A program made the position numbers and the translations under genes. DNA of 34,056 nucleotides, from the NCBI GenBank assembly GCA_913055635.1, contig CAJXLK010000041.1, positions 1 to 34,056 on the forward strand, given 5' to 3'. The DNA comes from an uncultured Bacteroidota bacterium. GTDB lineage: Bacteria > Bacteroidota > Bacteroidia > Bacteroidales > UBA12077. The notes beneath the pieces are model-generated. The model searched no databases. It had not been told where the DNA came from and saw nothing but the letters and a program-made list of their open reading frames with translations. Below, piece by piece: positions 1-34,056 of the stretch (positions are counted from its first letter, which is position 1; the number at the start of each line of letters is the position of its first letter).

Positions 1-183
1 GGAGACCCCCATGACAAAGACGACCGAAAGGGCCATCACCACAGAGGGTTCCAGTTTAACGGTAATGGCCAGGGCGGAACAAATGCCCAAAACCTGCACG
101 GTAATGGGGTTGGTGTCGTCCAGGGGTTCCCGCAACAACTTCATGTTCTTGGAAGAAAATAAGGGTTCTCTATCTTGGCTCAT
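1..183 (-). CDS. nqrD: Na+-translocating NADH:quinone reductase subunit D (5' part only)
   Basis: This is the N-terminal 61 codons of NqrD, cut by the window edge. It starts at the ATG at 183, 2 bases after the nqrC stop codon. The residues PITVQVLGICSALAITVKLE match the opening of the NqrD/RnfD-E type membrane subunit, where the first transmembrane helix begins. In the family NqrD is an integral membrane subunit that, with NqrE, helps hold a membrane iron centre and takes part in Na+ translocation. The position after nqrC is the universal nqrABCDEF order, so nqrE and nqrF should lie just outside. The identification is secure from sequence and context; the C-terminal part cannot be assessed. 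Confidence 0.93.
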   Translation of the reverse strand, partial: MSQDREPLFSSKNMKLLREPLDDTNPITVQVLGICSALAITVKLEPSVVMALSVVFVMGVS

Positions 184-185
184 AA

Positions 186-896
186 TCAGTTATTTTTTTG
201 CTTCTCTTTCAAATAAGGCACATACACGCCGATAATGTCTTCCAGCATATTGTCAACCCCCGTGCTGGTAATTGTTCCTCCGGAGATGCCGTCTACAGCG
301 TGCGGGGCATCTTCGGGGGCTCCACCTTTGACCACGTTCACCGAAACAAATTCCCCCTGCTCGTTGAAGATGGTCTTGCCAATGAACTGTTTCTGAAATT
401 CGCGGGTGGCAATTTCAGCGCCCAACCCGGGGGTTTCGCTGTCATGGCTAAAGTTGGTGCCATATATGGTGTTATAATCATCCTCCAGGGCAACATATCC
501 CCAAATGGGGCCCCACAGGCCTTTGCCCCGCACAGGTATCACGTATTGCCTGGCTTCCTCGCCTTTGGTGGCAACAAAAACAGGTAAATTCCGGTTCTCG
601 TTTTTTTTGGTGATCTCCTTGGCCAGGTTCACCGAAAACGCATCCACCCCTTCCTGGCGTTCACCCTTATGGTTGATCACATAGCTGTCGGTGATCACCC
701 GGTCGTAGGTTTCCAGTACATTGTCTTTGGTGGTCTGCATGTTCAGGGAAAGCAATATATTCTGCTTTTTGTTGACCTCAATGTTCTTCTTTTGCAGGGG
801 TTGCAACTCCATGGCCACAATCGATAAAACGGCAGCCACAACGACGACCATAATGGCCGAGAAGGTAAAGATATAGGTATTGGAATAATTTTTCAT
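186..896 (-). CDS. nqrC: Na+-translocating NADH:quinone reductase subunit C
   Basis: 236 residues. There is one N-terminal membrane anchor (about residues 8-28), then a soluble periplasmic FMN-binding domain. The flavinylation motif is visible as S205-G-G-T208-I-T-S, so T208 is the expected threonine carrying covalent FMN; the canonical motif is SGAT, and here Ala is Gly. GDxxVxxxxxHxExPGLGAEI-type residues (HDSETPGLGAEIATREFQ, about 151-168) are also typical. In the family NqrC passes electrons between the NqrF/NqrD-E centres and NqrB. The gene lies between nqrB and nqrD in an evident operon. ApbE, needed for FMN attachment, is not in this window. Confidence 0.95.
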   Translation of the reverse strand: MKNYSNTYIFTFSAIMVVVVAAVLSIVAMELQPLQKKNIEVNKKQNILLSLNMQTTKDNVLETYDRVITDSYVINHKGERQEGVDAFSVNLAKEITKKNENRNLPVFVATKGEEARQYVIPVRGKGLWGPIWGYVALEDDYNTIYGTNFSHDSETPGLGAEIATREFQKQFIGKTIFNEQGEFVSVNVVKGGAPEDAPHAVDGISGGTITSTGVDNMLEDIIGVYVPYLKEKQKNN

Positions 897-910
897 AGCT
901 GAAGGTTTTA

Positions 911-2083
911 TTAAGCGGCTTGTAGGCTTGCCCGTTTCTGTCTTTTCTTAATATTGGATTCCACAACATAATGATCGATCAGCGGGGCGAACACATTCAT
1001 CAACAGGATGGCCAGCATCACCCCTTCCGGGTATGCCGGGTTGACTACCCGGATCAGGATGGCCAGCAGGCCAATTAAAAAACCATAAATATACTTGCCC
1101 TTGCGGGTCTGGCTGGCCGATACGGGATCGGTGGCCATAAAGACGGCACCGAAAGCAAAACCACCCATTATCAGGTGTTTCCAGGCGGGTATGGCCATAA
1201 ATTCGTTGACGGCAAACAGGTTCAACAATCCACCCATGAACAGGGCTCCGATAACGGTCGAGAGCATGATGCGCCAACTCCCCACACCGGTAAACAGCAG
1301 GATGAATGCCCCGACCAACACGGCCAGGGTAGAAGTCTCTCCAATGGATCCGGGAATCAAGCCAAAGAACATCTCACTGGCCTCGGGCATCTGTTCGACC
1401 TGGCCCTCGGCAGCCAGCGAAAGGGGTGTGGCCCCGGAAAACCCGTCTACAATACCCTGGCCCGACATCAATCCGTGGGTCCAAACCTGGTTGCCCGACA
1501 TGTAAGCGGGATAGGCAAAAAACAAAAAGGCCCGTGCCAACAGCGCCGGGTTGAGGATGTTCATGCCTGTGCCGCCAAACACTTCCTTACCAATGATCAC
1601 GGCAAAGGCCGTGGCCACGGCTACCATCCAAAGCGGCACATCCACCGGCAAAACCAGCGGGATGAGCATGCCCGAGACCAGGAAACCCTCATTGACTTCA
1701 TGGCCCCGTATCTGGGCAAAAGCAAATTCGATGGCCAGCCCCGTTACATAGGAAACCACAATGATGGGAAAGACCAGCTTGAAGCCTTCCCAGAACAATT
1801 GAAGCGTCGTTACCCCGGCTCCCATCTGTCCGGTGGCCAGATAATGCTGATAACCCACATTCCACATGCCAAAAAGCAGGGTCGGAATCAAAGCAATAAC
1901 CACCAGGCTCATCGTACGCTTCATATCGATGGCATCACGAATATGACTGCCCTGGGTGGTGACCTGATCAGGAACAAACAAAAAGGTCTCAAAGGCCTCA
2001 AAGGTCGAATGCAACTTTTCAAACTTACCCCCCTTCTCAAAATGGGGCTTTATATCATCAACGAATTTTCTTAATCGGCTCAT
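911..2083 (-). CDS. nqrB: Na+-translocating NADH:quinone reductase subunit B
   Basis: 390 residues from the ATG at 2083. A reading that begins 9 bases upstream would need a TTG start, so the ATG is preferred. It is a polytopic membrane protein with about ten hydrophobic helices. The second covalent FMN site of the complex is visible as F-S-G-A-T-P-L-S, the Thr being about residue 219. It is followed by the conserved GxxPGSIGETSTLAVLVGA region. NqrB is the main Na+-conducting and quinone-reducing subunit in the family. It sits 26 bases after nqrA and 14 bases before nqrC on the same strand, so the genes are certainly co-transcribed. The length is slightly short of the usual 410-415 residues but nothing essential seems missing. 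Confidence 0.95.
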   Translation of the reverse strand: MSRLRKFVDDIKPHFEKGGKFEKLHSTFEAFETFLFVPDQVTTQGSHIRDAIDMKRTMSLVVIALIPTLLFGMWNVGYQHYLATGQMGAGVTTLQLFWEGFKLVFPIIVVSYVTGLAIEFAFAQIRGHEVNEGFLVSGMLIPLVLPVDVPLWMVAVATAFAVIIGKEVFGGTGMNILNPALLARAFLFFAYPAYMSGNQVWTHGLMSGQGIVDGFSGATPLSLAAEGQVEQMPEASEMFFGLIPGSIGETSTLAVLVGAFILLFTGVGSWRIMLSTVIGALFMGGLLNLFAVNEFMAIPAWKHLIMGGFAFGAVFMATDPVSASQTRKGKYIYGFLIGLLAILIRVVNPAYPEGVMLAILLMNVFAPLIDHYVVESNIKKRQKRASLQAA

Positions 2084-2109
2084 GTATATCAATTAAAGAT
2101 TATTCCACA

Positions 2110-3462
2110 TTAGCTCATTTCTTCGATCATCATGTTCAACCCCTGTCGGACAACTGACTGTACAGGGGTTTTGGAAGTACAAACAAATTCACACAGGGCG
2201 AAGTCTTCCTCATCCACCTCATAAATGCCCAACTTTTCCATCAACTCAACGTCACCGATCATAATGGCCTTGAGCAGCTCGACGGGGTAGATATCCAGCG
2301 GGCAAACCTTTTCATATTCACCCGATACCACAAAAGCCCGCTCGCCGCCTTTGAGATTGGTATCTATGCGGTATTTGCGATTGGGCTGCAACCAGGAGAA
2401 AAACGAACGGGAAGTGCTGAATTTGTTCAAACCGGGAAGGGCCCAACCCAACAATTCATGGTAATTGCCTTCGGGAATCACCGTGACCTGGTCGTGGTAG
2501 TGCCCCAGATACCCATCGCTGTTGACCTGATCGCCGGTCAACACATGGCCGCTGATATAGCGCAGGGTGCCCGGGCTGACGTTGCCGCGCACCAGCTGCT
2601 CAATGCTGCGGCCCCTTAAAACCCGGTAATAAAGAGGTTTCTCAACCTCCGAACCGGTAAGGGCAATCACCTTCGAGGCATCATATATCCCCCGGCCAAA
2701 AAGCTTACCAATGGTAATGATGTCCTGGGGATATATGTACCATACAATATCACCCGCGTTGATCGGATCAATCCGGTTGATTTGAACCCCAACATTGCCC
2801 GCCGGATGAGGCCCCTTGAAGTAGTGATGCTCCACGCCCCGGGCCTGGGTGAAGACTTCCGAAGGAGGATAAGCCGCATTCAAATTCAAATGAATCTTTC
2901 CTTCAGTCAGTTGGCCAAGGGCATCGATCCCCCGCTGAAAATTCTCCCCCTCTCCTTTTACCAAAATATCGTTATCAGGTGCCAGAGGTGCTGTATCAAA
3001 ACCGGAAATGAAAATCGATTGGGGCGTATCTGCCGGATTGGCAATGGTCGAATAGGGCCTTTGCCTGATAAAAGTCCATAATCCGGACTTCACTAGCTTA
3101 TCAACCACTTCATCACGTTTCATCTCCCGGGGTTCACCCTTTCCAAATTCTTCATATTCCATCTTCTCATCCGCCTCAACCACCACTTCCAGGATCTTCC
3201 TTCGCTCACCCCGGTTCACAGCCACCACTTTTCCACTCACAGGCGATGGAAAACGCACATCCGGCAGTTGCTTATTGTAGAATAAAGGTGAACCCGCTTT
3301 AACCCGATCGCCCTCATGGGCAATGAGCTTGGTCCGCATCCAGTGAAAATCCGTTGGCTTAACCGCATAATAGCGGGCAGGCTCAGGGGTGCGAACCACC
3401 TTTTCGGCTTCACCCTTCAAAGGAATATCTAACCCTCGTTTTATCTTATAAACGTTTGGCAT
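2110..3462 (-). CDS. nqrA: Na+-translocating NADH:quinone reductase subunit A
   Basis: 450 residues, close to the family norm of about 447, starting MPNVYKIKRGLDIPLKG, a typical NqrA opening. It is a soluble cytoplasmic-side subunit with an N-terminal barrel-sandwich (RnfC-like) fold: FPSPVSGKVVAVNRGERRK at about residues 71-89 is the lipoyl-like hairpin. NqrA binds near the quinone site; no iron-sulfur cysteines are expected and none are arranged as such. It is the first gene of the operon, with a good Bacteroidota promoter 25-56 bases upstream (3487-3518). The complex oxidises NADH, reduces quinone and pumps Na+ outward, which could supply the gradient used or reinforced by the Mrp-like complex encoded divergently. 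Confidence 0.96.
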   Translation of the reverse strand: MPNVYKIKRGLDIPLKGEAEKVVRTPEPARYYAVKPTDFHWMRTKLIAHEGDRVKAGSPLFYNKQLPDVRFPSPVSGKVVAVNRGERRKILEVVVEADEKMEYEEFGKGEPREMKRDEVVDKLVKSGLWTFIRQRPYSTIANPADTPQSIFISGFDTAPLAPDNDILVKGEGENFQRGIDALGQLTEGKIHLNLNAAYPPSEVFTQARGVEHHYFKGPHPAGNVGVQINRIDPINAGDIVWYIYPQDIITIGKLFGRGIYDASKVIALTGSEVEKPLYYRVLRGRSIEQLVRGNVSPGTLRYISGHVLTGDQVNSDGYLGHYHDQVTVIPEGNYHELLGWALPGLNKFSTSRSFFSWLQPNRKYRIDTNLKGGERAFVVSGEYEKVCPLDIYPVELLKAIMIGDVELMEKLGIYEVDEEDFALCEFVCTSKTPVQSVVRQGLNMMIEEMS

Positions 3463-3486
3463 TGTTGAAGTTTGTTAGATTTGTAA

Positions 3487-3518
3487 CAAATATAGTCATC
3501 TTTTGACGTTTCCCCAAA
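3487..3518 (-). promoter_or_regulatory. Predicted Bacteroidota housekeeping promoter of the nqr operon
   Basis: Read on the minus strand, a TTTG at 3518-3515 is followed after exactly 20 bases by TATATTTG at 3494-3487. This matches the known Bacteroidota sigma factor consensus (TTTG at -33 and TAnnTTTG at -7). Transcription would begin near 3480, about 18 bases before the nqrA ATG. The -33 box lies in the loop of a small CCCC-AAA-GGGG hairpin followed by T6 on the plus strand (3512-3528), which could also act as a weak plus-strand terminator. Confidence 0.65.
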
Positions 3519-3696
3519 GGGGCTTTTTTAGATATACAAAATTCAAAAAAAAATTGTTTGCAGGCTTCTCATTCCTATAAATGGATTTATTTTTCTCATT
3601 CAAAAAAAATGGATCCACCTTATTATCCCCCGACTAAAGGCATTCCATTGACCGGCCAAAGGCTTTCGTCCATTGCCATTTCCTAAGGCCCTGTCA

Positions 3697-4386
3697 TCAG
3701 CCTGCTTTAGCCATCCGCTCCAGAGCCGCCATATCCTTAACCTTTATATACCCCTTACTCTCAACGACATATCCTTGCCGGATAAATTCCTGCATGGTCC
3801 GCACTACACTCATCATCGACATGCCGGAAAACTCGGCCAGGTCGTTGCGGGAGAGTTTAAAGGGAAACTCCAGGGCATCAAATACTTCCCGGCACAGGTA
3901 TATCAACGAATCCGACAGGCGACCCCTGGTCTGTTTGTGGGTGAGGCTTATCAGCTTGCTGCGCAGTTGATGTGTCTCCTCATTCACATACCGCATGACC
4001 GAGTGGGCAAAAGAACCATTATCATAGACCAGCTGCTCCAGGATCTTCCGGTCAATCGAACAGATGTCCGATGCCCCCAGTGCAGCTACTGAAAAAGGAT
4101 ACGTCTCGCGAGTAAATAAATTGGATAAACCGATGAAGGACCCCTCCGGCAGAATCTGGTAGATCAGGTTGCGATTGGAATCCACCTCCTGATAAACCTT
4201 AACCAGACCCTGCTTGACATACAACATATGGGTGACAAAACTGCCTTGTTTGACGATGGTTTCCCCGCTCTTATAGTTGACCTGTACTTTGCTTTCGCTG
4301 GTCGACTGCAGTTCCAGATCCCCCAATTGCTTAAAGCACTGGGATTTAAACGGGCAATCTCTGCATTCCTGTTCCTTGGTTGCCAT
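3697..4386 (-). CDS. Crp/Fnr-family transcription regulator with an FNR-type 4Fe-4S cysteine set
   Basis: 229 residues. The N-terminus has C8-x2-C11-x5-C17, the same spacing as C20-C23-C29 of E. coli FNR. C109 in GASDICSID sits 92 residues after C17, against 93 in FNR (C122). These four cysteines are the expected ligands of an oxygen-sensitive [4Fe-4S] cluster. A cyclic-nucleotide-type beta-roll (about 30-110), a dimerisation helix (about 112-145) and a C-terminal winged helix-turn-helix follow; the recognition helix region is LAEFSGMSMMSVVRTMQEF. The gene lies between nqr (same strand, 234 bases downstream) and the divergent mbx-like operon, so it is a natural candidate to control one or both by redox state. 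Its targets are inferred, not shown. Confidence 0.88.
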   Translation of the reverse strand: MATKEQECRDCPFKSQCFKQLGDLELQSTSESKVQVNYKSGETIVKQGSFVTHMLYVKQGLVKVYQEVDSNRNLIYQILPEGSFIGLSNLFTRETYPFSVAALGASDICSIDRKILEQLVYDNGSFAHSVMRYVNEETHQLRSKLISLTHKQTRGRLSDSLIYLCREVFDALEFPFKLSRNDLAEFSGMSMMSVVRTMQEFIRQGYVVESKGYIKVKDMAALERMAKAG

Positions 4387-4416
4387 CCTTATGGCTTTTT
4401 AAACTTCAAAGGGATA

Positions 4417-4424
4417 CAAATATA
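4417..4424 (-). promoter_or_regulatory. Predicted -7 box of the fnr-like gene
   Basis: On the minus strand the octamer reads TATATTTG, identical to the -7 box predicted for nqrA, and ends 30 bases before the ATG at 4386. No convincing TTTG lies at the right distance upstream, which is common in weak or regulated promoters. Confidence 0.45.
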
Positions 4425-4460
4425 TATGAATTTATAGATTATTCCATGTATACAATGAAT

Positions 4461-4505
4461 TAAACCTGGGTTTAAATTTTTTTCGACCTGTGTTAACCTG
4501 GTTTA
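4461..4505. promoter_or_regulatory. Two near-identical AACCTGG palindromes between the divergent genes
   Basis: TAAACC-TG-GGTTTA at 4461-4474 is a perfect 6-2-6 inverted repeat. A second, TTAACC-T-GGTTTA-like site occupies 4493-4505. Their starts are 32 bases apart, close to three helical turns. The pair lies between the fnr-like gene and the mbx-like operon, a natural operator position. Which regulator binds is unknown; the sequence is not the canonical FNR box TTGAT-N4-ATCAA. Confidence 0.45.
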
Positions 4506-4551
4506 TTTTGTACAATAGATATTGAAATAAAGAGATCACCAAAATAGTTGC

Positions 4552-4559
4552 TAAATTTG
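4552..4559 (+). promoter_or_regulatory. Possible -7 box for the mbx-like operon
   Basis: TAAATTTG fits TAnnTTTG and would place the transcript start near 4566, about 38 bases before the first ATG. There is no well-placed TTTG at -33 (the nearest TTG is at 4522-4524), so activation by a regulator bound at 4461-4505 is plausible. This rests on motif match only. Confidence 0.35.
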
Positions 4560-4603
4560 TTATATAGAAAATTTTATATATCTACAGGTGTAAATTCGTC
4601 AAA

Positions 4604-5098
4604 ATGCAGATAAAGAATATTTTAGTGGCCACCCTCATTGGATTTATTTTCTGGGTGCTGCTCAACAACACACTGGACCCCCTTATTCTGGCCATCGGGG
4701 CTGGTTTGGCGCTGATTCTGGCCCTGCTGTTCTGTGCCCGATGCAACGTATTTTCTGAATTGAAGGTGACACCGGCAGCATTTGGCTACACCTTCCTTTA
4801 CCTGGGCGTTTTCCTCGTCGAGTTGGTCAAATCCAACCTGGATGTGGCAAGCCGGGTGATAACCCCGTCCCTGCCCATCAATCCGGGCATCGTCGAGGTC
4901 AAAACGCATCTTAAATCCAGGATGGGGCGCATGATCCTGGCCAATTCCATCACCCTGACCCCGGGTACCCTGACCATCGACATCCACGAAGACACCCTTT
5001 ACATCCACTGGATCGATGTGCAGACGGAAGATAAGCAGGGAGCTACCGAAAAAATCGTTCGCAAATTCGAAAAATACCTGGAAAAAATCTATGGTTGA
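4604..5098 (+). CDS. MrpE/MbxA-like subunit of an antiporter-containing membrane complex
   Basis: 164 residues. There are two or three N-terminal hydrophobic segments, then a soluble domain ending in the MrpE signature region GRMILANSITLTPGTLTIDI and YIHWIDV. In Mrp antiporters and in archaeal MBH/MBX complexes this subunit (MrpE, MbhA, MbxA) is part of the Na+ translocation module. It is the first gene of the operon and overlaps the next gene by 8 bases. The length fits MrpE (about 160). Assignment to a respiratory complex rather than a stand-alone Mrp antiporter comes from the genes that follow. Confidence 0.9.
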   Translation: MQIKNILVATLIGFIFWVLLNNTLDPLILAIGAGLALILALLFCARCNVFSELKVTPAAFGYTFLYLGVFLVELVKSNLDVASRVITPSLPINPGIVEVKTHLKSRMGRMILANSITLTPGTLTIDIHEDTLYIHWIDVQTEDKQGATEKIVRKFEKYLEKIYG

Positions 5099-5351
5099 AA
5101 CAATATTAACAATCGCAGCAGGGATCATGTTGCTATCACTGATCCTCTCGATCATTCGATTTATCAAGGGGCCCTGTTACACCGACCGGGTCATTTCGTT
5201 TGATGTGATGACCATTGCCTCCCTGGCGATCATCGCCACGGTAGCCTATCTGACCCAGCGGATCATTTACCTGGACATCGCCATGGTCTATGGCATTTTG
5301 AGTTTTTTGGGCGTGCTGGTGGTGGCCAGATACCTGGAAAGGGGGTTATAA
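5091..5351 (+). CDS. MrpF/MbxB-like subunit
   Basis: 86 residues from the ATG at 5091. An upstream in-frame start would produce an unlikely basic leader overlapping the previous gene by more than 80 bases. Three transmembrane helices are apparent, with the MrpF signature IRFIKGPCYTDRVISFDVMT, in which the Asp/Arg pair is conserved. It is a small integral subunit of the Mrp/MBH ion-translocation module and its length is typical (about 85-95). It is followed by an unusually long gap (195 bases) before the next subunit, although the rest of the set is overlapping. Confidence 0.88.
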   Translation: MVETILTIAAGIMLLSLILSIIRFIKGPCYTDRVISFDVMTIASLAIIATVAYLTQRIIYLDIAMVYGILSFLGVLVVARYLERGL

Positions 5352-5546
5352 GGATACCCCGGCTTCCCGCATGCAGGCGGCTGTTTGACGAACGAATGCA
5401 TCCATCATGGGGCGATAAGGGCGGGGGTTCAATACCAGTTGAATCAACACGACACATTTATAACATTCAATATCAGACAAATCAACATTTAACACCATTA
5501 TAACAGGGGATTTCAGACAGATCTCTGACCAAATGAGGCATCAAAT

Positions 5547-5909
5547 ATGGAGTTACTGGCAATCATAGGCGCATTGATCACCCTGGCGGGAAGCATTTTC
5601 CTGCTGTTGGGTGCAATCGGGCTGTTGCGCATGCCCGACAGTTATAACCGGATTCAGGCCGGTACCAAAGCTTCCACCCTTGGCACCATTTTGTCTTTTG
5701 CAGGCATTTTGCTGATTATGCCGGGATGGTGGGGTAAGCTGCTGGTTCTGATTATTTCGGTGATCATTACCAACCCGGTTTCATCGCATGTTTTGGCGCG
5801 GGCCGCGCACTATATGGGCGTACCCCTGACCAAAACCACTTTGGTGGATAAATACCGGGAGGAAGAAGAATACATTGCAGTAAAAGATCAAAACAACGAA
5901 TCCACATGA
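5547..5909 (+). CDS. MrpG/MbxC-like subunit
   Basis: 120 residues with three hydrophobic helices. The MrpG motif LLGAIGLLRMPDSYNRIQAG and the downstream KASTLGT segment are clear. In Mrp and MBH/MBX complexes this small subunit packs in the antiporter-like proximal module. The stop overlaps the start of the next gene as ATGA, indicating translational coupling. The preceding 195-base gap contains no gene I can support; only a short TCAGA/TCTGA inverted repeat (5513-5528) is visible there. Confidence 0.9.
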   Translation: MELLAIIGALITLAGSIFLLLGAIGLLRMPDSYNRIQAGTKASTLGTILSFAGILLIMPGWWGKLLVLIISVIITNPVSSHVLARAAHYMGVPLTKTTLVDKYREEEEYIAVKDQNNEST

Positions 5910-6160
5910 TACTCAAACTCATTGCCATCGTACTGGCCCTGGCCATTTTGCTGATGGGCGTTATTGCAGTGGAAAACAAGAAGCTGGTGGTGGCGGTCAT
6001 TGCAGCCGGGGTGGTAAGCCTTTTTGCCTCGGTTTTTTATCTGCTTCTGGCGGCACCCGATGTGGCCATGACAGAAGCGGCCATTGGCAGCGGGCTTTCG
6101 ACCATCATCTTTTTCTACGTATTGAATAAAATCAAAAAAGACCGCAAGGACCATGCTTAA
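5906..6160 (+). CDS. DUF4040/MbxD-like subunit (MrpA C-terminal segment as a separate protein)
   Basis: 84 residues with three hydrophobic helices. LAAPDVAMTEAAIGSGLST is the DUF4040 signature found in MbhD and in the C-terminal part of MrpA. In bacteria with a classical Mrp antiporter this domain is fused to the large MrpA protein; here it is a stand-alone protein, as in archaeal MBH and MBX. That and the absence of any MrpA-type N-terminus argue for a respiratory complex. It overlaps the genes on both sides by 4 and 8 bases. Confidence 0.88.
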   Translation: MILKLIAIVLALAILLMGVIAVENKKLVVAVIAAGVVSLFASVFYLLLAAPDVAMTEAAIGSGLSTIIFFYVLNKIKKDRKDHA

Positions 6161-6857
6161 AAAGATATTTTTCCTTCTGGTACTGGCCGGATTTGCTGTG
6201 ATGCTGTTCAATGCCTATGGCCTGAGCGGGCCCGATCAGCAGCTCAATGATGTGGCCGCCCACTATGCCGAAAAAGGGCCACAGGAAGTGGGCGCGGCCA
6301 ACCTGGTGGCCTCGGTGATTGTTACCTACCGGGGCCTGGATACCCTGGGCGAGGTCACCATATTGTTCCTGGCTGCTTCTATTATCGGTTTTTTCCTGAA
6401 AGCCCGCCGGGATAACCAACGCGCCCCAAAACAAGTGCGCAAAACAAGCGAAATACTGGAAACAGCCGCCAAAGTCATCACCCCGGTCATCTTCCTCTTC
6501 GGAATATACGTCTTCATCAACGGCCATCTTACACCCGGTGGCGGATTCCAGGGGGGAGCCATCATTGCTTCCGGGTTGGTGCTGATGCTGCTGGCCAACC
6601 CGGTGAAGAAAATCAACCACAACATCATCCGGGTGATCGAATCCATCTCGGGTTTTTCCTTCATATTGCTGGGCATCTTCGGGCTGTTGCTGGCCGGAGG
6701 TTTTCTCGACAATGCCTTCCTCCCGCTCGGGGATTTTGGAACCCTTCTTAGTGCCGGGGCCGTCCCCCTGATCTACATCTTTATCGGCCTGAAAGTAGGG
6801 GCTGAATTATCGGGCATTGTCAGCAATTTACAAGAAACGCAGAAAGAGCAGATATAA
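6153..6857 (+). CDS. MbhE-MrpB fusion subunit (MbxF-like)
   Basis: 234 residues. The first half (about 1-90) carries ANLVASVIVTYRGLDTLGE and a following helix, matching MbhE or the last part of MrpA. The second half (about 100-230) is MrpB/MbhF-like, with GHLTPGGGFQGG at the conserved loop and three to four helices. It completes the set of small Mrp-type subunits. Start and stop overlap neighbours (TAATG at its end). Family knowledge places this subunit in the Na+-translocating unit; ion specificity cannot be read from sequence alone. Confidence 0.88.
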   Translation: MLKKIFFLLVLAGFAVMLFNAYGLSGPDQQLNDVAAHYAEKGPQEVGAANLVASVIVTYRGLDTLGEVTILFLAASIIGFFLKARRDNQRAPKQVRKTSEILETAAKVITPVIFLFGIYVFINGHLTPGGGFQGGAIIASGLVLMLLANPVKKINHNIIRVIESISGFSFILLGIFGLLLAGGFLDNAFLPLGDFGTLLSAGAVPLIYIFIGLKVGAELSGIVSNLQETQKEQI

Positions 6858-7228
6858 TGGAACACATCAGCTTGTCACAAATAGCGATCGTCGCAGGCAT
6901 ACTGCTGATCCTGATTGGCCTGTGGGCAATCATATCCCAGCGAAACATCATCAAGATGATCATCGGTTTTTCCCTCTTTGATACCGGGATCCACATTGTG
7001 ATGGTGGGGGTGGGATACGTCAGGGGCAAAACAGCGCCCGTCCTCGATGAAGCGGTCAATGTGAAAGAGGCCGCCCGGCAAATCGTCGACCCCCTGCCCC
7101 AGGCCCTGGTTTTGACGGCCATCGTCATCGGCCTGGGCATTACCGCCCTGATGCTGGCTTATGCCCTGCGGCTTTACCAGAAGAAAAAAACGCTTGATGT
7201 CAAAAAATTTAATGATCTGAAATGGTAG
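6857..7228 (+). CDS. MrpC/NuoK-like subunit (MbxG-like)
   Basis: 123 residues with three helices, homologous to MrpC and NuoK. The segment ISQRNIIKMIIGFSLFDTGIHIVMVGVGYV corresponds to the two conserved helices, though the NuoK carboxylate pattern is only partly kept (Asp in LFDTGIH). A soluble insert of about 25 residues (APVLDEAVNVKEAARQIVDP) precedes PLPQALVLTAIVIGLGITA, the usual MrpC end. It overlaps the antiporter gene by 7 bases. Confidence 0.9.
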   Translation: MEHISLSQIAIVAGILLILIGLWAIISQRNIIKMIIGFSLFDTGIHIVMVGVGYVRGKTAPVLDEAVNVKEAARQIVDPLPQALVLTAIVIGLGITALMLAYALRLYQKKKTLDVKKFNDLKW

Positions 7229-10200
7229 AACCAGTTTATATTGTCGCCTCCGGACTAGGAATCGCTTTCCTGCTGGGCCTGATCAACAAGGCCGGTAAAA
7301 ACCCCGCCGGCGGGGTGATGCTGCTGGCCCTGGCCTTTATGACCCTGGTATCATTACAGTGGATGTCATCCGTGGTATTTGCAGGAAACAGCCCTCACTA
7401 CACGTTTACAGCAGGTTTCCAGCCGCCCTTTTCCATCAGTTTAATGATGGGTGAAAAAGAAGCTTTCTTCACCACCCTGGTCAATCTGATTGGTTTGCTG
7501 GGGGGAATATACCTGTGGGAGCGTTTTCACAAACAGGGGGTCAACACCATGATCGTGTACCTGCTGCTTTTTGTGGGGTTAAACGTGGTGGTGATGACCC
7601 GCGACCTCTTCAACCTGTTTGTCTTTCTCGAAATCAGCAGCGTAGCCATTACCGGGCTGGTGCTGCTGCAACGTGAGCACAAAGCCATCACCGCCGGCTT
7701 CAAATACCTGGTGGCCACCGGCATCATTTCAGGCATCCTGCTGATAGGCATTATTTTCATATACCAGTATGGCGGTTCACTTTACATTGACGACATCATC
7801 GCGGCCAACCTCACTGCCGTAAAAGGTGGAATGGTAGCCATTTTCCTGGTACTGATTGCCATTGCCCTCGAGTTAAAACCTTTCCCGGCCAACGGATGGG
7901 CCCTGGACCTTTACCAGGGGGCCCACCCGGGTGTAGCTGCCCTGGTTTCGGGGGCTTTTGCCTCGGCCATGGTTTTTGTCCTCTATAAGCTTCTGCCCAT
8001 TGCCGGGGGCCAATGGCAAACCATGTTTGCCACCCTGGGGGCGCTCACCTTTGTGGGGTCAAACCTTTTGGGCATCAAGCAAAATCAGAGCCAACGCTTG
8101 CTGGGTTACTCCTCTGTCGGGCAGATCGGGCTGCTGGTCATGGTGGTTGGCCTGGCCCAATTCCTGGGCGACCGCCTTACGCTGATTGCTTACGGGTTGT
8201 TGATCAGCCATTACCTGGCCAAGGCCGGTCTTTTCTGGCTGGCTGGTGTCCTCGACCAGGATCAGATCAGGAACTGGGCCCAGCTTCGCAAAAAGCCCCA
8301 TCTTTTGGCACTTTTCGGAACTTTTATCTTTGCCTTGGTGGGCTTTCCGCCATTTCCTTCCTTCTTCGCCAAATGGGAGCTTATCATGCAACTTTCCGCC
8401 GGCAGCGGTTATGTATGGGTCGGTTTGATATTGCTGGGCTCCCTGTTGGAAGCGGTCTATTTGTTCCGCTGGCTCGGCTACGCCCTCAAACTCGACCACC
8501 AGCAGCTTCCCGCCATCAACATCCAATGGCATAAGATCATCCCCATTGTCCTGGCCGGGGTCGGGCTCTTTGTCCTGGGCTACCTTGCCACCCCCATTGC
8601 CAGTGGTACAGCCGGCATCAACTTCATTCCCCTGGCATTCATCATCCTCATATACTTTTTGGATGTGTTGCCGGCGCGGGTCAAGAATATAGTGGTCATT
8701 GCAGCCATGGCCTATTACGGTTACCTGATCATGCCAGGGCTGGAAGACGTGCGCTTCATCTTTTCGGTGATCTTCATCATCGGAGGCATCCTGACCCTGC
8801 TGGCAGGCTTTGCCTACAAGGGCCGGCGCAAAGGTTTCTATCCGGCCGCCCTGCTGATGTATGCCGGTCTTGGCCAGTTGCTCACCGCCGAGACCATGCT
8901 GCAGTTCTTCTTTGCCTGGGAGTTGATGACCATCGGCTCTTATATCCTGATCATCCGTGGAAAAAATTCCATCCGGCATGGATACAGCTACATGCTCTTT
9001 TCAGTAGGCGGGGCCTATCTGATGCTGGCCGGTTTTGGCGTTGCCTATGCGGGAAGCGGCATGGCAGATCTGGCAGCCATAGCCAATATAACCCAGCTGG
9101 CCGGATGGGCGGCGGTACTGATTGCCATTGGCTTCATGACCAAAACGGCTACCCTGGGTCTCCACATCTGGCTGCCCGGGGCACATGCCGAGGCTGAATC
9201 GGACGTCTCTCCCATGGTCTCGGCCATACTGCTTAAAGCCGGGGTGTTTGGACTCGTGTTGCTGTTCATCCACATGGGTGGCGAAGCGGCCTCAGGCCAT
9301 CCCCTGTTCTACGTGCTGGGCTGGCTGGGTGCCATCACCGCCCTGGTGGCCAACCTATCGGCGGTGTTCCAGGAAGATGCCAAACGCCTGCTGGCCTATT
9401 CCAGCATCGGGCAGTTGGGATACATCCTGTTTGCCTTTGCCATCATGACCCACGTAGGCTGGCTGGCCGGATTTACCTACACCCTCAACCACTTCATGTA
9501 TAAAGCCATCCTGTTTTTGATCGTCGGCGGCATTGTCCTGCGCCTAAGAACCCACTACATGTACGAGATGGGCGGGCTGATCAAACGCATGCCCTACAGC
9601 TTCATCGCCGTGCTCATCGGCATTGTGGCCCTGGCAGGTATGCCCCCGCTGAGTGGATTCGCCGGTAAATGGCTGTTCTACAACGCCGGCATCGAAAAAG
9701 GCTGGTATTTCCAGGGCGGGGTGATCTTCTTCTCCGGTATCATCGCCTTCCTCTACCTCTACCGCCTGATCCACTCCATTTTCCTGGGGCAACTCAAAGA
9801 CCGCCACCGCAGGGTCAAAGAGATATCCCCCTGGTTCCTCATCCCGGCCTATACACTGATCATGGGCATCATGGTCTTCTCAGCCAAACCCGGCTGGATC
9901 CTCCAGCCCATCGGCCAGGCCATTACCCAATACTTCCCCTCTTCTCCCCTGAGATGGCAGGCCGACGGCACAGCCATCGGAGAGTTGGGATACTGGAACG
10001 GATCGCAGGTGATGGTCATCGTCATGGGCGTATTCATCCTGATCACCCTGTGGCTGATCCTGCTGAACCGCAAGGCCAAAAAAGTCGAACAATTCAATAT
10101 CGTCTATGCCGGTGAAAGACCGGAAAGACCCGAAACAACCCATATATCCTATAACATCTACGCCGGCTACAATAAAGCCATCGGCTTTTTAGCCACTCCC

Positions 10201-10350
10201 TGGATCAGCGGTCTCTGGCAGTGGATCGCCGATGGTTTCCGGGACCTGGCCGTCCAGATACGCCGCATCTATAACGGCAACGGCCAGACTTATGCCCTTC
10301 ATCTGCTCACTTATGTGGTTGTCGTCTATCTGATAACAATAGGAGGATAA
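7222..10350 (+). CDS. Fused double antiporter-like subunit (MrpD/NuoL-type H and H' in one protein)
   Basis: 1042 residues with about 28 hydrophobic helices in two homologous halves. The first half (about 1-500) keeps E137 in FVFLEISS, K219 in LELKPFPANGW and K334 in HYLAKAG. Where the second channel Lys normally lies it reads AALVSGAFASAM (about 239-250), so that Lys is absent. The second half (about 505-1042) keeps E567 in FFAWELMT, K641 in FMTKTATLGLHIWLPGAH, K672 in AILLKAG and K761 in FMYKAIL, a complete set for a proton or Na+ antiporter half-channel. In MBX of archaea two such proteins (H and H') are separate genes at this position. Here they are covalently joined with no sign of a frameshift. 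Confidence 0.92.
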   Translation: MVEPVYIVASGLGIAFLLGLINKAGKNPAGGVMLLALAFMTLVSLQWMSSVVFAGNSPHYTFTAGFQPPFSISLMMGEKEAFFTTLVNLIGLLGGIYLWERFHKQGVNTMIVYLLLFVGLNVVVMTRDLFNLFVFLEISSVAITGLVLLQREHKAITAGFKYLVATGIISGILLIGIIFIYQYGGSLYIDDIIAANLTAVKGGMVAIFLVLIAIALELKPFPANGWALDLYQGAHPGVAALVSGAFASAMVFVLYKLLPIAGGQWQTMFATLGALTFVGSNLLGIKQNQSQRLLGYSSVGQIGLLVMVVGLAQFLGDRLTLIAYGLLISHYLAKAGLFWLAGVLDQDQIRNWAQLRKKPHLLALFGTFIFALVGFPPFPSFFAKWELIMQLSAGSGYVWVGLILLGSLLEAVYLFRWLGYALKLDHQQLPAINIQWHKIIPIVLAGVGLFVLGYLATPIASGTAGINFIPLAFIILIYFLDVLPARVKNIVVIAAMAYYGYLIMPGLEDVRFIFSVIFIIGGILTLLAGFAYKGRRKGFYPAALLMYAGLGQLLTAETMLQFFFAWELMTIGSYILIIRGKNSIRHGYSYMLFSVGGAYLMLAGFGVAYAGSGMADLAAIANITQLAGWAAVLIAIGFMTKTATLGLHIWLPGAHAEAESDVSPMVSAILLKAGVFGLVLLFIHMGGEAASGHPLFYVLGWLGAITALVANLSAVFQEDAKRLLAYSSIGQLGYILFAFAIMTHVGWLAGFTYTLNHFMYKAILFLIVGGIVLRLRTHYMYEMGGLIKRMPYSFIAVLIGIVALAGMPPLSGFAGKWLFYNAGIEKGWYFQGGVIFFSGIIAFLYLYRLIHSIFLGQLKDRHRRVKEISPWFLIPAYTLIMGIMVFSAKPGWILQPIGQAITQYFPSSPLRWQADGTAIGELGYWNGSQVMVIVMGVFILITLWLILLNRKAKKVEQFNIVYAGERPERPETTHISYNIYAGYNKAIGFLATPWISGLWQWIADGFRDLAVQIRRIYNGNGQTYALHLLTYVVVVYLITIGG
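10341..10346 (+). promoter_or_regulatory. Perfect AGGAGG ribosome binding site
   Basis: AGGAGG lies 9 bases before the ATG at 10356 and inside the last codons of the preceding gene. Such strong Shine-Dalgarno sequences are rare in Bacteroidota and in this window. It supports the chosen start of the NuoH-like subunit. Confidence 0.6.
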
Positions 10351-10355
10351 AAATA

Positions 10356-11261
10356 ATGGACTTACTCACACGCGTCTTATTTACATTATTGGGATTATTC
10401 ATCATACTGAACTGGGGCCTGCTGATGACGGCCATCATGCGCAAACTCACCGCCAGGGTGGGCAAACGTGTTGGCATTCGATGGTATCAGCCCTGGATCA
10501 ACCTGGTCAAACTCTATTCCAACCGCAATTCCATCAGCCACGGGGTAATGTTCCAGTTGGGTCCTGTATTTCGGCTGCTGGGCGGTGTTGGCCTGGTCAT
10601 GTTCATGCCCCTGATTTACGGATCCGAACTATTCACCAACTTTTCCTTTGCCGGTGACCTGGTGATCATCCTCTACATCAAGTTTTTCGGGATGCTGGGT
10701 ATGGCCCTGGGGGCCGGTGAAGGCGGACATCCTTACTCAGCCATCGGGGTGAGCCGCGGCCTCTCGCAGGTGACCACCGTCGAACTGCCCTTCACCCTTG
10801 CCGTGATCGCCCTGGCCGTGCAGTACAACACCCTCTCCATCACCGAAATTGTGGCAGCCCAGCAGGGCGGCATCCTCAACTGGACCCTCTTTACCAATCC
10901 GGTCGCGACAGCTGCTGCCCTGCTCTCTATGCTCGGCATCTTCATGCACTCGCCTTTCGACCTGCACAAGGCCCCCAATGAAATACCCATCGGCCCCCCA
11001 ACTGAATACCATTCCTCCTACCTCGGTATACTGCGTACCAACGCAGCCATACTCCACGTGATAGAGGCCGTGCTTTTTATGAACCTGTTCTTTGGCGGGG
11101 CCACCTCCTGGCCCATGCTCATCGTGAAAACATTCCTGATTTATTTCATCTCGGTATTCGTGGGAGTGGTTTTCCCGCGTTTCAGAATTGAACAGTCGGT
11201 CAGGTGGTTCCTTCAAGTGCCCCTTATATTAGGTATTGTGGCTATTATTTTAATCCTCTGA
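10356..11261 (+). CDS. NuoH/MbxM-like membrane subunit
   Basis: 301 residues with about eight helices, of the NuoH/HyfC/MbhM family that anchors the peripheral arm and forms the quinone-site or coupling chamber. Two family loops are clear: ALGAGEGGHPYSAIGVSRGL and the acidic loop FDLHKAPNEIPIGPPTEYHS. The length matches MbhM-type proteins rather than the longer NuoH of complex I (about 325-350). It lies 5 bases after the fused antiporter gene. A 76-base gap with a CCTGG/CCAGG imperfect hairpin follows before the NuoB-like gene, which might modulate downstream expression. Confidence 0.92.
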   Translation: MDLLTRVLFTLLGLFIILNWGLLMTAIMRKLTARVGKRVGIRWYQPWINLVKLYSNRNSISHGVMFQLGPVFRLLGGVGLVMFMPLIYGSELFTNFSFAGDLVIILYIKFFGMLGMALGAGEGGHPYSAIGVSRGLSQVTTVELPFTLAVIALAVQYNTLSITEIVAAQQGGILNWTLFTNPVATAAALLSMLGIFMHSPFDLHKAPNEIPIGPPTEYHSSYLGILRTNAAILHVIEAVLFMNLFFGGATSWPMLIVKTFLIYFISVFVGVVFPRFRIEQSVRWFLQVPLILGIVAIILIL

Positions 11262-11337
11262 TCTGAACGAACCTGCCTGGAATCGTTTTTTCCGGGCCAG
11301 GGTTTTATTGTGACAACCCGATAACGATTTAAGCTTT

Positions 11338-12042
11338 ATGGCGCAAGATAACAACCCCCAACATAACGACGAAAAAAAGATTCAGGAAACCCGCGAGAAA
11401 TTCCTGAAGGATTACAACAAAAAACGGGAAGTGGAAAGCCCCGACGGCCAAAAGATTGAAGTTGAACCGATGAAGGATTACTTCAGTCAGCAACGGCCTC
11501 AGCGGAAGGATCCGCACAAAGGGGTGATTGAAAAGTTCTTGAACTGGGCCCGGTCGGAATCGATATGGGTTTTGGGTTTTGGCACCGGGTGCGGGAGCAT
11601 CGAGATCCCCCCGTTGTCGTCGCCGCGGTTTGACATGTACCGTTTCGGGGTGGCTATGCGTCCTACACCCCGGCAATCATCGGCAATGATCATCTCGGGC
11701 TACCTGTCGGTCAAGACCCTTAAGCGCGCCATCCGGAGCTACGAACAGATGATGCAGCCCAAGTTTGTCATGGCCCTGGGAAGCTGTACCATCAACGGCG
11801 GGATGTACTGGGACAGCTACAACACCATCAACCGCCTTGACCATTACATGCCGGTGGATGTGTATGTTGCCGGATGCATGCCGCGGCCCGAAGCCCTTTT
11901 GGCCGGATTCAATCAGCTTAAAAAACGCATCCGCGAAGGACGCGCCGAAGGCGCCAACCAGTATGCCGATCATTTCGACTGGTACAAGGCCAACCAGAAA
12001 AAAATCATTAAAGACTGGAATATGCCGGATTATAACTGGTGA
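11338..12042 (+). CDS. NuoB/MbxJ-like small iron-sulfur subunit
   Basis: 234 residues. About 75 hydrophilic N-terminal residues precede the NuoB-like core. The proximal-cluster positions read GTGCGSIE, ALGSCTINGG and AGCMPRPEALL. NuoB has two adjacent cysteines at the first position (CCxxE); here only the first is kept and the second is Gly. The whole protein contains only these three cysteines, so a [4Fe-4S] cluster would need a non-Cys fourth ligand or one from a partner. SSPRFDMYRFG is the conserved quinone-side loop of the family. It is followed at once by a heptamer repeat array that separates it from the NuoC-like gene. Confidence 0.9.
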   Translation: MAQDNNPQHNDEKKIQETREKFLKDYNKKREVESPDGQKIEVEPMKDYFSQQRPQRKDPHKGVIEKFLNWARSESIWVLGFGTGCGSIEIPPLSSPRFDMYRFGVAMRPTPRQSSAMIISGYLSVKTLKRAIRSYEQMMQPKFVMALGSCTINGGMYWDSYNTINRLDHYMPVDVYVAGCMPRPEALLAGFNQLKKRIREGRAEGANQYADHFDWYKANQKKIIKDWNMPDYNW

Positions 12043-12044
12043 AT

Positions 12045-12219
12045 GAGTAAAGAGTAGGGAGTAGAGAGTAGGGAGTAGAGAGTAGAGAGTAGGGAGTAGA
12101 GAGTAGAGAGTAGGGAGTAGAGAGTAGGGAGTAGGGAGTTAATGAGTAGGGAGTAAAGATTAGAGAGTAGGGAGTAGAGAGTAGGGAGAAGGGAGTAGAG
12201 AGTAGGGAGTAGGGAGTAA
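12045..12219 (+). repeat. Heptamer minisatellite, unit GAGTAGR
   Basis: About 25 head-to-tail copies of GAGTAGG or GAGTAGA start 3 bases after the mbxJ-like stop. There are a few interruptions (GAGTTAAT, AGATTAG, GAGAAGG). The purine-rich strand is the coding strand of the operon, so the mRNA would carry a long G/A-rich tract in the middle of a respiratory operon. Copy number is likely unstable. Confidence 0.95.
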
Positions 12220-12284
12220 TTAAGTGAATGACTGACCCGCTAAACGAAGTGGAAGCGGGGATTAAATGAGAGAATGGGTAAATC

Positions 12285-12334
12285 AAATATAAGGAAGTTT
12301 AAATTGGGTGAATTAAATATAAGGAAGTTTAAAT
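12285..12334 (+). repeat. Two 20-base direct repeats before the NuoC-like gene
   Basis: The 20-base core AAATATAAGGAAGTTTAAAT occurs at 12285-12304 and 12315-12334, 30 bases apart, ending 8 bases before the ATG at 12343. Each copy includes an AAGGAAG purine stretch that could act as an upstream ribosome contact. Confidence 0.85.
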
Positions 12335-12342
12335 AAGGACTT

Positions 12343-12885
12343 ATGCAAGATATTGTTGACAAAATAAGATCCCGGTATGATGTCTCGGAAGTGACTGAAC
12401 AACGGGAGAATCTGACGTTTGTTACGGTAGAGAAGGATCAGGTGGTGCCGCTGCTGATGCAGATGAGGGATCAGGAAGGCTTTTCGCACTTTGTCCTCCT
12501 CACAGCAGTGGACTGGATCGAGGAAGGGGTATTCCAGCTGACCTATATTTTAAATCATCCCGGCAAAAAAGTGGACCTGGGCATACGCGCCCATATCAAC
12601 CGGGAGCATGCCTCGATGGAGTCGGCCCATCATCTCTGGCAACAGGTCGCCACCTATCAGCGCGAGCTTAAAGAGATGTTCGGCATAGATTTTCCGGGCA
12701 GTCCGCGGGTGGATGAAGAATTCTTCCTGGAGGGCTGGGATCATACCCCGCCCATGCGCCGGGAGTTCGACACCAAAAAGTTTTCCGAGCAGACCTACTT
12801 CCCTCGGCCGGGATCCAAGAGCTATGATCCACGGGAATACATGAAACAAAAGCTTTATTGCGACGATTATGAAGAAGAACAATAG
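12343..12885 (+). CDS. NuoC/MbxK-like subunit
   Basis: 180 residues, homologous to the 30 kDa subunit of complex I and to MbhK/MbxK. The family block RELKEMFGIDFPGSP (about 107-121) and the downstream EGWDHTPPMRREFDT (about 129-143) are clear; the latter corresponds to the W-x3-PLRKDF motif at the end of NuoC proteins. It is a soluble scaffold subunit between the small and large catalytic subunits. Its last 17 bases overlap the next gene, implying coupled translation. It is separated from the rest of the operon by the repeat-filled gap upstream. Confidence 0.9.
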   Translation: MQDIVDKIRSRYDVSEVTEQRENLTFVTVEKDQVVPLLMQMRDQEGFSHFVLLTAVDWIEEGVFQLTYILNHPGKKVDLGIRAHINREHASMESAHHLWQQVATYQRELKEMFGIDFPGSPRVDEEFFLEGWDHTPPMRREFDTKKFSEQTYFPRPGSKSYDPREYMKQKLYCDDYEEEQ

Positions 12886-14062
12886 TTTTGACCAAAGTCC
12901 GGACAGGAGCAAATATCCGGAGAACGGACCCGACAACAAGCCGGATATTGATTTGTCATCGGGCAAATATTCAAAAGTATGGCAAGGCCCCAACCACCCG
13001 GGTGTTACGGGGAACATGTCGTTGGAGCTGACGCTCTGCGGCGATGAGATTGTGGATGCCAAGACGCATGTGGGGTATCTTCACCGGGGATTTGAAAAGC
13101 TCTTTGAGCGCCGCCTCTACATGCAGGTCATGCCCACCTGCCTGCGCATGTGTGTTCCCGAGAGCGACACCAATGAATACTGTTTTGCCGAGGCCGTAGA
13201 GGAACTCTCAGGGATAGAAGCCCCGGAAAAAGCCAAGTGGCTAAGGATGCTGGTTCTGGAGATGTCGCGCCTGCAGATGCTCCTGCGGGTGGTACCCGGT
13301 CAGGGCGGAGCTTTTGGCCTGGGCATCGGGGTCCAGTGGGGCATGTATGTGCGCGAGTTGGTGCTCGATCTGTTTGAGGAACTGACCGGAGGCCGCGTTT
13401 ACCACATGTATATGCTGCCCGGCGGGGTACGCGGCGACCTGCCCGAGGGTTTCCGGGAAAGGGCTCAAAGCGTGATGGACGAGGTATTCCGCTTTGCCGA
13501 ACGCATCGACAATGTGATGTTTACCAACTCGGTCTTTAAAAAACGCGCCATTGGTACAGGTTACATCGACCCCTCCTGGGTTGACCAATACGGAATTGTC
13601 GGTCCCAATGCCCGGGCTGCCGGTTATAAGAGAGACATCCGCAAAGACCATCCTTACCTGCGCTACGACCAGCTCGACTGGGAGGTCCCGGTGCTGGAAA
13701 ACTCAGATGTCTTTACCCGCTCGCGCATCCGGTGGATGGATATGCAGGTAACGGCCAGCCTCATTGGCCAAATACTGGAAAAGATGCCCGAAAAAGGCAG
13801 CTTCAAAGCCCCTACCCCCAATGCCCTGAACTGGCGAATCCCCAAAGGCGAAACATACGTCAAGGCCGAAGCTTCCCGGGGTGAATTTGGTTACTACGTG
13901 GTCTCAGACGGGTCAGCTTACCCCAGGCGCATCATGCTGAGAGGCCCCAGCTATACCCACGCCATTGCCCTGCTCGAACGCCTGCTCATTCGGGCCAACA
14001 TCGCCGATGTAGGTGCCATCATGGTCTCCCTGCAAACCTGTCCGCCTGAGATAGAAAGATAA
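12869..14062 (+). CDS. NuoD/MbxL-like large subunit without a [NiFe] site
   Basis: 397 residues, of the 49 kDa/hydrogenase large subunit family (THVGYLHRGFEKLFE at about 66-80 is diagnostic). A hydrogenase would have CxxC near here and DPCxxC at the C-terminus. Here the first site reads M-P-T-C91-L-R-M-C95, with three residues between the cysteines. The C-terminus reads Q-T-C391-P-P-E-I-E-R, so the last Cys ligand is Glu. Nickel-iron coordination is therefore very unlikely and no protease-cleaved tail is present. Keeping one or two of the cysteines is reminiscent of archaeal MBX/MBS, unlike complex I, which has none. The true electron acceptor is unknown. About 35 polar residues at the N-terminus are extra. 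Confidence 0.9.
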   Translation: MKKNNSFDQSPDRSKYPENGPDNKPDIDLSSGKYSKVWQGPNHPGVTGNMSLELTLCGDEIVDAKTHVGYLHRGFEKLFERRLYMQVMPTCLRMCVPESDTNEYCFAEAVEELSGIEAPEKAKWLRMLVLEMSRLQMLLRVVPGQGGAFGLGIGVQWGMYVRELVLDLFEELTGGRVYHMYMLPGGVRGDLPEGFRERAQSVMDEVFRFAERIDNVMFTNSVFKKRAIGTGYIDPSWVDQYGIVGPNARAAGYKRDIRKDHPYLRYDQLDWEVPVLENSDVFTRSRIRWMDMQVTASLIGQILEKMPEKGSFKAPTPNALNWRIPKGETYVKAEASRGEFGYYVVSDGSAYPRRIMLRGPSYTHAIALLERLLIRANIADVGAIMVSLQTCPPEIER

Positions 14063-14188
14063 ACCATCAAAATAGAGCCCTTTCCGATAAAAAGAGCATT
14101 TAACCGGAAAGACCAAACAAGAAACTTCAATGCATAAACCTCAATCTAAAACCATTAAAACAATCAAACCGATCTCATTACATGAACC

Positions 14189-14202
14189 ACATGAATTCAT
14201 GT
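14189..14202. promoter_or_regulatory. Perfect 14-base palindrome upstream of the ferredoxin-flavoprotein gene
   Basis: ACATGAATTCATGT is fully self-complementary and lies in an AT-rich 269-base gap (14063-14331), about 130 bases before the ATG. A half copy, ACATGAA, occurs 9 bases earlier. The gap otherwise shows no gene or terminator. It may be an operator for an internal promoter; this is inferred from symmetry and position only. Confidence 0.35.
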
Positions 14203-14331
14203 CAATCGAAAACCATAAAATTAACTGTTTAATAGAAGATTAATCGGAGAATACATATAAAAAATCAAAAATTCAACGGCTATAGCAGATTAGAGCCTAT
14301 AAACCAATTGTAGTTGCAAAATACATCAACG

Positions 14332-16158
14332 ATGAGCAAACTTAAAGATATACTGACCCCTTTCACTGCCTGGAACAACCTGGCCCGGGATCCGGTAACG
14401 GTAAAGGATCCCGTCAACGACCGGCCCGGATCAGCCCGCTATCGGGGTTTCCACCAGAACGACATTGAAAAATGCATTGGTTGCGGGGCATGCGAGTCCA
14501 TTTGTGAGACCGGTGCCATTCGTATGGTTCCGGTGGAAGGGGTTGAAACCAAGGAAGGCGACAGCGGCCTGCGGCCGGAAGTGGATTATGGCCGGTGCTG
14601 TTGGTGCGCTTTATGTGTCGATATTTGCTCCACCGGATCGCTGACCATGTCCAATGAATACATCTGGGTGGATGAGGATCCGGAAGCTTTTACGTTCGTT
14701 CCGGGGATCGATCCCAAACCCTGGGATAAGGAAGAAAAAGGCTGGAAAAAGCCGGAGCCCGATTACGAGCTCAACATCAAGGAGCGGGTTTCGATGCCCC
14801 AGCGTGAAGCCGAGGAACGGGAAGATTCGTTCATCGAGATCGTCAAAGGATACTCGCGGGAGCAAGCCATTGCCGAGGCCGACCGGTGCATCGACTGTGG
14901 CATATGCCAGGCCACCTGTCCGGCCCACATGGACATCCCCGATTACATCCGGGCCGTGCGGGAAGAAAACCTGGAAGAAGGATTCCGCATCATGTACAAA
15001 ACCAACCCGCTTCCGGAAGTGTGCGGGCGCATCTGCACCCACAAATGCGAGGATGTTTGTGCCATGGGCCACCGGGGCGATCCCATCGCCATCCGCTGGC
15101 TCAAGCGCTACATCGCCGACAGTGTGAGCCAGGAAAACTATCAGCAAGCCCTTCAACAAGAAAATCCCCAAGACAAAGACAAACGAGTGGCCATCATCGG
15201 GGCCGGCCCCACCGGTCTTTCGGCTGCCTACTACCTGGCCCTGATGGGTTATACCATCAAAATTTTTGAATCCCAACCACGGGCCGGGGGTATGATGCGC
15301 TATGGAATACCCGAGTACCGCCTCCCCTACGATGCCCTCGATATGGACATTGACTATATCCTCTCCCTGGGAGTGGACATCCAGTACAACACCCGCGTTG
15401 GCGCCGATGTGACACTCGATGAGCTGCATGAAAACTACGACTCGGTGCTGATCGGCACCGGCCTGCATGCCGGTAAAAGCACACGCATTCCCGGTACCGA
15501 CCATAAGGATGTGCATCAGGCCATCAAATTGTTGCGCGAATTCAGCAAAGGCAACGAAATACCACTCGCCCGCCGCATTGTCATCATCGGCGGGGGTAAC
15601 GTGGCCATGGACATCACCCGAACCCTGGCCCGACTTCAAAATCAAAAATACGGCGAGGTCCATATCATTACCACTTCCCTGGAAACAGAAGATGTGATGC
15701 CAGCCGACCAGGAAGAGATCGATGAGGCCCGGGAAGAAAAAGTCACCCTGCGCCCGGGATGGGGCCCCCAAAAAATTGAGATCGAAAACGACCAGATCAA
15801 AGGATTGCATGTCCAGCGCTGCCTGTCGGTCTTTGATGAAAACGGGCGCTTCAGCCCCAAATTCGACGAAGAGGACCAGGCCTTCTTTGAAGGCGATATG
15901 GTGGTCGAAGCCATTGGCCAGGGCATGGACATCAGTTTCCTGTCTAAAAAGGTCCGTGAAGGGCTCGACTTTACCCAGCGGGGACGCCTGATGGTCAATG
16001 ACTGGTTCCAGAGCAAGCAGGAGTGGTTGTTCATGGGCGGCGACATCATCCAGGGCCCCGATGTGATCCATGGCATCGCCAACGGCCATAAAGCGGCCCG
16101 CGGCATTGATATGTACCTGCGGGGTGACCTGAGGTATGATGAGGGAAGGAATAAATGA
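14332..16158 (+). CDS. Fusion of NuoI/MbxN-like ferredoxin and GltD/NfnL-type FAD-NAD(P)H oxidoreductase
   Basis: 608 residues from the ATG at 14332; the frame opens earlier only by a TTG at 14314. Residues 1-110 form a NuoI-like two-cluster ferredoxin: C48-C51-C54-C58 and C89-C92-C95-C99. Residues about 160-250 are the GltD-type iron-sulfur helical domain with C186-C189-C192-C196 and C231-C235-C239-C243. Residues about 285-600 are the flavoprotein: the FAD motif is IIGAGPTGLSAA (about 288-299), the NAD(P)H motif IIGGGNVAMD (about 418-427), and the closing FAD contact is FMGGDIIQGPDVIHGIANG. In complex I and MBX the NuoI subunit takes electrons from a separate partner; here an NAD(P)H-oxidising module is attached to it. 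NADPH preference is known for GltD/NfnL relatives but cannot be fixed from the sequence. The direction of electron flow is inferred. Confidence 0.93.
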   Translation: MSKLKDILTPFTAWNNLARDPVTVKDPVNDRPGSARYRGFHQNDIEKCIGCGACESICETGAIRMVPVEGVETKEGDSGLRPEVDYGRCCWCALCVDICSTGSLTMSNEYIWVDEDPEAFTFVPGIDPKPWDKEEKGWKKPEPDYELNIKERVSMPQREAEEREDSFIEIVKGYSREQAIAEADRCIDCGICQATCPAHMDIPDYIRAVREENLEEGFRIMYKTNPLPEVCGRICTHKCEDVCAMGHRGDPIAIRWLKRYIADSVSQENYQQALQQENPQDKDKRVAIIGAGPTGLSAAYYLALMGYTIKIFESQPRAGGMMRYGIPEYRLPYDALDMDIDYILSLGVDIQYNTRVGADVTLDELHENYDSVLIGTGLHAGKSTRIPGTDHKDVHQAIKLLREFSKGNEIPLARRIVIIGGGNVAMDITRTLARLQNQKYGEVHIITTSLETEDVMPADQEEIDEAREEKVTLRPGWGPQKIEIENDQIKGLHVQRCLSVFDENGRFSPKFDEEDQAFFEGDMVVEAIGQGMDISFLSKKVREGLDFTQRGRLMVNDWFQSKQEWLFMGGDIIQGPDVIHGIANGHKAARGIDMYLRGDLRYDEGRNK

Positions 16159-16162
16159 TTGT

Positions 16163-16231
16163 ATGCCTGCCCCGACAGAGCGAAGCATAGGCGGGGAGTG
16201 AATGAGAAAATGAGAGAATGATTGAATCATT
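16163..16231 (+). repeat. Hairpin/AATGAG insert related to the one at 12230-12278
   Basis: The gap between the flavoprotein gene and the DHOD-like gene carries a GCCTGCCCC...AGGCGGGG imperfect stem, then AATGAGAAAATGAGAGAATG, then a perfect 7-1-7 palindrome AATGATT-G-AATCATT at 16217-16231. The order CGAAG, GCGGGGA, AATGAGAGAATG recurs at about 12245-12276 in the earlier operon gap. The copies look like a dispersed family; transposition is not shown. Confidence 0.5.
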
Positions 16232-16255
16232 GAATGAAACAAAACCCAAAATACT

Positions 16256-17248
16256 ATGGCCGACTTATCGACAACATACATGGGACTGGAACTGAAAAAC
16301 CCCATCATCGTGGGCAGTTCCGAGCTTACCAACAAAGCCCGCAAGGTCAAACAACTCGAAGAAGCCGGTGCCGGCGCAGTGGTGCTTAAATCCCTGTTCG
16401 AAGAACAAATCATGATGGAGGTCGACGCCCAGCGGGTCAACAACATGTACGGTTCATTCGACGATGTGGAAAACTATGTGGCTTTCTATACCCGCAAACA
16501 CGATCTCGATGAGTATCTTGAACTGATCGGCCAGTCCAAAGCCGAGACCGACATCCCCATTATCGCGAGCATCAACTGCATCTCTGCCAGCGAATGGGTG
16601 GATTTTGCCCAAAAAATACAAAAAGCCGGTGCCGACGCCCTGGAGCTCAACATGTTCATCATGCCCAATGACCCCAAATTCGACGGGCCTCAAATTGAAA
16701 AGGTCTATTTTGACGTGGTTGATCAGATCCAGAAGCACCTGGAAATACCGGTGGCCCTGAAAATGGGAACCTATTTCTCCGGACTGGCCCGAACTTTCAT
16801 TGACCTCTCCCAAACCCCTATATCTGCCATGGTGCTGTTCAACCGCTTTTATTCCCCAGACATCAACTTGGATAAAGAAGAGATCAAAGTATCCAACGTT
16901 TTCAGCCATCCCGACGATTTCAGCAACACCCTGCGCTGGATAGGCATCCTGGCCGACCAGGTGGACTGCGATTTGTCGGCCTCTACTGGCGCCCATGACG
17001 GGTATACCATTTTAAAAAACCTGATGGTCGGGGCCAAAGCCACCCATGTGGTATCGACCCTCTACCAAAACTCCAGAAGCCACATCCAAACCATGCTGGA
17101 ACAAATGCAAGGATGGATGGACAGGAAAGGCTACAAAACCATTGACGATTTCCGAGGCAAACTAAGCCAGGCCAATATTCAGCAACCCATGATGTACGAA
17201 AGGGCCCAGTTCATGAAATATTTCTCCAATTACCGGGCCAGCAGCTGA
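16256..17248 (+). CDS. Dihydroorotate-dehydrogenase-like flavoprotein lacking the usual active-site cysteine
   Basis: 330 residues forming a TIM-barrel FMN protein of the DHOD/PreA superfamily. Conserved FMN and substrate residues are visible: K45 in VVLKSLFEE, N107 in ASINCIS, N132 in ELNMFIMPND, K169 in VALKMGTYFSG, and the phosphate loop SASTGAHDGYTILKNLMVGAK. Class 1 DHOD and dihydropyrimidine dehydrogenases carry a catalytic Cys in an LNLSCPN-type loop; here that loop is LNMFIMPND with no Cys. Pyrimidine synthesis is therefore doubtful. It follows a GltD-like gene, and in PreT-PreA a GltD-like protein feeds a DHOD-like partner, so it may receive electrons from the upstream flavin module. 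The substrate is unknown. Confidence 0.8.
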   Translation: MADLSTTYMGLELKNPIIVGSSELTNKARKVKQLEEAGAGAVVLKSLFEEQIMMEVDAQRVNNMYGSFDDVENYVAFYTRKHDLDEYLELIGQSKAETDIPIIASINCISASEWVDFAQKIQKAGADALELNMFIMPNDPKFDGPQIEKVYFDVVDQIQKHLEIPVALKMGTYFSGLARTFIDLSQTPISAMVLFNRFYSPDINLDKEEIKVSNVFSHPDDFSNTLRWIGILADQVDCDLSASTGAHDGYTILKNLMVGAKATHVVSTLYQNSRSHIQTMLEQMQGWMDRKGYKTIDDFRGKLSQANIQQPMMYERAQFMKYFSNYRASS

Positions 17249-17322
17249 TTAACCGGAGGTCTACCGCCGGGCCGGGAGGCTACTGATAAAATGCCTCACG
17301 TTAGCGGGCCAGCAGCTGATTA
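17234..17322 (+). repeat. Partial duplication of the 3' end of the DHOD-like gene
   Basis: The 18-base string CGGGCCAGCAGCTGATTA, spanning the last codons and stop, occurs at 17234-17251 and again at 17305-17322. Similarity continues for about 10 more bases (CCGGAGGT versus CCGAAGGT). The second copy is non-coding. It looks like a local slip or duplication event 71 bases long. Confidence 0.7.
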
Positions 17323-17391
17323 TCCGAAGGTTTTTTGCCAGGCCAACAGATGGATATACCCTTACCCTGCATATACGCAAAAAATTCAACC

Positions 17392-18513
17392 ATGAGAGCC
17401 GCATTATTTTTGCTTCCCCTGCTGGTCATCATGAAAACAGCAGTTTCTCAAAACCCGGAGCAATCATCCGAGGCAGATGCTTATGAGCGGATCATGGCTT
17501 TCACCGAAGATCGCAAGCTTCGCTTTACGGTCAATGATGTGTCGAGGCTGGAAGATATCTACGGAATCGAAGGCCGGAAAAAAACGATGCAAAGGCTGAA
17601 TGCTCTTTTTTCCGATGTACATCGCCACTTCACCCCCCACCGGAACCGTTCCAGACAGGAGGCAATGGATTTTTTTACCACTGTTGATTCCTTGCTGGAT
17701 GAGCACCACATCAGTCAATTTTACATGAGTGAATCGTTTGACGGGGACTTTTTTAATCGGACCCTTTCCAAACCTTACAAAGGCGTTCCTTGCTATTACA
17801 TATCTCTGATATACAATAGCCTGGGTAAAATCTACCCCTTTTCCATCTTTCCGGTGTTGGCTTCAGATCATCATATATTTGTGCGCTACCAGTGGGCCGG
17901 GAAAGACAGCAGCCTGAACTGGGAAACCACCATAGGGGAAAGCCGGCCTGACAGGCACTACATTAAAAAGAATGAACTATCCCGGCAGGCCATAAACAGC
18001 GGATGTTATTTGCGTTGTCTTTCTGACCGGCAGGCCCTGGCCACGTTATTCCGGTATATGGGGGTGATCGAACAGGACAAAGGCCATGATTCAACCATGT
18101 TCAAATTTTACAAAAAAGCCTGGCAACTGGATACCACGCGGCTAAACAGCCTGTATGCCTTATCGGCATGCCACTCAGAGCTGGGCGAGCCTGACTCGGC
18201 CCTGTATTATCTTGACAAAGCCCATGCCATGGACACGGCTAATGCACGGACCTGGCTTGCCTATGGTTTTATATATGAAGAAAACAACCACACTGATAAA
18301 GCCATAGATGCCTATGACCACGCCCTCCAACTTGATTCCCTCTATGGAAGGGCCCTTTACAAAAGGGCCCGTATTGCCCTGGACCGCGATCATAGAGAAA
18401 AGTTCAAACAACTCTATGAACGGCTCATGATCAACGATGCAGGTAACCTGCCCTACATCCTCCGCCTCGATAAATTGCTGAATACCAAAAAAAATTCCAT
18501 CCATATGGAATAA
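17392..18513 (+). CDS. Secreted TPR protein with a possible transglutaminase-like N-terminal domain
   Basis: 373 residues from the ATG at 17392; the longer reading from 17335 would hide the signal peptide. The N-terminus MRAALFLLPLLVIMKTAVSQ is a good Sec signal, so the protein is probably periplasmic. The middle part (about 60-215) has GVPCYYISLIYNSLG followed by ASDHHIFVRYQW, which resembles the Cys...His arrangement of transglutaminase/SirB1-like folds; this is tentative. Residues about 225-350 contain three or four TPR units, including PDSALYYLDKAHAMDTANARTWLAYGFI. It is 143 bases after the DHOD-like gene, with a duplicated 3' fragment in between, so co-transcription is uncertain. No specific function is recognised. 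Confidence 0.72.
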   Translation: MRAALFLLPLLVIMKTAVSQNPEQSSEADAYERIMAFTEDRKLRFTVNDVSRLEDIYGIEGRKKTMQRLNALFSDVHRHFTPHRNRSRQEAMDFFTTVDSLLDEHHISQFYMSESFDGDFFNRTLSKPYKGVPCYYISLIYNSLGKIYPFSIFPVLASDHHIFVRYQWAGKDSSLNWETTIGESRPDRHYIKKNELSRQAINSGCYLRCLSDRQALATLFRYMGVIEQDKGHDSTMFKFYKKAWQLDTTRLNSLYALSACHSELGEPDSALYYLDKAHAMDTANARTWLAYGFIYEENNHTDKAIDAYDHALQLDSLYGRALYKRARIALDRDHREKFKQLYERLMINDAGNLPYILRLDKLLNTKKNSIHME

Positions 18514-18644
18514 AAAAATTGGGTTTTCGGTGAACAAAATCCCTCCTGAATACATATAACTAATGTAAAACAGAAATTATTCAATTGAAGGTTGATTTAC
18601 ATTGACCAAATTTGCATATTGCGTGGATATTAAATCATAAATAG

Positions 18645-19193
18645 ATGAGACCCTACCTAGAAGAGTTGATCAGTGACATTCAGGAATCGGAGACCAAAGC
18701 GAAGAAGAAGTTAGGTAAGCAGGATCAAAGCCAGAACGAATGTACTTCAAGATTGGACCACATGTTCCTTTCCCATGAAGATCTATACAGCAATCCCCGG
18801 CGTCTTGAAGAGATTGTCGGTATTCCGCAGGCTGCTTTTCCCCCCGAACATTTGCTCAGCCTCAAAGAAAAGGCCACCCTGGCCAAATCCATGGAAGATT
18901 TATTGAATACATGGGGCTTTTACCCGGAATTTCCCGAAAAGGTACCCCGGCATATGCGGTATAAACACCTGCGGGCCATGTGGAAAAACGAACATGCCTA
19001 TACAGGGATGGGCATCAATTACATCGATGTGTGCAATTTTGAAGAATCGACGTGTCCCTTTCCTGATCATTGTGATATGTGTGAACGGATCAAAGAGCAG
19101 GAAAAACTTTACAATCGGCTCATGCAACAATCCAACGACAACTCATCGCCCCGCTCCGACAACAACCCTTCCAATCCCCCCAACCAATCCTAA
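18645..19193 (+). CDS. Conserved-looking hypothetical protein with a C-terminal cysteine cluster
   Basis: 182 residues, not recognised. It is soluble, acidic/helical and has no signal peptide. Cysteines cluster at C130-x6-C137-x5-C143-x2-C146 (VCNFEESTCPFPDHCDMCER), which could bind zinc or an iron-sulfur cluster. The last 20 residues are Asn/Ser/Pro-rich and probably disordered. A 131-base gap separates it from the TPR gene, so it may have its own promoter, but no TAnnTTTG box was found. Codon use is like that of its neighbours. It is likely a real gene because the frame is long and the composition is protein-like, but no role can be assigned. Confidence 0.65.
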   Translation: MRPYLEELISDIQESETKAKKKLGKQDQSQNECTSRLDHMFLSHEDLYSNPRRLEEIVGIPQAAFPPEHLLSLKEKATLAKSMEDLLNTWGFYPEFPEKVPRHMRYKHLRAMWKNEHAYTGMGINYIDVCNFEESTCPFPDHCDMCERIKEQEKLYNRLMQQSNDNSSPRSDNNPSNPPNQS

Positions 19194-19492
19194 AAACAAC
19201 AATTTCAAGGCATCTTTTCGGGTCGGTAGCGGCTCTCGCGCAAACAGCTGCAGCGAGAGACTCTGTCCCGAGCGAGCCTGACCTGCAAGCACCACTGCCG
19301 AAAGCTGCTCCGAAAGAAGGTATCCGGGTAACATCCCACCTGAAGAAGCCCCTGAGAAAACAGCAGTCCTGAAAAAATTGTTCTCAAAGGAGGTAATCTA
19401 AAAGGAACACATGTCCTGAAAAAGCCTGTTCTGAATGCATCTTTTCCAAAAGCACCTGTCCGGATGGCAGAGACAGTATCATTTACCCACCA
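19194..19492. other. Intergenic region with no recognisable gene
   Basis: The region holds no convincing coding frame; short frames on both strands lack plausible composition. A loose repeat of GTCCTGAAAAA followed by TGTTCT occurs at about 19372-19396 and 19419-19440. No terminator hairpin with a T-run was seen between the convergent genes. Confidence 0.5.
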
Positions 19493-19702
19493 TCACTTCT
19501 GGTTAAGAAACCATATGATATGGCCGCAGTGGTTACAGACGTAGTTTTGAGCGCTTCGGTTGGCCCAGTCCAGTCCCAATAAAGTAAGGCCGGTGGTGTT
19601 CAGTAGACTGCGGCGGGTCCAGAACTCCTTATGCCCGCATACCGGGCAAACAAGCTTGTTGCCCTTTACCTCACGGGGCTTAGCTTCCTGTTTTTTTGGC
19701 AT
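19493..19702 (-). CDS. Small zinc-ribbon protein
   Basis: 69 residues. Two CxxC knuckles, CPVCGHKEFW (about 19-28) and CNHCGHIIWF (about 56-65), sit 37 residues apart and form a typical one-zinc ribbon. A lysine-rich N-terminus precedes it. Similar small zinc ribbons of unknown function are widespread in Bacteroidota and usually sit alone. It starts at the ATG at 19702 with no obvious Shine-Dalgarno sequence. The gene upstream on the same strand is the flavoenzyme at 20066-21190, separated by a minisatellite, so an operon is possible but not evident. Function is not recognised. Confidence 0.75.
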   Translation of the reverse strand: MPKKQEAKPREVKGNKLVCPVCGHKEFWTRRSLLNTTGLTLLGLDWANRSAQNYVCNHCGHIIWFLNQK

Positions 19703-20065
19703 AATGATGATTTGTTAAGATTGAAAATATGATTTGATGACTTTTCTGGCAGCTAACTGGATGCATCTTCCACTCCACTCCCTTACTTCCCCACCTGTAA
19801 ACCCAAGCCTTTACCCCTTACTCCCTACTTATCTACCACTTAATCACTTACTTACTGCTTACTCATTCACTCCTTACTTCCTTACTCCCTACTCATCTAC
19901 TGCTCAATCACTTACTTACTGCTTACTCATTCACTCCTTACTTCCTTACTCCCTACTCATCTACTCCCTACTCATCTACTCCCTACTAATTTACTCCCTA
20001 CTCATCTACTCCCTACTAATTTACTCCCTACTCATCTACTCCCTACTAATTCACTCCTTCCTGAT
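19703..20065. other. Intergenic region dominated by a minisatellite
   Basis: The gap between two minus-strand genes has no gene. Almost all of it is the CTACTCCCT-type array described separately. A long plus-strand frame across it reads a Ser-Leu-Leu-Ile-Tyr pentapeptide repeat and then runs antisense into the flavoenzyme gene; it is considered an artefact of the 15-base repeat. Confidence 0.75.
19811..20056 (-). repeat. Compound minisatellite with 64-base and 15/30-base periods
   Basis: Copies of a 64-base unit start at 19842 and 19906. From about 19947 to 20055 follow 15-base units that alternate CCCTACTCATCTACT and CCCTACTAATTTACT, giving a 30-base higher-order period. On the minus strand, the sense strand of the flanking genes, the core reads GAGTAGGGAGTA, the same core as the heptamer array at 12045-12219. 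Confidence 0.92.
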
Positions 20066-21190
20066 TCAATCTTTTCTTCCATCCAAGAGATGGGCCACAT
20101 ATTTGCCAATGGCCAGGGAAGCAGTTAAGCCGGGCGATTCAATGCCCACAAGGTTAATGAAACCGGGCAAGCCTTTCCGGGATTCTTCGCGGATGATAAA
20201 ATCTTTTACCGGATCGCCGGGCTTTTGGAGTTTCGGACGGATGCCAGCCTGATCGGGATGCAGGTCGTCCCATTGCAAAAAAGGCAGGAATTTTCTGGCT
20301 GAATGGTAGAAGGCAGATTTGCTGGCTGGATCCACCCCGTAATCCAGTTTCCCGTTTTCCAGGTAGACTGCATCGGGCCCGATTTTCAGTCCCCCGTTCA
20401 GGTCAATGGTTGCGTGGATGCCCAGCCCTGTAAGTTTGGTCTGAGGCACCGGATAGATCAAGTGGTTGACCATTTTGTGCTTACCGTTTCCGATCGCCCA
20501 GTACTGGCCTTTCCAGAAATGTTGCTGATAAGCAGGATCATTCAGCCCCACCATCCGGGCTACCTCCCAGGCACCCAGTCCGGCGGCGTTGATCACTTTT
20601 TGGGCGGTAAACTGGAACAGACCTCCCTCATCGAAGATTTCCAGTTCGTATCCCCCGTCAATTTTTCTTATGTTGTGGATTTGGCTTCCATAAGCCATCA
20701 TGGTGCCCCGAACCACGGCATCGGTTTCCAATTGTTTCATCAGCCCGTGAGAGTCAACAATACCGGAAGTGTTGAAATACAGGGCTTTGACGGCATTGAT
20801 GTGGGGTTCTTCCTGGCGCAGGGTCTCGGCCTCGACGAACGTTCCCGATTCGACCCCATTGGTTCGGGCCCGCTGCAATATATCCGATAATTGGTGCGCT
20901 TCTTGTTCATTGGTGGCCACCATATATTTGCCGCACTGCTGATGTAGCACCTCATGCTTGCGGCAATAATCGTAAAGCAGATGCCGACCCTCAATACAAA
21001 GACGGGCTTTCAGGCTACCCGGGGGATAATAGATACCGGAATGGATGACTTCGCTGTTGCGGCTGGAAGTTTCCTGGCCAAACTTATGATGCCTTTCTGC
21101 TACATAAACACCTTCATGGGAAGCGGAGAGCTCTCTGGCAATCGCCAGCCCCACCACCCCGGCGCCGATGATCACAATATGGGTATCCAA
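20066..21190 (-). CDS. FAD-dependent oxidoreductase of the L-2-hydroxyglutarate oxidase (LhgO/YgaF) type
   Basis: 374 residues. It starts with a TTG at 21190: no in-frame ATG exists between the upstream stop and the FAD motif IIGAGVVGLAIARELS, which must be included. The pattern ETSSRNSEVIHSGIYYPPGSLKA is highly characteristic of the LhgO/L2HGDH group within the DAO family. The C-terminal part has RPKLQKPGDPVKDF and GIESPGLTASLAIG, typical of the FAD-binding end. The expected reaction is oxidation of L-2-hydroxyglutarate to 2-oxoglutarate with electrons passed to quinone or oxygen. A possible promoter TATTTTTG lies at 21233-21226. Other 2-hydroxyacid substrates cannot be excluded. Confidence 0.82.
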   Translation of the reverse strand: MDTHIVIIGAGVVGLAIARELSASHEGVYVAERHHKFGQETSSRNSEVIHSGIYYPPGSLKARLCIEGRHLLYDYCRKHEVLHQQCGKYMVATNEQEAHQLSDILQRARTNGVESGTFVEAETLRQEEPHINAVKALYFNTSGIVDSHGLMKQLETDAVVRGTMMAYGSQIHNIRKIDGGYELEIFDEGGLFQFTAQKVINAAGLGAWEVARMVGLNDPAYQQHFWKGQYWAIGNGKHKMVNHLIYPVPQTKLTGLGIHATIDLNGGLKIGPDAVYLENGKLDYGVDPASKSAFYHSARKFLPFLQWDDLHPDQAGIRPKLQKPGDPVKDFIIREESRKGLPGFINLVGIESPGLTASLAIGKYVAHLLDGRKD

Positions 21191-21225
21191 AATATCAGGA
21201 TTTTATAAAAGGTTGAAAACTGCCC

Positions 21226-21233
21226 CAAAAATA
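21226..21233 (-). promoter_or_regulatory. Possible -7 box for the LhgO-like gene
   Basis: TATTTTTG on the minus strand fits TAnnTTTG and lies 36 bases before the start codon. About 21 bases further upstream is TTTA (21258-21255), one base from the -33 TTTG. This is a motif match only. Confidence 0.35.
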
Positions 21234-21430
21234 AAATAAAAGTGATTGATTCTTTAAAAGTGACCTTCCCGCTTGTCTTGTTAGCTGGATCACCTTTAAT
21301 ACAGGTCGGTTAGGTTTTAAACAAACCATTCTACTGATCTGCTGGAGCGTGCCAATAAGTTACGAATTTTTTCCATATTAAATAGAAACTTCTGCTTTCA
21401 AGCAATAGCAATAAAGAATCAAATTTCCTT

Positions 21431-23479
21431 TTAATGCTTTTTGTCCTTAATGCAACGCACAGAAAATTTCTGGGAAGTATAGCTGGCATCCCGGTAAAGT
21501 CCTGATCCCCGTGTGGTGATGGTCCGGTGCCAGGCTTTATCGCTGTTGGGTTTAGAGGCACTCCAGAAAGAAGTACTGATGCCCATATAGTAGCTATCGC
21601 CGGTCAGATCGATGCGGCCGGCAGGCAGGGCAGCAAAGCCGGTCACATCCAGATAGGCGCGATTGCGGTTTTGGCGCCTGGATGAATCATTCCAATAGTT
21701 GAGGTTTTTCAGTCGATTGCCAGCTACCATTTCCCCGCCCAGGTATTCGGAAAGTTTACGCCACTCCTTTTCCGAGGGTAAATGCCAACCATCGGGGCAA
21801 ATCCCCTGAACGGTAGAATTCTTCCGATTGGCCGGGCGGCTGTATTGGGTTGCTTCACCCCAGGTATAGAGGCCACCCAGGGAGTTGCAATTTTCTTGTG
21901 AATTGTTGTAGCAGGACTTTTCGATGATCCGGTCATCTTCCGGAATTTCGTCGGGGGGAACCTGCTGGCCTATATTCATGTTTTCAGCCATCCAGGTTTG
22001 TTCACCAATGGTGATCACCTGATAACGCTGGGTATCGCGGGGGTCTTTCATGATACGGTAAACAAAAATATTGTTTTCCCGGGTCCGGCATCCGTTTTTA
22101 TCTTTGACCGTCACCGAATAGACCCCGTTGCGGACACCTGCCAGGTTCCTGGTGGTGTCTCGGGTGGACCACTGATAGGAATAAGGTGGAATACCGCCTT
22201 TCACATCCAGTTGAATCTTTCCGGTGGCCGTATCACCCTGGATGTTTTCAACCGATGCATTGACTTTCAAAGGATAGGGTTGTAAAACGCTGACGCTGTC
22301 GATGACCTGATAGCCCCAGCTGTCCTCGACTGAAACATAATACCGGCCGGAAGGCAGGTTGTTCAGTTCCCGGCCGGATTGATTATTAGACCACCGGATG
22401 GTATATGGGGGTTTGCCGCCATGAATATCCATTCTGACCGAACCGTTTTTCTCGCCGTAACATTTGACGTGTTCGCGGTCAAAGCTCAACTTAACCGGCT
22501 CTTTCACCACCAGGCGTTTGGTCACCGAACACGCCCCCCGGCTGCTGACTTTCACCGTATAATAACCCGGGGCTAATCCACTGAGGCTGTTGCTTTCTTC
22601 GCCGGTTGACCATTGATAGCTGTAAGGAGGCCTTCCGCCGCTGGTTCGCAGCTGTATGCTGCCATCTTCTGCACCCACCCTGGAAACATTCCGGATCTGA
22701 GGATTGATCTCCAGAGGATCGGGCTGGGTAATGGTCACCTGCTTAATGGCAGTATATCCTTTGTTGTCGGTGACATATACTTTATAATCGCCGGCCTTCA
22801 AATTATCCAAATCCTGGGTCTTCTTGCCGTTCGACCATTCATAGGAATAAGGCGGATGGCCACCCTGAACAGATATATCAACGGCACCATCTTTCATCCC
22901 ATGGCAACTTACATCGCGCTTCTCTACCTGGATCAACAACGAATTGACATTCTTCATGAACCGGGGCAATTCAATGACCCCGCCATTGGTCAGGTAAACC
23001 TTGTTGTCCTTTACGCTCAGGGCTTTAATGCCTACCCTGGCAGTATCCATGAAAGGATCAGAAAGCTCCTGCACCCCCCCGCTGAAAATACGAGGCGTTA
23101 TCATCAACAATTCACTGGTATGTTGAAAAGTATAACCTGTATTCAACAAATCTTCAATCGTGGCCCGGATAAAATAACTCTGATTCACATTCCAGGTCAC
23201 ATTTGAGAAGTCCTGTTCACTAAAGCCTTGCCCCAATCTAAGACGAACCAGCCCGTTTTCACTGGTGGTGGCAAACTGGGTTTCCCGATAAACAACCCTT
23301 CCTTCAGGCCCACCTGCTAAAAGCTCCAATTCAATATCCACTTCTTCCTGCTTAACCAAGTCTCCCCCGGCATTCCTAACCGAAAACTGATAGACCAGGG
23401 GGCGGGTCTGGGCCGATAGTTCATGAAAAGGAAAAATAAACAGCATCACAAGTATATAAAGTGAAAAGGTATGCCTCAT
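21431..23479 (-). CDS. Surface protein with SprB repeats and a FISUMP C-terminal domain
   Basis: 682 residues. A signal peptide (about 1-23, ending LSAQ) is followed by a domain of about 160 residues common in Bacteroidota secreted proteins. Then come four SprB-type repeats (about 185-480), each with GGxPPYSYxWSxGxxxxxLxxLxxGxYxVxVxD spacing. The C-terminal domain of about 200 residues is of the fibrobacter succinogenes major paralogous type (IGEQTWMAENMNIG, CPDGWHLPSEKEWRKL, SVRCIKD). Both domain families occur on exported, surface or adhesion proteins. It starts 28 bases after the ECF sigma factor stop, so the two are very likely co-transcribed. No type IX sorting domain is seen at the C-terminus. 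Confidence 0.88.
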   Translation of the reverse strand: MRHTFSLYILVMLFIFPFHELSAQTRPLVYQFSVRNAGGDLVKQEEVDIELELLAGGPEGRVVYRETQFATTSENGLVRLRLGQGFSEQDFSNVTWNVNQSYFIRATIEDLLNTGYTFQHTSELLMITPRIFSGGVQELSDPFMDTARVGIKALSVKDNKVYLTNGGVIELPRFMKNVNSLLIQVEKRDVSCHGMKDGAVDISVQGGHPPYSYEWSNGKKTQDLDNLKAGDYKVYVTDNKGYTAIKQVTITQPDPLEINPQIRNVSRVGAEDGSIQLRTSGGRPPYSYQWSTGEESNSLSGLAPGYYTVKVSSRGACSVTKRLVVKEPVKLSFDREHVKCYGEKNGSVRMDIHGGKPPYTIRWSNNQSGRELNNLPSGRYYVSVEDSWGYQVIDSVSVLQPYPLKVNASVENIQGDTATGKIQLDVKGGIPPYSYQWSTRDTTRNLAGVRNGVYSVTVKDKNGCRTRENNIFVYRIMKDPRDTQRYQVITIGEQTWMAENMNIGQQVPPDEIPEDDRIIEKSCYNNSQENCNSLGGLYTWGEATQYSRPANRKNSTVQGICPDGWHLPSEKEWRKLSEYLGGEMVAGNRLKNLNYWNDSSRRQNRNRAYLDVTGFAALPAGRIDLTGDSYYMGISTSFWSASKPNSDKAWHRTITTRGSGLYRDASYTSQKFSVRCIKDKKH

Positions 23480-23507
23480 GTCGTCTTATTTAGCCAATTT
23501 TACGCAT

Positions 23508-24089
23508 TTAAAAATCCTCGAAGACGGTTTTTTTCATTTGCCGCAGTGTTTGAATAGCCCGATATATAAGCTTACGGGCCGACTGATAATTAACCCCCAT
23601 CACGTCGGTGATTTCCTGGTAGGATAAATTCTTATAAAACTTCAAATAAATGGCTTCCCGTTCCCTCGAGGTCAGTTTGTCGAGCATGGCATTGATTTTA
23701 CGGGTATAGTCGTCTTTGCTCTCTTCAGAAATCCAGTTGGATTCAGCAGAAGGTTCAATCTCAAAAGTTTCCCCTTCATATTGATCCTCCAGATAATTGA
23801 ACCCTTTTTTCTTTTTGAGTTTATCAAAGACGCGTCTGCGGAAGGAGGCCAAAAGATAGGACCTGATGTTATCGGTGGGGCCCAGATTGGATAATCGGGA
23901 TATCAGGTCGAAAAACAATTCCTGGATGGTATCCTTAATAAAGGCCGGATCATTGTGGATGCGAATGCCATAATCGTAAAGGGGATTATAGTTATCATAA
24001 TAGATGCGGGATAAGGCTTCCTTATCGCCTGTTTTAAATTTCTCCCACAGGAAATAATCAAAATTTTTTGATCGTTCGCTTTCGCTCAT
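23508..24089 (-). CDS. ECF-type RNA polymerase sigma factor
   Basis: 193 residues. Region 2 lies at about 30-100 (DTIQELFFDLISRL, then NIRSYLLASFRRRVFDKLKKKK). Region 4 lies at about 130-185 (LTSREREAIYLKFYKNLSYQEITDVMGVNYQSARKLIYRAIQ, read in two parts), a clear helix-turn-helix. In Bacteroidota such factors usually pair with an adjacent FecR-type anti-sigma gene; here the next gene is a SprB/FISUMP protein instead. The only FecR-type genes in view are at 29531 and 33876, on the far side of the curli export genes. That makes it the likely partner of one of them, by inference. No TAnnTTTG box was seen upstream, so it may be autoregulated. Confidence 0.92.
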   Translation of the reverse strand: MSESERSKNFDYFLWEKFKTGDKEALSRIYYDNYNPLYDYGIRIHNDPAFIKDTIQELFFDLISRLSNLGPTDNIRSYLLASFRRRVFDKLKKKKGFNYLEDQYEGETFEIEPSAESNWISEESKDDYTRKINAMLDKLTSREREAIYLKFYKNLSYQEITDVMGVNYQSARKLIYRAIQTLRQMKKTVFEDF

Positions 24090-24420
24090 ACCAATAATCC
24101 TTCTTTAAGGATGCAATGAGAATTTGTGCAAATTAACCAATCCGTATCCGTCTTCAAAGTTGATTTATTGAACGCCCCGATCTTTTAAATAAGCGCAAAT
24201 CCTGCTGTTTATCAACAACATGCAACGCCACATCTCTTTAGGCCGGGGGATTATACCATTTATTATCAATGAGCCACCTTTCATTTGGCTGCCGGCAGAA
24301 CCTGATGAATCATGCTTGCCTGCAGCCGTATACTGGATCCATCCAATATTTGTGTTATTGTTGCATTCCGCGCCCCTCTCTATGGTGAAGGGGTATTCAG
24401 ATGCAGCTTTTCAGCAGCGA
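24090..24420. other. 331-base gap between csgG and the sigma factor gene
   Basis: No gene, housekeeping promoter box or clear terminator was recognised on either strand. A weak AGCCA/TGGCT hairpin (24272-24290) is present. The region presumably holds the sigma factor promoter for minus-strand transcription. Confidence 0.4.
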
Positions 24421-25818
24421 TCAGAAGTAGAATGATATGCCCAGGTCACCCTGCCAGTAGAAATCATTAAAACTGCCATGGACTACCTCATCCACCTGGT
24501 CGCTGTAGAAATAGTTGTATTTCACCGAGGCGCCAACACCGATACGCCGTTTGGGGCCCATAAAGTATTCCACACCCGCGCCAACAGCCGAATGGTAAAA
24601 CAATTGACTGAAGTCAATGGGAACCACCCGCTCATAGGGTATGCCCGTTTCGGAATAAGTTCCGAATTCGGCCGAGAGGTATGGAGTATAGACTTTTTTG
24701 GGGGTGAAATCATACCGCATGCCCGCGTTCACATGGGTAAAAGCCTTGTTGTAATGGGGTTTGGCAGTCAGATAAGTTTTGCCAAACCGCAGAAAAGGCA
24801 TCCATTTTTCATTCAGGCGATAACCCACACTGGCGTTTAACTGGGGTCTTTTCATCGAGGAAGAATAGTCGCCTGAATACTGGGATACCCCGCCATCGAC
24901 CCTGACAGAAAAGTTATAGGGGCGTGATTTATGCTGAATGCCGAACATATCGGTTTTGGATCGCTGATCCTTATCTTTCAGATAGGTCTGAATAACCTGG
25001 GAATTGATCTCCTCGGGATTTTGGAGTTTCCAGAGGTCTTCAAAGACCCCTTCTATGATGAGGCTTTCCAGGGCCTTTTCAATGGCTGAGCGCACAGCAA
25101 GCTGGGTGGGCTCATTAAAGGTTACCCCGGTTTCCGCCTCCAGGAGCCGTTTGAATTTGACATAACGGAACACCCCGGCGTCAATCTTTTGGGACAACAC
25201 CGTTTTGGTGGCATTGACCGATTTAAGGATTTTCCCGTTTTTAGTGGAAACGGCCCGCAGGTAAACACTCACCCGGTCCTGCCGGTATTGCCCGGAAGCT
25301 CCGGCTCCAAAATAACGCAAACCGGCACCACCGGTCTTTACATTATGGTCATAGGAGATGATACCCCCTTCCAGGATCACCCCGGCAAACATCAGGGGCG
25401 GCAAACCCGATTTCGAAGAGTTGCCCCCATTATAATGGGCCCGGGAGGAGCGTATGATTTTCCGCTCATTCAACAAATTGCCCAATCCCCCACGCTCAAT
25501 GGGAATAAACCACCCACTTTGATCCATGGCCTGGATCAGAATGGATGTAGCCCCCTGGGTGACAGCGGTCGACCAGGAGCCACCGCCCGAAGAGCTCATC
25601 TTATATTGGCCGGTCTTGTCGCGGAAATCATAAACCGCGGCAACCACCTTGCTCTTGGGCTTGGGCAGTTTCTTGAGCCGCTGGACCGTCTCAGTCTTAG
25701 CACCTAGCTTGGGATCACTCGTTTGCATGGGATGGTTGATCATATAACTGCATCCCGAAAGCATCAATAAAGATAAGGAGATAAGAATCAGAGGTAATCT
25801 CGTGTCAAGTTGTTTCAT
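24421..25818 (-). CDS. csgG: Curli secretion channel CsgG with an added C-terminal beta-barrel domain
   Basis: 465 residues, against about 277 in E. coli. The lipobox LSGC places the acylated Cys at residue 23. The CsgG core (about 45-290) has VAAVYDFRDKTGQYK, GATSILIQAMDQSGWFIPIERGGL split over two motifs, LLNERKIIRSSR, and AGVILEGGIISYDHNVKTGG, all matching CsgG. Residues about 298-465 add alternating beta-strands rich in aromatic residues (GVSQYSGDY, LNASVGYRL, HVNAGMRYDF, AVGAGVEYF) and end in GISFYF, with the terminal Phe typical of outer membrane barrels. The core forms a nonameric pore exporting curlin; the role of the extra domain is unknown. It is the third gene of csgEFG, 15 bases after csgF. 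Confidence 0.93.
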   Translation of the reverse strand: MKQLDTRLPLILISLSLLMLSGCSYMINHPMQTSDPKLGAKTETVQRLKKLPKPKSKVVAAVYDFRDKTGQYKMSSSGGGSWSTAVTQGATSILIQAMDQSGWFIPIERGGLGNLLNERKIIRSSRAHYNGGNSSKSGLPPLMFAGVILEGGIISYDHNVKTGGAGLRYFGAGASGQYRQDRVSVYLRAVSTKNGKILKSVNATKTVLSQKIDAGVFRYVKFKRLLEAETGVTFNEPTQLAVRSAIEKALESLIIEGVFEDLWKLQNPEEINSQVIQTYLKDKDQRSKTDMFGIQHKSRPYNFSVRVDGGVSQYSGDYSSSMKRPQLNASVGYRLNEKWMPFLRFGKTYLTAKPHYNKAFTHVNAGMRYDFTPKKVYTPYLSAEFGTYSETGIPYERVVPIDFSQLFYHSAVGAGVEYFMGPKRRIGVGASVKYNYFYSDQVDEVVHGSFNDFYWQGDLGISFYF

Positions 25819-25833
25819 AATGCTGTTTGATGG

Positions 25834-26280
25834 TTAATAATACGGCAGGGTGATCGTGGTTTCACTTCCCTTCTGAAAATCCTGGATCCGGATGTTGACC
25901 CCCTGCTGGCCTTCAAAAACATCCACCTTGTAGTTGCCGAATTCATAACTGCCTTCTTCCAGACCCCCCTGGCCCATATCGTCTCCAAAATAGGAGTTGA
26001 CCACCTGACTGGAGAGTTCACTGAAAAAACGCCGCTGCAAATCCTGCTCAAAATTGGCCGCAGGATCATAACTGTAATCGCGTCCATAACTGGCTTGCGA
26101 TTCATCTTTCAACGTATTCTGGGCATTGGCAGAACTCAGCATCCATTGATAATTGACATAACTGCCACCAAAGGCCGGATTTTTAGGAGTGTATACAAAA
26201 TCCTGTCCCTGGCTTTGGTGTATCGAGAAAACGGTGGCGATGAACAAACCCACCAATAACTTTAAATGTCTCATAAGCAT
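25834..26280 (-). CDS. csgF: Curli assembly factor CsgF
   Basis: 148 residues (146 if the second ATG at 26274 is used). There is a signal peptide ending SQGQ, then the CsgF signature DFVYTPKNPAFGGSYVNYQW and LSSANAQNT, by which CsgF inserts into the CsgG pore. The mature N-terminus plugs the channel exit and links it to the surface nucleator. The C-terminal part is poorly conserved but ends YKVDVFEGQQGVNIRIQDF with a hydrophobic strand, as is usual. It lies 9 bases after csgE and 15 bases before csgG, so the three are one transcript. Confidence 0.93.
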   Translation of the reverse strand: MLMRHLKLLVGLFIATVFSIHQSQGQDFVYTPKNPAFGGSYVNYQWMLSSANAQNTLKDESQASYGRDYSYDPAANFEQDLQRRFFSELSSQVVNSYFGDDMGQGGLEEGSYEFGNYKVDVFEGQQGVNIRIQDFQKGSETTITLPYY

Positions 26281-26289
26281 AGTTTTAGA

Positions 26290-26829
26290 TTAATAAATGC
26301 CGGTGCCCTTCATGTCCTCCCCTTCCAATTGCTGTTTTATTTTTTGGTAATGAACGATATAATTCTCCGATTGTTTAACGGCCATTTGGGCAACCTGCCT
26401 GATGTACTCCGGTTTGGGACTTATACGCCGCTTAAAAATTTCTTCGTAATTGATCTTAACCTGTATAATATTGCCCATTCCCGGGGAAGGCCTTTCATTG
26501 ATATAAATGGTAAAATTCCGGTCAGTTTTGGGGGGATCCCAATTGTCATAAAATACGCGGTAAAAATCATGGCCCATCTTGGAGAGGGTCTCATCCATGA
26601 CCAGGTTGTTGAGCACAAAATCATCATCTTTAGGGTCTTTACCCTGATCGATGAGGGTATCGGATTGGACTTTCTGCTCGTATTGCTCGACAATCTTACG
26701 CAATGCCGGCGGTACTTTATCGGGCTGCCCGCCAGTGGAGGCAACGGTGGTGTCCTGCTGAGCCCAGGCACCCGACATCGCAATCATAATGCATACCGGC
26801 ACAAGTGGTAAGGCAATTCGTCTTTTCAT
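26290..26829 (-). CDS. csgE: Curli secretion specificity factor CsgE
   Basis: 179 residues from the ATG at 26829 (MKRRIALPL...), which gives a clean signal peptide; an upstream in-frame start at 26850 would add seven residues. The CsgE signature is MDETLSKMGHDFYRVFYDNWDPP followed in register by ITVYINERPSP-like residues (here FTIYINERPSPGMGNIIQV) and the RR-containing loop IFKRRISPK. CsgE caps the periplasmic side of CsgG and selects curlin substrates. An Asp/Gln-rich extension of about 50 residues precedes the core. It is the first gene of csgEFG. No TAnnTTTG promoter was found upstream, consistent with an alternative sigma factor. Confidence 0.93.
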   Translation of the reverse strand: MKRRIALPLVPVCIMIAMSGAWAQQDTTVASTGGQPDKVPPALRKIVEQYEQKVQSDTLIDQGKDPKDDDFVLNNLVMDETLSKMGHDFYRVFYDNWDPPKTDRNFTIYINERPSPGMGNIIQVKINYEEIFKRRISPKPEYIRQVAQMAVKQSENYIVHYQKIKQQLEGEDMKGTGIY

Positions 26830-27421
26830 AGCTACTTCAATTGGGTACATTGTTTACAACGTGTTACAATCTTGCGCATTGTTTCGTTCAGGCAAAAGCT
26901 GGGGACTGGTTAAAAAATTTTTATATTTGTTTTGCGCTCAATTTTTTACCATTGCCCGGTTTTTTTAGCTTGCCTGCTTTGCAGGCTTTAAAACCTTTAA
27001 CCCGCATAAATTCCGGGTTAAAAAGCACCCTTTTTAAAGGCTATATAAAGGTATAACAACTTAAAACCACATACAACCAATTCGTCAAAACAGAGCTCCA
27101 TTCATCAAAATAAAAAAAAGGGGGCACAACAATAATCGTTTGATTATCATTAAATTAATTGCAAATGCCAGGTCAAATATTTTTACCGATCCCCATCGGG
27201 GAAGCCGGCCCGCTGATCAGGGCAGGAACATACTTAGCCCCCGGCTGAGCTTTTCTCTTGTTTTTTTAAATGATTCTGCAGAGAAACTGAACATTCAGCA
27301 AGGGTTTTGTGTTTCGGGATTTGTAAAGAAAAAAAGAAAACATATGTTGCGTCTCTATGGATTTTATTAATTTGGCCCTTCAGTAAAAAAATAATGCATA
27401 AAGAACATTAAAAAGGAATAT
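26830..27421. other. 592-base divergent intergenic region
   Basis: No gene is supported; a 76-residue plus-strand frame at 27140 looks spurious. Contents: a TATATTTG octamer on the plus strand (26932-26939) without a good -33 box; hairpins GCCTGC-TTT-GCAGGC (26972-26986), TAACCCG/CGGGTTA (26998-27020) and CCCC-ATC-GGGG (about 27191-27201); and a one-mismatch FNR-type box TTGAT-TATC-ATTAA (27140-27153). It presumably holds promoters for csgEFG and for the lipoprotein gene. Confidence 0.5.
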
Positions 27422-28939
27422 ATGATACAAACACGCACATTCAAATATTTACGGCCGGCATCGTGGATGCTTATGCTCATTTTTGTTTTTGTATCCTTTC
27501 AGTGTACGGAAGAGCCCTATGAACCTGATGTAAACGGAGCCATCAAGGGGCAGGTTCGTGATGCCGAATCGGGCGTTCCCCTGGGCAATGTAACCATTAC
27601 CACCCAACCTGCCACAAGTGTAGCTGTTACCGGAGCTGACGGGAATTACATAATCTCTAAGGTGGATACGGGCGAGTACAGCATAGTAGCGGAAAAAACC
27701 GATTACAACAGCAAGATCCTCAGTGTACGGGTCAATGAAAAAGACACTTCCCGGGTGGTCATCCTGCTGTCGGCTTCCGACAATTCAGGGACCAGCGACA
27801 TCAGCTTTAAGGACAATTTTATGCCCGGCCAGGGCGCCGAAGGGCAGGCCATCAGTCCGACCCTTTCATGGAAAGCCGAAGGCGATCAGGATGTCGATTC
27901 TATTAAATATGACGTTTGGCTTTATCCCTCCGATGCCCCGACCAAAAGAAAAGTCGCAGAAAACATCACCGATACCTCCCTTACGGTTGAACCTCTGACT
28001 TACAACAGCGTTTATTACTGGCAGGTCAGTGCCTCGAGCAATGATGGAAAGGAGATATACAGTAAGACCATGAGCTTTAAGACCAAAGCCATATCCGAGA
28101 ATGCCTTTTTTTTCGTAAAAAAAACCGGCGGCGATTATGAAATCATGGCCTATGACATGGACCGCGATGAGGTTAACCCGCTTACTTTCAATAGCTTCAG
28201 GGACTGGGCCCCCAAATTCAACCCCAAGAACGGGCGCATTGCCTATGTAAGCGATTCGCGGGTGAAGCCTTATATATATACCATGGACAAGAATTCAGGC
28301 GACATCCGCCAGGTGAGCGAAATCCCCGTTGCCGGATACCACAATTACGGCAATGCATTTGACTGGGATGAGGACCGCGGGAAGATCCTTTTTAGCCATA
28401 ATCAGAGCCTTTACCAGATCAACAGCGAAGGGACCAATCGGACCCTGATCACCAAGGCCCCTGACGGGAGACATTTCCGGGAAGTGGCGGTATCCCCCGA
28501 TGGCAGCCAGATCCTTGTTTTGACCATTGGCCAAAAGATCTACAACTCCGAGATACGGGTAATGGACCGCGACGGCAGCAATGAGCAGGTGCTGATCGAC
28601 TCCCTGGACGGGGTGGTTCAATCGCCTTCCTGGTCCATTGACGGAGAATCGATTTTGTTTACCCATGATGTCTCCGGCAATGAAACAGAGGAGGGCCGTA
28701 TGCTTAACAGCCACATCTTCAGCCTCGACCTGGCCACCAACGACACCACCGACCTATCCGGCAACAAACCCCAGGGCACCAACGACATGAACCCGCGTTA
28801 TTCCCCGACCGGGGCCCAAATTATTTTCTCCAATGCCCCCAACGATGATTCCCGGGCCCCCAACCTCTATATCATGGATCATAACGGAAACAACCGCGAA
28901 AAGATTGTTACCGGCGGAACCCTACCCAGCTGGGAATAA
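27422..28939 (+). CDS. Surface lipoprotein with carboxypeptidase-regulatory-like, Fn3-like and PD40 beta-propeller domains
   Basis: 505 residues. The lipobox is FVSFQC with Cys at about 28; the acidic stretch TEEPYEPD just after it is the kind of signal that sends Bacteroidota lipoproteins to the cell surface. Residues about 37-115 are a CarboxypepD_reg-like beta-sandwich (GAIKGQVRDAESGVPLGNVTI). Residues about 125-225 resemble a fibronectin type III domain (SPTLSWKAEG, YYWQVSASSNDGKEIYS). Residues about 235-505 carry TolB/PD40-type blades (WAPKFNPKNGRIAYVSD, REVAVSPDGSQILVL, SPSWSIDGESILFTHD, NPRYSPTGAQIIFSNA). It probably binds protein or carbohydrate at the surface. It lies between the csgEFG and curlin operons, so an accessory fibre-anchoring role is possible but unproven. 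A terminator follows at 29000. Confidence 0.82.
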   Translation: MIQTRTFKYLRPASWMLMLIFVFVSFQCTEEPYEPDVNGAIKGQVRDAESGVPLGNVTITTQPATSVAVTGADGNYIISKVDTGEYSIVAEKTDYNSKILSVRVNEKDTSRVVILLSASDNSGTSDISFKDNFMPGQGAEGQAISPTLSWKAEGDQDVDSIKYDVWLYPSDAPTKRKVAENITDTSLTVEPLTYNSVYYWQVSASSNDGKEIYSKTMSFKTKAISENAFFFVKKTGGDYEIMAYDMDRDEVNPLTFNSFRDWAPKFNPKNGRIAYVSDSRVKPYIYTMDKNSGDIRQVSEIPVAGYHNYGNAFDWDEDRGKILFSHNQSLYQINSEGTNRTLITKAPDGRHFREVAVSPDGSQILVLTIGQKIYNSEIRVMDRDGSNEQVLIDSLDGVVQSPSWSIDGESILFTHDVSGNETEEGRMLNSHIFSLDLATNDTTDLSGNKPQGTNDMNPRYSPTGAQIIFSNAPNDDSRAPNLYIMDHNGNNREKIVTGGTLPSWE

Positions 28940-28958
28940 CCCCGTGGGCTTATAACCT

Positions 28959-28999
28959 AAGGCGTATCCCCAACCCATTACCATCCCATATTCTTACAG
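28959..28999 (+). repeat. 41-base perfect direct repeat, copy 1
   Basis: This copy starts 20 bases after the lipoprotein stop and runs directly into the terminator stem. It is identical, base for base, to 29094-29134. It is not a palindrome and has no coding potential. It suggests a duplicated 3' segment. Confidence 0.9.
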
Positions 29000-29021
29000 G
29001 AGGCCGAAAAGGCCTCTTTTT
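29000..29021 (+). terminator. Rho-independent terminator after the lipoprotein gene
   Basis: Stem GAGGCC (29000-29005) pairs with GGCCTC (29011-29016) around a GAAAA loop, followed by five T. It separates the lipoprotein gene from the curlin operon. Confidence 0.85.
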
Positions 29022-29530
29022 AACTGTTATGCACCATTGCCTGGGGTATCAATGCCTTCCCTTTAACCGCCCTATGAACCCGTCTTAAAATCCAAGGCGT
29101 ATCCCCAACCCATTACCATCCCATATTCTTACAGTCCACTTCCTTAGCCAACGACCATAATCCAGAATATATGATATTTTTAGCGATTCATTATTCTTAA
29201 CTGTTCAGTATAGTTTAAATTTATGCATTTACACGATACTGTTTTGCGACTCAACCCGCAATCTTCTAAAGGACAGACCTATGATTGTTACCAGAAAAAA
29301 AAGACATAAATATTTCTTTATCAACACTTTAGCCAAAAGTTCATTTCCAAAGTCCACCTTCATCCCTTTGATTTATAGCAAATCGGTGCGGCTGACATCA
29401 TAAATATAAAAAGCTCTTTTACAGCACATTAAAAAATAACCTGTTTTTTTTGAAAAAAACTGGCGATAAAAGGGGCCATGAAGTCTTTATTATATCAGGG
29501 AAGGATATATTCATATATTTTCAAGATCTG
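29022..29530. other. Intergenic leader of the FecR-curlin gene
   Basis: An AT-rich region of about 500 bases holding the second 41-base repeat and no gene I can support. No TAnnTTTG box with correct spacing was found, so the curlin operon promoter may be recognised by another sigma factor. The frame of the next gene is open back to a TTG at 29450, but the homologous start is at 29531. Confidence 0.5.
29094..29134 (+). repeat. 41-base perfect direct repeat, copy 2
   Basis: Second copy, 135 bases after the first, without the terminator hairpin at its end. The bases just outside the repeats differ, so the unit boundary is sharp. Confidence 0.9.
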
Positions 29531-31078
29531 ATGAAAAAATTTACACAGTACGTTACCGTAGATTTCGTGCTGGATGAGAGCTTCCGCAGCTGGGTATACA
29601 ACGAAGACCCGGAAGCTGCAACATTCTGGAGGGAATGGATTGCCCTGCACCCGGAAATGAAGTCCTTTGCAGAAGAAGCCCGCCGGATCCTGCTGGATCT
29701 GCGGATGGAAGAAGTAAAGGTCAGCCCTTCAGAGATTGCCCGGGGTTATCGGGAAATTGAGCATTTCTTTGAACAAACGGTGCATCAGCGTAAAAAATCG
29801 GCGCCTGGGTTCTACCTGAAAATAGCAGCTGCAGTGCTGGTCCTGGTGACAACAGCCCTGGGGCTTTATATTCATTTACAGCCCGAAGAGATAACAAAAC
29901 AATACGCCACCGCAACAGGTGAACATAAGAAAATCCAGTTACCTGATGGTTCAAGCGTTTATATGAAAGGAGACACCAAAATGTCTTACGCACTCAACTG
30001 GCGAAAAAAACAGGAAAGAAAAGTTAAACTTCAGGGTGAAGCCTATTTTCAAGTTCGTGAAACCTTGTATGAAGGCAATCAACTCAAATTCATCGTTAAG
30101 ACCGACAACATTTTGATCGAAGTGGTGGGGACAGAATTCATGGTAAATAACCGAGATTTCAAAACAAAGGTCACCTTAAACTCAGGTAGAGTACGACTTC
30201 AGGCGCCTCAAAACAAGACACTTAACATGAACCCGGGTGATGTAGTCGAGTACAATGCCATTAGCCATAAATTAGTTACCCTCAAACCAGACCTACGGCA
30301 AAATTCCTCATGGATGAACGATTTTAAAGACTGGGAAGAACAACACCAAAGGGGTAAATCTCATTCCGCTAACAAAAAAGAGCAGTTCCATAAAGGGAAT
30401 ACTGCCATACCACCCGACAATAAGAATAAGCGACAAGACGCTGTATGTGCCGGGACTCAAGCTGCTATCAGCAATCAAACAGAAAACAGGATATATAAGG
30501 AAGAAGAAAACGGCCAGAAAAAGAATCCCAAAGAATATCATCTATATACCGGACAACAGAATTTCGAGAACAAACCGACAGGTGTTCTTCAGGAAATTAA
30601 TCATCGGTACCTTATTCATCCGGTTGGTCCAAACAGTAATTCAGAAAAGGGCAATGTCAGTCAAATCATTCAACAGGGAGAACAAAATACGGCATATATC
30701 GAACAAATTGGCGAGGGACTGCGATCTCAACAACATCAGTTCGGCAACCAAAACCAAGCCCGGGTCTACCTCAAAGGCGAGACCAACCGGGAAAAAAGCG
30801 TTGATTTGAGTTGGTCAACCAAACAGTTGCAGAATGGTAGCGCCAACCGATCGATTTTTAAACTGATAGAGTCTTATAACATCCACATCTCTTCGAATCA
30901 ATACGGAACAGGGAATCAAAATTTTGTAGAAAGCAGTGGATATCAAAACATTGGAATCATCCAACAACAGGGAACTTACAACAAAGTGCAGATCGATCAA
31001 AACGGGATGAGCAACCAGACGAGGAACCACCAGGTTGGTCGATTGAATGAGATCGAAATCATCCAAAAGGCAAATTAG
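29531..31078 (+). CDS. FecR-like transmembrane regulator fused to C-terminal curlin repeats
   Basis: 515 residues from the ATG at 29531, chosen because the paralogue at 33876 starts identically (MKK..QY...DFVLD). Residues 1-90 form a cytoplasmic anti-sigma-type domain. Residues 94-115 form one transmembrane helix (LKIAAAVLVLVTTALGLYIH). Residues about 124-225 form the periplasmic FecR domain (ATATGEHKKIQLPDGSSVYM, KVKLQGEAYFQV, VVGTEFMVNN, TLNSGRVRLQ). After a polar, low-complexity linker (about 265-370) the usual C-terminal FecR domain is replaced by about eight curlin-type motifs (375-515), e.g. IIQQGEQNTAYIEQIG and VQIDQNGMSNQTRNHQVG. In FecIRA systems the periplasmic FecR end reads a receptor signal and controls an ECF sigma factor. 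Here it is built to contact curlin. The gene heads the curlin operon. Confidence 0.88.
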   Translation: MKKFTQYVTVDFVLDESFRSWVYNEDPEAATFWREWIALHPEMKSFAEEARRILLDLRMEEVKVSPSEIARGYREIEHFFEQTVHQRKKSAPGFYLKIAAAVLVLVTTALGLYIHLQPEEITKQYATATGEHKKIQLPDGSSVYMKGDTKMSYALNWRKKQERKVKLQGEAYFQVRETLYEGNQLKFIVKTDNILIEVVGTEFMVNNRDFKTKVTLNSGRVRLQAPQNKTLNMNPGDVVEYNAISHKLVTLKPDLRQNSSWMNDFKDWEEQHQRGKSHSANKKEQFHKGNTAIPPDNKNKRQDAVCAGTQAAISNQTENRIYKEEENGQKKNPKEYHLYTGQQNFENKPTGVLQEINHRYLIHPVGPNSNSEKGNVSQIIQQGEQNTAYIEQIGEGLRSQQHQFGNQNQARVYLKGETNREKSVDLSWSTKQLQNGSANRSIFKLIESYNIHISSNQYGTGNQNFVESSGYQNIGIIQQQGTYNKVQIDQNGMSNQTRNHQVGRLNEIEIIQKAN

Positions 31079-31162
31079 AAGCTTAAAGCGGCTGTTGCCA
31101 GCAACTGATTCACCCAAAAAGATTGTTGAACCCTTAAAATAGAAATCTTCAAAAACGCTGAA

Positions 31163-31211
31163 CAGGCCCAGGACCCGCCTTAGGCAGCCAAACCTGAAAC
31201 AGGTCCGCCTG
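31163..31211 (+). promoter_or_regulatory. Predicted RNA stem upstream of the major curlin gene
   Basis: CAGGC (31163-31167) and GGACC (31171-31175) can pair with GCCTG (31207-31211) and GGTCC (31202-31206), with a CCA bulge. An alternative inner hairpin is ACCTG-AAA-CAGGT (31192-31204). No T-run follows, so it is more likely an mRNA processing, stability or attenuation element than a terminator. It lies 46 bases before the curlin ATG. Confidence 0.5.
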
Positions 31212-31256
31212 AGATTATCTAATTCAAACAATTGTTTAACCCAAAACTTTTATGCT

Positions 31257-32594
31257 ATGAAACGTTTATTAAGTATTTTAGTAGCTTTGCTTTTCGTATC
31301 AGGAATGGCAATGGCACAAAACAGTTCAACGACCGATCAGGATGGTGTCAACAACTCAGCCAATGTAACTCAAATCCTTGATGGTGGTGATAACACATCC
31401 AATGTAGAACAGTATGGGGGAGATGATCCGGCTTTTCCCAATTTAGCGACTGTTAATCAGACAACCTCCAACACCGGTAAAAATGAATCAGGGATTAAGC
31501 AAGGAAACCAGGTAAATGGCAATGCAGATTTAATGGATGCCTATGTGAATCAAATTGCGAATGATGGAGGATGGAACTATTCTTACATCCATCAGGTAAA
31601 TAACGCGAAAAATGCGACGGTGAATCAAACTGCTGGAGGATCAAACAGCAAAAACGAATCATTCATCGAGCAATCCATTGGAGGAATAAATGAGCCCATA
31701 AGCTCCGCTACGGTTAATCAATATGCCTGGAATGAAGGCTACAACAAATCCGAGATTTATCAAGCCGGCAAACAGAGCGATGCCAATGTTTATCAAAGAA
31801 ACTGGGGATATGGAGATGATGGCATCACCTCATATATCAATCAGAATGGGTATAATCAGTCAGCTGATGTAGATCAATACCATGCCGGCACAGGCAAAGA
31901 TGAATCCACCATCAACCAGGCAGGTGGCAATAATGCAGCCGAGTTATTGCAAATGGCTATAAATGTTGGAGGTACGAATGCCTCGGACATTGGACAATAT
32001 GGGGGCGAAAACGGAGGCAATACCGCCAAGGTTCATCAAAACATAACAAACCTGGGCGACAATACTGCCAACGTCATGCAGGGAAAAGAGGCACATCCCA
32101 ATGCAGATCAGCAATGGGCATGGGTTAATCAAAATGCAACCAGCGGAGGTTCCAATGAGGCCACAGTAGAACAAGTGAACAACTCGCATTGGTCCCAGGT
32201 CCTTCAACATGCTGCTGCCAACAGTAAAAATACTTCTACCATCTACCAGGGTGGCCATTCCCCGAAAAACATTAACGGAGGCTGGATTAGCTTAAATCAG
32301 GTAGCCATTCTGGGTGGCGAAAACACCTCTAATATCAATCAACATGCAACCAATACAAACTATCACTTAGAGGAAACCTACGCAACGGTTATTCAGACCT
32401 CATCAGGTGGAATCAACCAGGTAGACATTGACCAGTATGACATGTATAATTGGGCCAATATTAACCAGTTTCACACTGGAGGTGGCCTGATGAATAACGC
32501 TTTCATTGAACAGAAGGGCAATGGTCCAAATATTGAAATGATTAATCAAACAGGATCAGGTAACACCGCCAACACCATCCAACATAACTATTAA
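31257..32594 (+). CDS. Large curlin-repeat amyloid protein (CsgA-like)
   Basis: 445 residues; signal peptide MKRLLSILVALLFVSGMAMAQ. The mature protein is almost entirely curlin-type strands ending in x-[VI]-x-Q, e.g. ANVTQ, ATVNQ, AYVNQ, SYIHQ, SFIEQ, SEIYQ, ADVDQ, STINQ, AKVHQ, ANVMQ, NINQ, FIEQ, with Asn/Gly/Ser turns between. By eye there are about 29 such strand motifs, against ten strands in five repeats of E. coli CsgA (131 residues mature). Asn and Gln are very abundant and Cys is absent. It should be exported through the CsgG pore encoded nearby and build a beta-solenoid fibre. It lies 178 bases after the FecR-curlin gene and ends with ...QHNY. Confidence 0.92.
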   Translation: MKRLLSILVALLFVSGMAMAQNSSTTDQDGVNNSANVTQILDGGDNTSNVEQYGGDDPAFPNLATVNQTTSNTGKNESGIKQGNQVNGNADLMDAYVNQIANDGGWNYSYIHQVNNAKNATVNQTAGGSNSKNESFIEQSIGGINEPISSATVNQYAWNEGYNKSEIYQAGKQSDANVYQRNWGYGDDGITSYINQNGYNQSADVDQYHAGTGKDESTINQAGGNNAAELLQMAINVGGTNASDIGQYGGENGGNTAKVHQNITNLGDNTANVMQGKEAHPNADQQWAWVNQNATSGGSNEATVEQVNNSHWSQVLQHAAANSKNTSTIYQGGHSPKNINGGWISLNQVAILGGENTSNINQHATNTNYHLEETYATVIQTSSGGINQVDIDQYDMYNWANINQFHTGGGLMNNAFIEQKGNGPNIEMINQTGSGNTANTIQHNY

Positions 32595-32605
32595 ACCCTC
32601 TTTCA

Positions 32606-32645
32606 AAGCAGGCAGGCCCAGGCTTTATGCTTGCCTGCCCTGCTT
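32606..32645 (+). promoter_or_regulatory. Strong stem between the two curlin genes
   Basis: AAGCAGGCAGGC (32606-32617) pairs with GCCTGCCCTGCTT (32633-32645) with a single-base bulge and a 15-base loop. It is followed by AATTATTGG rather than a T-run. It may act as a partial terminator or an RNA stabiliser that sets the ratio of the major to the minor curlin. Confidence 0.55.
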
Positions 32646-32695
32646 AATTATTGGCTGAAAAATCATCAAAACCAACCTAAAAAAAAGGAAATCAA

Positions 32696-33355
32696 ATGAC
32701 TAAATTTTGGAATACATATCGTTTTTTGGTGGTTTTTCTTTTTTCGTCCTTTTTGATGTCTGCTATTCAATTGCATGCTCAAAGTCAAGGGCAGGTAGGT
32801 AGCAACAATAACTGGTACATGGCCAACCCTGCCGGCAGCAAGATTGATGTAAATGCCCTGCTCCAAAACAATGAAAACGGTCAAAACAATGCCAACCAGA
32901 CCAATGAGGTATCGGTAAATGATGATTTTGAAGGGAATTACCAGCAGCGGCATCAGGAATTTTATGAATTGACCACCTCCTATGGAGCGGTAGAAGATTA
33001 CCTCTCTGCACAAAATGGTTATTCCATTGGGGAGAATGAAAACCTCATAAAATTACATATGGAGGGCAATTCCAATTCCATCATGGCTATCCAGAAGCAG
33101 GGATCAGGAAACATCATGGATGTAAAATATTACGGCAACTCCAATCAAGGGTACTATCGTCAGCAAGGATCGGACAATTTTATTTACGATCAGATTGGGA
33201 CCCTTCTAAACCACGAAACCGGAGTTTACCGGGAAATCATCCAAAACGGCACAGGATTGGGCGTAGTAAATACAGGCATCCCCAAAATGGACATGATCAT
33301 TAATCAGAATGGGGCACACATGCTGTTAAAAATAAACAGTTCTCCCCCTTTCTAA
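32696..33355 (+). CDS. Minor curlin-like protein, candidate nucleator (CsgB-like)
   Basis: 219 residues. It starts at an ATG preceded by AAGGAA 6 bases upstream. The signal peptide is about 1-29 (VVFLFSSFLMSAIQLHAQ). A non-repetitive region of about 90 residues follows, with an Asn-rich segment and YQQRHQEFYELTTSYG. Then come curlin-type motifs from about 115 (LHMEGNSNSIMAIQKQGSGN, VKYYGNSNQGYYRQQGSDN, YREIIQNGTG, MIINQNGAHMLLKI). Fewer, less regular repeats plus an extra N-terminal domain suit a nucleator or minor subunit like CsgB, by analogy with csgBA. It is the last gene before the terminator at 33379. The exact role is inferred. Confidence 0.78.
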   Translation: MTKFWNTYRFLVVFLFSSFLMSAIQLHAQSQGQVGSNNNWYMANPAGSKIDVNALLQNNENGQNNANQTNEVSVNDDFEGNYQQRHQEFYELTTSYGAVEDYLSAQNGYSIGENENLIKLHMEGNSNSIMAIQKQGSGNIMDVKYYGNSNQGYYRQQGSDNFIYDQIGTLLNHETGVYREIIQNGTGLGVVNTGIPKMDMIINQNGAHMLLKINSSPPF

Positions 33356-33875
33356 CCAGAAAATAAGGGTTCAACAAAAAACCCCGCCTCGTCAGGCGGG
33401 GTTTTAATTTTTCTTACCCAATTGTTTAACCAAAAACTAAATGTTATTGGTATTCATTTTAACGCAGTTCGTCAAAATAAGGTTACAGTTTTTTTTTAAA
33501 TTTTTCAGATTTTTTCGTTTCACTCCATTTCAGTTATCCGATCCATACGCCCCTTCCTAACTCCGGTAAAAAAATGGAAGAAATCTCTTATTTTGATGAG
33601 CAATTTTGTCAATAACAGGAAGTATCCCAAAAACTTCATCCCATCAACCAGGGTTTAAAAATTTTCCAAAGCTAACTTAATCTGGCCAAGATTGAAGGGT
33701 ACCGGTTGTTTTATATCAAAAAAATCAACCGATGACAACAATCAATATGTTTATAAAAACCAGTATATTACACTACCGGACACACTTTCTTCAATAATTT
33801 CTTTTCTTTTTTTGTCCACAAAAGCATAAAATCTTCCTTTATATTAACGAAAGGATTTAAAAGCCATTTTCTCCG
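33356..33875. other. 520-base gap before the second FecR-like gene
   Basis: After the terminator comes CAATTGTTTAACC (33419-33431), identical to the leader of the major curlin gene at 31229-31241 and followed there and here by a CAAAA-like stretch. An inverted repeat CGGTTG/CAACCG (33703-33731) lies further on. No gene is supported. The promoter of the next gene was not recognised. Confidence 0.5.
33379..33405 (+). terminator. Rho-independent terminator of the curlin operon
   Basis: AAACCCCGCCT (33379-33389) pairs with AGGCGGGGTTT (33394-33404) around a CGTC loop: an 11-base-pair perfect stem followed by TTTT-A-TTT. It is the strongest terminator in the window and it separates the minor curlin gene from the second FecR-like gene. 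Confidence 0.93.
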
Positions 33876-34056
33876 ATGAAAAAATACATACAATATAGCG
33901 TAGAAGATTTTGTGCTGGATGATGCCTTCAGGAGATGGGTCCTGAATGAGGATGCGCTTAATGATGCCTTTTGGAGAGAATGGATCACCACCCATCCCGA
34001 CATGCAGCCGGTAGTGGATGAAGCCCGGCAGATCATCCTGGGGCTTCAGACCGAAC
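33876..34056 (+). CDS. Second FecR-like anti-sigma/regulator (N-terminal part only)
   Basis: The first 60 residues, cut by the window edge. They align without gaps to the N-terminus of the FecR-curlin protein at 29531, with about 33 of 60 positions identical by manual comparison (shared blocks MKK, DFVLD, FWREWI, HP.M, EAR). It is therefore a paralogue of the cytoplasmic anti-sigma-type domain. Whether it also carries a FecR domain and curlin repeats cannot be seen here. Two such regulators flanking the curlin structural genes suggest a duplicated module. Confidence 0.8.
   Translation, partial: MKKYIQYSVEDFVLDDAFRRWVLNEDALNDAFWREWITTHPDMQPVVDEARQIILGLQTE

Follow-up and report, generated by a model that had tools for sequence, protein, structure and literature searches.

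Background

FecR-type regulators contain a Gly-Thr bond at which they cleave themselves, and Prc and RseP cut them once an outer-membrane partner has engaged; in the systems studied, engagement of this partner activates the sigma factor (PMC9249621). The Bacteroidetes carry curli, but csgD was missing from this group, Spirosoma apart, in a 2012 survey (PMC3521004), which raises the question of how their curli are controlled. The locus described here encodes a FecR-type protein that ends in curlin repeats.

Domain organization of FecR-curlin

The gene, which we call FecR-curlin 1, lies in the window (the whole stretch of DNA that was analysed, 34,056 nt) and has the following parts:

29531–31078, + strand: FecR-curlin 1, 515 aa, a single open reading frame with no internal stop
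29531–29800, + strand: N-terminal domain (residues 1–90), homologous to the part of ordinary FecRs that binds sigma in the cytoplasm
29822–29878, + strand: transmembrane helix (residues 98–116), hydropathy 2.18, next best 1.15
29900–30196, + strand: FecR domain PF04773 (residues 124–222), E 3.8e-16, passing the cut-off
30128–30133, + strand: Gly200-Thr201 within the FecR domain, invariant across 5 aligned copies
30281–30646, + strand: variable linker (residues 251–372), 20–24% identity, pLDDT below 50 over 272–378
30653–31075, + strand: curlin-repeat tail (residues 375–515), with an E[SA]YN motif at 447–450

The preliminary description of this DNA had proposed a cytoplasmic anti-sigma-like domain, one transmembrane helix and a FecR domain, followed by about eight curlin motifs in place of the usual FecR C-terminal domain, and each of these elements was recovered. 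Ordinary FecRs align with the N-terminal domain from profile position 1 (many from 1–10), with E values down to 2.8e-56. There is one clear hydrophobic 19-mer (98–116), with RKK some residues ahead of it, and these positive residues suggest that the N-terminus lies inside. No secretion signal was apparent from domain matches and hydropathy, by which residues 1–90 are a FecR-type domain and 98–116 the only strong helix. Gly200-Thr201 may be the equivalent of the FecR self-cleavage bond, and the linker is probably disordered. In Pfam searches FecR_C (PF16344) was missing from FecR-curlin 1 and, with it, from all four complete copies of this protein type, and it was found in the three ordinary FecRs of the genus that were scanned.

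The count of about eight curlin motifs is a fair one: exact QxGxxN occurs seven times in the last 160 residues (shuffle mean 0.28, none of 10,000 shuffles reaching 7), at spacings of 22, 31, 23, 22, 11 and 11, and the tail modelled alone has 12 strands (pLDDT 70). Curlin_rpt (PF07012) is found in the window copy at E 0.03, which is under the cut-off, NCBIfam CsgB matches residues 456–513 at 3e-9, and a profile of four tails finds curlin 8c50 at 3.6e-25. A single profile (A1) matches both the anti-sigma factor 4m0n (7.6e-21) and curlin 8c50 (7e-19).

The full-length model of FecR-curlin 1 is poor (mean pLDDT 51, from two sequences) and puts the membrane helix at 92–115; the N-terminal domain is modelled, at low confidence, as four helices (16–22, 27–39, 41–56 and 66–84). 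Foldseek matched the FecR part of the model to the anti-sigma factor 4m0h (E 2.2e-11) and to PupR 6ovk (E 4.5e-8). It gave no match for the tail model at E ≤ 0.001; when its list was re-ranked with VIA-align, the CsgA fibril 8enq came first (Z 14.6, rmsd 8.4, 110 aligned), followed by unrelated Suf proteins at Z 12.8. A PHROGs search matched no family. The domain matches support the view that FecR-curlin is a regulator of FecR type whose C-terminal sensor appears to have been swapped for curlin.

Copies and conservation within the genus

The genus set comprised five genomes, including the one to which the window belongs (G000, the own genome) and one that is 57% complete (G004). Strong matches to the tail profile were found in G000 (two), G001 and G002, those in G001 and G002 at 4e-89 or better. 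Full-length homologues of the window copy are present in G001 (44% identity) and G002 (41%), and a further complete copy lies on own-genome contig C16, where an insert after the helix shifts the FecR domain 84 residues later. All three pass both the FecR and the Curlin_rpt Pfam cut-offs. Two more copies are cut by contig ends, so that their tails are unseen. One is on G002 contig C43 and the other is in the window:

33876–34056, + strand: FecR-curlin 2, start only, cut by the contig end

Over its first 60 aa, FecR-curlin 2 shares 75% identity with the G001 protein, which is complete.

Overall identity among the copies is 36–45%, and linker and tail can be aligned in all four complete ones. Relative to the window copy, identity is 37–49% in the N-terminal domain, 38–58% in the FecR domain, 40–50% in the tail and 20–24% in the linker; for the three other complete copies taken singly, the tail gives 50, 46 and 40% versus 24, 20 and 20% for the linker. 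Judged by these identities, the curlin tail is under constraint, unlike the linker. The segment that separates the membrane helix from the first repeat is 265, 269, 263 and 270 residues long in the complete copies, whose FecR domains start at 124, 124, 125 and 208, respectively, suggesting that the reach from membrane to curlin repeats is constrained, as far as four copies from only two lineages can indicate.

In a FecR tree of 34 hand-chosen sequences, an own-genome FecR from contig C33 (a 140-residue fragment), which looks by eye like an ordinary FecR, groups among the FecR-curlins. Own-genome contig C42 carries a 95-aa open reading frame (L036:732-1016) that has the N-terminal domain of the FecR-curlin type and no other part of it (40% over residues 4–58). 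It adjoins a gene that resembles a transposase by eye, and it may be a remnant or a free-standing sigma-binding domain.

The curlin operon and its surroundings

Following FecR-curlin 1 on the same strand are two further genes and a hairpin, and the curli exporter genes lie on the other side of a lipoprotein gene:

24421–26850, − strand: csgG (24421–25818), csgF (25834–26280) and csgE (26290–26850), curli exporter genes, same strand as the sigma gene described below
27422–28939, + strand: CarboxypepD_reg + PD40 lipoprotein, always a neighbour of csgEFG in the order's other curli loci that were examined
29461–29494, + strand: promoter-like motif TGGCGATAAA-N14-CTTTATTATA, 70 nt before the FecR-curlin 1 ATG
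31257–32594, + strand: curlin, 445 aa, operon gene 2 (NCBIfam CsgB 3.2e-8; Pfam Curlin_rpt 0.0038, under the cut-off)
32696–33355, + strand: small curlin-like protein, 219 aa, operon gene 3, with a homologue at the C67 locus
33378–33405, + strand: terminator-like hairpin with a 12-bp stem and T run, the likely operon end
33813–33846, + strand: second copy of the motif, 63 nt before FecR-curlin 2

No + strand terminator was listed between the three operon genes, and with the motif ahead of them and the hairpin behind, FecR-curlin 1 can be kept as the first gene of the curlin operon, the place first given to it. A curlin gene comes after FecR-curlin in all four complete copies, only its first part being on the contig in G002 (C221). 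On C16, three curlin-type genes follow FecR-curlin, and the ECF sigma gene found there is divergent. The 219-aa protein matched no Pfam family up to E 1, and its homologue on C67 in turn matches the one on C16; it is possibly a minor subunit, a cap or a nucleator. Similar small genes are also seen at C16 and in G002 and G003. Contig C67, with a sigma gene, a second copy of the lipoprotein gene and three curlin-type genes reaching the contig end, may continue the window past 34056 across an unclosed gap. The lipoprotein is likely an unnamed curli accessory protein.

The locus is rich in repeats, and it is where several contigs break off. An exact direct repeat of 41 nt (28959–28999 and 29094–29134) lies between the lipoprotein gene and FecR-curlin 1, and a gene for a SprB-repeat + Fib_succ_major protein (21431–23479), kept in G002 and G003, lies 28 nt behind the sigma gene. 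No TonB-dependent receptor gene is next door, the neighbours in the window and on C16 being curlin, csg, lipoprotein and sigma genes; of five ordinary FecRs in the own genome, four are followed by what reads by eye as a TonB-type receptor gene and the fifth (C21) by another membrane-type protein. No relative of CsgD was met at the window locus.

A shared promoter-like motif

A Gibbs search of the 150 nt before six FecR-curlin genes (four complete, two cut) found a bipartite promoter-like motif, TGKCNAYA-N16-CTTW, before all six with identical spacing. Its information content is 36.36, versus 27.84 ± 0.66 (maximum 29.49) in 40 shuffles; the likeness of the six sites is in part due to shared ancestry, because they are paralogous or orthologous. 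The distance from motif to ATG is 62–72 nt in five genes, and in the G002 C43 copy the motif lies 82 nt before the ATG suggested by alignment and 34 nt before an earlier one. In the 4.08 Mb of the own genome there are two zero-mismatch matches to the own-genome pattern, both in the window (29461 and 33813), as is so by construction for patterns drawn from the sites themselves. Three sites have one mismatch, one of them preceding the C16 gene, and at up to two mismatches the 47 matches versus 37 for the reversed pattern amount to noise. The genus pattern, which was widened after the G003 site had been seen, has five zero-mismatch sites in the five genomes, all heading FecR-curlin genes or the G003 curlin operon; at up to one mismatch it too gives noise (36 matches versus 46 for the reversed pattern).

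G003 has a syntenic curlin operon that, compared with C16, lacks the sigma gene, FecR-curlin and one of the curlin genes. The motif is present, with a matrix score of 20.41 at a site outside the training set, 156 nt before a curlin gene, so that the motif has stayed with the curlin operon. This site is farther from its gene than the others and sits in sequence like the C16-type upstream region; by that likeness it is held out rather than independent. No site scored 14 or more in 0.17 Mb of background loci. In the curli-locus stretches two other sites did so: one in an L151 coding region (14.54), and one before the window sigma gene, where there is a two-mismatch match only (matrix score 14.39). 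The stretches of G002 and G003 that carry the orthologue of this sigma gene reach at most 13.00 and 9.93.

Sigma factors of the curli loci

The candidate partner of FecR-curlin in the window is the following gene:

23508–24089, − strand: ECF sigma factor of the curli-locus clade, by Pfam, NCBIfam and tree

An ECF sigma factor had been placed in the same locus as FecR-curlin 1, and it is indeed there; it lies, however, on the opposite strand, 5.4 kb away and behind csgEFG. Its orthologues are found behind csgF-csgG in G002, where the contig starts, and behind csgE-csgF-csgG in G003 (83% and 80% identity). In a tree of 34 sequences (13 of 40 and 21 of 33 matches, with duplicates and short or weak ones dropped) the ECF sigma factors of curli loci form one clade of eight, apart from the other own-genome ECFs included (FastTree support 0.909). 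Seven of the eight have csgG, FecR-curlin or the lipoprotein gene of the curli loci as a neighbour, and the remaining one sits where its contig ends. Physically, the pairing is clearest on C16 and, for the cut copy, on G002 C43, where an ECF sigma gene is adjacent to FecR-curlin and divergent from it. No sigma factor of this clade was found in G001, a 530-contig assembly, though G001 has FecR-curlin. That the sigma factor at 23508–24089 is the partner of FecR-curlin is plausible but unproven. For a sister group of sigma factors (L148:8366-8983, L149:3969-4553 and L150:787-1356), the stretches that were examined gave neither a FecR nor a curlin match. Gene order, the shared promoter-like motif and the curli-associated sigma clade together support a tie between FecR-curlin and the curlin operons.

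Distribution beyond the window

Proteins that combine FecR and curlin repeats, for which the preliminary description had proposed a search across the Bacteroidota, are found as the copies of the genus, and none was seen in the other order and phylum genomes searched. With the tail profile at E ≤ 1e-10, one of 295 genomes of the order matched, the own genome, G001 and G002 evidently being outside this draw. With the full profile at E ≤ 1e-30 and up to three candidates per genome, the own genome alone among 395 of the phylum matched past about position 285. A contig scan returned four loci, one of which (L044) is, by its identical DNA, contig C221 of G002; the other three, two from Dokdonia and one from a Bacillota MAG, are without a FecR-like match. 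Curlin repeats occur in 48 of the 395 phylum genomes. None of 33 curlin loci, made up of one from each of 30 of these 48 genomes (own included) and the two Dokdonia and one Bacillota MAG loci, had a FecR-like match at E ≤ 0.01; with the short flanks of these loci, genes that are cut could escape this check.

CsgF is present in six of the 295 genomes of the order. The five loci outside the own genome belong to three families, with three loci from one genus; csgEFG and the lipoprotein occur together in each, the lipoprotein of L082 being short. None of the five has a FecR match, L085 being cut by a contig end; by eye their regulators look LytTR, LuxR-like or AraC, and L082 has one ECF sigma gene at the locus edge. 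Within the genus, FecR-curlin was not found in G003 despite clade sigmas, curlins and the motif, in an assembly whose csg contig ends 125 bp past the lipoprotein gene.

Proposed mechanism and alternatives

The reading that we lean towards, with slightly more confidence than doubt, is that FecR-curlin sits in the inner membrane, regulates an ECF sigma factor, reads periplasmic curlin and thereby controls the curlin operons. On the cytoplasmic side, the N-terminal domain would hold a sigma factor from the curli-locus clade. On the periplasmic side, the helix, the FecR domain and a long tether would position a few stacked curlin repeats in the place where ordinary FecRs in these bacteria have FecR_C, which reads a partner of the TonB-dependent-transporter type. 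Curlin that crosses or accumulates in the periplasm could then pair edge to edge with the regulator's own stack, and this C-terminal engagement would destabilise the FecR domain, as in FecR/PupR signalling. Prc- and RseP-like proteases would cut next, so that the sigma factor is freed or activated and may transcribe the curlin operons, the FecR-curlin gene among them, from the shared motif. The own genome has an M50 (RseP-type) protease (E 1.9e-54); this, the invariant Gly200-Thr201 and the known processing of FecR-type proteins are the reasons for reading FecR-curlin as a sigma regulator whose partner-reading domain may have been exchanged for curlin. Because partner engagement activates the sigma factor in the FecR systems studied, we favour positive feedback, and not only a brake on export: activation, with commitment to fibre production, seems to us somewhat likelier than repression. 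Several observations count against this reading: the window sigma gene is not adjacent to FecR-curlin, the G001 assembly yielded no clade sigma and G003 no FecR-curlin, the motif is lacking before csgE at up to two mismatches and matches only with two mismatches before the sigma gene, Foldseek gave no significant match for the tail model, the full-length model is poor, and the C33 FecR groups with the FecR-curlins in the tree.

A more particular version, which we regard as rather unlikely, is a polymer-templated switch, in which growing periplasmic curlin nucleates on the regulator's strands and the FecR domain, cleaved at Gly-Thr, is pulled or changes shape and so frees the sigma factor. If so, amyloid growth would turn on its own operon, and such a switch could be bistable and passed to daughter cells with the seed.

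The reader of periplasmic curlin has its strongest competitor in a regulator that reads the exporter. The curlin tail could act as a decoy substrate on a tether, docking at CsgG/CsgE and reporting a free or busy channel to the sigma factor, in which case subunit synthesis would follow export capacity. We give this a minor share of belief. It would suit the position of the sigma gene behind csgG in the window, G002 and G003, and the nearly constant distance from membrane to repeats in the face of a linker whose sequence is not constant, as though reach were important. The E[SA]YN motif, present in the tails of all four complete copies and in none of ten curlin-type proteins of the genus, is likewise a sign that the tail is not simply another curlin. 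However, csgE is without the motif at up to two mismatches.

It is less probable still that FecR-curlin is an inner-membrane nucleator or holdase for curlin, whose tail captures or seeds periplasmic subunits while the FecR and N-terminal parts are a mere anchor. The tail is indeed curlin by its profile match to 8c50, and curlin genes come next, but the N-terminal domain of sigma-binding type is kept at an identity (37–49%) that an anchor would not need, and two copies are divergent beside an ECF sigma gene. The nucleation of E. coli curli takes place outside the cell, which also counts against a periplasmic nucleator.

Domain shuffling without sensory meaning, where a curlin gene became fused behind FecR and the tail is tolerated as a spacer, is improbable. 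The type was seen in three genomes of one genus only, among those searched, as such an accident might be; yet the tail is conserved like the N-terminal domain and far above the linker, and it persists in copies at 36–45% overall identity. Finally, that a separate curlin gene was joined here by an assembly or sequencing error, which the preliminary description had considered, is contradicted by the homologues in G001, G002 and C16, with complete open reading frames in three genomes, on two contigs of the own genome, and a linker and tail that align throughout; we attach almost no weight to such an artefact, and FecR-curlin is real, neither a chance product nor an assembly join.

Comparison with known systems

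The literature searched on FecR, anti-sigma and ECF sigma factors with curli or amyloid, which included few subscription papers, held no amyloid-tipped anti-sigma factor that we found, and the accessible parts of PMC10192328, PMC12822426 and PMC3521004 no protein of the FecR-curlin type; within this literature, the earlier statement that none has been described stands. If the proposed role is true, FecR-curlin would be a sensor built from the polymer that it regulates, a design for which these sources gave no precedent. It suggests that Bacteroidota of this genus may control amyloid fibres by directly reading the fibre protein. CsgD of Escherichia coli and FecR-curlin, in its proposed role, both regulate curli genes, and FecR-curlin, the sigma clade and the motif provide concrete candidates for curli control in the Bacteroidota.

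Pfam holds a model for the N-terminal domain of RsgI, and no such family is among the FecR-curlin Pfam matches up to E 1. The RsgI proteins of Clostridium thermocellum are membrane anti-sigma factors with RseP cleavage in their signalling (PMC12203970). Like FecR-curlin in its proposed role, they respond to a substrate of the very system under their control; they are, however, of another protein family, from a Gram-positive, and directed at external substrates, whereas the tail of FecR-curlin resembles the polymer subunit itself.

CsgA and CsgB (PF07012; 8enq, 8c50) share with the tail the QxGxxN repeats, mostly 22 or 11 apart, but are free secreted chains, whereas the tail is tethered, with a membrane helix and a FecR-type domain ahead of it. 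With the FecR/PupR-type regulators (PF04773 and PF16344 in Bacteroidota; 4m0h, 6ovk) FecR-curlin has in common the N-terminal domain, the helix, the Gly-Thr FecR domain and a putative link to an ECF sigma factor. Where those regulators have FecR_C, FecR-curlin has a linker and curlin repeats instead, with curlin genes next to it. The parts of FecR-curlin are thus of known kinds and, as far as we have seen, their combination is new.
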